64,000 bases of DNA from Donghicola tyrosinivorans (GTDB lineage Bacteria; Pseudomonadota; Alphaproteobacteria; Rhodobacterales; Rhodobacteraceae). Shown in pieces: positions 1 through 64,000 of the stretch. The stretch is taken from contig NZ_PVTQ01000012.1 of the NCBI RefSeq assembly GCF_003003355.1, forward strand, positions 1-64,000, given 5' to 3'. Under the pieces are notes generated by a model that searched no databases, was not told the origin of the DNA, and saw nothing but the letters and a program-made list of their open reading frames with translations. Numbering within the stretch: the stretch's first letter is position 1; each line of letters begins with the position of its first letter. The position numbers and the translations under genes were made by a program.

Positions 1-275
1 GAACCAAACAGCCTTGCGACCGTCCCGTCCGCCCCAACCGCGCCTCAGCGCCGCCGGTGAGGGGTCTTCTACGGATAGGCGAGAAGAGTCGCAAGACCTA
101 AATCAAAGAAAATACACCGCAAACGCAGAAAAATCGTAAGTAACTGATTTTAAATGTTAAAATGGCTCAGGCAGGCGAAAACGGGTAGATTTGACCTCCA
201 GAATGCTGCGCTGCGCCACACAAAACAGCCCATTTCACCTAAGGCGCTAACGGAAAATCGCAACAGTGAGTGCCC
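1..275. other. Left edge, no gene assigned
   Basis: I cannot assign a gene here. Two plus-strand frames stay open from the left edge and stop within the first 110 to 140 bases, and one stops at 58-60, so the tail of an upstream gene may run off the edge. The stretch from about 100 to 200 is AT-rich compared with its neighbours and may hold a promoter or a 3' end. The sit operon ends at 276 on the minus strand, so nothing here is its promoter. Confidence 0.3.
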
Positions 276-1208
276 TTACTGGGCCGCAGCCTCGGCACCC
301 GCGCGATGACGGCACGGGCCCCACACTGCGGCCGCAAACAGGATCAGACCCGAAACCGTCGCCACCATGCCTGCGGCGCTCACGGAATCCCGTGCGCCAA
401 GCCAGATCGGGCCATAGCCCGCCAGGACATATCCAATGTTGGCCGACAGCACAGCGAAGAAGACAGACCACATGACCTGACGCTCAAGACGGTTGGTCAT
501 CAGACGGGCTGCCGCTGGCGGGCAGATGAACATCGCAATCACGATGATCGAGCCGACCGCATCAAAAGCCGCTACCGCAGCCATCGCAGCCACAACCACC
601 AAGCCAAGCCCCAGCCATCCGGTCCGGACCCCAAGCACCTGTGCATAACCGGGATCGAAGGTCGCGATCCGCAGGGGACGCCAGAAGAGGCCAATGAAGG
701 CAACAACAACTGCCAAGGTCACAGCCAAACGCCCCAGTTCGGGGGGCAGATAGGCCAACGCCTCGGGGTCAAACAGCGATCCCCACCCTGTCGCGTCCAG
801 CCAGATGAGGGATTCAAGATTGCCCATCATCGCGTGTTCAACATCAAGATGGACGCCAGAGGTATCAGAGCGTTCAAGCAGCAGCACACCACCCGCGAAC
901 ATAGAGGTAAAGACGACACCCATTGCCGCGCCGGGCTCAATGCCACCGATCCTCTTGATCAGCTCGATCAAGGCGACGGCGATCAGGGCAGCGATGCCCG
1001 CCCCCAGCATCATGGCCCACGCGCCGATGCTGCCCGTCAGGACAAAGGCCAAGACGATCCCCGGCAGGACCACATGGCTGATGGCATCCCCTACCAACGC
1101 CTGACGGCGCAGCAGCAGAAAGTTCCCCGGCAAGGCGCAGGCCACGGCGGCCAGCGTGCCAATCACCATAGGGGGCAGCGACAGAGGGACGAACTCAGCG
1201 CCAATCAT
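276..1208 (-). CDS. sitD: Manganese/iron ABC transporter permease (SitD-type)
   Basis: Membrane permease of an ABC-3 family (Mn, Zn, Fe) importer, 310 residues, almost entirely hydrophobic helices. The N-terminal stretch LLLRRQALVGDAISHVVLPG (about residues 30-50) is the family signature shared with the neighbouring permease. It is the last gene of the four-gene minus-strand sit operon, and its ATG overlaps the stop of sitC by 4 nt, so translation is probably coupled. Together the two permeases form the channel energised by SitB. Manganese is the likeliest main substrate because the binding protein has the His-His-Glu-Asp arrangement. Zinc or iron cannot be excluded from sequence alone. Confidence 0.9.
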   Translation of the reverse strand: MIGAEFVPLSLPPMVIGTLAAVACALPGNFLLLRRQALVGDAISHVVLPGIVLAFVLTGSIGAWAMMLGAGIAALIAVALIELIKRIGGIEPGAAMGVVFTSMFAGGVLLLERSDTSGVHLDVEHAMMGNLESLIWLDATGWGSLFDPEALAYLPPELGRLAVTLAVVVAFIGLFWRPLRIATFDPGYAQVLGVRTGWLGLGLVVVAAMAAVAAFDAVGSIIVIAMFICPPAAARLMTNRLERQVMWSVFFAVLSANIGYVLAGYGPIWLGARDSVSAAGMVATVSGLILFAAAVWGPCRHRAGAEAAAQ

Positions 1209-2410
1209 AGGGTGGCCTCGCGCGGGCCGCCGATCTGGCGGTCGATCTCTGCCAGTTGGTCTTGGGTCAGCACCCGTTCAATCGGGCCGAGGCCGTCATA
1301 TTGGGTCAGCGCCACCTCATATTCCGAGCGGTGACGGATGTGCTGCCAGCGTGCCTCGTCCAGCACGGCGCGGGCGGCAGCGGCGCGGCCTTTGTCAGTC
1401 AGCACGCCATCAGGACGGATCAAGTTGTTGCGCTTAAGAATGCGCAGGGTCAGGGGCTCGAACACCGGCTGTCCATTGGCCAATGCCAGAATGCCCTGCC
1501 GCAAATGCACCGCATCGCGGAATTTCATATGGGACAGCATCGCCGCCAGCACGCCCCGACGGGGCGACAGCAGGATCGAGATCACAAACAGGCCCGCAGC
1601 AACCAGCACAATCAGCGCACCAGTGGGCAAACCGGGATAGGCGGCGGACAGAGCCGCGCCCAGATACCCCGAAATCGCCCCAAAGACAGAGGCCAGCAAC
1701 ACCACGCGATGGCTTTGCTCGGACCAGAAGCGGGCAGTCACGGGCGGGATGATCAGCAGGGCGACGATCAGGATCAGGCCCACGACCTTCAGGCCGATCA
1801 CCGTCACCGCCATCACCAGCGCCATCGCCGCCAGATCCATATGGCGGACGTTGATACCAAGCGAGGTCGCGAATTCCTCATCAAAGGCCACTAACGTCAG
1901 GGGTCGCCGCAGAATCAACAACGCCAATAGCGCCAGACCGCCGCCGATGGCGATCAAAAGGGCCTCGGACTGAAGCATCCCAGCGGTCGCGCCAAGCAAA
2001 AAGCCCTCAAGCCCTGCTTGCCCCGTGGCGGACATGGACTGGATGACCGTCAACAGCACAACACCTGCGCCGAAGAACACCGAAAGGACCGCGCCGATGG
2101 CGGCGTCCTCGGACAAGCGCGTGCGGTTGGTCAGCCATTGCACACACAATAGCCCCGCCAACGCCGACAGGGCCGAGCCCGCCAGCAGCACCGGCAGGCT
2201 GCGTCCGTCAAATCCCAGCAGAGAGGCGGCGATAAAGGCCAGCGCAACACCGGGCAGGGTGGCATGGCTGATCGCATCACTGACCAGCGCCCGTTTGCGC
2301 AGGGTCAGAAAGGTGCCGCAACCGCCCGCAGCCCCACCAAGCAAGGCCGCGCCAATAGTGACAAGTGTTGCGTTATAGCCAAGGCCAAGCCCGAGTGCCT
2401 GCCACAACAT
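1205..2410 (-). CDS. sitC: Manganese/iron ABC transporter permease with fused MntR-like C-terminal domain (SitC-type)
   Basis: First permease of the importer, 401 residues. Residues 1 to about 285 are the ABC-3 membrane domain, with the motif LRKRALVSDAISHATLPG. Usual permeases of this family end near residue 285-300. Here about 110 residues follow that are soluble and resemble the DNA-binding and dimerisation region of DtxR/MntR metal-dependent regulators (LRILKRNNLIRPDG, a winged-helix-like stretch, then an acidic end). Such fusions are known in some TroC/MntB proteins. The tail may sense metal in the cytoplasm or only stabilise the complex; this is inference. It starts 3 nt after sitB ends and overlaps sitD by 4 nt. 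Confidence 0.88.
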   Translation of the reverse strand: MLWQALGLGLGYNATLVTIGAALLGGAAGGCGTFLTLRKRALVSDAISHATLPGVALAFIAASLLGFDGRSLPVLLAGSALSALAGLLCVQWLTNRTRLSEDAAIGAVLSVFFGAGVVLLTVIQSMSATGQAGLEGFLLGATAGMLQSEALLIAIGGGLALLALLILRRPLTLVAFDEEFATSLGINVRHMDLAAMALVMAVTVIGLKVVGLILIVALLIIPPVTARFWSEQSHRVVLLASVFGAISGYLGAALSAAYPGLPTGALIVLVAAGLFVISILLSPRRGVLAAMLSHMKFRDAVHLRQGILALANGQPVFEPLTLRILKRNNLIRPDGVLTDKGRAAAARAVLDEARWQHIRHRSEYEVALTQYDGLGPIERVLTQDQLAEIDRQIGGPREATL

Positions 2411-2413
2411 GGC

Positions 2414-3217
2414 TTAGACTCCGCCCGCGACCGCGCCCAGATGGCTGGTTCCCAGACGCCCGCCGTAGGCGGTTTGCAGGTTCTCTTCGGTAAAGGCCTG
2501 CGCGAGAGGGCCTTCGGCAACGCGGTGGGTGTTAATGATAAAGACACGGTCGAAATACTCGGACACCGTGCTCAGGTCATGGTGAACGGCGATCACCGTC
2601 TTGCCCCGTGCCTGAAGGTCTTTGAGAACGGTGATGATCGCCCGCTCGGTCGCCGCATCAACGCCCGCGAATGGCTCGTCCAGCAGATACAGATCTGCGT
2701 CCTGCGCCAAGGCGCGGGCTAGAAACACCCGTTGCTGCTGGCCGCCGGACAACTGACCAATCTGGCGGTCGGCAAAAGCCTCCATCCCCACGCGGCGCAA
2801 ACAGTCTTCGGCAGCGGCACGGTGGCGGGCAGTTGTCCGCCCCAGAAGACCCACCTGACGGTACATGCCCATCAGCACCACATCGATGACACGGGTTGGG
2901 AAGTCCCAATCCACGCTGGCACGCTGGGGCACATAGGCCACCTTGCGGCGCACCTCATTCAAGGGTTTGCCAAACAGGGCCACCTGCCCCGACAGGGGGC
3001 GGATCACCCCGAGGATGGCCTTCAACGTGGTGGACTTACCCGCGCCGTTCGGACCGATGATCGCCATCATCGCCCCTTTCGGCACCGACATATCCACCGA
3101 GAACACCACCGGCTTGCCCCCGTAAGACACCGTCAGCCCGCGCACGGTCAGTGCGTCATCGCTGGTGTCAGGCAGCACACGGCGCCCTTCTTTACTGATC
3201 AGAGACAACATGCTCAT
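2414..3217 (-). CDS. sitB: Manganese/iron ABC transporter ATP-binding protein (SitB-type)
   Basis: Cytoplasmic ATPase of the metal importer, 267 residues. Walker A is GPNGAGKST (about residue 55), the signature is LSGGQQQR, and Walker B is LYLLDEPFAG followed by the switch histidine in VHHDLS. The order and motifs fit the MntA/TroB/SitB group of metal-type ABC ATPases. The ATG overlaps the sitA stop as ATGA. A second in-frame ATG lies two codons downstream and would change little. It couples ATP hydrolysis to the SitC/SitD permease pair. Confidence 0.92.
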   Translation of the reverse strand: MSMLSLISKEGRRVLPDTSDDALTVRGLTVSYGGKPVVFSVDMSVPKGAMMAIIGPNGAGKSTTLKAILGVIRPLSGQVALFGKPLNEVRRKVAYVPQRASVDWDFPTRVIDVVLMGMYRQVGLLGRTTARHRAAAEDCLRRVGMEAFADRQIGQLSGGQQQRVFLARALAQDADLYLLDEPFAGVDAATERAIITVLKDLQARGKTVIAVHHDLSTVSEYFDRVFIINTHRVAEGPLAQAFTEENLQTAYGGRLGTSHLGAVAGGV

Positions 3218-4179
3218 GCGTTCGAGCCTTCCTGTTGCAATTTTCCGCGATATCCGCGGTCCGGCGCAGAGCCACCCAAAGCGCGTGCGATCTGCGTCAC
3301 ATTATAATCGATCATGCCCAGATAGGTTCCTTCATAGGTCCCCGCAGGCCCCATAGCGTCGGAAAACAGCTGTCCGCCGATGCGAACCTCATGTCCGCGG
3401 GCCGCAGCGCCTTCGATCAAGGCACGAACGTTCCGTTCCGAGACCGAGCTTTCGATGAACACCGCGCCCACTTGTCGCTGAACCAGCACATCAACCAACT
3501 GGCCGATGCGGTTCAAGCCAGCCTCGGATTCGGTCGAGATGCCCTGAACCCCCAGCACCTCATAGCCGAACGCCCGCCCGAAATAGCGGAACGCGTCGTG
3601 GGCCGAGACCAGAACCCGCGCCTCTTGCGGCACGGTCGACAGAACATCGTCGGCGTAGGCGCGCAGGGCAGTCAGTTCAGTGACATAATCCTCTGCCCTC
3701 TGCTGCAAGGCCTGCGCATGTTCGGGAACCAGATCACCCATCGTGCGGCCGATCTCTCGGGCCACATAGGTCCACAGGCTTGGGTCCATCCAGACATGGG
3801 GGTCAAAACGGTTCTGGTAATCCTCATGGGCCAGACGCAGCGCCACCGGCACGGCCTCGGCCACGGGGGTTACGGCCCGCTTGCGATCCAGCGCGGCAAA
3901 GAACTCTTCCATCTGGGCTTCCAGATAAAGGCCATGCCACAGGGTCAGATCGGCGCGAACCATATCCACAATATCGCTGCGGGTTTGGCGGTAGGAGTGG
4001 GGATCAATACCCGATCCCATCATGCCCGCCACCTGCACCAGATCACCGCCAATCACCTTGGCCGTGTCCGCGATCATCCCCGTCGTCGCCACCACTTGCA
4101 GAGACGCCTGCGCCCGCAGCGGTGTTCCCGCTACGGCAAATGCGCTGGCTGCGCCAAGAAACTGGCGGCGGTTGATCAT
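3214..4179 (-). CDS. sitA: Periplasmic Mn/Fe-binding protein (SitA/TroA family)
   Basis: Solute-binding protein of cluster A-I that captures divalent metal in the periplasm. I start it at the ATG at 4179, because GGAGG lies a few bases upstream; an in-frame ATG 15 codons earlier has no ribosome site. That gives 321 residues. The N-terminus MINRRQFLGAASAFAVAG carries twin arginines ahead of a hydrophobic stretch, so export may be by Tat. Likely metal ligands are the His in DPHSY/WHGLYLE, the His in FDPHVWMDP, the Glu in FIESSVSE and the Asp in LFSDAMG, the pattern of Mn-type members. First gene of sitABCD, about 58 bp downstream of a perfect palindrome. Confidence 0.92.
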   Translation of the reverse strand: MINRRQFLGAASAFAVAGTPLRAQASLQVVATTGMIADTAKVIGGDLVQVAGMMGSGIDPHSYRQTRSDIVDMVRADLTLWHGLYLEAQMEEFFAALDRKRAVTPVAEAVPVALRLAHEDYQNRFDPHVWMDPSLWTYVAREIGRTMGDLVPEHAQALQQRAEDYVTELTALRAYADDVLSTVPQEARVLVSAHDAFRYFGRAFGYEVLGVQGISTESEAGLNRIGQLVDVLVQRQVGAVFIESSVSERNVRALIEGAAARGHEVRIGGQLFSDAMGPAGTYEGTYLGMIDYNVTQIARALGGSAPDRGYRGKLQQEGSNA

Positions 4180-4236
4180 CGGTCCTCCGGTGCTCGTTGC
4201 ATTAGATATGAGAACGGCTCGCAACTAAGTCAACTA

Positions 4237-4255
4237 AATGCGAATAATTCGCATT
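4237..4255. promoter_or_regulatory. Palindromic Mur/Fur-type operator
   Basis: AATGCGAATAATTCGCATT is a 19-bp perfect palindrome around a central A. It lies in the divergent gap between sitA (minus, start 4179) and a glycosyltransferase (plus, start 4336). Its TGCNAAT/ATTNGCA arms resemble the Mur (manganese-responsive Fur homologue) sites that control sit genes in Rhodobacterales. The palindrome itself is seen directly; the identity of the regulator is inferred. Confidence 0.75.
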
Positions 4256-4335
4256 AACATTTTTGAGATTTGACAGTTGCACGCCTAAAAGACAGACAGA
4301 CCCCAAGAAAACTGACCCCAAATCCAAGGCAGACC

Positions 4336-5433
4336 ATGCCCCAAGACGCCCTGAGCCACCTGTCGCTGCCCGCCAACGCCCCCCGCCGCGAGTCGCGGCT
4401 AAAGCCGAAGTACCAGCTTCAGGGCTACGCCGAGGGCTTTGACGATGACACGCTATGGTATGATGCGATCTGGCGGGATGGCCGCGTGCATCTGGTCTGC
4501 CCCAAGCTGAACAACCTGAAGGCCCATGTGCAAAAGGGGCAGTTCGCACTGGACGGGACGCCGGTGAAAATCGCCCGCCTGTGTCAGTATTATCGTCACG
4601 ACATTATTGAGCTGAAGGCTAGCACCGCGCCTAAGCAGGTCTCGCTATCTGCCTTCGGCACGACGGTCAGTTCAGAGGTCAACGCCGCCGCGCCCCAGAT
4701 GTTCGCGGGTCTGAACACCGCTCTGTGCCTGAGCAAAGACAATGATCTGCGCTGGATCGTGGACTTTGCCCGGTATCACCAGACCATGCACGGGCTTGAG
4801 GCGCTGATCCTGATGGACAACGGGTCAGAGACCTACGGCCTTCAAGACATTCGCGATGCCTTGTCGCTGACGGACCTGAAACAAGTGCTGGTGCTGTCAG
4901 TGCCGTGGAAATACGGCCCGCGCGGCAAGGCCCCCTTTGCCCGCACAGAGAAGTACCTGCAAACGGCCCTGTTCAACGTCCTGCGCCTGCGCTGGCTGGG
5001 GCAAGCCCGCGCCGTTCTAAGCTGTGACATTGACGAGTTGATCTACACCCCCGGCACCACGGTTTTCGATCTGGCGCAGCAGAGCATGGGCAAATACGTC
5101 CGCTTGCCCGGCACGTGGCGCTACCCCGACCCCGATGCGTCCGAGCCTGCCCTGCACCAGTCCCACACCTACCGCGCTACAGACGGCAAACGCTGCCCGA
5201 CCAAATGGTGCATCGTGCCATCGGGGCCTTTGGGCGGATTTCAATGGGACACACACCTGCTGGAAAAGCTGCCGCTGCCGTCGCTTTTCACTTCAAAGAG
5301 GGGCGAGTTCTGGCACTGTCACGCGATCTCGACCGGTTGGAAAGCGGGCCGCTGGAACAAGGAAGAGAAGAACAAGCTGCCCGATCCAGAGGCCGCAGCT
5401 GTGCTGGCCGAGGTCTTTGGCCCACCCGCCTGA
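4336..5433 (+). CDS. Glycosyltransferase, GT92/GT2-like
   Basis: Probable glycosyltransferase of 365 residues. The core reads LNTALCLSKDNDLRWIVDFARYH, then LILMDNGSETY, and then a DxD-type metal and nucleotide-sugar site SCDIDELIY with D231 and D233. This layout is typical of the GT92 (DUF23) and related GT-A fold enzymes, as is a later CPTKW motif. I use the ATG at 4336, which has an AAGG stretch about 8 bases upstream; an earlier in-frame ATG at 4270 would lie next to the operator. No signal peptide or membrane helix is visible, so it acts in the cytosol. Acceptor and product are unknown. Confidence 0.7.
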   Translation: MPQDALSHLSLPANAPRRESRLKPKYQLQGYAEGFDDDTLWYDAIWRDGRVHLVCPKLNNLKAHVQKGQFALDGTPVKIARLCQYYRHDIIELKASTAPKQVSLSAFGTTVSSEVNAAAPQMFAGLNTALCLSKDNDLRWIVDFARYHQTMHGLEALILMDNGSETYGLQDIRDALSLTDLKQVLVLSVPWKYGPRGKAPFARTEKYLQTALFNVLRLRWLGQARAVLSCDIDELIYTPGTTVFDLAQQSMGKYVRLPGTWRYPDPDASEPALHQSHTYRATDGKRCPTKWCIVPSGPLGGFQWDTHLLEKLPLPSLFTSKRGEFWHCHAISTGWKAGRWNKEEKNKLPDPEAAAVLAEVFGPPA

Positions 5434-5489
5434 CCCCATACGCAACGTCACATCTGATCCATGACAGGGCCCACACGGCGGATATACCT

Positions 5490-5510
5490 GTAATTTCTCT
5501 TGGAAATTAC
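5490..5510. terminator. Hairpin between glycosyltransferase and deoC
   Basis: GTAATTTC, a 5-nt loop, then GAAATTAC form a perfect 8-bp stem 57 bases after the glycosyltransferase stop. There is no T-run after it, so it is only a weak terminator candidate. It could instead be a structure in the deoC leader. Confidence 0.4.
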
Positions 5511-5622
5511 CCGCCCTTGCCCCCATTCTGCCCGTGAGGAACGGGTCAGCGCCGCGCTTGCTCCTGCTGAATGTGCGTGGCATTTTGACCAAAAAGTCAA
5601 CTTTCCAGAAAAGGGTGCCTTT

Positions 5623-6600
5623 GTGACATCCACTTATGATTTGGCCGCTGACGCCAGCTTTGCCCGCAATCCAGGGGTTCCCCTGGATGTGGAATGGGTG
5701 GGCGCGGCCCGCGCCAACACCCCCGCGATCGAGCGCCGCTGCGCCACGCTGCCCGGACGGCGCAGCGTGAAAAAGGACTATCAGGCCGCATGGCTGTGCC
5801 GTGCGATCAGCTGTATCGACCTGACCACATTGTCCGGCGATGACACAGCGGGCCGCGTGGCCCGCCTGACCGCCAAAGCCCGCCAGCCCGTCCGCGCCGA
5901 CATTCTGGAAGCGCTTGGGATGACCGGCCTGACCGTGGGCGCAGTCTGCGTTTACCATGACATGATCGCTCCGGCAGTTCAGGGGCTGAAGGGCACTGCG
6001 ATCCCCGTTGCCGCGGTCTCGACCGGTTTTCCCGCGGGCCTGTCGCCCCTGCATCTACGCATCGCCGAGATCGAGGAATCCGTCAAAGCCGGCGCCCATG
6101 AGATCGACATCGTCATCTCGCGCCGCCATGTGCTGACCGGCAACTGGCAGGCGCTCTATGATGAGATGCGCGCCTTCCGCGATGCTTGCGGTCACGCCCA
6201 TGTCAAAGCGATCCTTGCAACGGGCGAACTTGGCCCGCTGTCCAACGTCGCCAAGGCCAGCCTTGTGTGCATGATGGCCGGTGCGGATTTCATCAAGACC
6301 TCGACCGGGAAAGAGCCTGTGAACGCCACGCTTCCCGTCACCTTGGTCATGCTGCGGGCGATCCGCGACTATTATGCCAAGACCGGCCATGTGGTGGGCT
6401 ACAAACCCGCAGGTGGCATCAGCAAGGCGAAAGACGCGATCAACTATCTGGCTCTGATCAAGGAAGAGCTTGGCGATCGTTGGCTGCGCCCCGACCTCTT
6501 CCGCTTTGGCGCCTCGTCCCTCTTGGGCGACATTGAGCGCCAGTTGGATCATCGCATCACCGGTGCATACAGCGCCGCCCACCGTCACCCGATGGGGTAA
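5623..6600 (+). CDS. deoC: Deoxyribose-phosphate aldolase
   Basis: Class I aldolase that splits 2-deoxyribose 5-phosphate into glyceraldehyde 3-phosphate and acetaldehyde in deoxynucleoside salvage. The Schiff-base lysine is K225 in ADFIKTSTGK, and a second conserved lysine lies in VGYKPAGGI. I choose the GTG at 5623, preceded by AAAAGGG seven bases upstream. This gives 325 residues, the length of the long DeoC form of alphaproteobacteria, which begins with an RNPG-hydrophobic-EWV block as here. An in-frame ATG at 5500 falls inside a hairpin and adds residues that do not look conserved. The aldehyde dehydrogenase gene starts 3 nt after the stop. Confidence 0.93.
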   Translation: MTSTYDLAADASFARNPGVPLDVEWVGAARANTPAIERRCATLPGRRSVKKDYQAAWLCRAISCIDLTTLSGDDTAGRVARLTAKARQPVRADILEALGMTGLTVGAVCVYHDMIAPAVQGLKGTAIPVAAVSTGFPAGLSPLHLRIAEIEESVKAGAHEIDIVISRRHVLTGNWQALYDEMRAFRDACGHAHVKAILATGELGPLSNVAKASLVCMMAGADFIKTSTGKEPVNATLPVTLVMLRAIRDYYAKTGHVVGYKPAGGISKAKDAINYLALIKEELGDRWLRPDLFRFGASSLLGDIERQLDHRITGAYSAAHRHPMG

Positions 6601-6603
6601 ACC

Positions 6604-8949
6604 ATGTCCGTCAAAGAGATCTTCGAGACCATGAGCTATGGCCCCGCCCCCGAATCCGCTGCTGAAGCGCTGGCATGGCTGGAAAGCCGTGGCAACGCCT
6701 TTGGTCATTTCATCGATGGCGCTTTCACCAAGCCCGGCAAGGCCAGCTTTGAAACCAGCAACCCTGCCACTGGCGCAACTCTGGCAACGCTGACCCAAGC
6801 CAGCCAGAAAGATGTGGACACCGCTGTCAAAGCCGCCCGCATTGCGCAGCCCAAATGGGCCGCCTTGGGTGGCGCAGGCCGCGCCCGCCACATGTACGCC
6901 CTAGCCCGCGCCCTGCAAAAACATGGCCGGATGCTGGCGGTGCTTGAGACGCTGGACAACGGTAAACCCATCCGCGAATCCCGCGATATCGATATCCCGC
7001 TGGTCCAGCGCCACTTTTACCACCACGCGGGCTATGCCCAATTGATGGAGAAAGAGATTGAAGGCCGCGTACCCTTGGGCGTCTGCGGTCAGGTGATCCC
7101 GTGGAACTTCCCCCTACTGATGCTGGCGTGGAAGGTCGCGCCTGCGCTGGCGATGGGCAACACCGTGGTTCTGAAACCGGCGGAATACACCAGCCTGACC
7201 GCGCTGTATTTCGCAGAGATTTGCGCGCAGATCAGACTGCCCGAAGGGGTGGTGAACATCGTCACCGGCGATGGCGCAGTGGGCGAAATGGTGGTGAACG
7301 CCAAGGTCGACAAGGTGGCCTTCACCGGCAGCACCGCCGTAGGCCGCCGCATCCGCGAAGCGACCGCAGGTTCGGGCAAGGCCCTGACGCTAGAGCTTGG
7401 CGGCAAGTCCCCCTACATCGTCTTTGAAGACGCCGATCTGGACAGCGCCGTCGAAGGCTTGGTCGATGCGATCTGGTTCAACCAAGGCCAAGTCTGCTGC
7501 GCAGGTAGCCGCCTTTTGGTGCAGGAAGGCATCGCCGAGGATTTCTACAGCCGCCTGAAAGCCCGCATGAACCAACTGCGCGTGGGCGATCCCTTGGACA
7601 AATGCATCGACGTGGGTGCCATCGTGGACCCCGTGCAGGTCGAAACCATCACCAAATTGGTGGACAGTTGCACGACCGGAGACATCTTTCGCGCCGATAT
7701 CCCGATGCCCGCATCGGGCTGCTATTACCCGCCAACACTGATCACCGGCCTCTCGCCCGCTGATACGTTGATGCAAGAGGAGATCTTTGGCCCCGTTCTG
7801 GCGGCCACGACTTTCCGCTTGCCTTCGGAAGCAGCGCAGATCGCCAACAACACCCGCTATGGTCTGGCCGCAACCGTCTGGACCGAGAACATCAACCGCG
7901 CCCTGAACCTTGCCCCCCAGCTTGAGGCGGGCGTGGTCTGGATCAACGGCACCAACATGTTCGACGCGGCTGCCGGTTTCGGTGGCGTGCGGGAAAGCGG
8001 CTTTGGCCGAGAAGGCGGATGGGAGGGCCTTGCTGCCTACACCAAGTCCGACCGCGATCCCCAGCCCCTGAAGCCCGTGACCGCTAAGACCGGTGAGGGG
8101 AAACCCGCAGACGCGATCGACCGGACCGCCAAGCTCTATATCGGCGGCAAGCAAGCGCGCCCTGATGGCGGCTATTCGGCGCCTGTCTGGCAGGCCGACG
8201 GCGCAATGGCGGGCATGGTCAGCCTGGCCAACCGCAAAGACCTGCGCAACGCCGTCGAGGCCGCCCACGCTGCAAAAGGCTGGAGCAAATCCACCGGCCA
8301 CCTGCGAGCCCAGATCCTTTACTATATGGCCGAAAACCTCTCGGCTCGCGCCTTCGAGTTCGCCGAGCGGATTGACGCCATCACCGGCAAAGGCGGCGGC
8401 ACCGCCGAGGTCAAAGGTGCCATCGACCGCCTGTTCACCTATGCGGCATGGGCCGACAAATACGATGGCCGCGTCCATGGGGTGCCGATCAAAGGCGTCG
8501 CCATGGCGATGAACGAACCCGTTGGCGTTGTCGGTGCTTTCTGCCCCGATGAGACGCCGCTGCTGGGTCTGATCTCTGTGATGGCGCCGCTGATGGCGAT
8601 GGGGAACACCTGCGTTCTGGTCGCATCCGAGGCGATGCCCCTGTCGGCCACCGATTTCATTCAGGTGCTGGAAACCTCTGACGTGCCTTCAGGCGTGGTA
8701 AACCTTCTGACCGGGTCGCACACTGAACTTGCAAAACCCATGGCACAGCATATGGATGTGGCCTCTGTCTGGTCTTTCAGCAGCAGCGATATTTCGGCGC
8801 AAATCGAGACCGCCTCTTCGACCAACCTCAAACGCACATGGGTCAACAACGGCCTCTCGCGCGATTGGAACGGGACTGAAGGCGAAGGAGCCGAGTTCCT
8901 GCGTGAAGCGACCCGCGTCAAGAACATCTGGGTGCCTTACGGCGAATAA
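6604..8949 (+). CDS. ALDH16-type double-domain aldehyde dehydrogenase
   Basis: 781 residues, about 300 more than a standard aldehyde dehydrogenase. Residues 1 to about 490 form a complete ALDH domain with general base E264 in LELGGKS and nucleophile C298 in FNQGQVCCAGSR. The rest repeats the ALDH fold (LYIGGKQ, then PLMAMGNTCVLVASEAMPLSA, then VPSGVVNLLTG) but lacks the Cys and Glu motifs. That is the hallmark of ALDH16; a bacterial member from the roseobacter Loktanella has been crystallised. It is translationally linked to deoC, so oxidation of the acetaldehyde made by DeoC is the natural proposal. Physiological substrate and cofactor preference are not shown by sequence. Confidence 0.88.
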   Translation: MSVKEIFETMSYGPAPESAAEALAWLESRGNAFGHFIDGAFTKPGKASFETSNPATGATLATLTQASQKDVDTAVKAARIAQPKWAALGGAGRARHMYALARALQKHGRMLAVLETLDNGKPIRESRDIDIPLVQRHFYHHAGYAQLMEKEIEGRVPLGVCGQVIPWNFPLLMLAWKVAPALAMGNTVVLKPAEYTSLTALYFAEICAQIRLPEGVVNIVTGDGAVGEMVVNAKVDKVAFTGSTAVGRRIREATAGSGKALTLELGGKSPYIVFEDADLDSAVEGLVDAIWFNQGQVCCAGSRLLVQEGIAEDFYSRLKARMNQLRVGDPLDKCIDVGAIVDPVQVETITKLVDSCTTGDIFRADIPMPASGCYYPPTLITGLSPADTLMQEEIFGPVLAATTFRLPSEAAQIANNTRYGLAATVWTENINRALNLAPQLEAGVVWINGTNMFDAAAGFGGVRESGFGREGGWEGLAAYTKSDRDPQPLKPVTAKTGEGKPADAIDRTAKLYIGGKQARPDGGYSAPVWQADGAMAGMVSLANRKDLRNAVEAAHAAKGWSKSTGHLRAQILYYMAENLSARAFEFAERIDAITGKGGGTAEVKGAIDRLFTYAAWADKYDGRVHGVPIKGVAMAMNEPVGVVGAFCPDETPLLGLISVMAPLMAMGNTCVLVASEAMPLSATDFIQVLETSDVPSGVVNLLTGSHTELAKPMAQHMDVASVWSFSSSDISAQIETASSTNLKRTWVNNGLSRDWNGTEGEGAEFLREATRVKNIWVPYGE

Positions 8950-8955
8950 AGCAAA

Positions 8956-9076
8956 GCCGCCGCTCTTCTGCGAAGAGCGGCGGCCAAAAAAGAATTTTCT
9001 GCGAAAATTCTTCACCAACGGCGAATGTGATCTTCGCAGAAGATCATCAGGATAAAATCCTTCGTCGAAGGATTTT
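8956..9076. repeat. Array of four consecutive hairpins
   Basis: Four stem-loops lie back to back between the convergent aldehyde dehydrogenase and sulfotransferase genes: 8956-8984 (stem GCCGCCGCTCTT), 8992-9010 (GAATTTT), 9029-9045 (GATCTTC) and 9054-9076 (AAAATCCTTC). The stems differ, but their loops and closing pairs share TTCTGCGAA, TTCGCAGAA or TTCGTCGAA. The last one ends in a T-run when read on the minus strand and overlaps the sulfotransferase stop. Some of these probably terminate transcription from both sides. Confidence 0.75.
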
Positions 9077-9893
9077 ACTCGCCCAGTTTGGCGTGAACCT
9101 CATCAAGATCAATCTCGCCGATCGGCATTTTGTTCCCCGGATTTTCGAAGTCGTATTTGAACAGATCGAAGTCCTTGTGGAAGATCTCGTAGACCAGATG
9201 CATGGACAGATCGTCGAAGTAATCTTCAACAGGATGGGCACGTTTGGGGCCGTGGCCTTCGGATTCATTGAAACGCGGGATGTTGGCCAGATCGACGCTG
9301 TGCGGCGTTTCAATCGCGTCCAGCACCTGCTGCATGCCGTCGTTGAACTGCTCGGTCCAGAAAATCTTATCGTAATGCCCGCCGTTCACAATGAAGGTGC
9401 TGACGTGACCGGACATGGCTGACCAGTGGATGTCAGGCTCCATCGGACGCCGCCAACGGATGGTGTCACGAGCGAATAGCAAAAAGCGGCGGAAGGACTG
9501 GATCTGGTCAAACTCCTGCTTGCCGTCTTCGCCGCCGACTTCGATCCCGTATTTCTGGATCAAAAGCGGCACCAGATTGCCGCGATAGCGGCGACCGTTG
9601 CGCTGTATGCCGCAGATCTTGTCGAAGAATGACGACAGGATGCGCGTGTAGGGGTTGCGCACGCAGGTGAAGGCGTAGCTCTTGTGGGCCTTCACATTCG
9701 CCTCGATCAACGGCTGGCTAACGTCCTGGGACCACTTGTGCAGACCACTGGTCGAGTCGTGGATGTCTCCATCGAAGAAACGACCATGGTCCGAATAAAA
9801 CATGATCTGACCGATGGTCGAGCACGCACACTTGGGTACGACACGATAGACCACGCTTTCGCTTTCGGTCATCCAGGTTCCGGGAAAGCCCAT
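9075..9893 (-). CDS. Sulfotransferase family protein
   Basis: PAPS-dependent sulfotransferase of the carbohydrate (Sulfotransfer_2) type, 272 residues. The 5'-phosphosulfate loop is VPKCACST (residues 19-26) and the 3'-phosphate site is RNPYTRILSSF (from R79). The start at 9893 has TAGGAG six bases upstream. No export signal is seen, so it acts in the cytosol or on a membrane-linked acceptor. It is divergent from a GT14-type glycosyltransferase 125 bp away, which suggests that both modify the same surface glycan. The acceptor is unknown. Confidence 0.85.
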   Translation of the reverse strand: MGFPGTWMTESESVVYRVVPKCACSTIGQIMFYSDHGRFFDGDIHDSTSGLHKWSQDVSQPLIEANVKAHKSYAFTCVRNPYTRILSSFFDKICGIQRNGRRYRGNLVPLLIQKYGIEVGGEDGKQEFDQIQSFRRFLLFARDTIRWRRPMEPDIHWSAMSGHVSTFIVNGGHYDKIFWTEQFNDGMQQVLDAIETPHSVDLANIPRFNESEGHGPKRAHPVEDYFDDLSMHLVYEIFHKDFDLFKYDFENPGNKMPIGEIDLDEVHAKLGE

Positions 9894-9980
9894 GCAAATC
9901 TCCTACGCAAACCGCTCTTCACTCAATTTAGCTATAGAAAGCAAAGATTGACGGTTTATTCAATTCTGCTTCTCTTCTAA

Positions 9981-9998
9981 CTAAGGATAGAACCTTAG
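9981..9998. promoter_or_regulatory. CTAAGG-N6-CCTTAG dyad upstream of GT14 gene
   Basis: A perfect 6-bp inverted repeat with a 6-nt spacer, followed by ATTTTT, lies 20 bases before the glycosyltransferase ATG, inside the divergent promoter region shared with the sulfotransferase gene. It could be an operator or a small leader hairpin. No matching regulator gene is adjacent. Confidence 0.5.
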
Positions 9999-10018
9999 AT
10001 TTTTGGATAGTCGGATAC

Positions 10019-11596
10019 ATGTCGCGCATCGCCTTCATCCTTTTATGCCACAAGGACCCCGAAGCGATCATCGCACAGGCACAACGCCTTACGGCTGTGG
10101 GCGACTACATGGCGATCCACTTTGACGCGAGAGCGAAGCCCGAGCATTACGCGGCCATCCGAGAAGCCTTGGCCGACAATCCGAACGTCGCTTTCGCCAA
10201 AAAGCGGATCAAATGCGGCTGGGGTGAATGGAGCCTCGTCGAGGCATCGCTCTATGCAGTTGAGGCGGCGTTGGACGCCTTTCCTCGTGCAACCCATTTT
10301 TACATGTTGTCGGGCGATTGCATGTCGGTGAAATCCGCTGAATACGCCCATGACTATCTGGACCGGAACGACGCTGACTTTATTGAAAGTTTCGATTTCT
10401 TCGAGAGCGACTGGATCAAAACCGGCATCAAGGAAGAGCGTCTGATCTACCGCCATTGGTTCAATGAGCGAAACAATAAGTGGTTGTTCTACAAGTCCCT
10501 TGAAGTGCAGCAGCGCCTTGGTCTGACCCGCCCCATTCCCCATGATATACAGGTGATGATCGGGTCCCAGTGGTGGTGTCTGCGCCGCCAGACCATTGAG
10601 GCAATCGTGGCCTTCACCAAGGCCCGCAAGGACGTGATGAAGTTCTTCCGGACCTCTTGGATTCCCGATGAGACCTTCTTTCAGACCCTTGTCCGGCACT
10701 TGGTCCCCGAAGTGGAAATCCGCACCCGCACGCTGACGTTCCTGATGTTCTCGGACTACGGGATGCCAGTGAATTTCTATAACGACCACTATGATATGCT
10801 GCTCAGTCAGGACTTCCTGTTTGCCCGCAAGATCAGCCCCGAAGCGAAGGAACTGCGGGCCCGTTTGGGCGACCTGTGGGCCAGCGAAGGGGTCGAGTTC
10901 AAGATCTCGGGCGAAGGGCGGAACCTCTATCGGTTCCTAGCGGGCCGTGGCCGGATCGGGCGCCGTTTCGCCCCCCGCTTCTGGGAGGCGGAAAGCACGC
11001 TTGGCCGTCACCGCGCGCTGCTGGTGCTGGTCTGCAAGAAGTGGCACGTGGCCAAACGGGTGACGGAACAGATTCGCAACCACACCGACATTCCCGGTCC
11101 CGACTACATTTTTGACGAAGAAGGCGGCGATCTTCCCGATCTGGGCGGCATCGAAAGCTCAAAAAACAAGCGCGCACGGCATCGTCGCGCCTTGGTGCGG
11201 ATGCTGTTCGACTACTATGATTCGGACAAAATGATGATGTGCATGGACCCCAGTAATCTGGACCTGCTGCTGGACTTTGTCTCGGACCGCTCATCTACCC
11301 GCATTCTGGAGATCGATTGCGAGTTCACCGACGAATACCTAATCGGTCACGCGAAACGCACAGGGCTAGCAGGGGATCACACCACGCAAGAGCAGCTGGA
11401 ACGACTGGTGCCCACCCTGCGCAACGACCTGCACTTTGAGGTGGACCGCATCCGCGATGAATCTCTGGATCACTACTACACCATCAAGGAGACCGCCTCG
11501 ACTGAGGAAAACGGCAACGCGCTTCTACAATTCCTTGAGGTGGACATCGACACGGCGCTAGAGATAGCCGAAACCGAACACCTGTTTGCTGATTGA
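10019..11596 (+). CDS. GT14-type beta-1,6-N-acetylglucosaminyltransferase with DUF5928 domain
   Basis: 525-residue cytosolic protein. The first 270 residues match the core-2/I-branching (GT14) glycosyltransferase family: IAFILLCHKDP at the start, HFDARA, GEWSLVEASL, HFYMLSGDC and WIPDETFFQTL. The C-terminal part from about residue 320 fits the DUF5928 region seen in roseobacters, rich in charged residues and without membrane helices. It probably adds a branch sugar to a surface polysaccharide or lipid carrier. It sits opposite the sulfotransferase gene and is followed 8 nt later by the HIT gene. Confidence 0.85.
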   Translation: MSRIAFILLCHKDPEAIIAQAQRLTAVGDYMAIHFDARAKPEHYAAIREALADNPNVAFAKKRIKCGWGEWSLVEASLYAVEAALDAFPRATHFYMLSGDCMSVKSAEYAHDYLDRNDADFIESFDFFESDWIKTGIKEERLIYRHWFNERNNKWLFYKSLEVQQRLGLTRPIPHDIQVMIGSQWWCLRRQTIEAIVAFTKARKDVMKFFRTSWIPDETFFQTLVRHLVPEVEIRTRTLTFLMFSDYGMPVNFYNDHYDMLLSQDFLFARKISPEAKELRARLGDLWASEGVEFKISGEGRNLYRFLAGRGRIGRRFAPRFWEAESTLGRHRALLVLVCKKWHVAKRVTEQIRNHTDIPGPDYIFDEEGGDLPDLGGIESSKNKRARHRRALVRMLFDYYDSDKMMMCMDPSNLDLLLDFVSDRSSTRILEIDCEFTDEYLIGHAKRTGLAGDHTTQEQLERLVPTLRNDLHFEVDRIRDESLDHYYTIKETASTEENGNALLQFLEVDIDTALEIAETEHLFAD

Positions 11597-11604
11597 GGCC
11601 CGTC

Positions 11605-11976
11605 ATGAGCTATACCTACGACGACCAGAACATTTTCGCGAAAATCCTGCGCGGCGAGATTCCCAACAAAACCGTGCTTGAGACCGAGCATGCGCTGGCC
11701 TTTCACGACATCGCGCCCCAAGCGCCAATCCATGTGCTGGTGATCCCCAAGGGCCCCTATGTCTGCTATGACCACTTTGCTCAGGATGCCTCGGACGCCG
11801 AAATCATCGGCTTTACCCGCGCTGTGGGCGAAGTGTGCAAGATGATGGGCGTGGAAGAGAACGGCTTTCGTCTGATCGCCAACGCGGGCGAGAATGGCGT
11901 GCAAGAGGTGCCCCACCTGCATGTGCATATTCTGGGCGGTCGCAATCTGGGCCGGATGTTGTCCCGCGCGGACTAA
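11605..11976 (+). CDS. HIT family protein (HinT-like nucleotide hydrolase)
   Basis: 123-residue histidine-triad protein. The triad is HLHVHILGG near the C-terminus, and FAKILRGEIPN near the N-terminus is typical of HinT. These enzymes hydrolyse adenosine phosphoramidates and aminoacyl-adenylates. I use the ATG at 11605, with GAGG seven bases upstream, rather than one four codons earlier inside the end of the preceding gene. Co-transcription with the glycosyltransferase gene is likely from the 8-nt gap, but a functional link is not evident. Confidence 0.92.
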   Translation: MSYTYDDQNIFAKILRGEIPNKTVLETEHALAFHDIAPQAPIHVLVIPKGPYVCYDHFAQDASDAEIIGFTRAVGEVCKMMGVEENGFRLIANAGENGVQEVPHLHVHILGGRNLGRMLSRAD

Positions 11977-12046
11977 GCGCGCTGGATTTACCGGCTGTTT
12001 ACCGATCAATTTCAGGCTCTTTGCCAGCTGGCAGAGGGCCTTTTTC

Positions 12047-12763
12047 ATGGATATCGCACGGACACTTGATGCACTGGACGGCCCTCAGGCCAAGGCGCTG
12101 CTGGATCAATTTCTGACGGCCTACTGCGCCCCCGCCTTCGGCACCCTGCCGAAACGAGAGGTCGATCTGCTGGTGTACGGGATGTTGCAAGACTGCGGCG
12201 CACTGGGGGCCGCGCCATCGCTATATGATCTGATGACCGACCTGCGGATCAGCCGGACCCGCGCACGGGCATTGCTGTTTGATCTGCAAATCCGGCAGGT
12301 CGAAAGCCACGCGCGCCTGCAAGAGCAGGTCAAAACCGTGATGCTGAACGACAGCTATTTCCGCGATCACAACTGGTTCGTCCTAGAAGTCGAAAACCCT
12401 CTGGTCCAAGCCCACCTGCGCGAAATTTGCCGCCGCGCCCATGTGGTGACCGACGCCAGCTTTAGCGCCAGTATCGTGCGGCTGCCGGTCTCTGGTCTGG
12501 CCCATGTTCTGGCCGCCATGTTGTCCGAGGACCAACAAGACGCGGTAAAGCGCGGCCTCTACCGGACAGGCAAGCTGCGGGACAAATCCCTGCCGGGTCT
12601 GTTGCGGTCAGCCCTTGGGGATCTGGCCCGCAAATTCGTGGGCAAAGCCGCCGGAGAGCTGACCGACGGCGCGGTTGGCGTGATCGGAGACTTCTTGCAG
12701 CCCCTCTTTGACGGGGATGAAGAGGCCGTCGTCGATCTATGGTCGCAGATCTATCCGGCCTAG
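12047..12763 (+). CDS. Conserved hypothetical protein with a possible helix-turn-helix
   Basis: 238 residues, family not recognised with confidence. The start at 12047 has AGAGGG nine bases upstream. Residues 35-85 read KREVDLLVYGMLQDCG, then SLYDLMTDLRISRTRARALL, which looks like a winged or tri-helical helix-turn-helix. The C-terminal third is alternately hydrophobic and basic (ALGDLARKFVGKAAGELTDG) and might touch a membrane. No signal peptide, no zinc motif. It lies 70 nt after the HIT gene and converges on the ABC ATPase gene with a 6-nt gap. A solitary DNA- or RNA-binding role is possible but unproven. Confidence 0.6.
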   Translation: MDIARTLDALDGPQAKALLDQFLTAYCAPAFGTLPKREVDLLVYGMLQDCGALGAAPSLYDLMTDLRISRTRARALLFDLQIRQVESHARLQEQVKTVMLNDSYFRDHNWFVLEVENPLVQAHLREICRRAHVVTDASFSASIVRLPVSGLAHVLAAMLSEDQQDAVKRGLYRTGKLRDKSLPGLLRSALGDLARKFVGKAAGELTDGAVGVIGDFLQPLFDGDEEAVVDLWSQIYPA

Positions 12764-12769
12764 CCCGTC

Positions 12770-13717
12770 TTAACCCCGCGCGTGGGCGCGGCCCGTGTTG
12801 GTCAACTCAAGGAACACGTCCTCAAGGTCTGCCTCTTCGGTCTTTACGTCGCGAATCGTGATTCCCGCCTCACGTACCGCGCCAAGGACACGATCCGCCG
12901 TGGTCGTGTTACTGCGATAGCGGATCACCAAGGCACCGTCGTCGCGGCGCGAGACATCCAGCCCCTCGCCCTGCGGCATCGTGGTCACGTCGTGATCGGG
13001 GACAATGACCATCGCTTTGGCATCCAGACGCCCCAGCATATTCGCGGTGGTATCCTGCGCGATCTTTTCGCCTTGGTTGATGATGGCGATCTGGTCGCAC
13101 ATCTCTTCGGCTTCTTCCAGATAATGGGTGGTCAGAATGATGGTCTTGCCTTCTTCCTGATTCAAACGGCGGACATTGTCCCACAGCATCTGACGCAGGC
13201 CGATGTCCACACCGGCGGTGGGCTCGTCCAGCACTAGAATATGGGGGTTATGAACCAGCGCCTTTCCCAGCAGCAACCGGCGGCGCATCCCGCCCGAGAG
13301 GGTCCGCGCATAGGCGTGGGCCTTATCCGCAAGTCCCAGCATTTCAAGCAGTTCATCGCTGCGGCGCTGCGCACGGGGCACGCCATAAAGACCGGCCTGC
13401 ACCTCTAGCGCGGCGCGGGGCGTGAAGAACGGGTCAAGGTTCAGTTCCTGCGGCATTACCCCGATCGAGGCGCGGCTCTGGCGCGGGTTTACGTCCTGAT
13501 CCCAGCCCCAGATTTTCACGCTGCCTTCGGTCTTCACCACCAGACCGGCCAAAATGTTGATCAACGTGGACTTACCCGCACCGTTCGGCCCAAGCAAACC
13601 GAAGACAGATCCACGGGGAATTGACAGATCGATACCCTTCAGCGCCTCTTTCGGGGCGGCTTTGCCAGACCCTGCGTAGGTTTTCTTCAGACCTTTGATC
13701 TCGATTGCGTCGCTCAC
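12770..13717 (-). CDS. ABC transporter ATP-binding protein (ABC-2/DrrA-like), orphan
   Basis: 315-residue cytoplasmic ATPase. Walker A is GPNGAGKST (about residue 47), the signature is LSGGMRRR, Walker B is HILVLDEPTAGVD, and the switch is TTHYLEEAEEM. The C-terminal extension (VRTEE-type tail with DVFLELT) is that of exporter ATPases for drugs, lipids or cofactors. I begin at the GTG at 13717, which has AGGGG about eight bases upstream; the longer open frame upstream overlaps the divergent zf-CHCC gene. No permease gene is adjacent, so its membrane partner lies elsewhere. Confidence 0.87.
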   Translation of the reverse strand: MSDAIEIKGLKKTYAGSGKAAPKEALKGIDLSIPRGSVFGLLGPNGAGKSTLINILAGLVVKTEGSVKIWGWDQDVNPRQSRASIGVMPQELNLDPFFTPRAALEVQAGLYGVPRAQRRSDELLEMLGLADKAHAYARTLSGGMRRRLLLGKALVHNPHILVLDEPTAGVDIGLRQMLWDNVRRLNQEEGKTIILTTHYLEEAEEMCDQIAIINQGEKIAQDTTANMLGRLDAKAMVIVPDHDVTTMPQGEGLDVSRRDDGALVIRYRSNTTTADRVLGAVREAGITIRDVKTEEADLEDVFLELTNTGRAHARG

Positions 13718-13795
13718 AAGTCTTGCCCCTTGCCAATGTGTGGATAGTATCGCACCTAACGTGCAAACCGCGCTCCGACAACTGTGAGGACAGAA

Positions 13796-13981
13796 ATGAC
13801 CACCAAAGCACCCGAAACCAAGATCGTTGACAGCTACCGCGTTGCCTGTGACGGGGGCGAGGGCGCGCTTGGGCACCCCCGCGTCTACCTGCAAATCGAC
13901 GAAGTCAAAGGCTACGTAGAATGCGGCTACTGCGACGCAAAGTACATCCACAAGGATTTCGCGGACAAAGCCGCCGACTGA
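13796..13981 (+). CDS. Zinc-finger (zf-CHCC) domain protein, NDUFS6-like
   Basis: 61-residue protein made almost entirely of a CHCC zinc site: C18, H27 in GHPRVYL, then C43 and C46 in ECGYC. This domain is shared with the mitochondrial complex I accessory subunit NDUFS6, and alphaproteobacterial versions are thought to associate with or help assemble complex I. The start at 13796 has GAGGA five bases upstream. It is divergent from the ABC ATPase and followed by a strong terminator, so it is probably monocistronic. Confidence 0.9.
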   Translation: MTTKAPETKIVDSYRVACDGGEGALGHPRVYLQIDEVKGYVECGYCDAKYIHKDFADKAAD

Positions 13982-14009
13982 TCCCCAGCGATCCATCTGA
14001 TATTTTTGC

Positions 14010-14042
14010 AAGACCCGCAGGCCATCGCCCGCGGGTCTTTCT
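14010..14042 (+). terminator. Rho-independent terminator after zf-CHCC gene
   Basis: AAGACCCGC, a 12-nt loop and GCGGGTCTT followed by TCT make a GC-rich 9-bp stem 29 bases after the stop codon. Confidence 0.8.
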
Positions 14043-14150
14043 ATATGGGCGGAAGATTGCCGTGCCACAAAATCGGCACATTTGCTTTGTGGAAAAGGCC
14101 CAAAATAACCCTTAGGTTGTAGAATGTTATCATTTTAGGGTTTTGCATAA

Positions 14151-14834
14151 ATGTTGCAGCAGATCGGTACGGGCATCTGGATGACCGCAGGACGGGAAGT
14201 GTCCGTCGCGGGATTTCGCTATCCAACACGGATGGCCGTCATTCAGCTGGAAAGCGGCGCGGTGTTTATCTGGTCGCCTGTGGCCCTGACCCCGGAGCTA
14301 AAAAATGCCGTTGATCGCATTGGCCCCGTGACCCATATCGCCGCTCCGAACCACCTGCATCACCTGTGGATCAAGGACTGGCAGACCGCCTACCCCTTTG
14401 CCATTCTGCATGCCGCCCCGCGTTTGCAAAAGAAACGCCGCGATCTGGAAGTGCACAAAGAACTGAACGAGACTCCCGATTCCGCGTGGGCGGAAGAGAT
14501 TGATCAGGCCTTGATGAAGGGCAATCTGATCACGACAGAGGTTGTGTTCTTTCACAAACCCAGCGGCACGGTCTTGTTCACCGATCTGATTCAGAGCTTT
14601 CCGAAGGGCTGGTTTCACGGCTGGCGCGGAATTGTCGCCGATCTGGATCGGCTGACCGCCAATAGCCCGACAGTCCCGCGCAAGTTCCGCATGGCCTTCG
14701 TGAACCGCAGCGCAGCCCGTCACGGTCTGCGCAAGATCAAGGCTTGGCCCACTCAGAATTTGCTAATGGCACACGGTCCACTGGTGGCCAGAGACGCAAA
14801 AAGCGCGGTCTCCCGCGCCTTTAGCTGGCTTTAA
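14151..14834 (+). CDS. DUF4336 domain protein
   Basis: 227-residue cytosolic protein that fits DUF4336, a family distantly related to metallo-beta-lactamase-fold hydrolases. The family landmarks are VAVI-like IQLESGAVFIWSPVALTP, then HIAAPNHLHHLWIKDW (a histidine-rich metal-site-like motif around residues 64-80) and VVFFHKPSGTVLFTDLIQSF. The function is unknown for the family. No good ribosome site sits close to the ATG; AGGG lies 11 bases upstream. It is convergent with the DUF1523 gene, 8 nt away. Confidence 0.8.
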   Translation: MLQQIGTGIWMTAGREVSVAGFRYPTRMAVIQLESGAVFIWSPVALTPELKNAVDRIGPVTHIAAPNHLHHLWIKDWQTAYPFAILHAAPRLQKKRRDLEVHKELNETPDSAWAEEIDQALMKGNLITTEVVFFHKPSGTVLFTDLIQSFPKGWFHGWRGIVADLDRLTANSPTVPRKFRMAFVNRSAARHGLRKIKAWPTQNLLMAHGPLVARDAKSAVSRAFSWL

Positions 14835-14842
14835 ACTAGGTT

Positions 14843-15490
14843 TCAGGCCTTGCCGCGCCACCACCGGCGCAAACGGTGGGTGATGCTGTCGTAATGGTCG
14901 TCGATCGCTTCCATCCGGTCTTCCACATCGTCGAAGACAGGATCGATGCGGCGGGCTTTGAACCGGCGCCAACGGGTGCGCGCCGCCAGAAACAGGACAG
15001 CCAGCACCACCAGCACGATGATCGAAGTCCAAGGGATGATCCGCACATCCGGCCCCTCGACCACCTTCAGGCTCAAGGCGTTGGGATAGGTGCTTAGCAG
15101 CTCGCTGCGCCAGCCGTAGTGGCGGATCGCGACCCAGGTGGGGTTCGCTTCATTGGATTTCGAGATCAGATCGCTGGCCCGCGCCTGCAGGTTCGCCGTG
15201 TCGAACTTGAAATAGGGCGGCCAGCCCCAGCCCGTATCCTCGTTCCGGTAGATCGAGGGTTTCCCCCCTTCTTCGAACGTCTGGATAAAGAACACGTCGC
15301 GCGATTGGCTCAGGGCCTGCTGTTCGGTTTCAGGGCTGGCCCAGAAATAGGCGCTGATGCCCGAAAAGTCCTGTCGCTTTTCATAAGTGTCCGTGATCCG
15401 CACAATGTCGGTCTGCGGCAAGGTGTAATGAAGAAAGGCTGCAATCACGCCCCAAAACAGAATGATAAACGTCCAACGCACATAGGCCAT
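14843..15490 (-). CDS. DUF1523 family membrane protein
   Basis: 215 residues with a transmembrane helix near each end. The N-terminus MAYVRWTFIILFWGVIAAFL, followed by HYTLPQTDIVRITDTYEKR, is the signature of DUF1523, a family largely restricted to Rhodobacterales. The C-terminal helix (IIVLVVLAVLFLAA) is followed by a basic, then acidic, cytoplasmic tail. The middle 120 residues lie in the periplasm. I start at 15490, with a GGGGG-containing site upstream; the longer frame to 15613 would overlap the creatinase gene out of frame. Function unknown. Confidence 0.8.
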   Translation of the reverse strand: MAYVRWTFIILFWGVIAAFLHYTLPQTDIVRITDTYEKRQDFSGISAYFWASPETEQQALSQSRDVFFIQTFEEGGKPSIYRNEDTGWGWPPYFKFDTANLQARASDLISKSNEANPTWVAIRHYGWRSELLSTYPNALSLKVVEGPDVRIIPWTSIIVLVVLAVLFLAARTRWRRFKARRIDPVFDDVEDRMEAIDDHYDSITHRLRRWWRGKA

Positions 15491-15554
15491 AACAAAGAGC
15501 CCCCAAATAGCTTTGGCGCCAACCTGCAAGCTGCTGGCGCCAAAGTCCAGTGCC

Positions 15555-16757
15555 TTAGCCCACCACGTTGGTCTCGGGGCCGTAGGGATAGCCGGTGATG
15601 TTTTCTGCGCCATCTTCGGTGATGATCAGGATGTCATGCTCGCGGTAGCCGCCAGCACCGGGCTGGCCTTCGGGAATGGTCAGCATGGGCTCCATACTGA
15701 TGACCATGCCGGGCTCCAGAACCGTGTCGATATCCTCGCGCAACTCCAGCCCCGCTTCGCGGCCGTAATAGTGCGACAGCACCCCGAATGAGTGGCCGTA
15801 GCCAAAGGTCCGGTACTGCAGCAGATCCCGCTCGGCGAAGAATTCGTTGATCGCCAAAGTGACCTCGGCACAGCTATTGCCGGGCTTGAGCAAGCTCATC
15901 CCGTATTCATGGGCACCCACGTTGGCCTCCCAGATTTTCAGGCTGGCAGGATCCACCTCTTCGACGAACAGCGTGCGTTCGAGCGCGGTGTAATAGCCCG
16001 AGATCATCGGGAAGGTGTTCAACGACAGGATGTCCCCGCGCTGCAAGACCCGTCCCGTTACAGGATTATGCGCCCCGTCGGTGTTGATCCCCGATTGGAA
16101 CCAGACCCACGTGTCGCGGTATTCCGCATCGGGAAAGCGCTTGGCGATCTCAAGCTCCATCGCATCACGGCCCGCCATAGCCACGTCGATCTCGCGCACT
16201 CCGGCTTTGATGGCCTCGCGGATGGCATAGCCGCCCACATCGGCAACCTGCGCCCCGTGCCGGATCAAGGCGATCTCGGCCGCCGATTTGTGCATCCGCT
16301 GACGCATCACGCGGGCGGCGATCGGCACAGTGCCCGAGGGCGCAAGGAATCCCTTCAGCTTCTCCATCTGGACAAGCGTCATGTGATCCTCTTCGAACCC
16401 CACACGGGCACCTTCACCGGTGACACTGCGGATCGCCCGCCAATAGTTGTCACGGGCCCAGTCGGTATAGGTGATGTTATCCCCGTGACAGCGCCGCCAC
16501 GGCTGCGCCGCATCAATGCCTGCGCTAATCGTGACGCTTTGATCCTTGGTCACCACCAACCCATAAGGGCGACCGAACGAGCAGTAGAGAAAGCCCGAGT
16601 AATAGGCGATCGAGTGCATCGACGTGAACACAGCCACATCAACACCCTCTTGTTCCATGATCAGGCGCAGGCCTGCCAGACGAGTATCATATTCTTCAGG
16701 TGCAAACGGCAGAACCTTGTCACCCTGATGAAAGCGGTAAAATTCGGGACGGTCCAA
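15555..16757 (-). CDS. Creatinase (creatine amidinohydrolase)
   Basis: Hydrolyses creatine to sarcosine and urea; member of the M24/aminopeptidase P fold without bound metal. The sequence follows Pseudomonas creatinase closely by memory: LYCSFGRPYGLVVT, PWRRCHGDNITYTDW, WFQSGINTDGAHNPVT with catalytic H230, YRTFGYGHSFGVLSHYYG and EPGMVISMEPM. I start at a TTG at 16757, because AAGGAGGT lies six bases upstream and gives 400 residues, the normal length (about 403). No ATG nearby makes sense. Sarcosine oxidase and urease are not in this window. It is adjacent to, but distinct from, the divergent P1-type hydrolase gene. Confidence 0.9.
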   Translation of the reverse strand: MDRPEFYRFHQGDKVLPFAPEEYDTRLAGLRLIMEQEGVDVAVFTSMHSIAYYSGFLYCSFGRPYGLVVTKDQSVTISAGIDAAQPWRRCHGDNITYTDWARDNYWRAIRSVTGEGARVGFEEDHMTLVQMEKLKGFLAPSGTVPIAARVMRQRMHKSAAEIALIRHGAQVADVGGYAIREAIKAGVREIDVAMAGRDAMELEIAKRFPDAEYRDTWVWFQSGINTDGAHNPVTGRVLQRGDILSLNTFPMISGYYTALERTLFVEEVDPASLKIWEANVGAHEYGMSLLKPGNSCAEVTLAINEFFAERDLLQYRTFGYGHSFGVLSHYYGREAGLELREDIDTVLEPGMVISMEPMLTIPEGQPGAGGYREHDILIITEDGAENITGYPYGPETNVVG

Positions 16758-16925
16758 TTCAGACCTCCTTTTTGGCAAAGAAGGTCCCGGCGTACAGGAC
16801 GGACTGGCGCTGTTTGAGGGGGCGACGCCATCGCCCCGCGCTGCGCCAAGCATTGTGCCAGAGCGCGCGCCAAATCAAGCAGCATTTCGATTGCCCGAAA
16901 GGATATCCCGCGCCAAGGTAAACCC

Positions 16926-17909
16926 ATGAAACCAGGTGCCAGAAATCTTATCACCGATGTGGCAGGCCTACGGGTCGGGAACGCTTCGGATGACCACATC
17001 AAAACCGGCGTGACCGTGCTGGTGGGCGATACGCCGTTCACCGCAGGCGTCCACATCATGGGCGGCGCCCCCGGTACGCGGGAAACCGATCTTCTCGCCC
17101 CTGACAAAACGGTCGAGCAAGTGGACGCGCTGGTCCTCTCCGGCGGCTCGGCCTTCGGTCTGGATGCGGCCTCGGGCGTGACCCAAGGGCTGCGCGATAT
17201 AGGGCGGGGCTTTGCCGTCGGGCCACACCGCATCCCCATCGTGCCAGCGGCTATTCTTTTTGACCTGCTGAACGGCGGCGACAAAAACTGGCCAACAAAC
17301 CCTTATGCGCCGCTCGGCCAAGCGGCCCTTGCCACAGCAAACCAAAACTTTGATCTGGGCACGACAGGCGCAGGCACAGGGGCCACAACGGCAACCTTGA
17401 AAGGCGGCCTTGGTTCGGCCTCCTGCGTTCTGCCATCGGGCCATACGGTCGGCGCGCTGGTCGCCGTGAATGCGCTCGGCACAGCCACTATGCCCACTGG
17501 GCACTTCTGGGCCGCCCCCTTTGAACAAGGGGCCGAATTCGGCGGCAAAGGCATCGGCACACCGCCCAAGGACCTGCACCCGACGAAACTCTCCAGCAAC
17601 AACACCACCATCGCCATTGTGGCCACCGACGCGGCGCTCACCCAAGCCCAATGTACCCGCATGGCAACCGCCGCCCATGACGGCATGGCCCGCGCCCTCA
17701 TCCCTAGTCACACCCCCATGGACGGAGACCTGATCTTCGCCGCTGCCACAGGCACAAAGCCCCTCTCAAACCCGATCGAGGATACCCTCTGGATCGGCCA
17801 CGCCGCAGCCACCTGCCTTGCCCGCGCCATCGCGCGAGGCGTCTATCACGCATACGCCGCGCCCAACGATCCCTATCCGACGTGGCGCACAGCTTTCGGC
17901 AGCCACTGA
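16926..17909 (+). CDS. P1 family (DmpA/NylC-type) self-processing hydrolase
   Basis: 327-residue N-terminal-nucleophile hydrolase of the DmpA/NylC/EndoB family, which cleaves amide bonds of small peptides or oligomers. Landmarks are ITDVAGLRVGNA at the start, LSGGSAFGLDAASGV, and the autocleavage site in KLSSNNTTIAIVATDA, where cleavage between N226 and T227 would expose the nucleophile Thr. AAGG lies upstream of the ATG. No signal peptide is apparent, so it is cytosolic. It is divergent from creatinase, 168 bp apart, which hints at shared use on amide or guanidino compounds. That link is only inferred. Confidence 0.88.
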   Translation: MKPGARNLITDVAGLRVGNASDDHIKTGVTVLVGDTPFTAGVHIMGGAPGTRETDLLAPDKTVEQVDALVLSGGSAFGLDAASGVTQGLRDIGRGFAVGPHRIPIVPAAILFDLLNGGDKNWPTNPYAPLGQAALATANQNFDLGTTGAGTGATTATLKGGLGSASCVLPSGHTVGALVAVNALGTATMPTGHFWAAPFEQGAEFGGKGIGTPPKDLHPTKLSSNNTTIAIVATDAALTQAQCTRMATAAHDGMARALIPSHTPMDGDLIFAAATGTKPLSNPIEDTLWIGHAAATCLARAIARGVYHAYAAPNDPYPTWRTAFGSH

Positions 17910-17911
17910 AA

Positions 17912-17990
17912 CTTCCTTATTGCCCAAATACTCAATCGCGACAAAAGCCAGCGAAACGCACATCAGGCTTCTTCTTGACCCAAATACTCA
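17912..17990. repeat. Two direct copies of a 23-bp repeat
   Basis: CTTCCTTATTGCCCAAATAC plus TCA (17912-17934) and a close variant ending CCCAAATACTCA (17968-17990) lie in the 99-bp gap between the convergent P1 hydrolase and MnmC-like genes. The same element recurs near 20.65, 20.71 and 59.89 kb. Confidence 0.75.
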
Positions 17991-18008
17991 CCGTCACCAG
18001 CGCCTGCC

Positions 18009-19046
18009 TCACAGGCTATCCTCAACGCGAAAGCCCTGCGGGATGCCATCAGCGCCCTCCAGTACCAGATCAGCCATGACCCGCGCCACCTCTGGCCCCA
18101 TGCCGAAACCGATCTTGAAGCCTCCATTCGCCACGAAATGACCGGCCCGCCCGGGCCAGGCCCCCAACATCGGCGCGCGGCTGCGGGCGCGAGGGCGGAC
18201 GCCAGCCCAACGCAGGATCACCTCGGCCCCAGCCAGTTCAGGCAGCGCAGCCCGTGCACGGGCAATCACGTCCTCCAACTGGCCATCGACAGAATCGGGC
18301 GCATCAAACTCCCGCTCGCTGGTCGAGCCAACGGCAATGGTTCCATCTGCATGAGGCACAATATGCAGGCTGTCCGCATAAAGCTGCGGCAGGTCCCGCC
18401 GATCCAGCGCGAACAGCGCCGCCTGCCCTTTCACCCCATTGCCAACGCTGCGCCCGCCCAATTGCTCGGACAGTTCCAACAAACCGCGCCAGCCGGTGGC
18501 GTGAACCACAGCGCCCTCTAACGCCCCCTCGGCAACGACCTCGCCACCGCAGGCCGTGATGGCGGCAACCAAAGCGGCACAAGCCTGACGGGGATGCATA
18601 CGGGCGCTCAGCGTGTCGTGGATCAGGTATCCTGTTGCCGACACCGGCGCCCACTCCCCCGCCTCTTCCGCCGCAATGACCCGCCATTGCGCCGCATCGC
18701 CCCATAACTCGGCAGCCGAGACCTCACGCGCCCGCGCCAACTCCAGCGCCCGCGCATCGGCGATGGGTTGCAATCGTCCCGTCCGCCCATAGCCCGCCGA
18801 CTTGCCCCCTGCGGCCTCCACTTCCGCCCAAAACCCTTCAGCCCGCAGCAAACTACGTAGCTGAAAGGCCTTTTTCGGGTTCCAGTTTTCCGGCGTATGA
18901 GGTGCCAAAGCCCCGACAATCCCGCCCGAACTACCCGCGCCCGGCCCGAAAGGATCAATCACGCGCACGCGGGCTCCACGCTGGCAACAGGCCCAAGCCG
19001 TTGCCAATCCGAAGATTCCTGCCCCTAAAACGGTCACGTCTACCAT
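18009..19046 (-). CDS. FAD-dependent oxidoreductase, stand-alone MnmC(o)-like
   Basis: 345 residues of the DAO (glycine oxidase) superfamily. The FAD dinucleotide fold is VTVLGAGIFGLATAWACCQRG at the N-terminus. The next block, GSSGGIVGALAPHTPENWNPKKAFQLRSL, matches the position and style of the GASGN..GALYP block in the oxidase domain of E. coli MnmC. Its divergent neighbour is mnmD, the other half of MnmC. I therefore infer that it converts cmnm5U34 to nm5U34 in tRNA. A glycine-oxidase-like role is the alternative. The ATG at 19046 has GGAGG seven bases upstream; longer upstream frames overlap mnmD. Confidence 0.75.
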   Translation of the reverse strand: MVDVTVLGAGIFGLATAWACCQRGARVRVIDPFGPGAGSSGGIVGALAPHTPENWNPKKAFQLRSLLRAEGFWAEVEAAGGKSAGYGRTGRLQPIADARALELARAREVSAAELWGDAAQWRVIAAEEAGEWAPVSATGYLIHDTLSARMHPRQACAALVAAITACGGEVVAEGALEGAVVHATGWRGLLELSEQLGGRSVGNGVKGQAALFALDRRDLPQLYADSLHIVPHADGTIAVGSTSEREFDAPDSVDGQLEDVIARARAALPELAGAEVILRWAGVRPRARSRAPMLGAWPGRAGHFVANGGFKIGFGMGPEVARVMADLVLEGADGIPQGFRVEDSL

Positions 19047-19107
19047 TGCCAAACCTCCGATCAGCCGCCAGTGTCGCGCGTTAAGATCCCAACTAAAGGA
19101 AGTTGCC

Positions 19108-19785
19108 ATGGGGAACCAGCACGGGGCGGACCTCGAATGGCGAGACGAACGAATTCCGGTCTCACGCAGGTTCGATGATCCATATTTCAGTCTGGACAGC
19201 GGCATGCATGAAACCGCCCATGTTTTTCTGGCAGGCAATCGCCTGCCGGAACGGTTTCGCCCCGACTTCCAGATCGCAGAGCTCGGGTTTGGCACCGGCC
19301 TGAACCTGCTGATGGCTCTGAAATGCTGGCGCGAAAGCGGCCAGACCGGCTCACTGCGCTTTACCACCTTTGAAGCCTTCCCCATGTCGCGCCCAGAGAT
19401 GCTGCGCGCCTTGGCCGCCTTTCCGGAACTGGAAACGCTGGTGAGTGAACTTGACCCACATCTGGGACAAACACGCTTTTCCCTGCCGGATCTGGAATTC
19501 CGGATGCATCGGGGCGACGCCCGCGAGACTCTGCCCCTCTGGCAAGGCCGCGCGGATGCTTGGTTTCTGGACGGGTTCTCGCCTGCCAAGAACCCTGAAT
19601 TGTGGGAAGCGGACCTCATGACCGAGGTCGGACGCCACACCTCCGCAAATGGCACCGCCGCCACCTATACCGCCGCAGGCTTTGTGCGGCGCAATCTGGA
19701 ACAGGCAGGTTTCACCGTTGAACGCGTCCCCGGCTATGGTCGAAAAAGACATATGACCATCGCATTCAAAGGCGCAGCCGGATGA
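19108..19785 (+). CDS. mnmD: tRNA nm5(s2)U34 methyltransferase (MnmD)
   Basis: 225 residues, the SAM-dependent half of MnmC that makes mnm5(s2)U at tRNA wobble position 34. Landmarks are DPYFSLDSGMHETAHVFL, motif I IAELGFGTGLNLL, ARETLPLW and WFLDGFSPAKNPELW with the active-site DGFSP. AAGGAAG precedes the ATG at 19108. The oxidase half lies divergently 61 bp away, so the pair looks like a split MnmC. The stop overlaps the ATG of the DMT transporter by 4 nt. Confidence 0.92.
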   Translation: MGNQHGADLEWRDERIPVSRRFDDPYFSLDSGMHETAHVFLAGNRLPERFRPDFQIAELGFGTGLNLLMALKCWRESGQTGSLRFTTFEAFPMSRPEMLRALAAFPELETLVSELDPHLGQTRFSLPDLEFRMHRGDARETLPLWQGRADAWFLDGFSPAKNPELWEADLMTEVGRHTSANGTAATYTAAGFVRRNLEQAGFTVERVPGYGRKRHMTIAFKGAAG

Positions 19786-20666
19786 CCCAGCAAAATAACC
19801 AACTCGGGATCATGCTCATGATCCTGACGACCTTCATCTTTGCGATGCAGGACGGTCTCTCGCGCCATCTGGCGGGCAACTACAGCGTCTTCATGGTGGT
19901 GATGATCCGCTATTGGTTCTTCGCGGCCTTTGTCATCGCGATTGCAGTGCGCAAAGCTGGCGGCGTAAGGGCTGCGGCGGCGACACAACACCCCTTCCTG
20001 CAAAGCTTTCGCGGGCTGCTGCTGGCCTTTGAAATCTGCGTCATGGTTACGGGCTTCGTCCTTCTGGGACTGGTCGAGAGTCACGCCGTCTTCGTCGCCT
20101 ACCCCCTGCTGGTCGCTGCCCTCTCAGGCCCCATTCTGGGCGAGACGGTCGGCTGGCGCCGCTGGCTGGCCATCGGAACAGGCTTTGTGGGCGTGCTGAT
20201 CATCCTAAAACCGGGGATGGGAGTGTTCTCGCCATACGCGCTTATCCCGCTACTGGCCTCGTTGATGTTCGCTCTCTACGGGCTTCTAACCCGCTACGTG
20301 GCCCGCTTTGACAGTTCGGCCACCAGCTTTTTCTGGACCGGCGTCACCGGCGCTGTTGCCATGACAGCCATCGGTGTGTGGTTCTGGGAACCCATGAGCC
20401 TGCCTGACTGGGGCTGGATGATCGCTCTGTGCTTCACCGGCGCGGCGGGACATTACACCCTGATCAAAGTCTACGAGGTCGCCGAAGCCTCGGCCGTGCA
20501 ACCATTTGCCTACCTACAACTGGTTTTCGCCTCTCTGGTCGGCATCTTTGTCTTTGGCGAAAGTATCGAGGCTAACGTAGCCATCGGCGCCGCCATCGTC
20601 TTGGCCGCAGGCTTGTTCACCTTCTGGCGCGCGCATCTTGCGCAAAAACGGGCTTCTTTATTGTAA
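19782..20666 (+). CDS. DMT (EamA) family transporter
   Basis: 294 residues with ten hydrophobic helices in two EamA repeats: roughly residues 8-140 and 150-285. It is an inner-membrane permease or exporter of the drug/metabolite transporter superfamily. The substrate cannot be read from sequence. It is coupled to mnmD by an ATGA overlap. A long inverted repeat follows its stop. Confidence 0.88.
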   Translation: MTQQNNQLGIMLMILTTFIFAMQDGLSRHLAGNYSVFMVVMIRYWFFAAFVIAIAVRKAGGVRAAAATQHPFLQSFRGLLLAFEICVMVTGFVLLGLVESHAVFVAYPLLVAALSGPILGETVGWRRWLAIGTGFVGVLIILKPGMGVFSPYALIPLLASLMFALYGLLTRYVARFDSSATSFFWTGVTGAVAMTAIGVWFWEPMSLPDWGWMIALCFTGAAGHYTLIKVYEVAEASAVQPFAYLQLVFASLVGIFVFGESIEANVAIGAAIVLAAGLFTFWRAHLAQKRASLL

Positions 20667-20732
20667 AAATACTCAATTCCACCGGTACCCACTGTGGGTC
20701 GGTTGAACATGAGTATTTGAGCAATAAGGAAG
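20653..20732. repeat. Inverted pair of the 23-bp repeat forming a long stem
   Basis: One copy (20653-20675) overlaps the end of the DMT gene; the second (20710-20732) is its inverted partner, with 19 of 23 positions complementary. The 34-nt loop contains its own small hairpin, ACCCA-CTG-TGGGT (20687-20699). It sits exactly between convergent genes and could end transcription from both strands. Confidence 0.75.
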
Positions 20733-20745
20733 CGCTCTTTGCGCT

Positions 20746-22707
20746 CTACTTTGCGATCTCTTGCGAGAACGGCACTGGCAATGGTGCTTGCCCCAGACGG
20801 GCGCGGTAGATGGGCAGACTTTCGGTCACGCGCATCACATAGTTGCGGGTTTCGCGGAAGGGGATCATCTCGACCCAGTCTACGATGTCCCCTGCACCCC
20901 GACGGGGGTCGCCGAACTGTTCAATCCAGCGTTCGGGGCGGCTGGGACCGGCGTTATATCCGGCGGACATCATGATCGGGTTGCCTTGAAAATCCTCTTT
21001 CAGCTTGGCCAGATACGCGCTGCCCAAACGGGCATTGTAGATCGGGTCCCGCGTCAGAGCACCAAGATTGAAGGGCAAGGAGGTCTTTTTTGCCATCGCT
21101 TCGGCTGTGGCTGGCATCAGTTGCATCAGGCCCCTTGCACCGACGGGGCTAACTACGGACGGGTCAAATTCGCTTTCGCGGCGGGCGATTGCCAATGCGA
21201 ACTCGGGTTCGATCGGAAGACCCAGTTTGGCAATCGGGTGCAGCGCATAATATGCGCGAGGCACTACCATACCGCGGCTGGCTGCGTCCTTGCCAACCAT
21301 AACCGCCAGATGGGGTTCATTCATTTCGATCATCGCATCGCCCAAGGCGACGACTTCGGCTTCGGGCAGGGTTTCGGCCATCTGACGGATGAAGCGCTCG
21401 GCCAGAACCCGTTCATCTGCGGCGATCAGCAGAACTGCCGCGTGAAACAGGGTCGAGCGGACAAAGCCCGCGTGACGCCAATCCGTTGCTGGGGTGCCCC
21501 CCGCCAGCGAGATATCGAAGGGCAGGCCTGCCTTTTCGGCGGCCAGCAGGCCGTAGAAACTGGTCTGGTATAACCCGCCCGCCTCATAGGCCATCCGTGC
21601 AGCTTGGGCGTCGCCCAATGCCTCATAGGCGCGGCCGATCCAGTAGCCGGCCCTCCCCTTGGAGATGGGGCTTTCAACCTCGGCATTCAGGTTCTTGAAA
21701 TGCTCTAACGCCCGTGCGGGATCGTTCAACTGGCGCAGAGCGATGTAGCCGGATAGCCATTCCAGATCGGCCCAGTCAGAGCCTGCCGTCAGCCCGTGGG
21801 TCGAGGCAATGCGGTAGGCCATGGCGGGGCTACCTTCGCGCATTTCGCGGCGGGTCAGGATACGGCGCCAGTTGGCCCAGTTCTCGGGGCGGCCAAGAAA
21901 ATCAGCCGAGGCGCTGCGCTCAAGCAACAGATCGCGGGCCGAATCAGTGTAGCCCTTGTCGATCCGCCACTGATAGCGGTCATGGGCCAAACCTGCGTTG
22001 CCTTGCAGGGCGCTTGGGACCGCGTTGATCAAATCGTTCACATCGCCTGTGTCCGATTGCAGCGCGATCCGGGCAGCGGCCAAAGCCCGCCAGCCTTCGG
22101 ACACATGCACCAGCATCCGGCCCGCGTCACTGCGCGCGCCTTCCCATAGCAACATGTCCAGACGCGCCTCATGCAGGTCCTTCAGTTGCACGGCGTAGCG
22201 GGCCTCATAGGCCGCTTGAAGGTCCGCCTCCATCGACATGCTGCGCCATGCGGTGCGGATCACATCATGGGCGGCTGCGCTATTGCCCGCTGCCTCATAG
22301 GCGCGGGCCAAGGCGAACGCCCCCCACGCGGTTTGCGGTGCGCCACTTTGGAAAAACCGGTTGGTTTGATCCGGCGAGGCATTCTCAGCAAAGGCTTTTT
22401 CCGATTGCTTGCGCAGATAGGCGATACCGGGCCAATCGCTGTGACGGTCCAGAAATGCCAGAACTTCGGCGGGCGAGCCCTCGCCCGCGCGCAAGCGATG
22501 CCACTCCACCAGATCGCGGGCGATCTCCCCGTTGCGTGCAGCCAGCCGGAACGCCGCCGCCCAATCTTTGGCTTCGGCGGCATCAATCGCGCTGGACAGC
22601 GCGTGCGGGGGGCGCATGCTTTGGGCGGCGGACAGCGGCCCGCTATGCATGCCAATGGCGGCGCAAACGACTGCTGCGCCGAGAAAGCGTTGGATCGGTA
22701 AGGTCAT
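20746..22707 (-). CDS. Soluble lytic murein transglycosylase (Slt70-like)
   Basis: 653-residue periplasmic enzyme that cleaves peptidoglycan between MurNAc and GlcNAc with 1,6-anhydro formation. The start at 22707 gives a signal peptide (MTLPIQRFLGAAVVCAAIGM). The middle 400 residues are alpha-helical repeats with TPR-like WRxxAAARIAL and YWIGRAYEALG segments, the doughnut domain of Slt70. The catalytic SLT domain is near the C-terminus: RRESEFDPSVVSPVGARGLM with the catalytic Glu, LMPATAE and YNAGPSRPERW. It is divergent from dapA. Confidence 0.92.
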   Translation of the reverse strand: MTLPIQRFLGAAVVCAAIGMHSGPLSAAQSMRPPHALSSAIDAAEAKDWAAAFRLAARNGEIARDLVEWHRLRAGEGSPAEVLAFLDRHSDWPGIAYLRKQSEKAFAENASPDQTNRFFQSGAPQTAWGAFALARAYEAAGNSAAAHDVIRTAWRSMSMEADLQAAYEARYAVQLKDLHEARLDMLLWEGARSDAGRMLVHVSEGWRALAAARIALQSDTGDVNDLINAVPSALQGNAGLAHDRYQWRIDKGYTDSARDLLLERSASADFLGRPENWANWRRILTRREMREGSPAMAYRIASTHGLTAGSDWADLEWLSGYIALRQLNDPARALEHFKNLNAEVESPISKGRAGYWIGRAYEALGDAQAARMAYEAGGLYQTSFYGLLAAEKAGLPFDISLAGGTPATDWRHAGFVRSTLFHAAVLLIAADERVLAERFIRQMAETLPEAEVVALGDAMIEMNEPHLAVMVGKDAASRGMVVPRAYYALHPIAKLGLPIEPEFALAIARRESEFDPSVVSPVGARGLMQLMPATAEAMAKKTSLPFNLGALTRDPIYNARLGSAYLAKLKEDFQGNPIMMSAGYNAGPSRPERWIEQFGDPRRGAGDIVDWVEMIPFRETRNYVMRVTESLPIYRARLGQAPLPVPFSQEIAK

Positions 22708-22855
22708 TCTGCTCTGCCTTTTTACAGCAACACAGTAACAGTGCCGCGCATCTGTGCAATTCACAAACTTGGCAATCCTGCATCCCGCTGGTATTGGGCG
22801 CTTCGATACTTAAGGGCAGCAAACGGGCTGCCATCACACAAGAGAGGAGCGTGTC

Positions 22856-23728
22856 ATGTTCAAAGGGTCTATTCCTGCTATGGTCACGCCGTTCAAGAAC
22901 GGCGAGCTGGACTTGGAGACGCTGCGCAAACTTGTGGAATGGCACATCGATCAAGGCAGCCATGGCCTTGTTCCTGTTGGCACCACTGGCGAAAGCCCCA
23001 CCCTAAGCCACGAAGAGCACGAGATGGTCATCGAAGAGGTGGTCAAAGCCGCTGCGGGCCGTATTCCGGTGATCGCAGGCGCGGGCAGCAACAACACCCG
23101 CGAAGGCATCCGTCTTGTCCAGCACGCCGAATCGGTGGGCGCGGACGCGGTTCTGGTGGTAACCCCCTATTACAACAAGCCGACCCAAGCCGGTCTGATC
23201 GCCCATTACACCGCGCTGCACGAAGCCTGCGCGCTGCCGATCATGATCTACAACATCCCCGGTCGTTCGGTCATCGACATGACCCCCGCCACCATGGGCG
23301 AACTGGCAAAGCTGCCACGCATCATCGGCGTCAAAGATGCCACCGGTGACATCAGCCGCGTCAGCAAGCAGCGTGCGGCCTGTGGCGCGGACTTCTGTCA
23401 GGTCTCGGGCGAGGATGCGACGGCTCTGGGCTTTAACGCTCACGGCGGCGTCGGTGCGATCTCGGTCACTGCGAACGTTGCACCCAAACTGTGCGCGGAA
23501 TTCCAAGAGGCGACTCTGGCAGGCGACTTTGCCAAGGCGCTGGAATATCAGGACCGTCTGATGCCCCTGCACGAAGCGATCTTTATCGAGCCCGGTGTGG
23601 CTGGCGCAAAATATGCCATGTCCAAGCTGGGTCTGTGCAGCGAAGAGGTGCGTCTGCCCCTGCTGCCCCTGACCGACGCCACCCGCGCCAAGATTGACGC
23701 GGCTATGGCCCACGCAGGTCTGGTCTAA
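22856..23728 (+). CDS. dapA: 4-Hydroxy-tetrahydrodipicolinate synthase
   Basis: 290 residues; condenses pyruvate with aspartate semialdehyde in lysine and diaminopimelate synthesis. Family motifs are [29 protein letters not shown] and the Schiff-base lysine K160 in [18 protein letters not shown] precedes the ATG. The gene is convergent with the pseudouridine synthase, and the two stop codons overlap. Confidence 0.97.
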
Positions 23729-24288
23729 AACTTCTTCGGCTTTGCCTCGCGCCACTCGCCCGGGGCAAGGCCGTGAACAGACCATTCACCAATTTGCGCT
23801 CTGATCAGCCGCAGTGTGGGATGCCCGACTGCGGCTGTCATGCGTCTGACCTGCCGGTTTTTACCCTCGGTGATGGTCAGGGCGATCCAGCAGTCAGGGA
23901 CGGTTTTGCGGAACCGCACGGGCGGGTCGCGTTCCCACAGCTTGGCAGGTTCATCCATGCGCACGCAGATGGCGGGGCGGGTCATACCGTCTTTCAACTG
24001 AACCCCGTTGCGCAGGGTGTTCAAGGCGGCGTCATCAGGAATGCCTTCGACTTGCACCCAATAGGTCTTGGGCATCTTGTTGCGCGGATCAGCGATGCGG
24101 GACTGTAGCTTGCCGTTGTCGGTCAGCAGCAAAAGCCCCTCGCTGTCGCGGTCCAGCCGTCCTGCGGGATAGACACCGGGCACCTTCACGAAATCGGAAA
24201 GGGTCGGGCGCGGACTGCCAGCGGTGCCTTTGTCCGTGAATTGGGACAGCACATCGAAGGGTTTGTTCAGCAGGATCAATCGGGTCAT
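23725..24288 (-). CDS. 23S rRNA pseudouridine synthase, RluE/RsuA type
   Basis: 187 residues beginning [17 protein letters not shown], which is how RluE-type enzymes start, without an S4 domain. The catalytic Asp is in [15 protein letters not shown] (about residue 47). [23 protein letters not shown] is the second family motif. RluE modifies U2457 of 23S rRNA in E. coli; assignment to that position is by similarity. I use the ATG at 24288 rather than one 12 codons upstream. It shares its stop region with dapA (convergent overlap of 4 nt). Confidence 0.88.
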
Positions 24289-24413
24289 GGCATATGGCCT
24301 ACAGCGGCGGCAAAGCCTGCGCAATCTCTCTTGGAAAAGCGGGAACCCGTCCCCATATCCCGTGGTTCGTACCAGTAGACACCACGCACAGACCCCTGTA
24401 ACACATCCCGACC

Positions 24414-24893
24414 ATGGCCAAGAAACCCAAGACCGACCCGAATTACAAAGTGATCGCCGAAAACCGGCGTGCCCGTTTCGATTACGCGATCGAAAACGAT
24501 ATCGAGTGCGGCATCATCCTTGCCGGGTCCGAGGTGAAATCCCTGCGCAAAGGCGGCAGCAACATCGCCGAAAGCTATGCCAGCGTCGAAGAAGGCGAGT
24601 TGTGGCTGATCAATAGCTACATCGCCCCCTATGAGCAGGCCAAGACATGGGGCCACGAAGAGCGTCGCCGCCGCAAGCTGCTGGTCTCGCGCAAGGAAAT
24701 GGCCGATCTGTGGAACCTGACCCAGCGCAAGGGCATGACCCTTGTGCCGCTGGTGATGTACTTCAACCACCGTGGCATCGCTAAGATCAAACTGGGCATC
24801 GCCAAGGGTAAGAAGAACGTCGACAAACGCCAGACCGAGGCCAAGCGCGACTGGAATCGCCAGAAGCAGCGACTGCTGAAACAGGCGGGCTAA
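24414..24893 (+). CDS. smpB: SsrA-binding protein
   Basis: 159 residues; binds tmRNA and delivers it to stalled ribosomes in trans-translation. Motifs are [30 protein letters not shown] and the C-terminal basic tail [16 protein letters not shown]. The ssrA gene itself is not seen in this window. It is divergent from the pseudouridine synthase across 125 bp. Confidence 0.97.
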
Positions 24894-24904
24894 ACCGTCT
24901 GCGG

Positions 24905-24932
24905 AACGGCCAATCGGGTACAACAGGCCGTT
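24905..24932 (+). terminator. Hairpin after smpB, possible terminator
   Basis: AACGGCC and GGCCGTT form a 7-bp stem around a 14-nt loop, 12 bases after the smpB stop, followed by TTGG. There is no real T-run, so confidence is low. A degenerate copy of the intergenic repeat (24961-24982) follows. Confidence 0.35.
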
Positions 24933-25068
24933 TGGCCCACCTTAGGCGCGACTGTTAGAACATCTTCCCCGCGAAAATACCTGTGGCCCAAGCATAGGTC
25001 TTGCAGCCAAGCCCTGCCCCGCGCTAGACGAAACCGTATTTTCGTTCACTCTACGGGGGGAGATCGCC

Positions 25069-25920
25069 ATGGATAATCCCAAGACGCTTGTCTCGACCGA
25101 ATGGCTTGCCGCGCACCTGAAAGATCCTGACCTGCGGGTTCTGGATGCTTCATGGTATTTGCCCGACATGAATCGGGACGCCAAAGCCGAATATGATGCG
25201 GCCCATATCCCCGGTGCGCGGTTCTTCGATATCGATGAGAACAGCGATCACCGCTCGGATCTGCCCCATATGGCCCCCCCGATCGAGAAATTCATGTCAC
25301 GCCTGCGGGCGATGGGTGTGGGCGACGGTCATCAGGTGGTGATCTATGACGGCGCGGGCATCTTCTCGGCGGCACGTGTGTGGTGGATGTTCCGCCTCAT
25401 GGGCAAGACCGATGTGGCGGTGCTGGACGGCGGCCTGCCCAAGTGGCTGGCCGAGGGCCGCGAAACCGAAGACCTGCCCCCCGTTGTCCGCGACCGCCAC
25501 ATGACCGTGATGCGTCAGAACCAGCTGATCAAAGACGTGACCGAAGTCTCTTCGGCCTCGAAGCTTGGCGACTGGACCATCGTTGACGCCCGTGCGCCGG
25601 AGCGTTTCCGCGGCGAAGCGGCCGAGCCCCGTCCCGGTCTGCGCGCAGGCCACATCCCCAATTCGCGCAATGTGTTTTTCAAATCACTGCTGACCGAAGA
25701 CGGCACCTTCAAGGATGCTGACGGGCTGCGGGCGACCTTTGCGGATGCAGGCGTAGACCTGAACAAACCTGTCATTACCAGCTGCGGGTCCGGCGTGACC
25801 GCAGCCGTGCTGAACCTTGCTCTTGAGCATCTGGGCAAGCACGACCACGCGCTGTACGACGGCTCTTGGGCCGAATGGGGCGCCTTCCCCACCCTTCCTA
25901 TTGCCACCGGAGAGGCATAA
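25069..25920 (+). CDS. sseA: 3-Mercaptopyruvate sulfurtransferase (two-rhodanese)
   Basis: 283 residues with two rhodanese domains; the N-terminal one (residues 8-130) is inactive and the C-terminal one carries the active loop TSCGSGVTAAV, the CG[S/T]G form typical of mercaptopyruvate sulfurtransferases rather than thiosulfate enzymes. It moves sulfur from 3-mercaptopyruvate to acceptors. The TAA overlaps the ATG of the following aminotransferase (TAATG), so the pair is translationally coupled. The aminotransferase could supply mercaptopyruvate from cysteine. Confidence 0.93.
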   Translation: MDNPKTLVSTEWLAAHLKDPDLRVLDASWYLPDMNRDAKAEYDAAHIPGARFFDIDENSDHRSDLPHMAPPIEKFMSRLRAMGVGDGHQVVIYDGAGIFSAARVWWMFRLMGKTDVAVLDGGLPKWLAEGRETEDLPPVVRDRHMTVMRQNQLIKDVTEVSSASKLGDWTIVDARAPERFRGEAAEPRPGLRAGHIPNSRNVFFKSLLTEDGTFKDADGLRATFADAGVDLNKPVITSCGSGVTAAVLNLALEHLGKHDHALYDGSWAEWGAFPTLPIATGEA

Positions 25921-27104
25921 TGTTTTCCAACCTCAAACCCCAACCCGCAGATAAAATTCTGGCGCTGATGGCAGCGTACCGCGAAGACCCTCGCGACCAG
26001 AAGATCGACCTTGGCGTCGGCGTCTACAAAAACGCCGAGGGCGTCACCCCCGTGATGCGCGCCATTAAAGCTGCCGAAAAGCAGCTGTGGGAAGTTGAGA
26101 CTACCAAAGCCTACACCGGTCTGGCGGGCGATCCCGGCTTTAACGACGCGATGATCAAGCTGGTGCTTGGCGGCGTTGTGGCCCGTGACCGTATCGCAGC
26201 CGTAGCCACCCCCGGCGGCACCGGCGCCGTGCGTCAGGGCTTTGAAGCCATCAAACTGGCCAACCCCGATGCCCGCGTTTTCGTGTCGGACCCCACTTGG
26301 CCCAACCACCTGAGCATCCTGAAGTTCATCGGCATGCCCACCGTCAGCTATCGCTACTTCGACGAGGCCACCGGCGGCGTCGATTTCGACGGCATGATGG
26401 ATGACCTGAACCAGCTGAAAGCGGGCGACGTTGTGCTGCTGCACGGCTGCTGCCACAACCCGACCGGCGCGAACCTGACCATCGAGCAGTTCCAGACTGT
26501 CGTGGACAAGCTGAACGAACTCGGCGCGCTGCCCATGATCGACATCGCCTATCAGGGCTTTGGTGACGGTCTGGAAGAAGACGCCGCAGCCACCCGTCTG
26601 GTCGCACAAAGCTGCCCCGAAGTGATCATCGCGGCCAGCTGCTCGAAGAACTTCGGCATCTACCGCGAGCGTACCGGCTGCCTGTTGGCGATCTCGGAAA
26701 CTGCCGCGCAGACCCCCAATACGCAGGGTACGCTGGCGTTCCTGAACCGCCAGAACTACAGCTTCCCGCCGGATCACGGCGCGCGTCTGGTCACCATGAT
26801 CCTGAATGACGACGCCCTCTACAATGAGTGGAAGACCGAGCTGGAAGAGGTTCGCCTGTCCATGCTGGGTCTGCGTGAATCGCTGGCTGGTGAACTGAAG
26901 CGCCTGTCGAACTCGGACCGTTTTGACTTTGTGGCCCGTCACCGTGGCATGTTCTCGCGTCTGGGCCTGTCGCCCGAGCTGGTCGAGAAGCTGCGCGCAG
27001 ACTTCGGCATCTACATGGTCGGTGATTCGCGGATCAACATCGCAGGTCTGAACAAGACCACCGTTCCCCTGCTGGCGGACGCCATCATCAAAGCGGGTGG
27101 ATGA
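25920..27104 (+). CDS. Aromatic amino acid/aspartate aminotransferase (class I, TyrB/AspC type)
   Basis: 394 residues, PLP enzyme of family I-alpha. It starts MFSNLKPQPADKILALMAAYREDPR, as AspC/TyrB proteins do, and has HGCCHNPTG for cofactor positioning, IDIAYQGFGDGLEED and the PLP lysine in SCSKNFGIYRERTG. TyrB and AspC cannot be separated from sequence alone; aromatic or cysteine transamination is plausible next to the mercaptopyruvate sulfurtransferase. Its ATG is built from the last A of the sseA stop. A strong terminator follows at 27197. Confidence 0.93.
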   Translation: MFSNLKPQPADKILALMAAYREDPRDQKIDLGVGVYKNAEGVTPVMRAIKAAEKQLWEVETTKAYTGLAGDPGFNDAMIKLVLGGVVARDRIAAVATPGGTGAVRQGFEAIKLANPDARVFVSDPTWPNHLSILKFIGMPTVSYRYFDEATGGVDFDGMMDDLNQLKAGDVVLLHGCCHNPTGANLTIEQFQTVVDKLNELGALPMIDIAYQGFGDGLEEDAAATRLVAQSCPEVIIAASCSKNFGIYRERTGCLLAISETAAQTPNTQGTLAFLNRQNYSFPPDHGARLVTMILNDDALYNEWKTELEEVRLSMLGLRESLAGELKRLSNSDRFDFVARHRGMFSRLGLSPELVEKLRADFGIYMVGDSRINIAGLNKTTVPLLADAIIKAGG

Positions 27105-27196
27105 ATTTTTCCCGAAAAGGGTCTTGGAAAGATCACGCATTCCATTATCTGAATGCCTGAACGGACCGGAACCTTGCTGGGACACAAAGCCTCAGA

Positions 27197-27230
27197 AATG
27201 CCGGCACCCTTCGGGTCGCCGGCATTTTTC
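27197..27230 (+). terminator. Rho-independent terminator of the sseA-aminotransferase operon
   Basis: AATGCCGGC and GCCGGCATT pair around an inner ACCC-TTC-GGGT stem, followed by TTTC. Confidence 0.85.
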
Positions 27231-27289
27231 ATGTCGGTCCATATTTCTTTCGCCCCGCAGATCGCGGGCCCGCATACAGGATCTGACTG

Positions 27290-27664
27290 ATGAAAACCGA
27301 AACCACCGAGACCGGCACTCTGGAAACTTGGACCGTGGACGAAGTGCAAAAGGCCTTCGACGCGGACAGCATCGTCATCATCGATGTCCGCACACCGCAG
27401 GAATACATGTTCGAACACATTGAGGGCGCGCTCTTGATGCCGCTGTCGTTCTTCAAACCCGCCAAGCTGCCCTGCCAGACGGGCAAGCGGATTGTGTTCC
27501 ACTGTGGCTCGGGGATGCGGTCGGAACGGGTGGCACGCATCGCGCTTGAGGCAGGCCTTGGTCCCATCGCCCATATGGAGGGCGGCTTTGGCGCGTGGAA
27601 AGCGGCGGGCAAACCCTACATGGGCACCGACATGGCCACCGGCGCTCCCCAGCGCAAAGCCTGA
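27290..27664 (+). CDS. Single-domain rhodanese-like sulfurtransferase
   Basis: 124 residues, one rhodanese domain. IIDVRTPQEYMFEHIEGA is the usual first motif and HCGSGMRSERVA the active-site loop with the catalytic Cys. No signal peptide, so cytosolic. Probably monocistronic, between two terminators, 186 bp downstream of the aminotransferase gene. Confidence 0.92.
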   Translation: MKTETTETGTLETWTVDEVQKAFDADSIVIIDVRTPQEYMFEHIEGALLMPLSFFKPAKLPCQTGKRIVFHCGSGMRSERVARIALEAGLGPIAHMEGGFGAWKAAGKPYMGTDMATGAPQRKA

Positions 27665-27680
27665 CCGATCCACAAAAGAA

Positions 27681-27708
27681 ATCGGGCGCCCATGAGGCGC
27701 CCGATCTG
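27681..27708. terminator. Bidirectional terminator between rhodanese and amtB
   Basis: ATCGGGCGCC, loop CATGA, GGCGCCCGAT: a perfect 10-bp stem between convergent genes, followed by CTGCTTT on the plus strand and TTTCTTTTG on the minus strand. Confidence 0.88.
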
Positions 27709-27731
27709 CTTTCCGATAGTCGAAGGTCTGA

Positions 27732-29066
27732 TTAGAGCTTCGAGAATTCGGGGTAGGCTTCCATGCCCAGTTCGGCTTTGTCCAGACCGTTGATCTCGTC
27801 TTCTTCGCTGACGCGCAGACCCATGACCATGTTCAGGATGAACCAAACCACTGCCGAAGCGACTACGGTGAAGATACCGACAACAACGATGCCGTAGATC
27901 TGTGCGCCGAAGCTTGCATCGGGGTTGGTCAGAGCGACTGCCAGAGTACCCCAGATGCCGCAGCACAGGTGAACCGGGATCGCACCAACAACATCGTCGA
28001 TCTTCAGCTTGTCCAGCAGGGGAACAACGAAGACAACCAGAACACCACCGACGCCACCGATCAGGGTCGCTGCGCCCAGAGTGGGGGTCAGCGGTTCTGC
28101 GGTGATCGACACCAGACCAGCCAGCGCGCCGTTCAGAACCATGGTCAGGTCAGGCTTTTTGTACATGACTTGGGTCAGGATCAGGGCAACGATCGAACCA
28201 CCAGCTGCTGCTGCGTTGGTGTTGGAGAAGATACGGCTGATGTCAGCAACGTCACCAACAGTACCCATGGCCAGCTGCGAACCGCCGTTGAAGCCGAACC
28301 AACCCAGCCACAGGATGAACGTACCCAGAGTTGCGAGGGTCAGGTTCGAACCGGGGAAGGGAACAACGCGACCGTCTTTGGTGTATTTACCGATACGGGG
28401 ACCAAGGATCAGAGCGCCGGTCAGAGCCGCCCAACCACCAACCGAGTGCACAACGGTCGAGCCTGCGAAGTCCAGGAAGCCGCCAGCGTCCAGGAAGCCA
28501 CCGCCCCATTTCCACGATGCCTGCAGCGGGTAGATGATGCCGGTCAGGATGATGGTGAAAATCAGGAAGGGCCACAGTTTGACGCGCTCGGCCAGAGTAC
28601 CCGAAACGATCGAAGCAGTTGCCGCACAGAACATCAGCTGGAAGAAGAAGTCCGAGCCGGTTGCAGCATAGCTGTAGTCATCGGCTGCGTCGCGGGCAAC
28701 GCCCACAGCTTCCAGAACGCCAACGCCCCAGACGCCGGACAGTACGCCATCAACGGCCCAGGTGCCGAGGGGGTACATCAGGTTGTAGCCGATCAGGTAG
28801 TAGAAAATCGCGGACAGCGAGAACAGCGCAACGTTCTTGGTACACTGCATCGCCACGTTCTTCGAGCGCACAAGGCCCGCTTCCAACATCGCAAAGCCGG
28901 CAGCCATAAAGAACACGAGGAAGCCGCCAACCAGGAACAGCAGCGAGTTCAGGATAAAGATGCTGTCGGTGCTGGCATCAACGCCGGGAGTGGCATCTTG
29001 CGCCAGACCCAGAGTCGGCAGGGCAGCAACGGCTGCGGCCAACGGGAGAGTCTTGATAAGTTTCAT
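27732..29066 (-). CDS. amtB: Ammonium transporter
   Basis: 444-residue inner-membrane ammonium channel with a signal peptide (MKLIKTLPLAAAVAALPTLGLAQ) and eleven helices. The twin-histidine pore residues are in STVVHSVGGWAAL and IPVHLCCGIWG; the ammonium recruitment region is FFMAAGFAMLEAGLVRSKN. It follows glnK by 30 bp on the minus strand, the classical glnK-amtB pair in which GlnK blocks the channel under nitrogen excess. Codon use is narrow, as in strongly expressed genes. Confidence 0.97.
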   Translation of the reverse strand: MKLIKTLPLAAAVAALPTLGLAQDATPGVDASTDSIFILNSLLFLVGGFLVFFMAAGFAMLEAGLVRSKNVAMQCTKNVALFSLSAIFYYLIGYNLMYPLGTWAVDGVLSGVWGVGVLEAVGVARDAADDYSYAATGSDFFFQLMFCAATASIVSGTLAERVKLWPFLIFTIILTGIIYPLQASWKWGGGFLDAGGFLDFAGSTVVHSVGGWAALTGALILGPRIGKYTKDGRVVPFPGSNLTLATLGTFILWLGWFGFNGGSQLAMGTVGDVADISRIFSNTNAAAAGGSIVALILTQVMYKKPDLTMVLNGALAGLVSITAEPLTPTLGAATLIGGVGGVLVVFVVPLLDKLKIDDVVGAIPVHLCCGIWGTLAVALTNPDASFGAQIYGIVVVGIFTVVASAVVWFILNMVMGLRVSEEDEINGLDKAELGMEAYPEFSKL

Positions 29067-29096
29067 GATATCAATCGTTCCTATTGTAAGTACGCT

Positions 29097-29435
29097 TTAC
29101 AGTGCGTCTTCGTTAGTTTCGCCGGTCCGGACACGCAGAGCCTGCTGCAGGTCCAGAACGAAAACCTTGCCGTCGCCGATCTTGTCGGTCTTGGCGGTTT
29201 TCTGGATTGTGTCGACAACCTGATCGGCCATGGATGCGCTGCATGCGATCTCAAGTTTGATCTTCGGAACGAAGTTCACGGCATACTCGGCACCACGGTA
29301 AATTTCGGTGTGACCCGACTGCGAGCCGAAGCCTTTGATCTCGGTCACCATCATGCCGCGTACGCCGATTGCGGTCAGCGCCTCGCGGACCTCCTCCAGC
29401 TTGAACGGCTTGATTGTAGCAATGATGAATTTCAC
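29097..29435 (-). CDS. glnK: PII nitrogen regulatory protein
   Basis: 112 residues, trimeric PII signal protein. I start at the GTG at 29435, preceded by GAGAGGGG. That gives the standard MKFIIATIKPFKLEEVREAL N-terminus and puts the uridylylation tyrosine at position 51 in GHTEIYRGAEY. The C-terminal signature is GDGKVFVLDLQQALRVRTGE. Called glnK rather than glnB because amtB follows directly. Confidence 0.96.
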   Translation of the reverse strand: MKFIIATIKPFKLEEVREALTAIGVRGMMVTEIKGFGSQSGHTEIYRGAEYAVNFVPKIKLEIACSASMADQVVDTIQKTAKTDKIGDGKVFVLDLQQALRVRTGETNEDAL

Positions 29436-29539
29436 CTCTGTCCCCTCTCGTTGGCAGGCATAACTGCGGGTTGCAGAGGCAGAAAACGCGTGAATCCGTC
29501 CGAAATCCAAGTTCCCGCAGCGAAATCTGAGCGAGAACT

Positions 29540-29600
29540 GAAGCTATATGATTAAAAAATGTGCAGTTATTAAAAAATGCATAATTTTTAATCAGCAAGC
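29540..29600. promoter_or_regulatory. AT-rich segment with repeated ATTAAAAAATG
   Basis: ATTAAAAAATG occurs at 29551-29561 and again at 29569-29579, with an 18-bp period, followed by the mirror AATTTTTAAT at 29582. The segment lies in the 250-bp divergent gap between glnK and the penicillin-binding protein. The composition is strikingly AT-rich for this genome. It probably holds the glnK promoter; I could not find a clean sigma-54 or NtrC site. Confidence 0.5.
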
Positions 29601-29685
29601 AAACGATCAAAAGTTCATGAGTGCCTCTACATTGGGGTAAGAGTTCGGTAAATTGCACGCGAAAATACAAACGAGCAGACCCGAA

Positions 29686-31845
29686 ATGACCCAGAATGGC
29701 CGCGACTCCCGCCGACTCGTTGCAGACCGGCGCCCCGCTCCTGGTGGCACTCCTTCGAAGAAACCGCGCAAACCTGCGGTGAAAAAGCGGAAAACTTCCG
29801 CGCGACCCCCACGCAAGGGGGGGATCATTAGCAGATTCTTCGGATTTATCTTCGGGCTGATCTGGGGCTTTGGCTGGCGCGTCAGCATGATTGTCGCCCT
29901 GCTGGTCGGTGCGGGTGTGCTGTATTATTACGCATCGCTTCCCAATGTCTCGGCGCTAGTAGACGGACGCGCCAAGGGCTCGGTCACTTTGATGGACCGC
30001 GACGGCAAGGTCTTTGCGTGGCGCGGCGAGCAGTTCGGCGGCATGATTACGGCCAGCACGGTCTCTCCCTATCTGCGCGATGCGGTGATCGCGACGGAAG
30101 ACCGTCGTTTTTACCTGCACCCGGGTGTGGACCCGATCGGTGTGGCCAGCGCGGTCAAGATCAACCTCAGCGAAGGGCGCGGTCCGCTGTCGGGCCATGG
30201 TGGCTCGACCATCACCCAGCAGACCGCAAAGCTGCTTTGTCTTGGCAACCCCTATGATCCGACCACCGGCCAGACCGAAGCGGATTATGAGGCCGACTGC
30301 CGCGTCAGCACCCTATGGCGCAAGATCACCGAAGCCACCTATGCGCTGGCGATGGAGGCCAAGTACTCGAAGGACGAAATTCTTACCATCTACCTGAACC
30401 GCGCGTTTCTGGGTGCAGGCACGCGGGGCTTTGAGGCCGCCGCGCAGCGGTATTTTGGTAAGTCTGCCGCACAGGTGAACCCCGCCGAGGCGGCCATGCT
30501 GGCGGGCCTTCTGAAGGCCCCCACGCGCTATGCCCCGACCAACAATCTGGAACGTTCCCAGCAGCGGGCGAACATCATCGTCGGATTGATGGAGGATCAG
30601 GGTTACCTGACACCGGCACAAGCCAACACAGCCCGCAGCAATCCCGCCCAACTGTCCGACGCGGCAGAGGCGAAGGCGGGCGGCTATTTTGCCGACTGGG
30701 TCATGTCTGACGGGCCCGACTACTTTACCCGCAACACCACCGAAGACGTCCTGATCAAGACAACCCTTGATCAACGCATCCAGACCGCGGCGGAAGATGC
30801 GATGAAGTACATCTTCGAGAACAAAGTCAAAGAAGGATCCAAAGCGCAGGCGGCGATCATCGTCATGAGCGCGGATGGTGCTGTCCGCGCCATGGTGGGC
30901 GGCCGCAAAACCAAGGTCAGCGGCGTCTTTAACCGCGCGACCACGGCGAAACGCCAGACCGGCTCGGCGTTCAAACCCTTTGTCTACGCTGCGGCGCTGG
31001 AACTGGGGCATCACTACAACTCGACCGTCGTGGACGAGCCCTACACCCTCGACATCCCCGGCTCTGGCCCGTGGAGCCCCGAGAACTACACCCGCAAGCA
31101 CTACGGGCAGGTCACGCTGGAATATGCGCTAGCAAACTCGCTGAACGTGCCTGCTGTGAAGGTGTCCGAGGCCGTGGGCCGCGATAACGTGCGCCAGATT
31201 GCATCGGACTTCGGCATTCAAAGCGATCTGGCCGCAGGTCCCGCTTTGGCGCTTGGGGCCTCTGAGGCCACATTGATCGAGGTTGTCGGGGCCTATGCGG
31301 GCATCCTGAACGGTGGCAGTTCGGTGAAACCGTACGGTCTGACCGAGCTGACCTTGATGGGCGATGACACCCCGCTGATGGATGCCGACGGCGGTATTGG
31401 CGAGCGTGTGATCCGCGAAGAAGCCGCGCGTGAGCTGATCTATATGATGTCAAAAGTGGTCAGCGAAGGCAGCGGCCAGCGCGCGCGTCTTCCCGACCGC
31501 GAAGCAGCTGGCAAGACCGGCACCACCTCGGCGGCGCGGGATGCGTGGTTCGTGGGCTTTACTGCCGATTACGTGGCGGGTGTCTGGATGGGCTATGACG
31601 ACAACACCCCCCTTAGCGGCGTCACCGGCGGCGGTCTGCCCGCCGAAATCTGGCACGAGGTCATGGTCCGCGTTCACGAAGGGCTGCCTCCGCGCCCGCT
31701 GCCCATGTTGCGCCCTGCCCCTGCGGCACAGGCCCCTGTCACAACCCAGCGTCAGGTGCCACGCGCCCCGCAGCAAAACAGCGATCCGCTTGGGCAGGCA
31801 CTGTCTGACGTGCTGAACTCGCTGTTCGGCGGCGGACGGAACTAA
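29686..31845 (+). CDS. Class A penicillin-binding protein (transglycosylase/transpeptidase)
   Basis: 719-residue bifunctional peptidoglycan synthase. A basic N-terminal cytoplasmic tail (about 45 residues rich in R, K and P) leads into one membrane helix near residue 60-80. The GT51 domain (90-270) has ATEDRRFYLHPGVD and GGSTITQQTAK. The transpeptidase domain has the SxxK serine in RQTGSAFKP, SxN in NSLNVPAVK, and KTGTTSAARDAW. The end is Pro- and Gln-rich. I start at the ATG at 29686; an upstream TTG at 29653 is weaker. It resembles PBP1A/2D types. Divergent from glnK. Confidence 0.93.
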   Translation: MTQNGRDSRRLVADRRPAPGGTPSKKPRKPAVKKRKTSARPPRKGGIISRFFGFIFGLIWGFGWRVSMIVALLVGAGVLYYYASLPNVSALVDGRAKGSVTLMDRDGKVFAWRGEQFGGMITASTVSPYLRDAVIATEDRRFYLHPGVDPIGVASAVKINLSEGRGPLSGHGGSTITQQTAKLLCLGNPYDPTTGQTEADYEADCRVSTLWRKITEATYALAMEAKYSKDEILTIYLNRAFLGAGTRGFEAAAQRYFGKSAAQVNPAEAAMLAGLLKAPTRYAPTNNLERSQQRANIIVGLMEDQGYLTPAQANTARSNPAQLSDAAEAKAGGYFADWVMSDGPDYFTRNTTEDVLIKTTLDQRIQTAAEDAMKYIFENKVKEGSKAQAAIIVMSADGAVRAMVGGRKTKVSGVFNRATTAKRQTGSAFKPFVYAAALELGHHYNSTVVDEPYTLDIPGSGPWSPENYTRKHYGQVTLEYALANSLNVPAVKVSEAVGRDNVRQIASDFGIQSDLAAGPALALGASEATLIEVVGAYAGILNGGSSVKPYGLTELTLMGDDTPLMDADGGIGERVIREEAARELIYMMSKVVSEGSGQRARLPDREAAGKTGTTSAARDAWFVGFTADYVAGVWMGYDDNTPLSGVTGGGLPAEIWHEVMVRVHEGLPPRPLPMLRPAPAAQAPVTTQRQVPRAPQQNSDPLGQALSDVLNSLFGGGRN

Positions 31846-31861
31846 GCCGATCACCAACGAA

Positions 31862-31890
31862 AAACGGGGCCGCTTGGCCCCGTTTCTTAT
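31862..31890. terminator. Bidirectional terminator after penicillin-binding protein
   Basis: AAACGGGGCC, loop GCTT, GGCCCCGTTT followed by CTTAT lies between convergent genes; on the minus strand the stem is followed by TTCG. It also touches the stop of the secreted hypothetical protein. Confidence 0.85.
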
Positions 31891-32429
31891 CCTTCGCCTT
31901 GTTCCGTGGCGGCCACGGGAGGTTCGGGCGTCGCTTCGGCATCAATCGCTGCATCCGCGGCCCCGTCGATTTGCGCAGACGTTTCGCCAGTGCTTGCGAC
32001 CTCCGTCGCGGGGGCATCATCGGGCAAAGCTGACATGACATCCGCACTGCCTGAAACCACCCCGTCAGAACTGGCTTTGGTCACATCCTCAGGACAGCGG
32101 TCATATTTGAACGCATAGCCGTCCCAAACCATGATGAGACCGCCGTCGGCGGCATGCACCAACATGGCACGGGCCGACCAAGGGCCGTTCGCCCCTTCGC
32201 ACTGCATGGTATAAAGGCGCGCGTCCATTTCGTTCACGTCGACAGGCAGCGTCATCTCGCACTTATTCTCGACGCCGATAAACTGCGCGCCCTCGATCTT
32301 CAGGGCACCGCCATCCACTCCGACCAGGCTGCAATCAGCATTGGCTGACTGCTTGTACAGCCCATCAAACGCGTTCACCTGCGAGGCCGCGACCGACGCG
32401 ACAAATGCAAGATAAGCCCCTGTCCGCAT
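31887..32429 (-). CDS. Secreted hypothetical protein in the mla cluster
   Basis: 180 residues, family not recognised. The N-terminus is a signal peptide (MRTGAYLAFVASVAASQVNA) and the mature part has four cysteines (DCSLVG, NKCEMTL, MQCEGAN, DRCPEDV), suggesting disulfides in the periplasm. The last 60 residues are low-complexity, rich in Ala, Asp, Glu, Pro and Thr. Its ATG overlaps the mlaC stop (TGATG), so it is coupled to mlaC-mlaA and may act with them at the envelope. The true start is the ATG, not the TTG one codon earlier. Confidence 0.75.
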   Translation of the reverse strand: MRTGAYLAFVASVAASQVNAFDGLYKQSANADCSLVGVDGGALKIEGAQFIGVENKCEMTLPVDVNEMDARLYTMQCEGANGPWSARAMLVHAADGGLIMVWDGYAFKYDRCPEDVTKASSDGVVSGSADVMSALPDDAPATEVASTGETSAQIDGAADAAIDAEATPEPPVAATEQGEG

Positions 32430-33043
32430 CAACCCGCCTTTTTCAGATCCACGATCAACTGATCCAGATTGCCACGGCGCTGATCCAGCATTGCGCCGAT
32501 CTCGTCTCGTTCTGTCAGCAGCAGGTTCACCCCTTCGATGAACATGTTGAAGAACAGATCCTTGCCTGACTGATCCGACACAAGGAAGGTCACATCAAAC
32601 GGGGACGAGCCGGGAATATGGGCCAACGTCCGAACTTCGTAAAAGCTTTTGACCGGCTTGGCGCTTTGCACCTCAAGGCGGCCACCCATGAATTCACGGA
32701 AACGCTTGCCGTATTTGCGGCTGATGTAGCCGGTGAAAGATTGGGTAAAGGCGCTCATCTGAGCGGCGCTGGCGCTGCGGGCATCCACCCCAAGGGCATA
32801 ACGGGCAATCGTCGGAACGTCCGAATACTGGATGAAGATGCGTTCAAACTCGGCGATCATCGCCGCTTCGGATTTGCCCGAAGCAATCACGCTGTTGATC
32901 GAATCAACAACCGTTCCCACCAAGCGCGAAGCTCCGGCCTGATCCAAGGCGAAGGCAGGCAGCGCAGGCGCGATCAATGCGGCAACGGCAGACACCGTAA
33001 AACCACGGCGTGTCATGATAAATTCGGACATAGGTCGTCTCAT
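32429..33043 (-). CDS. mlaC: MlaC/Ttg2D family phospholipid-binding protein
   Basis: Periplasmic carrier of phospholipids between the outer-membrane MlaA and the inner-membrane MlaFEDB complex. The family core is visible: FIQYSDVPTIARYALG, YISRKYGKRFREFMGG, VRTLAHIPGSSPFDVTFLV and FFNMFIEGVNLLLTERDEI. A signal with twin arginines (MTRRGFTVSAVAALIAPALPAFA) begins at the third ATG. The ATG at 33043 overlaps the mlaA stop as ATGA; in-frame ATGs at 33031 and 33016 are alternatives. MlaBDEF genes are not here. Confidence 0.9.
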   Translation of the reverse strand: MRRPMSEFIMTRRGFTVSAVAALIAPALPAFALDQAGASRLVGTVVDSINSVIASGKSEAAMIAEFERIFIQYSDVPTIARYALGVDARSASAAQMSAFTQSFTGYISRKYGKRFREFMGGRLEVQSAKPVKSFYEVRTLAHIPGSSPFDVTFLVSDQSGKDLFFNMFIEGVNLLLTERDEIGAMLDQRRGNLDQLIVDLKKAG

Positions 33044-33825
33044 TCTAATGCAGCGTAAGGATCCGCGTAGGGATCCAAAGTGGGGTCAGCGGCCGTGTCG
33101 GCATAGGGATCGTCGTATGCGGTCTCGTCTGCGATGGCAGACATGCCCAGTTCATAGCGACGGTTTTGAAGATAAACCGAACGAAGCTGCGCGTAACTAT
33201 CCGCGCTTTCATAAAGTGTTGAACTTATCGTGTTGTCGAAGCGGTAGCGATCCCCCAGCACATCCGCGACCTTGATCCCCCGCGTCACGGGGATGGCCTC
33301 TGGCGGGAACATCAAGCCAAGCGGGTTGATCACCGCATCAACTACCTTGCCCACGGTGTCCCGCTCGGTCGAGGGGCCAAGAACGGGCAGTTGAATATAG
33401 GCCCCTTCACGGGCACCCCAGACATGCAAGGTTTCACCGAAATCAGCGGACTGCTTGGTCAGCCCCATATTAGCCGCCGGATCAAAGATGCCCGCGATCC
33501 CGACGGTCGAGTTGATGACAAAGCGAAGGGTGTTGTTCACCACCAGCTCGGCATCGGCCTGCAAGACGCCATTCACGACCGTGGAGGGTAGCGAAAGGTT
33601 GCTGGCCACATTCGCAACACCCACACGAGCAGGCTCGGGCAATGCTTTGCCGTAAGCCATCGCAGCAGGGCGCAGCACATTGGTATCCATGCGCTTGGAC
33701 ATCTCATGGATTTTGCGGTTGCGCTGCTCATAAGGGTCGGCAAAATTCTGGCCAGGCTCTGGCGTTGCACAGGCCGCCAATGTCGCCAGCGCCGCACCCA
33801 AAAACGCCTTTGCAAAAATCTGCAT
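33040..33825 (-). CDS. mlaA: MlaA/VacJ family lipoprotein
   Basis: 261 residues, outer-membrane lipoprotein that removes misplaced phospholipids from the outer leaflet. The lipobox is LAAC with lipidated C19. The conserved DPYEQRNRKIHEMS, NLSLPSTVVNGVLQ, VGIAGIFDPA and HVWGAREGAYIQLPVLGPSTERDTVG blocks are those of VacJ. The C-terminal tail is an acidic repeat of DPYAD units that I do not find in classical MlaA. First gene of mlaA-mlaC and the secreted protein. Confidence 0.94.
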   Translation of the reverse strand: MQIFAKAFLGAALATLAACATPEPGQNFADPYEQRNRKIHEMSKRMDTNVLRPAAMAYGKALPEPARVGVANVASNLSLPSTVVNGVLQADAELVVNNTLRFVINSTVGIAGIFDPAANMGLTKQSADFGETLHVWGAREGAYIQLPVLGPSTERDTVGKVVDAVINPLGLMFPPEAIPVTRGIKVADVLGDRYRFDNTISSTLYESADSYAQLRSVYLQNRRYELGMSAIADETAYDDPYADTAADPTLDPYADPYAALE

Positions 33826-34012
33826 CCAAAAAGTCCCTCTTTAGCAAAATACTAAGATGTATCGCCCACATGTGTTGCGGTGAGTCCTAAGGCTTAATTC
33901 GGGAAATCCTAGAGGGTGGATGGTTTTTCTTTGGATATTGTGTTTAATCAGCGACGATTTTTCATGGTAGCGTGCGTGAAAACCACGCTCTGTATTAAGG
34001 TTATTATTTAGG

Positions 34013-35746
34013 ATGGCGCAGGCAAAACCCCAAGCTGGCAAAGAGGAATTGCTCTCTGCTCGCAAAAGCTACCGCAGGTTGTTTTGGGCAGTGGGGATAT
34101 TCAGTTTTTTCGCGAATCTTCTGATGCTGACGGGTCCGCTGTACATGTTGCTGGTCTATGATCGAGTACTTGGCAGCCGGTCCGAGGCAACGCTATTGGC
34201 ACTCACGTTGCTGCTGGTTTTCCTCTTCGTTGTCATGGGTCTGCTGGATCTGGCGCGTGGCCGGATCATGGCACGGGTGGGCGCGAATCTGCAGGCCAGT
34301 CTGGAACACCGCGTCTATGACGCCAGCCTCCGCCGCGCTGCGATTGAGCCGAACGCAGTCAATGCGCAGACCGGACTGCGGGATCTGGAAAGCGTGCAGC
34401 GCATGCTGGCCTCGCCCGGCCTGATTGCCCTTTTTGATATTCCTTGGACGCCGTTCTTTCTGGGCGGCATTCTGTTGTTTCACCTCTACCTTGGCATTCT
34501 GGCTTTGGTCGGTGGCGCGATTTTGATCGCTGTTGCCCTGATCAACCAGCGCGTCTCGCGCCGTCCCTTGGTCCGCAGCGCCGAGGCGTCGCAGCGCGCC
34601 GATATGCTTGGCGACCAACTGCGCAATGAGGCCGAGACCCTGCAATCGCTCGGCATGCGCGGTGCCAGCTTCCGCCGCTGGAAGGCCCGCCGTGACGATG
34701 CCCTAGAGATGCAGCTGGCGTCCGGCGATCTGTCTGGTGGCTTCAGTTCGGTCACCAAGACCTTCCGGATGCTGCTTCAATCGCTGATGCTGGGACTTGG
34801 TGCATGGCTGGTGCTGCAAAACGAATTGACCGGCGGCGCGATGATTGCGGGCTCGATCCTGATGGGCCGCGCTCTTGCCCCGATCGAAGCGGCGATTGGC
34901 CAATGGCCCATCGTGCAGCGCGGTTTGAAAGGCTGGTCCAGCCTGACCGAACTGCTGACAACTACACCGCCCGAGCCCGAGCGCACCCCCCTACCCCGCC
35001 CCGAAGCAAAGCTACTGGTGGATCAGCTATCAATCATCCCGCCGGGCGAACAGCAGGCTGCCTTGCGTCTGGTCAGCTTTGATCTGGCCCCCGGTCAGGC
35101 GATTGGCGTGATCGGACCGTCGGGCGCGGGCAAGTCCACGCTGGCGCGGGCTCTCACGGGACTTTGGCGTCCTGTCAGCGGCAAAATCCGTCTGGATGGC
35201 GCGGCTTTGGACCAATATGATCCCGATGTTCTGGGCCAATTGATCGGCTACCTTCCCCAGCGGGTGCAGTTGTTTGATGGCACAATCACCGAAAACATCG
35301 CCCGCCTGTCGGAAAACCCCGACCCTGAACAAGTGGTGCTGGCCGCCAAACGCGCTGCCGCCCATGACATGATCCTGAAGCTGCCCAACGGTTACGACAC
35401 CCGCGTCAGCCAACTGGGCGGTCGTCTGTCCGGCGGTCAGGTCCAGCGGATCGGACTGGCACGGGCGCTATACGGTGATCCTGTGCTACTGGTGCTGGAT
35501 GAGCCGAACTCGAACCTCGACAACGAAGGCTCTGAGGCTGTGAATGCGGCGATCCGCCGGATGAAAGCTGAAGGCAAAGCCGCTTTGATCATGGCCCACC
35601 GTCCGGCGGCCATTCAGGAATGCGACCTGCTCTTGATGCTGGAGGGAGGCGCCCGCCGCGCCTTTGGCCCGAAGGAAGAGGTCCTGCGCAGCCTTGTGCA
35701 GAACCACGCTGAGATCAAGCAAGCCCGCCCCGGAGGTGTCGCATGA
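34013..35746 (+). CDS. Type I secretion system permease/ATPase (PrtD-type)
   Basis: 577 residues. An N-terminal ABC exporter membrane domain (residues 25-310, with [37 protein letters not shown] typical of PrtD/HasD types) is joined to an ATPase domain with [26 protein letters not shown] and [13 protein letters not shown]. No peptidase C39 domain is present, which fits secretion of RTX or similar proteins through C-terminal signals. The adaptor gene overlaps by 4 nt. No RTX-like substrate or TolC gene lies in the window. Confidence 0.93.
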
Positions 35747-37044
35747 GCACTCCGCGCTTTTCGTCCCGCCTACCGCTCGTGATGGGTTTTTCAACTTTGC
35801 TTGTACTGGTCGGGGGCTTCGGCTCTTGGGCCACAATGGCCGAGCTTTCGGGCGCCGTCATTGCGGGCGGCCGCATTGAGGTGGACCAGAACCGTCAGGT
35901 CGTCCAGCACCCCGATGGCGGTGTTGTCGCTGAAATCCTCGTGAAAGAAGGGGATGTGGTCAACCAAGGGGACATGCTGATCCGGCTGGACCCGACGCTA
36001 TTGACGTCAGAACTGACCATCGTTGAAGGCCAGTTGTTTGAATACATGGCCCGCCGTGGCCGGCTTGAGGCTGAACAGGACCAGTCAGACACCATCACCT
36101 TTGATCCCCTGCTGATCGAACAATCCGCCCTCAACCCGCAGGTTGCCGATCTGGCACAGGGTCAGGAACGGCTGTTCTTTGCCCGCCGCGATTCCATCGC
36201 AAAGGAAATCGAGCAGCTGACCAAGCGCCGCGACCAGACCGAGGATCAACTGGTCGGCATCGCGTCTCAGGTCAAAGCGATCGACCGCCAGTTGACCCTA
36301 CTAAACGGCGAGATCGAGAGTCAGCAGCGCCTGTTCGATCAGGGTCTGACACAGGCGCAGCGTCTGCTGGCCTTGCAGCGCGAAGGTGCCTCGCTTGAAG
36401 GTGACAAAGCCGAGTTGATCGCTTTGGACGCCCAATCCAAAGGTCGCATCACCGAGTTGGACATCGAAATCCTGAAACTGGGCACCCGCCAGCGGGAAGA
36501 GGCCATCACCCAACTACGTGAAAACTGGTACGGCGAATTGCAACTGCGCGAACAACGCGCCCGCATTCTGGAACAGTTGGACCGGCTGGACATCCGTGCG
36601 CCCGTGTCGGGCGTGGTCTACGGGATGGCCGTCTTTGCGCCCCGTTCGGTCATTCGCGCGGCAGATTCCGTGCTGTATCTGATCCCGCAGGACCGCCCGT
36701 TGGTAATCACCGCGCAGGTACCGACGATCCACATCGACAAGCTGTTTCTGGGTCAGGACGTGACCTTGCGCTTCTCGGCGCTGGATCAACGGACCACGCC
36801 CGAACTGTTTGGCAAGGTGGTGAACCTCTCGGCGGATGCTTTCGACAACGAACAGACGGGTGCCAGCTTTTACCGTGCTGAGATTCAGCTGAAAGACCAT
36901 GAAATTGAACGACTTCCTGAAAACACGACGCTGATCCCCGGCATGCCGGTTGAGGCGTTTATCAAGACAGCAGACCGCACCCCGATTGTCTATCTAACCA
37001 AGCCGCTCACCGACTATTTCGCCAAGGCCTTCCGCGAAGGGTAA
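35743..37044 (+). CDS. HlyD family type I secretion adaptor
   Basis: 433-residue membrane-fusion protein. One N-terminal helix ([22 protein letters not shown]) anchors it in the inner membrane. A lipoyl half-motif ([29 protein letters not shown]) is followed by a long coiled coil (about 95-280) and the second half [35 protein letters not shown]. It links the ATPase to an outer-membrane TolC. Coupled to the permease/ATPase by ATGA. Confidence 0.94.
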
Positions 37045-37048
37045 GCAA

Positions 37049-37072
37049 GGGGTTTTCCAAACCCCGCTTCCC
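37049..37072 (+). terminator. Weak terminator after the type I secretion operon
   Basis: GGGGTTT, loop TCC, AAACCCC followed by GCTTCCCCGTT. The stem is good but the T-run is poor, so read-through into the RidA operon is possible. Confidence 0.5.
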
Positions 37073-37110
37073 CGTTAGCGTCCACATGGAATCAAACGAA
37101 GGAAGTCTCC

Positions 37111-37575
37111 ATGACCGGAAAGATCGAAGGCCGTCTGGCCGAGCTAGGCATCACTCTGCCCGACGCCCCTGCGCCGGCCGCCAACTATGTGCCATTTGTG
37201 CAGGTCGGCGATCTGGTGCATGTGTCGGGTCAGATCAGCTCTGATGAAAACGGGCTGATCACTGGTAAAATCGGCGCCGATCTGGACACCGCCGCCGGTG
37301 CAGCAGCAGCACGCCGCTGTGCGCTGAGCCTTCTGGCACAGGCCAAAGCGGCCTGTGGCGGCGATCTGGACCGCGTGGTTCGCGTCGTCAAACTGGTGGG
37401 CTTTGTGAACAGCACCCCCGACTACACCGAGCAGCCCAAAGTGGTGAACGGTGCCTCTGACCTGATGGTCGAGGTTCTGGGCGACGCGGGTCGTCACGCA
37501 CGCTCGGCCGTGTCGGCAGGCAGCCTGCCCCTTGGTGTTGCGGTCGAAATCGAAGCGATTTTCCAGATCAAATGA
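37111..37575 (+). CDS. RidA family protein
   Basis: 154 residues of the YjgF/YER057c/UK114 (Rid) superfamily; members deaminate reactive enamine/imine intermediates. The conserved arrangement is VHVSGQISSDENG, VVRVVKLVGFVNSTPDYTEQPKVVNGASDLMVEVLG and GRHARSAVSAGSLPLGVAVEIEAIFQI. It belongs to a longer Rid subgroup (about 150 residues) rather than the short archetype. Coupled by ATGA to the next gene. Confidence 0.92.
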   Translation: MTGKIEGRLAELGITLPDAPAPAANYVPFVQVGDLVHVSGQISSDENGLITGKIGADLDTAAGAAAARRCALSLLAQAKAACGGDLDRVVRVVKLVGFVNSTPDYTEQPKVVNGASDLMVEVLGDAGRHARSAVSAGSLPLGVAVEIEAIFQIK

Positions 37576-38324
37576 TCAGACTCGATCCCGGTTTTCTGGC
37601 CCGCCCCATCGCTCATCGTGCGCTCCATGGTACCGGTCGCCCCGAGAACAGCGAAGAGGCCGTACTGGCCGCCGTTGAGTCGGGCTACGGGATCGAAATT
37701 GATCTACAACCCAGTGCAGACGGGCAGGCGATGGTCTTTCACGACTATGACCTTGGCCGTCTGACGTTTGAAAAAGGCCCCATCGGCCTGCGAACCGCCG
37801 AAGAACTGGGGCGCATCCCTTTAAAGGGTGGCCCCAGCGGCATTCCCACGCTGCCCCAAATCCTTGAGATCGTGGCAGGCCGTGTACCGCTACTGATCGA
37901 GATTAAGGATCAGGACCTGCGCCTTGGCCCGAACGTCGGCCCATTGGAAGAGGCCACCGCGAAGGCGCTGCGAGGCTATGCAGGCCCCGTGGCGGTGATG
38001 TCTTTCAACCCCCATTCGGTCTATAAGATGGCGCAGCTTGCGCCTGACATTCCGCGTGGCCTGACCACCTGCGATTTCAACGCGGATGACTGGCCTTTGG
38101 TACCCGATGCGCGGCGGCTGGAACTGGCGAAAATTCCCGACATTGACGGCACGGGTGCGTGTTTTATCAGCCATGATGCCAATGATCTGTCGGCAGCCCG
38201 CGTGGCCGCCTTGAAGGCGCAAGGCATTGATATTCTGTGCTGGACCATCCGCAGCGCCGAAGCCGAAGGCACTGCGCGGGCGGTTGCGCAGAATGTGACC
38301 TTCGAAGGCTATCTGGCCGCTTGA
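37572..38324 (+). CDS. Glycerophosphodiester phosphodiesterase
   Basis: 250 residues, cytosolic GDPD (UgpQ-like). The catalytic and metal residues lie in IAHRALHGTGRPENSEEAVLAAVESGYGIEIDLQPSADGQAMVFHDYDLGRLT, with H14, R15, E27, E42, D44 and H57 as the expected positions (approximate). It cleaves glycerophosphodiesters into glycerol 3-phosphate and an alcohol. The ATG overlaps the RidA stop. No signal peptide. Confidence 0.93.
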   Translation: MIRLDPGFLARPIAHRALHGTGRPENSEEAVLAAVESGYGIEIDLQPSADGQAMVFHDYDLGRLTFEKGPIGLRTAEELGRIPLKGGPSGIPTLPQILEIVAGRVPLLIEIKDQDLRLGPNVGPLEEATAKALRGYAGPVAVMSFNPHSVYKMAQLAPDIPRGLTTCDFNADDWPLVPDARRLELAKIPDIDGTGACFISHDANDLSAARVAALKAQGIDILCWTIRSAEAEGTARAVAQNVTFEGYLAA

Positions 38325-38367
38325 ACCCGACGCGGATCGGTCCAACTTAAGGGTCGGAGGGCCGCAC

Positions 38368-39552
38368 GTGACCGAGACCATCGAAATCCATACCCTGTCT
38401 TCTCTGGACCAGATCACTGCGGTGGACTGGGATGCCTGTGCCTGCCCCGAGGCTGCCGATGGCGGGCGCCCCTTTGACCCCTTCACCACCCACCGGTTCC
38501 TGAAGGCGCTTGAGGATAGCGGCTCGACCGGTCCCCGCGCCGGATGGGAGCCGCACCATCTGGCTGCCTATCAGGGGGATCTACTGATCGGAGTCGCACC
38601 GCTATTCGCCAAGAACCACAGTCAGGGCGAGTACATCTTTGACCACAACTGGGCCCATGCCTATGAGCGCTCTGGCGGGCGCTATTATCCCAAGCTGCAA
38701 ATCGCCGTGCCTTTCACGCCTGCTACGGGACGCCGCTTTCTGGTCCGGCCAGGATATGAACTGGCCGCCCAATCGGCGCTGATCCAAGGGGCAGTACAGA
38801 TCACCGACCAGAACAACCTGTCCAGCCTGCACGTCACCTTCTGCACCGAGGACGAGGCGATCGCGGGCGAGGCGATGGGCCTTCTGCGCCGCAAGAGCCA
38901 GCAGTTCCACTGGCTGAATGACGGCTATGGGACGTTTGACGATTTCCTTGCCTCGCTATCGTCCCGCAAGCGCAAGAACATCCGGAAAGAACGGGAGCAA
39001 GCGCAGGGATTTGGCGGCACGATCCGCGCAATGACGGGCGACCAGATTGAGCCCGCGCATTGGGACGCCTTCTGGCAGTTCTATCAGGACACCGGATCGC
39101 GCAAATGGGGCAGCCCCTATCTGACCCGCAAGTTCTTTGATCTGGCACAGGAGCACCTGCGTGAAGACATGATGCTGGTTATGGCCTTTGACGGTGATCG
39201 CCCGATTGCAGGGGCGCTGAATTTCATCGGGCGCGAGACGCTTTATGGCCGTTATTGGGGCTGTATCGAAGATCACCCCTGCCTGCATTTTGAGGCCTGC
39301 TATTATCAGGCCATCGACTGGGCCATTACCCACGGACTTGCCCGCGTCGAGGCTGGCGCGCAGGGCGAACACAAGCTGGCCCGAGGGTATCTGCCCACTG
39401 TCACCCATTCGCTGCATTGGGTCCGCGATGCCGGTTTCCGCGATGCGATCACACGCTACCTTACCGCCGAGGGTGCCGCGATCGATGAAGAGGTCGAGAT
39501 CCTGACCGAATACGGCCCCTTTCGCAAAACCACCACGCAGGAGCAGCAATGA
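38368..39552 (+). CDS. Predicted N-acyltransferase (COG3146/DUF482)
   Basis: 394 residues with a GNAT-like fold. Landmarks of the family are [64 protein letters not shown] and [22 protein letters not shown]. It starts at a GTG at 38368 with CGGAGGG seven bases upstream, so this is an unusual but well-supported start. The substrate is unknown; older databases call it peptidoglycan-related without proof. Middle of the RidA operon, and coupled to phhB by ATGA. Confidence 0.88.
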
Positions 39553-39839
39553 CCGAAATCCTGAATGACGCGGACCGCGACGCCCTACTGGCTGAACTTG
39601 GCCCCAAGGGTTGGACACTAACCGACGACGGCAAAGGCATTCAGTGCCAGTTTAAATTCGGCACTTTCCCAGAGGCGTTGGGGTGGATGGTCCGGATGGG
39701 CATCATCGCAGAAAAGATGAACCACCATCCGGAATGGACCAACGTCTACAACCGCGTGGACGTGACCCTGACCAGCCATGACGCAGGCGGGCTGACGACG
39801 CTGGATGCCAAACTGGCCCGCAAGATGTCTGCCGATTAA
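39549..39839 (+). CDS. phhB: Pterin-4a-carbinolamine dehydratase
   Basis: 96 residues; removes water from 4a-hydroxytetrahydropterin to regenerate the cofactor of phenylalanine hydroxylase, and acts as a general pterin enzyme. The conserved active-site block [31 protein letters not shown] carries the paired histidines. Last gene of the RidA operon. It converges on the alpha/beta hydrolase, and the two stop codons overlap by 4 nt. Confidence 0.95.
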
Positions 39840-40627
39840 TCGGGACTTTGCAGGGCGCTCTCCTCGGCAAAGCGGGTGATGGCCTGCGCAAAGACCAATG
39901 GCTCTTCCAGATGGGGGCTGTGGCCCGATTGATCAAAGCCCAAGGCCCGCGCCTGCGGCGCACGACCGAGCAGCCATGTGCGCAAGGCGCTGGGGTAAAC
40001 GCGGCTGTGGGTGCCGTAGCAAATCAGCCAAGGCAGGGTGATCTTGCCGATCACCGACCTCTCGTCCGCCTTCATCATCGAGGCCCACATGACACGCATC
40101 GCCCGCTGGTCCTGTGACAGGACCATCTTTTTCGCCGCCTCTTTCAGGCGCGGTGTGGCATCGCCGCCAGAACAGAACATCCCCCGTGCAATCGCCTCGG
40201 CGCGGTCGGACCAAGCAAGCGGCTGGGGCTGAAGGCCAGCCCGCCGCGTACTGCGCTTCAGGCCGTACCGCCAGCGGGGGCCATTCGCTAGCTTGGGCGA
40301 CATGTCCACGGTTGCCAGCGCGGCCAGACGGCTTTGACCGAATAGCTCGATATAGCGCCATGCCACCATTGCCCCCATCGACCAGCCCACCAGCGTTGCC
40401 TTCTGGTCGGGCACCCGATCCAGAACCTGCTGCAAAGCCATTGCGGCGCTGTCCAAGGTGGGCTCGATCAAGGCGCTGCGCCCGTGGCCGGGCAAGTCCG
40501 GTACGAGGCAGCGAAAGCTTGGTGACAAGCGGTTAATCTGATCTTCGAAAATGCGGCTATCCATGGTCCAGCCATGCAAAAGCACCAGAGGCGGCCCTTC
40601 GCCCGCATCCACGCAAAAAGGTTTCAA
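39836..40627 (-). CDS. Alpha/beta-fold hydrolase
   Basis: 263 residues. The oxyanion region is [16 protein letters not shown], the nucleophile elbow is VGWSMGAM (Ser near residue 83), and the catalytic His is in [12 protein letters not shown] (about residue 241). Probably an esterase or thioesterase, with some likeness to BioH, but not clear enough to name it. The start is a TTG at 40627, with GAGG eight bases upstream; no ATG fits. Stop overlaps the phhB stop from the opposite strand. Confidence 0.82.
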
Positions 40628-40731
40628 AACAATGGCCTCAAACCGAAATCACTTTGTACTCGGGCGGACCCTAGCACAACCATAGGGCGATAAAAGAGTC
40701 AGATCGCAAAGCGACGGTGCCTGTGGCGCGA

Positions 40732-42036
40732 TTACATCCGATCGCCCAAGCCGTAAGCGAGATATGCCAAATGCATCAGCATCCGGCGCTGTTTTCCCAA
40801 GGGGAACCGACGTGATGGGCGGCCCATGAATTCGGGCCAAGGGTCGGAGACTGTGGTGCCCGCCATTTGCTGGCCCACGATCTTGCCCGCATAGCTGCCC
40901 ATCGCCACACCGTTGCCGTGCCAGCCAAGCGCGGCGTAAAGGCCATTTTGCCCCGGCACCGCCCCGGCAAAGGGCACCAGATCGCCCATGATACAAACCA
41001 GTCCGGACCACATATGCGTGGCCTCAACCGCGGCCCACGCGGGGAACATGCGATTGAAATTCGCACGCAAACGGGCGCGGGTTGTCGCCTCGGCCTTGGG
41101 CGTGCTGGCCAGACCACCACGCATCCCGAACAGAAAGCGCCCCTCGGGCAGCAGGCGAAAATAGTGCAGCAGCGTGCGGCTGTCGTAGGACATCAGATCG
41201 CTGTGCCAGCCTTGCGCATGCAGTTCAACCGGCGTCAGAGCCCGCGTAACCATGATACTGGACAGCACCGGCAGGTAGCGGGCGCGCAGCCAGTCGGGCA
41301 GATCGTCGCTGGAATAGCCATTGGTGGCAACCAGCACCTGATCGGCGCTGACGCTGCCTGTGCTATGGGTCAGATACCAGCCGCTGCCGATCCGCTGCAA
41401 AGCGCCAACTGTCGTACCAAAGGCAAAACGGACACCGGCAGCGCGGCAGGCCTGCGCCAAACCATCAATGTATTTACGGGGGTTCAGGGCAAAGCCACGG
41501 GGGCCGTGTATGCCGCCTAGAAACTCGGGGCCTTTGATGCCTTGGGCGGCAAGCGCCTCGCGGTTGATGACGGTTGCCCCTGATCGCTGCATTTTCTCCA
41601 AAGCGCGAGGGGAATGGGCCAGCAGCATCTCGCCGTGACTGTGGCGATCCACATCGATACCGTAGCGCGACAATAGCCCGTCCACATAATTGATCGAGGC
41701 AGTTTGCGCCGCGTCCCAATCGGCCAATACGTTGGCGCCGTATTGGTGGCGCAGGGTGCTGACTTTGGCCTTGGCACCGCCTTCGCAGCAAAACCCGCCG
41801 TTGCGGCCAGAGGCCCCCCAACCGGCATATCCACTGTCCAGAACCACCACTTCGGCACCGGACTGGCGCAGTTCTAACGCGGCATTCAAACCGGCAAAGC
41901 CCGCGCCGATCACCGCCACATCTGCCCGCAGATCACCCTGCAAGGGCGGGTCCGTCACTGGTGTGACGGTGCTATCCCAGTAGCACCCCGCCCGCCCTTC
42001 ATCAGAATAGGCGAGCGGTTCATAGATGCGTTGCAT
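40732..42036 (-). CDS. FAD-dependent oxidoreductase, PuuB/gamma-glutamylputrescine oxidase-like
   Basis: 434 residues of the DAO superfamily. The FAD fold is ADVAVIGAGFAGLNAALELRQSG (about residues 39-61), followed by GWGASGRNGGFCCEGGA, the pattern of PuuB and similar amine oxidases. The end has HMWSGLVCIMGDLVPFAG and ALGWHGNGVAMGSYAGK. The ATG at 42036 overlaps the PotI stop as ATGA, so it is translated with the putrescine importer. It likely oxidises putrescine or gamma-glutamylputrescine, releasing an aldehyde for the aminotransferase or dehydrogenases elsewhere. No glutamine-synthetase-like puuA is in the window. Confidence 0.87.
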   Translation of the reverse strand: MQRIYEPLAYSDEGRAGCYWDSTVTPVTDPPLQGDLRADVAVIGAGFAGLNAALELRQSGAEVVVLDSGYAGWGASGRNGGFCCEGGAKAKVSTLRHQYGANVLADWDAAQTASINYVDGLLSRYGIDVDRHSHGEMLLAHSPRALEKMQRSGATVINREALAAQGIKGPEFLGGIHGPRGFALNPRKYIDGLAQACRAAGVRFAFGTTVGALQRIGSGWYLTHSTGSVSADQVLVATNGYSSDDLPDWLRARYLPVLSSIMVTRALTPVELHAQGWHSDLMSYDSRTLLHYFRLLPEGRFLFGMRGGLASTPKAEATTRARLRANFNRMFPAWAAVEATHMWSGLVCIMGDLVPFAGAVPGQNGLYAALGWHGNGVAMGSYAGKIVGQQMAGTTVSDPWPEFMGRPSRRFPLGKQRRMLMHLAYLAYGLGDRM

Positions 42037-42851
42037 CAAGTCCGCTCGGCCGCGCGGGCGTCCGCTTCGGCACGGGCAATGTTGCGCTTGGAGATCAGCG
42101 AGAACAGGATCACCCCGCTGGCCACGATCCCGATCATGATGGTCGACAGCGCGTTGATCTCGGGGCTGACCCCCAGACGGACCGAACTGAAGATCTTGAT
42201 CGGCAGGGTGGTTGCCGAAGGCCCTGCGGTAAAGCTGGCGATCACCAGATCGTCCAGCGACAGGGTAAAGGCCAACAGCCACCCCGAAATCACCGCAGGC
42301 GCGATGATCGGTAGGGTCACAAGGCGGAAGGCCTGAAACGGCGTACATCCCAGATCCAGCGCCGCCTCTTCCAGCGATTTGTCAAAGCTGACAAGGCGCG
42401 AGCTGACGACGACACTGACGTAGCACATGGCAAAGGTTGTATGGGCCAAAACCACCGTGACCACGCCGCGATCCAGACCAATCCCGATGAACAGCAGCAG
42501 TAGCGACAGACCGGTGATCACCTCTGGCATTACCAGCGGCGCATAGATCATCCCCGAAAACAGGGTCCGGCCATAGAACCGGCCCGCGCGGACCATCGTG
42601 TAGGCCGCCATCGTTCCCAGCACGGTTGCGATGGTCGAACTCATGACCGCCACGCGCAGGGTCACCCATGCAGCGTCCAGAAAGGCTTGGTTCTGGAACA
42701 GCTCGCCGTACCATTTGGTCGAGAACCCCGCCCAAACCGTCACCAGCTTACTGTCGTTGAAAGAATAGATCACAAGGATCAGCATCGGCACGTAAAGGAA
42801 CGCAAACCCCAGCGTCAGCGAGGTGACGTTGAACCAGCTAAAACGTCTCAT
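42036..42851 (-). CDS. potI: Putrescine ABC transporter permease (PotI-type)
   Basis: 271 residues, inner-membrane permease of the spermidine/putrescine family with six helices. The cytoplasmic EAA loop is EEAALDLGCTPFQAFRLVTLPIIAPAVISG. It starts at the ATG at 42851, which overlaps the PotH stop (ATGA). It forms the channel with PotH. Confidence 0.93.
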   Translation of the reverse strand: MRRFSWFNVTSLTLGFAFLYVPMLILVIYSFNDSKLVTVWAGFSTKWYGELFQNQAFLDAAWVTLRVAVMSSTIATVLGTMAAYTMVRAGRFYGRTLFSGMIYAPLVMPEVITGLSLLLLFIGIGLDRGVVTVVLAHTTFAMCYVSVVVSSRLVSFDKSLEEAALDLGCTPFQAFRLVTLPIIAPAVISGWLLAFTLSLDDLVIASFTAGPSATTLPIKIFSSVRLGVSPEINALSTIMIGIVASGVILFSLISKRNIARAEADARAAERT

Positions 42852-43738
42852 CCTTCGGCCTCCCGCTGCTTTTGCTCGTTGCGTTGGAACAGGATGATGG
42901 GGATCACAAGGATCATCAGCAGCACCACTGCCACAGCCGAGGCTACGGGCCAATCGCGGTTGTTAAAGAACTCTTCCCACAGAACCTTGCCGATCATCAG
43001 CGTGTCCGACCCGCCCAGAAGCGAGGGGATCACGAATTCCCCGATCGAGGGAATGAAGACCAGAAAACATCCCGCAATCATGCCTGCGCGCGACAGGGGG
43101 AAGGTGATCAGCCAGAAGGCTTTCAGGCGCGAACAGCCAAGATCCTCGGCCGCTTCAAGCAAGCTGTCGTCCATCTTTTCCAGCGCCGAATAGATCGGCA
43201 GGATCATGAAAGGCAGGTAGGTGTACACGATCCCGATATAGACGGCGGTGGTGGTGTTCATGATCTGAAGCGGCTCGGAGATGATGCCGGTCCAGAGCAG
43301 GAACTGGTTCAGAAAGCCCTCGTTCGACAGGATGCCCATCCACGAATAGACGCGGATCAGAAAGCTGGACCAGAACGGCAGGATCACCAGCATCATCAGG
43401 GTCGGACGCCATTCGGACGGAGCGCGTGCCATGCCATAGGCCACTGGATACCCCACCAGCAGGGTCAGGAAGGTCGCCACGACGGCGATCTTGAGACTGG
43501 AAAGATAGGCCTTCCAGTAAAGGTCATCCTCGGTCAGCCAGACAAAGTTCTCAAAGTCCAGCTCGCTGAAGAACTCCATCAGGCCAGACCAGCCAGCGCT
43601 GATATCCAGCTGCGGCATATAAGGCGGGATCGACAGGTTCAGGTCCGACAGCGAAATCTTCAGAACGATCAGGAAGGGGACCAGAAACAGCCCCAGCAGC
43701 CAAAGATATGGTAGTGCGATCAGGGTGAAGCGGCGCAT
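42848..43738 (-). CDS. potH: Putrescine ABC transporter permease (PotH-type)
   Basis: 296 residues, six helices. The EAA loop reads EAAEDLGCSRLKAFWLITFPLSRAGMIAGC. GGAGGA lies seven bases before the ATG at 43738, inside the end of potG; the intergenic gap is only 3 nt. A periplasmic segment between the first helices is longer than usual but within the PotH range. Confidence 0.93.
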   Translation of the reverse strand: MRRFTLIALPYLWLLGLFLVPFLIVLKISLSDLNLSIPPYMPQLDISAGWSGLMEFFSELDFENFVWLTEDDLYWKAYLSSLKIAVVATFLTLLVGYPVAYGMARAPSEWRPTLMMLVILPFWSSFLIRVYSWMGILSNEGFLNQFLLWTGIISEPLQIMNTTTAVYIGIVYTYLPFMILPIYSALEKMDDSLLEAAEDLGCSRLKAFWLITFPLSRAGMIAGCFLVFIPSIGEFVIPSLLGGSDTLMIGKVLWEEFFNNRDWPVASAVAVVLLMILVIPIILFQRNEQKQREAEG

Positions 43739-43741
43739 GGA

Positions 43742-44878
43742 TCAGTCCTCCAGCACCGAGCCACCGGTGCCGTTCCAACTGACCCAAACCTCTTCTTCCC
43801 AAGTGAAGGGTCGGCGGGCGATACGGCGGGTGTTGGCGCTTTGGGCCTTGATGATCTCGCCGGTTGGCATCTGCACGTGGTAGGTGGACAGGTTCCCCAG
43901 ATAGGCAATGTCCAGAATGCGGCCCTTGGCCTTGTTCACCACATCTGTGGGCTCTTCTTTAGAGATGCCGACCTTCTCAGGGCGGATCGCATAGAACACC
44001 TTTTGACCTGTCGCCAGCTTGCGCTGGGTTTTGGCGCGGATGGGCTGTTGGTTTTCGGCCCAAGTGATGGTGACTTCATCCTCGCCCGATGGGGTCGCGG
44101 TGCCCTCGATCAGGTTCACGTCACCGATAAAGTCAGCCACATAGGCATTTTCAGGGAATTCATAGATGCGGTCAGGGGTGGCCACCTGCATGATGCGGCC
44201 TTCGTCCATCACCGCGATGCGGCTGGCAACGGTCATCGCCTCTTCCTGATCGTGGGTCACGATCACAAAGGTGGTGCCGGTCTTTTCCTGAATGTCCATC
44301 AGTTCGAACTGGGTGTCTTCGCGCAGCTTGGCGTCCAATGCGCCAAGGGGTTCGTCCAGCAGCAGCAGCTTTGGCTCTTTCGCCAAGGAGCGCGCCAGGG
44401 CCACACGCTGGCGCTGGCCGCCGGAAATCTGGTGCGGCTTGCGTTTCGCGAATTTCTGCAGGCGGACCATGCGCAGCATATCTTCGACGCGCGCTTCGAT
44501 CTTGTCCTTGGGCTGGCCATCGCGGCGCAGGCCGAAGGCGATGTTCTCATAGACCGACAGGTGCGGGAACAGCGCGTAGCTTTGGAACATCATGTTCACA
44601 GGCCGCTGGTTCGGCGCAATCGGCCCCATGTCCTGACCGCCGATGTAGATCTTACCCTCGGTCGGGGTTTCGAAACCGGCCAGCATCCGCATCATCGTGG
44701 TCTTGCCACACCCTGACGGCCCCAGAAGAGCAAAGAATTCACGGGCGTAGATGTCCAGTGACAGATTGTCGATCGCAGTGAAATCACCAAACCGCTTGGT
44801 GACATTTTCGAACCGGATCAGAGGGGTCTGGTCGGGATCATCCCAAGGGGCAAAAACAGAAGCGCCGTTTGCGGCCAT
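43742..44878 (-). CDS. potG: Putrescine ABC transporter ATP-binding protein (PotG-type)
   Basis: 378 residues. ATPase domain with GPSGCGKTT, Q-loop FQSYALFPHL, signature ISGGQRQRVALARSLA and LLLLDEPLGALD, then a C-terminal TOBE domain. The start at 44878 has GAGG eight bases upstream; a longer open frame upstream has no ribosome site and would overlap the untranslated gap after potF. Second gene after potF. Confidence 0.94.
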   Translation of the reverse strand: MAANGASVFAPWDDPDQTPLIRFENVTKRFGDFTAIDNLSLDIYAREFFALLGPSGCGKTTMMRMLAGFETPTEGKIYIGGQDMGPIAPNQRPVNMMFQSYALFPHLSVYENIAFGLRRDGQPKDKIEARVEDMLRMVRLQKFAKRKPHQISGGQRQRVALARSLAKEPKLLLLDEPLGALDAKLREDTQFELMDIQEKTGTTFVIVTHDQEEAMTVASRIAVMDEGRIMQVATPDRIYEFPENAYVADFIGDVNLIEGTATPSGEDEVTITWAENQQPIRAKTQRKLATGQKVFYAIRPEKVGISKEEPTDVVNKAKGRILDIAYLGNLSTYHVQMPTGEIIKAQSANTRRIARRPFTWEEEVWVSWNGTGGSVLED

Positions 44879-44959
44879 AATGAACCTCGAAGGGTCGGAA
44901 GTGCAAAAAGGAGAAGGGCGCACGGGACCACAATCCCGCACGCCCAGTTTCTTCGGAGC

Positions 44960-46045
44960 TTAGTTGCCCGATTTGACCTTGGTCCACATGCGGGTCACGG
45001 TCCGCTGCAGCTTGGGATCATAGGGCGAGAAGGTGTAAAGGTTCGCCACGGTCGCCTCATCGGGGTAGATCGCGGTGTCACCGATTACGTCCTCAACCAG
45101 GAACTCCTGCGAGGCTTTGTTGCCGTTCGCGTAGTACACATAGTTCGAGGCCGCGGCCATGTTCTGCGCGTCCATGATAAAGTTCAGGAACTTGTGCGCA
45201 CCATCGGGGTTCGGCGCATCCACGGGGATCGCCATCTGGTCGAACCACATCAGCGCACCCTCTTTCGGCGCATTGTAGGCGATCTCAACCCCGTTTTCGG
45301 CCTCGGCGGCGCGGTCACGAGATTGCAGGATGTCACCCGACCAGCCGAAGGCCACGCAGATGTCGCCGTTTGCCAGGGCGTTAATGTATTCCGACGAATC
45401 GAATTTCTGCACGTAGGGGCGAATGGCCATCAGCACCTCTTCGGTGCCCGCGATCACATCCGCGTCTTTGCTGTCGGGGTCTTGACCCTGATACTTCAGC
45501 ACGGCGGGGATAACTTCGGTCGGTGCGTCCAACATGTAAACGCCGCACGAGGCCAGCTTTTCCATGTTCGCCGGATCGAAAATCAGCGCGAGGCTGTCGA
45601 TGGGGGCGTCCGCACCCAGAACCTCGGCCACTTTTCCGGTGTTTACGCCGATGCCGGTGGTGCCCCACATGTAGTTGATCGAATATTCGTTGCCGGGGTC
45701 ATACTGGGCGGTACGCTCTTTGATCGCGTCCCACATGTTGCCAGCGTTCGAAAGCTTGGACTGGTCCAGTTTCTGGAACGCGCCTGCCGCGATCTGGCGC
45801 TGAAGGAAGCTGCCGGTGGGAACCACAACATCGTAGCCAGAACCGCCTGCCAGCATTTTGGTTTCCAGAACCTCGTTGCTGTCGAAGACGTCGTAGATCA
45901 GATCAATGCCGGTCTCGCTTTCGAACTTGGTTAGCAGTTCTTCGTCGATATAGTCGGACCAGTTATAGACCCGGACCTCTTCGGCCATGGCCTGAGCGGC
46001 AACCAAGGCCAGTGCTGCGGTGGTGGTCGCAAGTTTGAGTGTCAT
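44960..46045 (-). CDS. potF: Putrescine-binding periplasmic protein (PotF-type)
   Basis: 361 residues. Signal peptide MTLKLATTTAALALVAAQAMA, mature domain beginning EEVRVYNWSDYIDEELL, the hallmark of PotD/PotF. It contains YDVVVPTGSFLQRQIAAGAF, MWGTTGIGVNTGKV, CVAFGWSGDI and MWFDQMAIPVDAPN. The order potF-potG-potH-potI is that of the E. coli putrescine system. GGGAG lies upstream of the ATG. The gene faces the GntR regulator across 163 bp holding a nested dyad. Confidence 0.95.
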   Translation of the reverse strand: MTLKLATTTAALALVAAQAMAEEVRVYNWSDYIDEELLTKFESETGIDLIYDVFDSNEVLETKMLAGGSGYDVVVPTGSFLQRQIAAGAFQKLDQSKLSNAGNMWDAIKERTAQYDPGNEYSINYMWGTTGIGVNTGKVAEVLGADAPIDSLALIFDPANMEKLASCGVYMLDAPTEVIPAVLKYQGQDPDSKDADVIAGTEEVLMAIRPYVQKFDSSEYINALANGDICVAFGWSGDILQSRDRAAEAENGVEIAYNAPKEGALMWFDQMAIPVDAPNPDGAHKFLNFIMDAQNMAAASNYVYYANGNKASQEFLVEDVIGDTAIYPDEATVANLYTFSPYDPKLQRTVTRMWTKVKSGN

Positions 46046-46136
46046 AGTTCTCTCCCGTTGGGCAATGAGCGCTTGTTGCGCCTCTGAGGAAGGATTTGAT
46101 CAAGTTTTACCCGATGTGGCAACGTTTCATTATTTC

Positions 46137-46169
46137 CACACTCAGAGTAAACTCTTAAGGCATAGTGTG
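46137..46169. promoter_or_regulatory. Nested dyad in the potF/GntR divergent promoter region
   Basis: CACACT (46137-46142) and AGTGTG (46164-46169) form an outer inverted repeat. Inside lie AGAGT-AA-ACTCT (46144-46155) and the overlapping ACTC-A-GAGT. The site lies 40 bp before the GntR start and about 92 bp upstream of potF. It is the best candidate operator for the adjacent GntR-family protein; which half it uses is not certain. Confidence 0.5.
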
Positions 46170-46208
46170 ACGCAAGCGTGAGTGATGTAACGACGAGGCG
46201 ATGAAAAA

Positions 46209-46898
46209 TTGAACAAACCCAACGGGAAACAATCAGGAATGACGTCGGTTCCGGCCCATCAGATCGCATATCAGGCGTTACGTGAAAAAATCCTGTTCGG
46301 AGAGCTAGCTCCCGGTCAGGCGGTTACGATTCTCGGCTTAACCGAGCAACTGGGTGCGGGCATGACACCTGTGCGCGAGGCGATCCGACGCCTGACAGCC
46401 GCGGGTGCGCTGGACTTTCAAGGCAATCGTCGCGTGTATGTGCCGCGTTTGTCGCGAAAATCAGTGGAAGAGCTTGTGTATGCAAGGCTTGCGCTAGAAC
46501 CAGAGCTGACCAGACAGGCCTGCCTGCACGCCACCCCGCCCCGTATAAAACAGCTGACAGCCATCGATACGGCGCTGGATCAGGCCATGAACAACGGCGA
46601 TATCGCTGGGTATTTGATGGGCAACTACCAGTTCCATCACACGCTTTATGACATGGCCGATGCACCGATCCTTGCCACAATGGCAGACGGATTGTGGCTG
46701 CGATTCGGGCCGTCTTTGCGTGTGGTCTGCGGGCGATATGGCACCGCGAATCTGCCTGACAATCACAAACTGCTACTGACCGCACTGGCGGCTGGCGACG
46801 CGGACGGGGCCGCAACAGCCATGGAAGCGGACATCAAACAGGGCATGAAGCAGCTGGCCGAGACCCTCGGCGAAAGCGATTCGATTGACAGCGTATAA
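46209..46898 (+). CDS. GntR family (FadR/FCD-type) transcriptional regulator
   Basis: 229 residues. The winged helix is at residues 18-75 (IAYQALREKILFGELAPGQAVTILGLTEQLGAGMTPVREAIRRL, with the usual GMTPVREAI recognition helix). The C-terminal FCD ligand domain contains FHHTLYDMADAP. It is a likely regulator of the putrescine importer that is divergent from it and of the aminotransferase behind it. The start is uncertain: TTG at 46209 with GAGG 11 bases upstream, or ATG at 46239. Confidence 0.87.
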   Translation: MNKPNGKQSGMTSVPAHQIAYQALREKILFGELAPGQAVTILGLTEQLGAGMTPVREAIRRLTAAGALDFQGNRRVYVPRLSRKSVEELVYARLALEPELTRQACLHATPPRIKQLTAIDTALDQAMNNGDIAGYLMGNYQFHHTLYDMADAPILATMADGLWLRFGPSLRVVCGRYGTANLPDNHKLLLTALAAGDADGAATAMEADIKQGMKQLAETLGESDSIDSV

Positions 46899-46972
46899 TT
46901 TGATCATATTCTGCGTGTAAGGGTCGCGTGCCGTTGGTGCGCGACAGGACTCTTTTCCGACACGAGGACAGA

Positions 46973-48364
46973 ATGGCGCAGATTTCGAACCACATGGCGA
47001 CCGCCGAACTACAAGCGCTGGACGCCGATCACCACATGCACCCCTTTTCTACTCAGGCGGGGTTCAAGACCAAGGGCGCGCGGGTGATCACCCGTGCCTC
47101 GGGCACACGCCTGTGGGACTCTGAGGGGAATGAAATTCTGGACGCCATGGCGGGTCTGTGGTGCGTCAACATCGGCTATGGCCGTGACGAGCTGGCCGAG
47201 GTCGCCTACCGCCAGATGAAAGAACTGCCCTACTACAACACCTTCTTCCAGACGACCCACGTTCCGGTCATCGCCCTGTCGGCGCGTCTTGCCGAACTGG
47301 CGCCCGGCGATCTGAACCATGTTTTCTATGCGGGTTCGGGTTCGGAAGCGAATGACACCAACATCCGCATGGTGCGCTTTTACTGGGCGCAGAAGGGCAA
47401 GCCGGACAAGAACATCATCATCTCGCGCAAGAATGGCTATCACGGCTCGACCCTTGGGGCGATGTCCCTTGGCGGCATGAGCGGGATGCACGCCCAAGGC
47501 GGCGTGGTGCAGAACGTGCATCACATCGACCAGCCCAACTGGTGGGCCGAGGGCGGCGACATGACCCCCGAGGAATTCGGTCTGGAGCGTGCGCAACAGC
47601 TGGAAAAAGCGATTCTGGAACTGGGCGAAGACCGCGTTGCGGCCTTTATTGCCGAGCCCATTCAGGGCGCTGGCGGCGTGATCGTCCCCCCCGAAACCTA
47701 CTGGCCCGAGATCAAGCGCATTTGCGACAAATACGAAATCCTTCTGATCGCGGACGAAGTGATCTGCGGTTTCGGTCGTACCGGCCAGTGGTTCGGCAGC
47801 CAGACTGTCGGCATCCAGCCGCATATCATGACCATCGCCAAGGGCCTCAGCTCGGGCTACGCGCCGATTGGCGGCTCGATCGTCTGTGACGAGGTGGCCG
47901 AAGTGGTCGGTTCGGGCGAATTCAACCACGGCTACACCTACGCAGGCCACCCGGTCAGCGCCGCCGTGGCCTTGGAAAACCTGCGCATTCTGGATGAAGA
48001 AAAGATCATCGAGACCGCCCGCGAACAAATCGCGCCCTACCTGAAACAGCAGTTCGAAGCGTTGGTGGACCACCCGATGGTGGGTGAGGCGAAAATCGTG
48101 GGCCACATGGGCTCGATCGCGCTGACCCCGAACAAAGAGACCCGCGCCAAGTTCGCCGCCGAGGCCGGAACCGTTGGCTACATCTGCCGCGAGCGCTGTT
48201 TCGCGAACAACCTGATCATGCGCCACGTGGGCGACCGGATGATCATCTCGCCGCCGCTGGTGTTCACCCGTGACGACGTGGACCTGTTGATTTCGCGGGC
48301 CCGCAAATCGCTGGATGAAGCCTATGCAAAGGTGAAAGCAGAAGGCCTGTTTGTGGCCGCATAG
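46973..48364 (+). CDS. Class III aminotransferase, putrescine-pyruvate (SpuC) type
   Basis: 463 residues, PLP omega-aminotransferase. Landmarks are GLWCVNIGYGRDELAEVAYRQM, YYNTFFQTTH, FYAGSGSEANDTNIRMVR, NGYHGSTLGAMSLGGM, EPIQGAGGVIVPPETYW, DEVICGFGRTGQWFGS and the PLP lysine in MTIAKGLSSGYAP. The set matches SpuC/YgjG-like diamine transaminases. GAGGACAGA precedes the ATG at 46973. It follows the regulator gene by 74 bp. A DoeD-like role on 2,4-diaminobutyrate is the alternative, given the DoeA-like neighbour. Confidence 0.9.
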   Translation: MAQISNHMATAELQALDADHHMHPFSTQAGFKTKGARVITRASGTRLWDSEGNEILDAMAGLWCVNIGYGRDELAEVAYRQMKELPYYNTFFQTTHVPVIALSARLAELAPGDLNHVFYAGSGSEANDTNIRMVRFYWAQKGKPDKNIIISRKNGYHGSTLGAMSLGGMSGMHAQGGVVQNVHHIDQPNWWAEGGDMTPEEFGLERAQQLEKAILELGEDRVAAFIAEPIQGAGGVIVPPETYWPEIKRICDKYEILLIADEVICGFGRTGQWFGSQTVGIQPHIMTIAKGLSSGYAPIGGSIVCDEVAEVVGSGEFNHGYTYAGHPVSAAVALENLRILDEEKIIETAREQIAPYLKQQFEALVDHPMVGEAKIVGHMGSIALTPNKETRAKFAAEAGTVGYICRERCFANNLIMRHVGDRMIISPPLVFTRDDVDLLISRARKSLDEAYAKVKAEGLFVAA

Positions 48365-48371
48365 GAAAGTT

Positions 48372-48428
48372 TTGCGGGCCTTAGGGCCCGCAATGCCTTC
48401 GGCGAAGGTATTTTTGCCAAGATGAAAG
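48372..48428. terminator. Tandem hairpins plus repeat variant between aminotransferase and argE
   Basis: TTGCGGGCC-TTAG-GGCCCGCAA (48372-48393), then CCTTC-GGC-GAAGG followed by TATTTTT (48396-48415). The second merges into GTATTTTTGCCAAGATGAAAG, a variant of the dispersed repeat found at other convergent ends. Confidence 0.8.
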
Positions 48429-48437
48429 AGCGCGCGC

Positions 48438-49598
48438 CTATTGCGTCAGGCGATGGGCGACGCCTTCGAGAATTTTGATACAGGCGGCGAGTTGATCTTT
48501 GGCGACGAATTCGTCCGGCTTGTGGGCTTGGGCGATGCTTCCGGGGCCACAGACGACAGCATCGATGCCGATGGACTGGAAAAGGCCAGCCTCGGTTCCG
48601 AATGACACCACATCAGCACTATTGGCGCCTGTGAGTTCTGCGAGGAGATCGCGGGCGGCGTTGATCTCCATCGGCTCAAGGCCCGCCACTTCGCCAAGGG
48701 TTTCGGTGTGGATCGCGGCCTCGGGGTGGATGGCCTGCATTTTCGGCAGGAGTTCCTGCGTCGCGTAGCGGGTGATTTCGGTTGTGACGTAATCGTAATC
48801 CGTCGCCTGTACTGGCCGGAATTCCCAGTCCACTTCGGCTTTACCCACGATCACGTTGTGGGCCACCCCGCCGTGCAGCCCGCCAATGTTGATCGTGGTC
48901 CAAGGGGGGTCGAAGCGCGAGCCTTCGGGGGCACGGGATTTCAGGCCTTCGCGTAGTTCTAGAAGTTTTGAAACATAGAGCACGGCGTATTCCACAGCGT
49001 TCACCCCTGCGTTGGGATTGCTGCCGTGGCCTTCAAGGCCGGTGAAGCGCGTGGTGTATTCGCAGCAGCCCTTGTGACCTTCGATGACCCGCATCTCTGT
49101 CGGCTCTCCGATCAGGGCGATGGCGGGTTTCACAGGGGATTTCGCCAACATTTTGACCAGTGCCTGAGCACCGAGGCAGGCGGTTTCCTCATCATAGGTG
49201 AAGGCGAAATGGATCGGGCGTTTGAGATCCAGCTTTGCGAAATCGGGGGCCAGCGCGATGCAGGCAGCGATAAAGCCTTTCATATCACAGGTGCCGCGCC
49301 CGTAAAGCAGCCCGTCTTTTTCAACCAAAGTGAAGGGATCCGTCGTCCAATCCTGATCCTCGACTGGGACCACATCGCTGTGGCCCGACAGGATGACACC
49401 GCCATCGACCTCTGGTCCTAAACTGGCCCAGAGGTTGGCTTTTTTACCGGTCGCGTCATGTTGCAGCGTGACGCGGGCGCCGACCTTAGTGAGGCTTTCC
49501 TCCAGATAGGCCATCATCTGAAGGTTCGAATCCACCGAGATCGTCGGAAAGGCGATCAGATCCGCCAATGTGGCTTGGACGCGGGATAGCTTGTTCAT
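48438..49598 (-). CDS. argE: Acetylornithine deacetylase-type M20 metallohydrolase (ArgE-like)
   Basis: 386 residues, M20 family. Zinc ligands are suggested by SGHSDVVPV, RGTCDMKGF and DEETACLG. The SGHSD-CDMKG arrangement is the ArgE form. It removes N-acetyl groups from acetylated diamino acids such as N2-acetylornithine. The ATG lies inside the 3' end of the DoeA-like gene, with no clear ribosome site, so it is likely translated by coupling. Because of that partner, N-acetyl-2,4-diaminobutyrate is a plausible substrate in addition to acetylornithine. Confidence 0.85.
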   Translation of the reverse strand: MNKLSRVQATLADLIAFPTISVDSNLQMMAYLEESLTKVGARVTLQHDATGKKANLWASLGPEVDGGVILSGHSDVVPVEDQDWTTDPFTLVEKDGLLYGRGTCDMKGFIAACIALAPDFAKLDLKRPIHFAFTYDEETACLGAQALVKMLAKSPVKPAIALIGEPTEMRVIEGHKGCCEYTTRFTGLEGHGSNPNAGVNAVEYAVLYVSKLLELREGLKSRAPEGSRFDPPWTTINIGGLHGGVAHNVIVGKAEVDWEFRPVQATDYDYVTTEITRYATQELLPKMQAIHPEAAIHTETLGEVAGLEPMEINAARDLLAELTGANSADVVSFGTEAGLFQSIGIDAVVCGPGSIAQAHKPDEFVAKDQLAACIKILEGVAHRLTQ

Positions 49599-50781
49599 TG
49601 GTTTTCACAAAGAGTTTGCGCGGCTGGCTGCAGAAGCATTCAGCGGGGCCTTCAGGTTTGATCAGGATGGATTCGGTGATCTCAAGGCCCCAGTCCTGCA
49701 TCCAGAGGCCGGGCATGAAGTGGAAGGTCATACCGGGTAGCAGAACAGTTTCGTCCTCGGCGCGCAAGCTGATGGTGCGTTCGCCCCAATCCGGCGGGTA
49801 GCTAAGGCCGATAGGGTAGCCACAGCGTTCGCCGCGGGTGATACCAGCGGCCTCTAGCGGTACGGCCAGGGCGTTGGCGATGTCGCAGGCGCGATTGCCG
49901 GCGCGGGCGGCATCAAGGCCGGCCTCAAGGCCCATGACCAGCGCGGCCTCGGCCCGTTTGAAGGTGTCATCAGGCTCGCCCAAGAAGATCGTGCGCGACA
50001 AGGGCGCGTGATAACGGCGGTAGCAGCCGGAGATTTCAAAGAAGGTCGCCTCGCCCCCCTGAAAAGGACGGCCGTCCCACGTCAGGTGCGGCGCGGCAGC
50101 GTCTGAACCCGAGGGCAGCAGTGGCACAATCGCGGGATAATCGCCCCAATGGCCATCAGCCCCAAGGGCAGCATCGCGCAGGATTTCGGCCACGATTTCG
50201 TTCTTCGGGACGCCAACCTCGACTCGCTCGACCAGACCGTTGATGATCTTGTCCGAGATTTTCGCGGCGCGGCGCATGAAGATCAGTTCTTCTTCGGACT
50301 TGATGCTGCGCTGCCAGTTCACGATTCCGGTGGCGTCTTCGATGGTGGCGGCGGGCAACTCTTCGATCAGAGTCAGGTGTGCCTTGGCCGAGTAGTAGTA
50401 GTTCTCCATCTCAACGCCGATACGGCCGTTTTCATAGCCCAGATCCTTCAGGATGCGGGCCAGATCTTGCATGGGATGGCGCACGCGGGACTGGACGAAG
50501 TTGTCCCGATAGCCGTGCACGTGGTCATCGGACATCCAGACCGTGCGCACCGCGCCGTTCGAATCCTGACCGCGGCCCCACCAGATCGGGTCACCGTCCA
50601 ACCGCACGATCACCCCTTGATGGACGTAGAACGACCAACCGTCATAGGCGGTCAGCCAAGCCATGTTCGAGGGGTCGGTAACGAATAATGCATCCAGACC
50701 CGAGGCCTGCATGGCCGTGCGAACAAGGCGCAAGCGACGCTTGTACTCTTCCGGTGTGAAAGGGATTTGCTTGGCCGTCAT
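49486..50781 (-). CDS. doeA: Ectoine hydrolase-like M24 family protein (DoeA)
   Basis: 431 residues. Motifs I recall from Halomonas DoeA appear in order: DPSNMAWLTAYDGWSFYVHQ, WWGRGQDSNGAVRTVWM, PAIVPLLPSGSDAAAPHLTWD, ISGCYRRYHAPLSRT, IGLSYPPDWGERT and MTFHFMPGLWMQDWGLEITE. DoeA opens ectoine to N-acetyl-diaminobutyrate. The ATG at 50781 has GAGGAGG seven bases upstream. The usual protein ends near the LFVK here; about 36 further low-complexity residues overlap argE by 113 nt in another frame. That may be a lost stop or a frameshift. Confidence 0.85.
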   Translation of the reverse strand: MTAKQIPFTPEEYKRRLRLVRTAMQASGLDALFVTDPSNMAWLTAYDGWSFYVHQGVIVRLDGDPIWWGRGQDSNGAVRTVWMSDDHVHGYRDNFVQSRVRHPMQDLARILKDLGYENGRIGVEMENYYYSAKAHLTLIEELPAATIEDATGIVNWQRSIKSEEELIFMRRAAKISDKIINGLVERVEVGVPKNEIVAEILRDAALGADGHWGDYPAIVPLLPSGSDAAAPHLTWDGRPFQGGEATFFEISGCYRRYHAPLSRTIFLGEPDDTFKRAEAALVMGLEAGLDAARAGNRACDIANALAVPLEAAGITRGERCGYPIGLSYPPDWGERTISLRAEDETVLLPGMTFHFMPGLWMQDWGLEITESILIKPEGPAECFCSQPRKLFVKTNEQAIPRPSHIGGSDRLSDDLGGFEPSDDGLSGGKPH

Positions 50782-51167
50782 CACAAGTCCTCCTCGGGGT
50801 CTTACCAGATGATGTTGCAAAATATCGGCGGGCAGAGTCGCCCTAAAAACGACAAAGATCAGCACAAAGCGCCCATTTTGACCGAAAGGAGGGCAGCTCA
50901 TCTGCCCAAATGTGCAGCAAAAACCTTAGGAAATCGCTTGAAATCGTCAGGGCTGGTCATAATTTATGCAGCCCACTTCGACTGTTCAGGTCGTTTTTGC
51001 GATCCATATGGTCGGGTCAAGCGCAGAAAAATGACCGTTTGAGCCGACTTGATACATCACCATGATTTTGACCCTTAGAGGCTGTTGCAAGACTCGACTG
51101 CACAAGGTTTAGTCAATGGTGAACAAGCGCAGCACCAAAAGCTGCCAATAAACACAGGGAGCCAGTT
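50782..51167. other. Divergent promoter region between doeA and potA-like gene, no gene seen
   Basis: 386 bases with no open frame of note and no tRNA. It must hold promoters for both the doeA-argE pair and the second polyamine importer. I see no strong dyad. A TTGAAA/TAATTT pair near 50938-50966 on the plus strand is the only weak promoter-like match. Confidence 0.4.
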
Positions 51168-52268
51168 TTGGCGCAGACATCTTCTAAAGATGCGTTCGTC
51201 GAGTTCGAACGCGTGCAAAAGAGCTATGATGGTGAAACTCTGGTCGTAAAAGACCTGAACCTCACCATGCCCAAAGGTGAGTTTCTGACCATGTTGGGGC
51301 CGTCGGGGTCCGGGAAAACCACCTGCCTGATGATGCTGGCAGGGTTTGAGACAGCCACCCATGGTGAAATCAAACTGGACGGCAAGCCCATCAACAACAT
51401 CCCGCCCCACAAGCGCGGCATCGGGATGGTTTTCCAGAACTACGCGCTTTTCCCCCACATGACCGTTGCGGAAAACCTCGCGTTCCCGCTTGAGGTCCGC
51501 AAGCTTGGCAAGTCCGAGCGTGAGGCCAAGGTGAAACGTGCGCTGGACATGGTGCAGATGGGGGCCTTTGGGGGCCGTCGTCCGGCTCAGCTTTCGGGCG
51601 GTCAGCAGCAGCGTATCGCGCTGGCACGCGCTCTGGTGTTTGAACCCGAACTGGTTCTGATGGACGAACCGCTTGGCGCGCTGGACAAACAGCTGCGCGA
51701 ACACATGCAGTTCGAAATCACCCGCATCGCGCACAATCTGGGGATCACCACCGTTTACGTGACCCACGACCAGACCGAGGCGCTGACCATGTCGGACCGC
51801 GTGGCCGTGTTCAACGATGGCCGCATCCAGCAGCTGGCTCCGCCGGATGAGCTGTATGAAGCGCCCCAGAACAGCTTTGTCGCCCAGTTCATCGGTGAAA
51901 ATAACACCCTTGAAGGCGTGGTTCAGGAAATCCGCGACGGTTTCGCCGTTGTGCGCCTGGACAGCGGCGAAGTCATCGACTGTAAGCCCGTCAACGTCAG
52001 CAAAGCCGGTGAACGCACGCTGGTCTCGATCCGCCCCGAGCGCGTCGAGATCGACAAATCGCGTCTGCACCCCGATGCGCACACCCTGAAAGCCGAAGTG
52101 CTGGAGTTCATCTACATGGGTGACATCTTCCGCACGCGCCTGAAAGTGGCTGGCCGTGACGACTTTATCATCAAAACACGTAACGCCCCCGACCAGCGCC
52201 GCCTGCAACCGGGCGAGATGATCGACATCGGATGGCTGGCCAATGACTGTCGGGCGCTAGACGCCTGA
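51168..52268 (+). CDS. Polyamine-type ABC transporter ATP-binding protein (PotA-like)
   Basis: 366 residues. GPSGSGKTTC, Q-loop FQNYALFPHMTVAENL, LSGGQQQRIALARALV, LMDEPLGALD and VTHDQTEALTMS, followed by a TOBE domain. Starts with a TTG at 51168 after GGGAG (spacing about 6-7); no ATG nearby. It belongs to the spermidine/putrescine/opine family. Together with the next three genes it makes a second polyamine-like importer in the window. Its exact substrate is unknown. Confidence 0.9.
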   Translation: MAQTSSKDAFVEFERVQKSYDGETLVVKDLNLTMPKGEFLTMLGPSGSGKTTCLMMLAGFETATHGEIKLDGKPINNIPPHKRGIGMVFQNYALFPHMTVAENLAFPLEVRKLGKSEREAKVKRALDMVQMGAFGGRRPAQLSGGQQQRIALARALVFEPELVLMDEPLGALDKQLREHMQFEITRIAHNLGITTVYVTHDQTEALTMSDRVAVFNDGRIQQLAPPDELYEAPQNSFVAQFIGENNTLEGVVQEIRDGFAVVRLDSGEVIDCKPVNVSKAGERTLVSIRPERVEIDKSRLHPDAHTLKAEVLEFIYMGDIFRTRLKVAGRDDFIIKTRNAPDQRRLQPGEMIDIGWLANDCRALDA

Positions 52269-52417
52269 GATTTAGGCGTTACTGTTTCTAATACCGCAGC
52301 GATTCACCTCTCTGCGGCGTCCCACGAACCAGAGGGTCTGTGAGGATTAGGGTGGCAGGCCAGTCCCGGGGCCAGAACCCGACAAGAACCAACCCGGGCG
52401 CTAACAGGGAGTATAAC

Positions 52418-53518
52418 ATGAAACTCACCAAACTGATGTTGACCACCACCGCTCTGACCATCGCCGCTGGCGCTGTATCGGCGGAAATGGCCGGCTCGAT
52501 GACCGTTGTGTCGTGGGGCGGTGCTTACCAGAACAGCCAGGTTAAGGCTTACGTAGAACCCTATCAGGCCATGAACGATGGTCTGGAAGTCATCACCGAC
52601 GAAAGCTCGGCCGAAGCGGTGACCAAACTGCGCGCGATGGCAGAAGCTGGCAACATCACCTGGGACGTCGTTGACGTTGTCGCAGCGGACGCAATGCGTC
52701 TTTGCGACGAAGGCCTGGCGCTGGAAATCGATCCCGACACCATGCTGGCAGATGCCCCCGACGGCACCAAAGCATCGGAAGACTTCGGCGATCTGATCGT
52801 CAGCGACTGCTTCATTCCCCAGATCGTGTACTCGACCACTTTCGGTTACCGCACCGACCTGCTGCCCGAAGCTCCCACCAGCGTCTGCGACATCTTCGAC
52901 ACCGAAAAGTTCCCTGGCAAGCGCGCGCTGGAAAAGCGCCCGATTGGCAACATGGAATGGGCTCTGATCTGTGACGGCGTCGCAATCGACGACGTTTACA
53001 CCACTCTTGAGACCCCCGAAGGCGTCGCTCGTGCATTCGCCAAGCTGGACACCATCAAAGACAGCGTTGTCTGGTGGTCGGCAGGCGCGGAAACCCCGCA
53101 GCTGCTGGCAGACGGCGAAGTTTCGATCGGTTCGACCTACAACGGTCGTCTGTTCTCGGCGATCGCCGAGCAGGGCCAGCCGATCGGCATGCTGTGGGAC
53201 TGGCAGATGTTCGACCTGGACGGCTGGATCATCCCCGCCAACCTGCCCGCAGACCGTGAAGCCCGCGCACTGGACTTCGTGAAGTTCGCAACCGACACCC
53301 AGCGTCTGGCGGATCAGGCCAAGTACATCTCGTACGGTCCCGCACGCGCATCGTCGGCACCGCTGGTTGGTCAGCACGCAGAACTGGGCATCGAAATGGC
53401 GCCCCACATGCCGACCGATCCCAACAACGCACAGAACACCTTCCTGTTCAACTACGACTGGTGGGCAAGCTACCGCGATGACCTGGACGCACAGTACCAG
53501 GCATGGCTGCTGCAGTAA
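52418..53518 (+). CDS. Periplasmic solute-binding protein of the second importer (PotD-family)
   Basis: 366 residues, signal peptide MKLTKLMLTTTALTIAAGAVSA. The mature protein begins MTVVSWGGAYQNSQVKAYVEPYQ, a type found in polyamine, opine and mannopine importers. Conserved stretches are TWDVVDVVAADAMRLCDEG, FPGKRALEKRPIGNMEWAL and LADGEVSIGSTYNGRL. AGGGAG precedes the ATG at 52418. Codon choice is narrow, as in abundant proteins. A weak hairpin near 52302-52320 separates it from the ATPase gene. Confidence 0.92.
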   Translation: MKLTKLMLTTTALTIAAGAVSAEMAGSMTVVSWGGAYQNSQVKAYVEPYQAMNDGLEVITDESSAEAVTKLRAMAEAGNITWDVVDVVAADAMRLCDEGLALEIDPDTMLADAPDGTKASEDFGDLIVSDCFIPQIVYSTTFGYRTDLLPEAPTSVCDIFDTEKFPGKRALEKRPIGNMEWALICDGVAIDDVYTTLETPEGVARAFAKLDTIKDSVVWWSAGAETPQLLADGEVSIGSTYNGRLFSAIAEQGQPIGMLWDWQMFDLDGWIIPANLPADREARALDFVKFATDTQRLADQAKYISYGPARASSAPLVGQHAELGIEMAPHMPTDPNNAQNTFLFNYDWWASYRDDLDAQYQAWLLQ

Positions 53519-53528
53519 TCTGCACCTC

Positions 53529-53555
53529 GGAAGGGGGGCCACGCGCCCCCTTTCC
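53529..53555 (+). terminator. Stem-loop after solute-binding protein gene
   Basis: A GC-rich hairpin (GAAGGGGGGC with GCCCCCTTTC, allowing one G-T pair) stands 11 bases after the stop, without a long T-run. In ABC operons such a structure often stabilises the upstream binding-protein message. Confidence 0.6.
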
Positions 53556-53672
53556 ACCCCGCTTTCTTCCCGAAACTTCAAGGTTCTTGCGCCAAGCCGA
53601 TTTCAGGGCTTTGCCCAACAACCTTTTCAAATGACGCCGGACAACCGGCGCTGACCTTCAACAGGGATACAC

Positions 53673-54947
53673 ATGGCTGATACATCGACGAATGGCCCGA
53701 TGATGGCTGCCGACGGCACTCCGCTAAAGCAAAGTCTCGCCCGGGCACTACGACGGCAAAAACGACGGGCGCTGCTGCTGACCGCGCCGCTGCTGCTGTT
53801 TGTACTGGTCTCGTTCATCATGCCCATCGGCTCGATGCTGATGCGTTCGATCCAGAACACAGCTGGCACCGACTATATCCCTGACATCATTCCCAACGTG
53901 GTCGTCGCTCTTGAGGACTGGGACCCCCAGTCCGGCGATTTGCCGTCCGAGGCCGCGTTCAAGGCGATGGCCATCGACTTCAAGGCCGCCTTCAAGAACA
54001 AACAGCACACCCAACTGGGTCGCCGTTTCAACTATGAAACCCCCGGCATGTCCTCGCTGTTCCGCAAATCGGGCCGCGCGATCTCTCGTCTGAAGATTGA
54101 AGAGATCACCGACTTTAAGGCCGAGATGCTGGACGTCGATAAGGACTGGGGCAAGATCGAATACTGGGCCACCATCAAGGCCAACTCGGGCTATTACACC
54201 GGCAGCTACTATATGGCCGCCTTTGACGCCGAGCGCACAATAGAAGGCGTTCAGATGAAGGACCCCGATCAGCGCATTTACCAAAAGCTGATGATCCGGA
54301 CCCTCTGGCTAAGCGCCTTGATCACCTTCTGTACGCTGGTTATCGGCTATCCTGTGGCGTGGCTGCTGGCGGACCTGCCCCTGCGGACCTCGAACCTGTT
54401 GATGATCCTTGTTCTGCTGCCCTTCTGGACCTCGCTCTTAGTGCGAACCTCGGCTTGGAAAATTCTGCTGCAGGAACAGGGCGTGATTAACGACATCTGG
54501 ATCGCCCTTGGCTTTACCGAGCGTCTGAGCCTGATCAACAACCAGCTTGGCGTGGTGATCGCAATGACACACATCCTGCTGCCCTTTATGATCCTGCCGC
54601 TTTACTCGGTGATGAAAACCATCCCGCCAAGCTATCTGCGTGCGGCAAAGTCGCTGGGGGCCACCAACACCACCGCCTTCCTGCGCGTTTACTTTCCGCA
54701 GACCACACCCGGTATCGGCGCGGGCGCCCTGCTGGTGTTCATTCTGGCGGTTGGCTACTTCATCACCCCCGAACTGGTGGGCGGTGCAGACGGCACCTTT
54801 ATCTCGAACCGGATCTACTTCCAGTTCTCGACCCTTGGAAACTGGGGTCTGGCGGCGGCGCTGGGGACCATCATGCTGGTGATCGTTCTGCTGCTCTACT
54901 ACGTCTACGACAAGCTTGTCGGCATCGATAACGTGAAGCTGGGATAA
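53673..54947 (+). CDS. ABC transporter permease with a large periplasmic insertion (PotB-like)
   Basis: 424 residues, longer than the 280-300 of PotB. After an N-terminal helix (residues 33-55, ALLLTAPLLLFVLVSFIMP) come about 150 residues of soluble sequence (FNYETPGMSSLFRKSGRAIS, EYWATIKANSGYYTGSYYM) before helix 2 near 212. The EAA loop is LRAAKSLGATNTTAFLRVYFPQTTPGIGAG. The insert is probably periplasmic and may contact the binding protein. Other alphaproteobacterial polyamine/opine permeases share this extra region, as far as I recall. Confidence 0.85.
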   Translation: MADTSTNGPMMAADGTPLKQSLARALRRQKRRALLLTAPLLLFVLVSFIMPIGSMLMRSIQNTAGTDYIPDIIPNVVVALEDWDPQSGDLPSEAAFKAMAIDFKAAFKNKQHTQLGRRFNYETPGMSSLFRKSGRAISRLKIEEITDFKAEMLDVDKDWGKIEYWATIKANSGYYTGSYYMAAFDAERTIEGVQMKDPDQRIYQKLMIRTLWLSALITFCTLVIGYPVAWLLADLPLRTSNLLMILVLLPFWTSLLVRTSAWKILLQEQGVINDIWIALGFTERLSLINNQLGVVIAMTHILLPFMILPLYSVMKTIPPSYLRAAKSLGATNTTAFLRVYFPQTTPGIGAGALLVFILAVGYFITPELVGGADGTFISNRIYFQFSTLGNWGLAAALGTIMLVIVLLLYYVYDKLVGIDNVKLG

Positions 54948-54953
54948 GAGATC

Positions 54954-55820
54954 ATGGCAACCACCCTTCCCACATACGCAACCTTCGGGCAGAAAATCTG
55001 GTACTACACGTTCCGCGTCTTCTGCGGTCTGGTGTTCTTTTACCTGATCTTCCCAATCCTGATCGTGATCCCACTAAGCTTTAATGCGCAGGACTTCTTC
55101 ACCTTCACCCCTGAGATGCTGCGGCTGGACCCTGAGGGGTATTCGCTAAAGCACTACCGCGACTTCCTTGGGGCGAACGGGGATTACAGCTGGCTGCAAG
55201 CGTTCAGCAACTCGCTGATCATCGCGCCGCTGGCGACCCTGCTGTCGGTTAGCCTTGGGACTCTGGCGGCCATCGGCCTGAGCCAGCCGCACGTTCCCTT
55301 CAAGCGCCAGATCATGGCGCTGCTGATCTCGCCGATGATCGTTCCGCTGATCATCACCTCGGCTGGTATGTTCTTCTTCTACTCTAGCGTCAGCCTGCAG
55401 GGCACGCTGGCGGGTGTTGTGCTGGCCCACGCGGCACTGGGGATTCCCTTCGTGATCATCACCGTGACCGCGACCCTCAGCAGCTTTGACCAGAGCTTGA
55501 CCCGCGCGGCAGCGAACATGGGGGCCGATCCGGTGACCACGTTCTTCCGCATCCAGATGCCGCTGATCCTGCCCGGCGTGATTTCGGGTGGCCTGTTCGC
55601 CTTCATCACCTCGTTCGACGAAGTGGTCGTGGTGCTGCTGGTCGGCTCGGCCGGTCAGAAGACCCTGCCTTGGCAGATGTTCATCGGTCTGCGTGAACAA
55701 ATCTCGCCCACCATTCTGGCGGTTGCGACGATCCTCGTGGTGATCTCGATTGCGCTACTGACCACCGTAGAACTGCTGCGCCGCCGCAGCGAGCGTTTGC
55801 GCGGCATGAGCCCCGGCTAA
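54954..55820 (+). CDS. ABC transporter permease (PotC-like)
   Basis: 288 residues, six helices, with EAA-like TRAAANMGADPVTTFFRIQMPLILPGVISG and the SFDEVVVVLLVG block of PotC. It follows the first permease by 6 nt. Last gene of the ATPase-binding protein-permease-permease operon; a strong terminator follows. Confidence 0.92.
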   Translation: MATTLPTYATFGQKIWYYTFRVFCGLVFFYLIFPILIVIPLSFNAQDFFTFTPEMLRLDPEGYSLKHYRDFLGANGDYSWLQAFSNSLIIAPLATLLSVSLGTLAAIGLSQPHVPFKRQIMALLISPMIVPLIITSAGMFFFYSSVSLQGTLAGVVLAHAALGIPFVIITVTATLSSFDQSLTRAAANMGADPVTTFFRIQMPLILPGVISGGLFAFITSFDEVVVVLLVGSAGQKTLPWQMFIGLREQISPTILAVATILVVISIALLTTVELLRRRSERLRGMSPG

Positions 55821-55843
55821 GCCTTGGGCACATCGACAAACAA

Positions 55844-55881
55844 AAAGGGGAGGATACCAACGTATCCTCCCCTTTCTTTTT
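55844..55881 (+). terminator. Strong bidirectional terminator after second importer
   Basis: AAAGGGGAGGATAC, loop CAAC, GTATCCTCCCCTTT followed by CTTTTT: a perfect 14-bp stem, with A/T runs on both sides. Confidence 0.95.
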
Positions 55882-55896
55882 AAGCGTCAGGCCGAA

Positions 55897-56760
55897 TTAC
55901 TGGTTGATCGGCGACAGCAGATCGACGTTCGTGACCAGATTGCGCACCCCGTGCGCGTGATCTTCGTCAAACATGTTATCCGCATACCAAGCGCCAACAG
56001 TGTTGATGTCCACTTTGATCACCTCGGGGCGAACCGACCAAGTGACCTGAAACGGCGAGGCCTTTTCATTGTAGCTGGGGCCAGTGGTCGAACCCAGATA
56101 GGCGATCGGCGTGCCGGTGTTTTCCGGCACATTCGGTGCCTGCCAATAACCGTTCACCTGCTGGACATCCGCCAGCGTACGGAAATCGATCGCGTTTGCA
56201 TCGTTGACCAGAACCATCACCTGCGTCTCAACACGCAGCTGCGGGTTGCCGGTCGAATCCGCAAGACATGCGCCAAGGGTCGGACCCGGTTCAATGTCGC
56301 TGGTGGTGTGGACAAAGTGGACCTCAATGGTCTGGCCGGACTGCAGCAGGCCATGCTCGCCAGTTCCGATCGGTGCGGCCAGCGGCGCCAGTTCGGCCTC
56401 GGTCAAATCGCCGTCATAGACGTAACCGGTACCCCAGCCTTCGCCGTCACCATTGCCACGGAAGGTCGAGAACTGACCGCCCGCGTGTTCAGCACCATCA
56501 TGGAAGTGGATGTTGCACAGGTTCATCTGGCTGGCAGGAGGTGCCATCGAGAACACCCGCGGGTTGCCACCCACAGTGTAGCGCAGATCGCGGGGCGACT
56601 GGGGACCAAAGCCTGCGTCTTCTGTCGCCTCGGCCAAAACAGCGCGCTGTGCGTCGATCACAGCATCTGCCACCTCTGCATGTTCGCTGGTTCCCGCGAC
56701 AGCTGCTATGCTTGCCGCAAGAAACGCCGTTACCGATAGACCGGTTGTCATGATTTTCAT
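55897..56760 (-). CDS. Delta-class carbonic anhydrase-like secreted protein
   Basis: 287 residues with a signal peptide (MKIMTTGLSVTAFLAASIAAVAG). NLCNIHFHDGAEHAGGQFS (HxH plus H) and IEVHFVHTTSD (HxxH) look like the zinc-binding histidines of delta-class carbonic anhydrases (CA_like family), which are known in diatoms and dinoflagellates and annotated in some marine bacteria. It would interconvert CO2 and bicarbonate in the periplasm. AAGGGAG lies nine bases before the ATG at 56760. Convergent with the importer operon; activity is not provable from sequence. Confidence 0.78.
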   Translation of the reverse strand: MKIMTTGLSVTAFLAASIAAVAGTSEHAEVADAVIDAQRAVLAEATEDAGFGPQSPRDLRYTVGGNPRVFSMAPPASQMNLCNIHFHDGAEHAGGQFSTFRGNGDGEGWGTGYVYDGDLTEAELAPLAAPIGTGEHGLLQSGQTIEVHFVHTTSDIEPGPTLGACLADSTGNPQLRVETQVMVLVNDANAIDFRTLADVQQVNGYWQAPNVPENTGTPIAYLGSTTGPSYNEKASPFQVTWSVRPEVIKVDINTVGAWYADNMFDEDHAHGVRNLVTNVDLLSPINQ

Positions 56761-56784
56761 GGAAAACTCCCTTACATCGTTAAA

Positions 56785-56808
56785 GAAAATTGCAGAGCTG
56801 CAAATTTT
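56785..56808. promoter_or_regulatory. Dyad upstream of carbonic anhydrase gene
   Basis: TTGCAG-AG-CTGCAA (56790-56803) is perfect and extends into AAAA/TTTT arms. It lies 30-43 bases before the carbonic anhydrase ATG, at an operator or leader position. The arms share TGCAA with Mur/Zur-like sites, but the match is loose. Confidence 0.45.
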
Positions 56809-56906
56809 GTCCAGCGACACTAAAGGGAAACTGTTCTAACAAAAGTTTAATATACCTTAAGAAGTAATCTTTTACCCCAATACCCTATAACGTTGGCAAA
56901 ACGAAA

Positions 56907-56936
56907 GAAGGGCTGGCACCGCAGCACCTGCCCTTC
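56907..56936 (-). terminator. Terminator of the hemP mini-operon
   Basis: On the minus strand GAAGGGC and GCCCTTC close a stem of about 11 pairs with one mismatch, followed by TTTCGTTTT. It sits 30 bases after the hemP stop. Confidence 0.8.
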
Positions 56937-56965
56937 CTACGATCCTACAAGACGCCTCCTGAGGA

Positions 56966-57136
56966 TTACTTGGTCAGGATCAACTTGCCCTGACGGGTGA
57001 TCCGAAGGGTGTATATCTGGTCACCCAGCTGGATCAGGGCCTGAGCGCCCCCGCCTGTCAGTTCCTCGGCAAGGTGCAGGGGCAGTTCGGGCGAATGGGC
57101 ACTGGCGGTGCGGAAAGTCGTAGGCATCATGGTCAT
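56966..57136 (-). CDS. hemP: Hemin uptake protein HemP
   Basis: A 56-residue protein. It reads MTMMPTTFRTASAHSPELP, then LAEELTGGGAQALIQLGDQ, then IYTLRITRQGKLILTK. The C-terminal half is the HemP family: a GG.AL..G..Y.LR.TR.GKLILTK pattern. It starts at 57136 with GGAG nine bases upstream. HemP proteins go with haem uptake systems and are under iron control; no other haem gene is in the window. Preceded by a 47-residue gene and followed by a terminator. Confidence 0.88.
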   Translation of the reverse strand: MTMMPTTFRTASAHSPELPLHLAEELTGGGAQALIQLGDQIYTLRITRQGKLILTK

Positions 57137-57169
57137 CTTGCGTGTCTCCGGTTGTCGGGGCGAAGGGGT

Positions 57170-57313
57170 TCAGCGGTCGCCAAATTCGATCCGGTCCAGC
57201 AGGCGCTCGGTATCCAGATCGACGGGCCACGACAACTCGGCAAGGATCGCCCGCACGTCGGCTGCGCGCTCGCGCAGACTGCGGGCAGTTCGGGTCTTCT
57301 GATCTTGGGTCAT
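57170..57313 (-). CDS. Small protein of 47 residues upstream of hemP
   Basis: A charged helix-rich protein (MTQDQKTRTARSLRERAADV, then RAILAELSWPVDLDTERLLD, ending RIEFGDR). No family recognised. It has an ATG, a complete frame, high-GC third positions as in neighbouring genes, and a stop 33 nt before hemP. Dyad, this gene, hemP and terminator line up as one short transcript, which supports it being real. The ribosome site is weak (GGA 11 bases upstream). Confidence 0.55.
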   Translation of the reverse strand: MTQDQKTRTARSLRERAADVRAILAELSWPVDLDTERLLDRIEFGDR

Positions 57314-57369
57314 GTCAAAGCAATCCGTCTAAGAATGGCAACTGGCTGACCCGTTGAAGGCTGGCTGAC

Positions 57370-57397
57370 CTAAACCTGACTTTTTTAGTCGGTTTAG
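57370..57397. promoter_or_regulatory. Iron-operon-type dyad upstream of the hemP transcript
   Basis: CTAAACC and GGTTTAG flank an inner TGAC-TTTTTT-AGTC, a near-perfect inverted repeat 57 bp before the small-protein start. Position and hemP suggest an iron-responsive site such as the Rhodobacterales Iron-Rhodo-box/IscR or Irr type. I cannot match a consensus from memory with certainty. Confidence 0.5.
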
Positions 57398-57418
57398 TCA
57401 AGGCCCTTCCTTGCGCAA

Positions 57419-57447
57419 ATAAAAAAGGCCCGCAGCAGCGGGCCTTT
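57419..57447 (-). terminator. Terminator of the peroxiredoxin gene
   Basis: AAAGGCCCGC, a 4-nt loop and GCGGGCCTTT lie 22 bases beyond the peroxiredoxin stop. Read on the minus strand the stem is followed by a run of six T. Confidence 0.92.
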
Positions 57448-57468
57448 CGTGCCATCAATTCAGGCAGA

Positions 57469-57957
57469 TCAGAGGGCGTCAACCACCGCTTCGCCCGCCG
57501 ACAGAGTGCAAACTCCGGGGCTTTCCTCAACGTTCAGAAGGGTCACGGTGCCGTCTTCGACCACCATCGCGAACCGCTTGGAGCGGCCAATCAGGCCCGC
57601 GGGCGGCGCGGTGAAATCAAGACCCAGCGCCTTGGTAAAGCTGCCGTCCGCATCGCCAAGGAAGGTCAGCCCCGCCTCTTTCGCGCCAGTCGATTCGGCC
57701 CACGCGGCCATCACGAAGGGATCGTTGACCGACACGCAGATGATCTCTTCAACACCCTTTTCGGCCAGCGCATCCTTGCTGCGGATAAAGCTGGGAACGT
57801 GAGCGGTGCTGCACACACCGGTATAGGCCCCGGGCAAACCGAAAATGACAACCTTGCGGCCTTTGACCTTGTCGGCCAGCGCCACAGATTCGGGCCCTTG
57901 GTCGCCCAAACGCAACAAATTGGCCTCTGGCAAAGCCTGTCCGGTGGAAATGGTCAT
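57469..57957 (-). CDS. Peroxiredoxin, Prx5 (AhpE/BAS1-hybrid) type
   Basis: 162 residues. The peroxidatic C49 is in PGAYTGVCSTAHVPSF, and a second C150 (PGVCTLSAGEAVV) is in the place of the resolving Cys of Prx5. It reduces hydrogen peroxide and alkyl hydroperoxides with thioredoxin or glutaredoxin. GAGAGG lies upstream of the ATG at 57957. It is divergent from the ferredoxin-reductase-like gene, so the two may answer the same oxidative signal. Confidence 0.93.
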   Translation of the reverse strand: MTISTGQALPEANLLRLGDQGPESVALADKVKGRKVVIFGLPGAYTGVCSTAHVPSFIRSKDALAEKGVEEIICVSVNDPFVMAAWAESTGAKEAGLTFLGDADGSFTKALGLDFTAPPAGLIGRSKRFAMVVEDGTVTLLNVEESPGVCTLSAGEAVVDAL

Positions 57958-58049
57958 ATCTTACCTCTCTGCAGAATTGCACTCGCAGGGATCCTGCGGT
58001 TATGTCGGTTCAATTGTCCGATGACGCTAACATAGGCGAGGTTTTCAGA

Positions 58050-59258
58050 ATGTCCCATATTGCAGTGATAGGCGCAGGTCAGGCCGCAGCAACTTTGGTT
58101 GCGGAACTGCGGAAACAAGGCTTTGACGGGAACATCACGATCTTCGGAGACGAACCCGTACCCCCCTATCAGCGCCCGCCCCTGTCCAAAGCCTATCTGC
58201 TTGGTGACATGGCGATGGACCGCCTCTACCTGCGCCCTGCAGAATGGTACGCCGAGAACAACATCACCCTGCGCCTTGGCACTCGCGTAGATGGCATCGA
58301 CACAGCCGCCAAAACCCTGCTGGTCGGGGACGAGCGCATCGCCTTTGACCAACTGGCCCTGACCACCGGCTCGACCCCGCGCACCTTGCCTGCGGCCATC
58401 GGCGGTGATTTGAACGGGGTCTACACCGTGCGTACGTTGGCCGACATCGACGCCATCGCGCCCCATGCCACCGAAGGCCGCCGTATCCTGATCGTCGGAG
58501 GTGGCTACATCGGGCTTGAGGCCGCTGCTGTCTGCGCCAAGCGCCAGATGCAGGTCACTCTGGTCGAGGCCGCCCCCCGCATCCTTGGCCGCGTCGCCGC
58601 GCCTGAGACCGCAGACTATTTCCGCGCCCTGCACCAAAGCCACAGGGTAGACATCCGCGAAGGCATCGGCCTTGCCCGCCTGATCGGCACCGACGGCCAT
58701 GTCACCCAGGCCGAGTTGGCGGATGGCACCATGCTGGATGTGGATCTGGTCATCGTCGGTGTCGGCATCACCCCGAATGACGGTCTGGCAGAATCCGCAG
58801 GGATCACGCTGGACAACGGCATCGCTGTAGACATCAAGGGCCAAACCAACGTGCCCGGCATCTGGGCTGCGGGCGATTGCGCCAGCTTCCCCTACAAGGG
58901 CAAGCGCATGCGTCTGGAAAGCGTCCAGAACGCTATCGATCAATCCCTGACCGTTGCCCGCAACATGCTTGGGGCGGATCAGGATTACCTGCCAATGCCG
59001 TGGTTCTGGTCGGACCAGTATGACACCAAACTGCAAATCGCGGGCCTCAACACCGGCTATGATAATATCGTCACCCGCGACAGCGGCGCAGGCTCGGTGT
59101 CCTACTGGTACTACGCAGGCGATACCCTGCTGGCCGTTGACGCCATGAACGATCCCCGCGCCTATATGGTCGGCAAACGCCTGATCGAGAACGGAAAATC
59201 CCCCGCCAAAGAGGCCGTCGGCAACCCTGAAACTGACCTGAAGGCCTTGTTGAAATGA
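58050..59258 (+). CDS. NAD(P)/FAD-dependent oxidoreductase, ferredoxin (rhodocoxin) reductase-like
   Basis: 402 residues. FAD-binding site IAVIGAGQAAATLVAELRKQG at the start, then PYQRPPLSKAYL, an NAD site RILIVGGGYIGLEAAAV (about 146-162) and the second FAD motif VPGIWAAGDCASFP. The C-terminal reductase domain has PWFWSDQYDTKLQIAGLN. Of the family that feeds electrons from NADH to ferredoxins or P450 partners; no P450 is nearby. GAGG precedes the ATG at 58050, and the stop overlaps the rsmD start. Confidence 0.92.
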   Translation: MSHIAVIGAGQAAATLVAELRKQGFDGNITIFGDEPVPPYQRPPLSKAYLLGDMAMDRLYLRPAEWYAENNITLRLGTRVDGIDTAAKTLLVGDERIAFDQLALTTGSTPRTLPAAIGGDLNGVYTVRTLADIDAIAPHATEGRRILIVGGGYIGLEAAAVCAKRQMQVTLVEAAPRILGRVAAPETADYFRALHQSHRVDIREGIGLARLIGTDGHVTQAELADGTMLDVDLVIVGVGITPNDGLAESAGITLDNGIAVDIKGQTNVPGIWAAGDCASFPYKGKRMRLESVQNAIDQSLTVARNMLGADQDYLPMPWFWSDQYDTKLQIAGLNTGYDNIVTRDSGAGSVSYWYYAGDTLLAVDAMNDPRAYMVGKRLIENGKSPAKEAVGNPETDLKALLK

Positions 59259-59824
59259 GGATCATCTCTGGCAGCCTGCGCGGCCTGAAACTGGCCGAGG
59301 TCGGCGAAGGTGATGCCAAGGCTCACCTGCGCCCCACCTCGGATCGCGTCCGTGAAAGCCTGTTCAACGTGTTGGCCAGCCTTGATGGGGGCATCTCTCC
59401 GGTGGTGGATGCCCGTGTGCTGGACCTCTTTGCAGGTACCGGCGCCTTGGGGTTCGAGGCCCTTTCGCGCGGGGCCGCCCAAGTCACCTTTGTGGACGAA
59501 GGGGTCAAGGCCCGCGCCCTCATCCGCGAGAATATCGACAAATGCCGCGCCATCGGCACCACCCGCCTGCTGCGCCGCGACGCCACCGACCTCAAACGCA
59601 ATGACGGTGCGCCCTTCAAGGTGATCTTCCTTGACCCGCCCTACGGTAAAGGCCTTGGGGAAAAGGCCATCGCCTCGGCCCAAGACGGCGGCTGGATCGC
59701 CCCAAGCGCCTTGCTGATCTGGGAAGAAAACGCCCCGCAATCCACCCCCGCAGGCTTCACCCTGCTGGACCAACGCAAATACGGGGATACGTGGATCACC
59801 CTGCTGCGTGCCCCAGCACCTTAA
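59255..59824 (+). CDS. rsmD: 16S rRNA (guanine(966)-N(2))-methyltransferase RsmD
   Basis: 189 residues. Starts MRIISGSLRGLKL with LRPTSDRVRESLFNVL, then SAM site VLDLFAGTGALGFEALSRG and catalytic IFLDPPYG. Standard for RsmD, which methylates G966 of 16S rRNA. ATGA overlap with the upstream oxidoreductase gene. Confidence 0.94.
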   Translation: MRIISGSLRGLKLAEVGEGDAKAHLRPTSDRVRESLFNVLASLDGGISPVVDARVLDLFAGTGALGFEALSRGAAQVTFVDEGVKARALIRENIDKCRAIGTTRLLRRDATDLKRNDGAPFKVIFLDPPYGKGLGEKAIASAQDGGWIAPSALLIWEENAPQSTPAGFTLLDQRKYGDTWITLLRAPAP

Positions 59825-59862
59825 AGCTCACGGCGCCACAAGCCCAAATCACCCAAATCAAA

Positions 59863-59915
59863 AAGCCCCGCGGTCGAATATGACCTGCGGGGCTTCTTTA
59901 TTGCAAAAATACTCA
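59863..59915. terminator. Terminator merged with a copy of the 23-bp repeat
   Basis: AAGCCCCGC (59863-59871) and GCGGGGCTT (59887-59895) enclose GGTC-GAATAT-GACC. The descending stem runs straight into a repeat copy (59893-59915, CTTCTTTATTGCAAAAATAC plus TCA) between convergent rsmD and map. Confidence 0.85.
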
Positions 59916-59940
59916 CCCGATCCGAAGATTGGCCAAGTCC

Positions 59941-60756
59941 TCAGACATCATAGGTCGGGTGGAACTTGCCCGCAGGCGACAGGGTGAAAATGTCAAACCC
60001 GTCCGCCGTCACCCCGATCGAATGTTCGAACTGCGCGCTCAGCGATTTGTCACGGGTCACAGCGGTCCAGTCATCGGCCAGAACCTTGGTTTCGGGGCGG
60101 CCCAGATTAACCATGGGTTCAATAGTGAAGAACATACCTTCTTCCAGAACCGGACCGGTGCCTTTGCGGCCATAGTGCAGCACGTTCGGCGGCGCGTGGA
60201 ACACCTGACCCAGACCGTGGCCGCAGAAATCGCGCACAACCGACATGCGCTGCGCTTCCACATAGCTCTGGATCGCGTAGCCGATGTCGCCAAAGGTGTT
60301 GCCGGGCTTCACAGTCTCGATCCCCAGCATCAGGGCATCATGAGTGACCTGCAGCAAACGCTCGGCCTTGCGGGGCATCTTGCCTGCCACATACATGCGG
60401 CTGGTGTCACCGAACCAACCATCGACAATGACGGTCACGTCGATGTTCAGGATATCGCCTTCTTTCAGCTTTTTATCACCGGGAATGCCGTGGCAAACCA
60501 CGTGGTTCACGCTGATACAGCTGGCGTGTTTGTAGCCGCGATAGCCAATCGTTGCACTGGTCGAGCCCGACGCATTCACCTTTTCCTCGATGATGCGATC
60601 AATCTCGCCGGTAGTCTGACCGGGGAACACATGCTCGGCGATTTCGTCAAGGATCTGCGCAGCCACACGGCCAGCTTTATGCATGCCGGCAAAATCCGCT
60701 TCCGAATGAATGCGGATACCATCTTTGGTCACGCGTCCGTCGTGCTTGGTTCTCAC
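59941..60756 (-). CDS. map: Type I methionine aminopeptidase
   Basis: 271 residues; removes the initiator Met from nascent proteins. Metal ligands lie in HGIPGDKKLKEGDILNIDVTVIVDGWFGDTSRMY, GHGLGQVFHAPP, IEPMVNLG and FEHSIGV. I start at a GTG (60756), because AAGGAG lies six bases upstream and gives the common VRTKHDGRVTKDGIRIHSEADF N-terminus. The open frame runs on past 60756 to 60963, into the sfsA gene. Confidence 0.94.
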   Translation of the reverse strand: MRTKHDGRVTKDGIRIHSEADFAGMHKAGRVAAQILDEIAEHVFPGQTTGEIDRIIEEKVNASGSTSATIGYRGYKHASCISVNHVVCHGIPGDKKLKEGDILNIDVTVIVDGWFGDTSRMYVAGKMPRKAERLLQVTHDALMLGIETVKPGNTFGDIGYAIQSYVEAQRMSVVRDFCGHGLGQVFHAPPNVLHYGRKGTGPVLEEGMFFTIEPMVNLGRPETKVLADDWTAVTRDKSLSAQFEHSIGVTADGFDIFTLSPAGKFHPTYDV

Positions 60757-60826
60757 CGCGCTCTCCTTCTCAAACTCTGTGCTTTCCTTAAATAACTTCC
60801 GCACATTATGCCAGAGGCCCTGCATT

Positions 60827-61558
60827 CTAAGCACCCCCACCCGATTGAGACGCCGCGTCAACGGGCAGCGCCGCGCCAAAGCGCACGCCGCGTGTGTCAA
60901 TCTCGGTGCCGTGGGCGATAACTTCGACCCCTGCCGCGCGGGCAGCGTCAAAAGCCGCGGCATAGGTGGGGTCCAGATCGCCCGCCACTTTCACCCGCCC
61001 GCAATCGGTGCGCTGGATCAGGAACAACAGCACGGCGCGGTGACCAAGCGCCACCATATCCGACAGCTCAGCCAGATGCTTGGCCCCGCGGGCAGTAACG
61101 CAATCGGGAAACTCGGCCCAGTCATCCATGCGGCGCAGGTGGACGTTTTTCACTTCGACATAGGCATCGGGCAGACCCGCGCCAGTCAGCAGGAAATCGA
61201 TGCGGCTGTTCTTGCCGTATTTCACCTCGGGGCGGATCAGGTCGTAGCCCGCCAGTTCCGGCACCATTCCCGCGCTCAGCCCTTCGCCCACCACGCGGTT
61301 GGGCAGGCTGGTATCGATCCCCGCCATGTGACCGCCGTCCAGTTCGGCCAGCCGCCAGCCGTAATCCAGCTTTTTCTTCGGATCATCGTTCGGCTCTAGC
61401 CAGCAGCGGATACCGGGATCTTTCAGCCCCAACATCGCGCCGGGATTGGGACAGTGCGCACGCACTTCCTGACCGGTGTCTTCCAGCATCATATCGCTGA
61501 GAAAGCGATTATAGCGGCGGATCAGCCGCGCGGGGATCAAAGGGGTCGCAAATTCCAT
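60827..61558 (-). CDS. sfsA: SfsA family protein (sugar fermentation stimulation/nuclease)
   Basis: 243 residues. Starts MEFATPLIPARLIRRYNRFLSDM and has EVRAHCPNPGAMLG, GLSAGMVPELAGYDLIRPEVKYGKNSRIDFLL, VEVKNVHLRR and FPDCVTARGAKHLAEL, the SfsA core with PD-(D/E)xK nuclease residues. Its role is unsettled: older data link it to maltose metabolism, newer to nuclease activity. Upstream of map in the same direction, 70 bp apart. Confidence 0.93.
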   Translation of the reverse strand: MEFATPLIPARLIRRYNRFLSDMMLEDTGQEVRAHCPNPGAMLGLKDPGIRCWLEPNDDPKKKLDYGWRLAELDGGHMAGIDTSLPNRVVGEGLSAGMVPELAGYDLIRPEVKYGKNSRIDFLLTGAGLPDAYVEVKNVHLRRMDDWAEFPDCVTARGAKHLAELSDMVALGHRAVLLFLIQRTDCGRVKVAGDLDPTYAAAFDAARAAGVEVIAHGTEIDTRGVRFGAALPVDAASQSGGGA

Positions 61559-61673
61559 AGGCCAAGCTTTAGGCCCCCTGCGCCCCTTTGGCAAATCCGC
61601 ACGTGCGCTATGGAAACCACCCACCCACTGCCCTAACCTCTGCCCCGAACACTGCTGAACCGGAGCGCAAAAG

Positions 61674-62396
61674 ATGCCGAACCCCACCGCCGCCATGTTG
61701 GTCATCGGAGACGAAATCCTCTCGGGCCGCACCCGCGATGCGAACATGCACCATCTGGCGAATGAGCTGACCCACGCGGGGATCGACCTGAAAGAGGTGC
61801 GCGTGGTCAGCGACGACCATGACGCCATCGTTGCAGCAGTAAAGGCCCTGAGCGGTGCCTATGACTATGTATTCACATCGGGCGGCATCGGGCCGACCCA
61901 TGACGATATCACCGCCGACTGCATCGCCGCCGCTTTTGGCAAGCACATCGATGTGCGCGACGATGCCCGCGCCTTGCTACAGGCCCACTATGACGCCCGC
62001 GGGCAAGAGCTGAACGCCGCGCGTCTACGGATGGCCCGTATCCCCGACGACGCGACCCTGATTGACAATCCTGTCAGCACCGCACCGGGCTTCAAGCTGG
62101 AGAATGTCCATGTGATGGCAGGGGTGCCTTCGGTATTCAACGCGATGGTGGCCAGCGTCATTCCGACCCTGACAGGTGGTGCACCGCTGCTGTCGCAAAC
62201 CATCTGCATCATGCGCGGCGAAGGCGATATCGCGATCCCCCTGCGTGCGCTGGCCGAAGAATTCACCGACCTTTCCATCGGCTCTTACCCCTTCCAGCGG
62301 GACGGGGTTTATGGCTCGAACATCGTGATCCGTGGCACCGATGGCGTGCGGATTGATGCTGCTGCCACGCAACTGGCTGACACATTGGGGCTGTGA
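61674..62396 (+). CDS. CinA-like molybdopterin-binding domain protein (COG1058)
   Basis: 240 residues; the MoCF domain (residues 8-170, ITDEILSG-like VIGDEILSGRTRDANM, TSGGIGPTHDDITAD) of CinA without the C-terminal PncC deamidase. Such short forms hydrolyse ADP-ribose or similar dinucleotides in some bacteria. It heads an operon with two small overlapping genes and the OmpA-like gene. Confidence 0.9.
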   Translation: MPNPTAAMLVIGDEILSGRTRDANMHHLANELTHAGIDLKEVRVVSDDHDAIVAAVKALSGAYDYVFTSGGIGPTHDDITADCIAAAFGKHIDVRDDARALLQAHYDARGQELNAARLRMARIPDDATLIDNPVSTAPGFKLENVHVMAGVPSVFNAMVASVIPTLTGGAPLLSQTICIMRGEGDIAIPLRALAEEFTDLSIGSYPFQRDGVYGSNIVIRGTDGVRIDAAATQLADTLGL

Positions 62397-63109
62397 TGGA
62401 TCTGAGTTACTTTGATGTGGTTGACGCCACATGGCCGCCCGCCAAGATCACCTGCAACGGACCTTGGCTGATCCGTGAGGGCCAAGGGGGCGGCAAGCGG
62501 GTGTCGGCGGTCTCGGCCACCTGTGAGGTTAGCGCAGAGGACATCCCGCAGGCTCTGGCAGCGCAGGATGCATTGCACCAGCCGCACCTATTCATGCTGC
62601 GCCCCGTCGATCAGGCGCTGGACCAGATGCTGGACGACCAAGGATACCAAGTCGTTGATCCGGTGCATCTATACACTGTGGAACCTTCCACCGTAGCGCA
62701 GGCCCATATCCCGCCCGTCACCACCTTTGAATCCGAGACACCTCTGGCCATCGCCCGCGAGCTTTGGGCAGAAGGCGGGATCGGACCCGAGCGCATCGCC
62801 GTAATGGAGCGGGCCGCTGGCCCCAAGACCTTCCTTCTGGGCCGCACCGATGACCGCGCCGCGGGTTGCGCCTTTGTGGCGATCCACAACGGCATCGCCA
62901 TGCTGCACGCATTAGAGGTGATCACCGCCCATCGCGGCAAGGGCCTTGGTCGTTACCTCATGTATGCCGCCGCCAAGTGGGCGCACCGCAACGGGGCCAA
63001 GGAACTGACCCTGCTTGTGACGCGCAGGAACGTGCCTGCCAACGCGCTATACACTTCCTTGGGGATGCTGGTTGTGGGACAGTACCACTACCGCTTGAAG
63101 GAGGCATGA
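62396..63109 (+). CDS. GNAT family N-acetyltransferase
   Basis: 237 residues. The acetyl-CoA site is LHALEVITAHRGKGLGRYLM (V/I-x-x-x-x-R-G-K-G-L-G). NVPANALYTSLGM closes the family core. The first 110 residues look like a degenerate extra GNAT-like half. The ATG overlaps the CinA-like stop as TGATG. Substrate unknown. Confidence 0.88.
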   Translation: MDLSYFDVVDATWPPAKITCNGPWLIREGQGGGKRVSAVSATCEVSAEDIPQALAAQDALHQPHLFMLRPVDQALDQMLDDQGYQVVDPVHLYTVEPSTVAQAHIPPVTTFESETPLAIARELWAEGGIGPERIAVMERAAGPKTFLLGRTDDRAAGCAFVAIHNGIAMLHALEVITAHRGKGLGRYLMYAAAKWAHRNGAKELTLLVTRRNVPANALYTSLGMLVVGQYHYRLKEA

Positions 63110-63681
63110 TGACCAAAGACACTCGTCCCACCGCGCTTGACCTGCCGATGGTTGATCCACTGCCGCCAGAAACGCAGAAATACTTTGATATCTGTCAGGA
63201 CAAACTGGGGATGATCCCCAATGTCCTGCAAGCCTATGCGTTCGACATCGACAAGCTGAACGCCTTCACGGCGATGTATAATGATCTGATGCTGGCAGAC
63301 AGCGGCCTGACAAAGCTGGAACGCGAGATGATCGCTGTCACTGTCTCCAGCCACAACAAGTGCTTCTACTGCCTTGTGGCCCACGGCGCGGCTGTTCGGC
63401 AGCTGTCCGGCGATCCGGCCTTGGGCGAGGCGCTGGCGATGAACTATCGCGTGGCCAATATCACCCCCAAGCAGCGGGCCATGCTGGATTTCGCAGTACA
63501 GATGACGCTGGCCAGCGCCACCATTGAAGAGGCTGACCGCCAAGCCCTGCGCGATCACGGTTTCACCGACCGCGACATCTGGGACATCGCCTCAGTCGCG
63601 GGGTTCTATAACATGACGAACCGCATGGCCTCGGCCACCGATATGCGCCCCAACCCCGAGTATCACGCGCTAGCACGATGA
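63109..63681 (+). CDS. AhpD-like alkylhydroperoxidase/carboxymuconolactone decarboxylase family protein
   Basis: 190 residues, peroxidase-related. The redox pair is CFYC in SSHNKCFYCLVAHGAAV (about residues 83-86), with the following His, as in AhpD. The last part reads DIASVAGFYNMTNRMASATDMRPN. The ATG at 63109 has AAGGAGG four bases upstream; an earlier ATG one codon before has a spacing of only one base. Overlaps both neighbours. Confidence 0.9.
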   Translation: MTKDTRPTALDLPMVDPLPPETQKYFDICQDKLGMIPNVLQAYAFDIDKLNAFTAMYNDLMLADSGLTKLEREMIAVTVSSHNKCFYCLVAHGAAVRQLSGDPALGEALAMNYRVANITPKQRAMLDFAVQMTLASATIEEADRQALRDHGFTDRDIWDIASVAGFYNMTNRMASATDMRPNPEYHALAR

Positions 63682-64000
63682 TCCGTACTCTCTGTTTGCT
63701 TGGCTGCGTGCTTGCCGCCAACGCCGCCACGGCTCTGGAACTGCCCCTACCTGCGGGTACCGAGCAGGTGCTGTCCTTGGCACCTGCCGCAGACAACTAT
63801 GCCATGCCCACCGGCCCCTACGCCCAAGGCATCGTCCCCAGCGAAGAGATCGAGGGGCTGCGTTCGGTCTCGGTCTGGCGGGCACCGCCGCAAAGCTCTT
63901 ACCGAGTGATGAGCGCCTTGATCGACGGCCTGAAGGCGCAAGATATCGAGATCATCTTTTCCTGCGATACCCTGACCTGCGGCGGCTTTGATTTCCGCTT
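63678..64000 (+). CDS. OmpA-family outer-membrane protein, cut by window edge
   Basis: Partial, at least 107 residues. A signal peptide (MIRTLCLLGCVLAANAATA) is followed by a domain with LPLPAGTEQVLSL, YAMPTGPYAQG, then YRVMSALIDGLKAQDIEIIFSCDTLTCGGFDFR. This cysteine-containing N-terminal region (CxxxxCGGFDFR) precedes an OmpA peptidoglycan-binding domain in roseobacter proteins that I recall; that C-terminal part lies off the edge. ATGA overlap with the preceding gene. Confidence 0.7.
   Translation, partial: MIRTLCLLGCVLAANAATALELPLPAGTEQVLSLAPAADNYAMPTGPYAQGIVPSEEIEGLRSVSVWRAPPQSSYRVMSALIDGLKAQDIEIIFSCDTLTCGGFDFR

Follow-up and report, generated by a model that had tools for sequence, protein, structure and literature searches.

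A 47-codon open reading frame (ORF) lies just before hemP in Donghicola tyrosinivorans, and the locus raises the question of whether this frame is a gene and what it might do beside HemP. The locus is on contig 12 (NZ_PVTQ01000012.1) of a Donghicola-like genome of 4.68 Mb, and the window analysed here is a stretch of 64,000 nucleotides from that contig. On the minus strand, the order is peroxiredoxin terminator, TTGACT, dyad, AGCC element, 47-codon ORF, hemP and hairpin. A first-pass annotation had proposed a mini-operon of a small protein and HemP behind an iron-type dyad. It had overlooked that the small gene has a widespread family, that members usually overlap hemP by 4 nt, and that a leader RNA element stands between the dyad and the gene. 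The dyad, the small ORF, hemP and the terminator-like hairpin were all located on the minus strand where claimed, and the operon is supported by sequence evidence, with cotranscription being inferred. The features are as follows.

57469-57957, minus strand: peroxiredoxin gene upstream of the hemP unit (Pfam Redoxin, 4.4e-30)
57423-57448, minus strand: intrinsic terminator of the upstream peroxiredoxin gene (terminator scan; 11-pair stem and T tail)
57396-57401, minus strand: probable -35 hexamer TTGACT, read by eye
57375-57393, minus strand: Iron-Rhodo-box-like dyad ACCGACTAAAAAAGTCAGG, probable IscR operator, with the core GACTAAAAAAGTC at 57378-57390
57373-57378, minus strand: weak -10-like CAGGTT, 17 nt after TTGACT, read by eye
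57339-57370, minus strand: HmuP-responsive-like RNA element of the 5' leader, consisting of AGCCA, hairpin and AGCC (70 loci aligned, with covariation)
57170-57313, minus strand: 47-codon microprotein gene with ATG start, first cistron (same place throughout the genus; purifying selection)
56966-57136, minus strand: hemP, 56 codons, second cistron (PF10636, E=1.4e-15)
56902-56941, minus strand: terminator-like hairpin after hemP with a weak T tail TTTCGTTTTG (inverted repeat)
55897-56820, minus strand: delta-class carbonic anhydrase gene downstream of hemP (PF10563, E=3.4e-73)

The peroxiredoxin terminator, whose fold (57418-57455) reaches -20.9 kcal/mol (z -3.95), sets the hemP unit apart from the upstream gene. 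At the other end, the fold of 56895-56950 around the hairpin after hemP reaches -28.7 kcal/mol (z -5.4; none of 200 shuffles equally stable), and this hairpin is absent from the terminator-scan list. The sigma-70 scan reports no promoter at the locus, and the assignment of the -35 and -10 elements is therefore an inference. The ribosome site of the 47-codon ORF is weak, consisting of GGA only, and hemP follows the microprotein stop after 33 nt with its own GGAG.

The identity of HemP is certain from its match to PF10636 (57.3 bits against a cut-off of 25). Its closest named relatives, at 89% identity each, are from Donghicola mangrovi, D. eburneus and one MAG. Among 198 genomes drawn from the family Rhodobacteraceae, nearly all of different genera, hemP is present in 112 and has no match in 86. 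It co-occurs with HemS, as 58 of the 60 HemS genomes carry hemP. The HemS domain has no match in the genome of the window and is present in D. mangrovi; the window's genome keeps hemP without the usual haem-degradation protein. The three neighbours tested, namely the peroxiredoxin, the delta carbonic anhydrase and a pyridine-nucleotide oxidoreductase, are non-haem genes. Together with the missing HemS match, this agrees, as far as tested, with the first-pass annotation's remark that the pair stands without other haem genes.

The 47-codon ORF proves to be a genuine, conserved gene that codes for protein. An ORF of 46-47 codons is found at the same position in all four Donghicola genomes examined, each with hemP, and the outcome that had been named as refuting the gene, its loss in close relatives with hemP, did not occur. 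Between the MAG Co_bin.45 and D. eburneus, the ORF carries 18 synonymous differences and 1 non-synonymous difference (pN/pS 0.02). Comparison of the window's ORF with the other copies of the genus gives pN/pS of 0.46-0.55 for the complete gene, falling to 0.22-0.32 within codons 17-45. Overall, in-frame values of 0.02-0.55 contrast with 0.93-5.69 in the two other frames, and hemP gives 0.03-0.12 for comparison. From this pattern, it follows that selection acts on the protein. A chance open frame would be short and without a credible match in the protein family libraries, as this ORF is, but the codon substitution pattern, the conserved place and the recurrence across the family make such an explanation virtually untenable.

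The 47-residue protein matches nothing in Pfam at E<=10, and its single match in NCBIfam (E=0.28) is far below the cut-off. Likewise, nothing in the protein family libraries was matched at E<=0.1 by the 32 aligned family members, the window's copy included. Relatives of 50-69 residues are annotated as 'hypothetical protein' in five plasmid records, with four distinct annotated members (UWS81829.1, WP_157598951.1, WP_172975795.1 and QIE43010.1). That routine gene finders would pass over so short a gene is correct only in part, as it fails for these longer relatives.

Judged by sequence comparison, the protein is a member of a fast-evolving microprotein family with the C-terminal motif LExLLDRxExR. 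A single-sequence search of the 198 genomes clearly found the same-genus copy alone. Such a search is blind to the family, which becomes visible only through reading of the ORFs preceding hemP. These ORFs were read at 130 hemP loci, the genus set included, and many of them end in an LExLLDRxExR-like motif. The window's copy, directly before hemP, carries TERLLDRIE near its C-terminus. The regular expression used for seeding was devised after viewing the whole set. Three checks were therefore made as well, by cross-validation, on further loci and by a search of whole genomes, although the seeds for the cross-validation were again chosen with this expression. Half-trained hidden Markov models (HMMs) found 48 segments of at least 8 bits in the slot before hemP, each from a different locus (44 without the window's genus). 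None of the 1973 other same-strand segments and none of the 2093 antisense segments reached this score. The window's copy scored 25.7 bits in cross-validation, with two same-genus loci in the training half; the four Donghicola loci were split over both halves, while other genomes were represented by one per genus. With the iterated HMM, a family member precedes hemP at 58 of the 130 loci and in 56 of the 112 hemP-bearing genomes, and the gene went undetected in the remaining 56. Iteration raised off-target scores (best 9.6 bits), and the 58-locus set is therefore in-sample.

A profile search of the 198 genomes, blind to the position of hemP, gave 32 matches at E<=0.01, of which 29 are directly upstream of hemP. 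The profile was built from named loci, at most 33 candidates were scored per genome, and coordinates were matched to hemP by eye. At least four of the genomes with matches before hemP had also supplied profile rows. Two of the other three matches (L249 and L250) are credible, and the third, inside an 804-residue frame, is probably due to chance. At further named hemP loci, copies of training loci excluded, 25 of 76 score at least 8 bits, as do 9 of 23 other further loci, a few of which share a genus with training loci. Off-slot segments of at least 8 bits number 9 in the named set and 8 in the other set, L249 and L250 among the latter. By name, the gene was found in Rhodobacter viridis, R. aestuarii, R. 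maris, Roseivivax, Pseudoruegeria aquimaris, Tateyamaria omphalii and a Phaeobacter, and a candidate in Planktomarina falls just under 8 bits. It was not detected in the examined loci of Paracoccus, Amylibacter, Amaricoccus and Rhizobiales, and none of 28 hemP loci outside the family scored at least 8 bits. No publication on a small gene before hemP was found at title and abstract level in the open-licence literature.

The two credible copies away from hemP have settings of their own. At L249 (1629-1820, minus strand), the microprotein gene stands behind dyads and AGCC repeats in a genome without a hemP match, and the next gene is convergent. At L250 (1469-1687, minus strand), it overlaps by ATGA a second gene, here called gene X, in a genome with HemS and without a hemP match. 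Protein X has 150-160 residues and the motif RRPLMRHxxxCxCxGxDE (L242:1662-2144, L244:1641-2123, L246:1644-2102 and L250:1020-1472), with no Pfam family above cut-off. Gene X is located within 400 nt after hemP at 44 of the 130 loci. Across genomes, the presence of the microprotein is associated neither with HemS (p=0.34) nor with gene X (p=0.26).

In most carriers, the microprotein gene is joined closely to hemP. Its stop overlaps the hemP start by 4 nt, as ATGA or GTGA, at 47 of 58 loci, and the two genes are thus probably translated together. This overlap is usual and not universal. The window and its genus are exceptions with a gap of 28-33 nt and a separate ribosome site, the gap being 33 nt at the window's own locus. 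The ORF might then be a regulatory leader whose translation opens or couples translation of hemP, the peptide itself being inert. The frequent overlap, the position of the hemP ribosome site inside the ORF and the high divergence of the N-terminal half would suit such a leader. Yet in Donghicola the protein is under purifying selection despite the gap and the separate ribosome site, which argues against a mere coupling device. Moreover, at the 37 loci with the full motif, several synonymous codons encode the conserved E, D and R residues, and the copy at L249 persists without hemP. An inert leader peptide is accordingly considered improbable, and a selected protein remains the preferred reading. 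That the C-terminal motif merely reflects the ribosome site of hemP was separately ruled out by Donghicola and the codon variety.

In E. coli, uof couples to fur as an upstream ORF. The present arrangement shares with it a short ORF that immediately precedes a regulator gene and is coupled to it. It differs in that the peptide sequence of the microprotein is under selection and that the overlap is missing in Donghicola.

The dyad before the unit points to control by iron. The Iron-Rhodo-box is a 19-bp palindrome, and in Rhodobacter sphaeroides, where the box overlaps the hemP promoter, IscR binds the promoter region in vitro, according to the available part of PMC4618611. As given in the accessible portions of PMC3413700 and PMC4176601, hemP (RSP_6006) is induced by iron limitation in that species, with a rise of 5.2-fold in the wild type and 34.7-fold in an irr mutant (PMC3413700). 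On its sequence, the dyad of the window fits this box, a palindrome that precedes iron genes of Rhodobacteraceae, and of IscR, Irr and Fur the best-fitting regulator is IscR, whose control of this locus is inferred. With at most one mismatch, the core pattern occurs at 3 sites in the 4.68-Mb genome versus 20 for a reversed-pattern control. Another of the sites precedes a gene resembling, by eye, that of a ferric-iron ABC binding protein. A box scoring at least 10 of 14 is found before hemP at 82 of the 130 loci versus 6 of 130 shuffled regions. Binding by Irr or Fur/Mur instead of IscR was kept in view, as the first-pass annotation had listed Irr and Fur and both regulator types exist in R. 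sphaeroides, but it appears very unlikely given that the dyad sequence matches the Iron-Rhodo-box.

The box also bears on the place of the small gene. Where the small gene occurs, 37 of 58 loci have the box, and where it is missing, 45 of 72; the median distance from the box to the hemP domain is 291 nt in the first group and 153 nt in the second. These distances place the small gene downstream of the promoter and ahead of hemP, and it belongs to the transcript provided that the box coincides with the promoter. The split is not clean, because 17 of the 45 gene-less loci with a box also have it more than 220 nt from hemP. The hemP-irpA-bfd-bfr operon of R. sphaeroides offers a partial parallel, with the same type of box over the promoter and hemP at the head of named genes. 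In contrast, hemP of the window is not directly followed by irpA or bfr, and the available parts of the descriptions of that operon do not speak of a small ORF ahead of hemP.

Between the box and the microprotein gene, the leader carries a further conserved element. Of the 58 loci with the small gene, 48 had a box and suitable spacing, and AGCCA is found in 42 of these 48 leaders, where shuffles predict 8.6; of 48 coding controls, 4 contain it. An alignment of 70 loci reads AGCCA, a short variable hairpin and AGCC. Over nine pairs, 97 doubly changed cells were counted versus 42.9 in shuffles (reached in 0 of 500) and 12-39 with a slid partner. Double changes occur in 7 of the pairs, a number within the range of the shuffles (6.2; 176 of 500). 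The 70 loci were picked from the 130 by a score favouring complementarity of the inner stem, which flatters the inner helix and leaves the outer pairs unselected. The weight therefore belongs on the outer pairs, and columns 1-42 and 2-41 show 20 and 24 double changes. In the window itself, the element has no consensus fold by energy alone, its stability is no better than that of shuffles (z 0.17), and the outer helix is weak in the genus Donghicola by eye.

The best match of the RNA model (R2) in the window's genome is this leader (25.5 bits, E=0.03), an in-sample result. At 74 further loci, the model gave 49 matches at E<=0.1, of which 43 are in a hemP leader (43 of 72 hemP loci, one of them, L172, being a copy of a training locus) and 6 elsewhere. 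The element also occurs at loci without the small gene, where it is nearer to hemP (by a loose pattern, 48 of 58 with the gene and 33 of 72 without). Genome-wide, the model is unspecific: 12 of 30 retained loci are hemP leaders, a further one precedes a gene X that stands by itself, and by eye the majority of the others looked like coding or chance matches. In that one genome (L307), gene X stands alone behind the same RNA element. Rfam has no family at gathering score in the region of the window and only tRNAs in 13 relatives. A relaxed Rfam search gave 15 weak matches, mostly around the peroxiredoxin terminator. No publication on an element before hemP was found at title and abstract level in the open-licence literature.

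A similar element has been reported elsewhere. The available parts of PMC9131926 and PMC9241770 place the HmuP-responsive element, which is a direct-repeat motif, before haem receptor genes. In E. meliloti it is probably through an element of this type that HmuP acts, and PMC9131926, as far as available, favours a similar model for ChuP of C. violaceum. Accounts of the regulator differ between species: in the accessible sources, HemP/HmuP of B. japonicum and B. multivorans are described as DNA-binding activators, and HemP of S. maltophilia acts negatively. On the criterion of a direct-repeat motif in the 5' leader of a hemP-bearing genome, the leader element qualifies. The HmuP-shmR system of E. 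meliloti and the ChuP-chuR system of C. violaceum, insofar as PMC9131926 was available, share with the window a small HemP and a leader with AGCC direct repeats a few tens of nucleotides before the start. Unlike theirs, which precedes a haem receptor gene, the element of the window precedes the hemP operon with the microprotein as first cistron. It is named HmuP-responsive-like because it stands before the hemP unit and not before a haem receptor.

Among 48 hemP loci outside the family, the RNA model gave 20 matches at E<=1. At class level, among other alphaproteobacteria, 12 of 28 loci have a match 8-82 nt after hemP on the same strand, followed by a TonB-dependent receptor gene in 11 and a porin gene in 1, and at a thirteenth locus (L299) the match precedes a TonB receptor gene transcribed away from hemP. 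Within the family, TonB receptors were found at 16 of 20 HemS loci, and the receptor leaders of these 16 contain no match of at least 20 bits, one weak match of 16.3 bits apparently being present (L378). Taken together, matches before TonB receptors outside the family and none of at least 20 bits within it suggest that the element has moved onto the transcript of hemP itself. Separately, a weak match (16 bits) was noted outside the family at L232:3113-3162, with hemP on one side and, on the other, a gene resembling, by eye, that of a P19-type iron transport protein.

The leader element could instead be an unrelated stem-loop, such as an sRNA target or mRNA stabiliser, that merely resembles the HmuP-responsive element. 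Only one of the two C. violaceum elements quoted in the available part of PMC9131926 has both AGCC repeats by eye, and the TonB receptor leaders of the family lack a match of at least 20 bits, as would be compatible with such a resemblance. Nevertheless, outside the family, a model derived from hemP leaders picks out the region preceding TonB receptor genes (12 of the 13 matches beside hemP), which is the very position occupied by the published element. An unrelated stem-loop is therefore judged rather unlikely. By inference alone, HemP of the Rhodobacteraceae probably exerts feedback on the transcript that encodes it. Should HemP work on the element in the way suggested for E. meliloti and C. 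violaceum, this feedback would be positive.

The role of the microprotein is inferred from its form and company. An AlphaFold model of modest confidence (pLDDT 70, pTM 0.34) has helices at residues 4-26 and 35-45. No PDB entry was found by fold, and the best by profile (E=0.043) is not credible. In the 32-row alignment, D40 is nearly invariant and no Cys or His is conserved. The microprotein is probably a protein-protein adaptor in the HemP circuit rather than a binder of haem or metal, a function that is inferred. Its linkage to hemP argues for a role with HemP, and the copy at L249 without hemP and that at L250 overlapping gene X argue for some independence. It could accordingly be a general iron-starvation protein that shares the promoter and has no link with HemP. 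Both copies without hemP speak for this, the one at L249 having dyads and AGCC repeats in a leader that scores only 18.1 bits with the RNA model, as does the lack of association with HemS. On the other side, 29 of the 32 genome-wide matches are directly before hemP and the credible exceptions are only two, though 86 of the 198 genomes offer no hemP match. A general role is therefore regarded as somewhat unlikely while retaining real weight, and an adaptor beside HemP is preferred.

On balance, we incline towards reading the locus as a two-gene iron-limitation transcript with IscR control, a HmuP-responsive-like leader, the microprotein and HemP feedback. The conserved coding gene, the conserved gene order, the box and the structured leader of this model are computed. 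In the proposed sequence of events, Fe-S-loaded IscR would repress at the Iron-Rhodo-box, and a drop in iron would allow transcription from about position 57366, the promoter and start site being inferred. The 5' end of the mRNA would form the HmuP-responsive-like hairpin. The first cistron would yield the 47-residue microprotein with two predicted helices as an adaptor in the HemP circuit, and HemP from the second cistron would probably act on the hairpin and raise expression of its own transcript. The control by IscR here, the action of HemP on its own leader and the adaptor role are, like the promoter and start site, inferred without transcript, ribosome or protein data.

More tentatively, as a possibility to which we give less than even weight, HemP of the Rhodobacteraceae may have been rewired. 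Its RNA target would have moved from the haem receptor to the hemP mRNA, placing a post-transcriptional switch with positive feedback atop IscR control, with the dedicated, fast-evolving microprotein of the first cistron as a working part, either co-regulator or anti-regulator of HemP. HemP/HmuP is a widespread small regulator, for which activation at the DNA level or at the RNA level is disputed. An RNA element with covariation support in the leader of hemP itself, in many marine and phototrophic genera, makes it possible to test the RNA model and autoregulation directly. In half of the examined hemP-bearing genomes, the microprotein gene adjoins hemP, and it diverges too fast for ordinary similarity search. 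It is a compact, testable candidate component of bacterial iron control.
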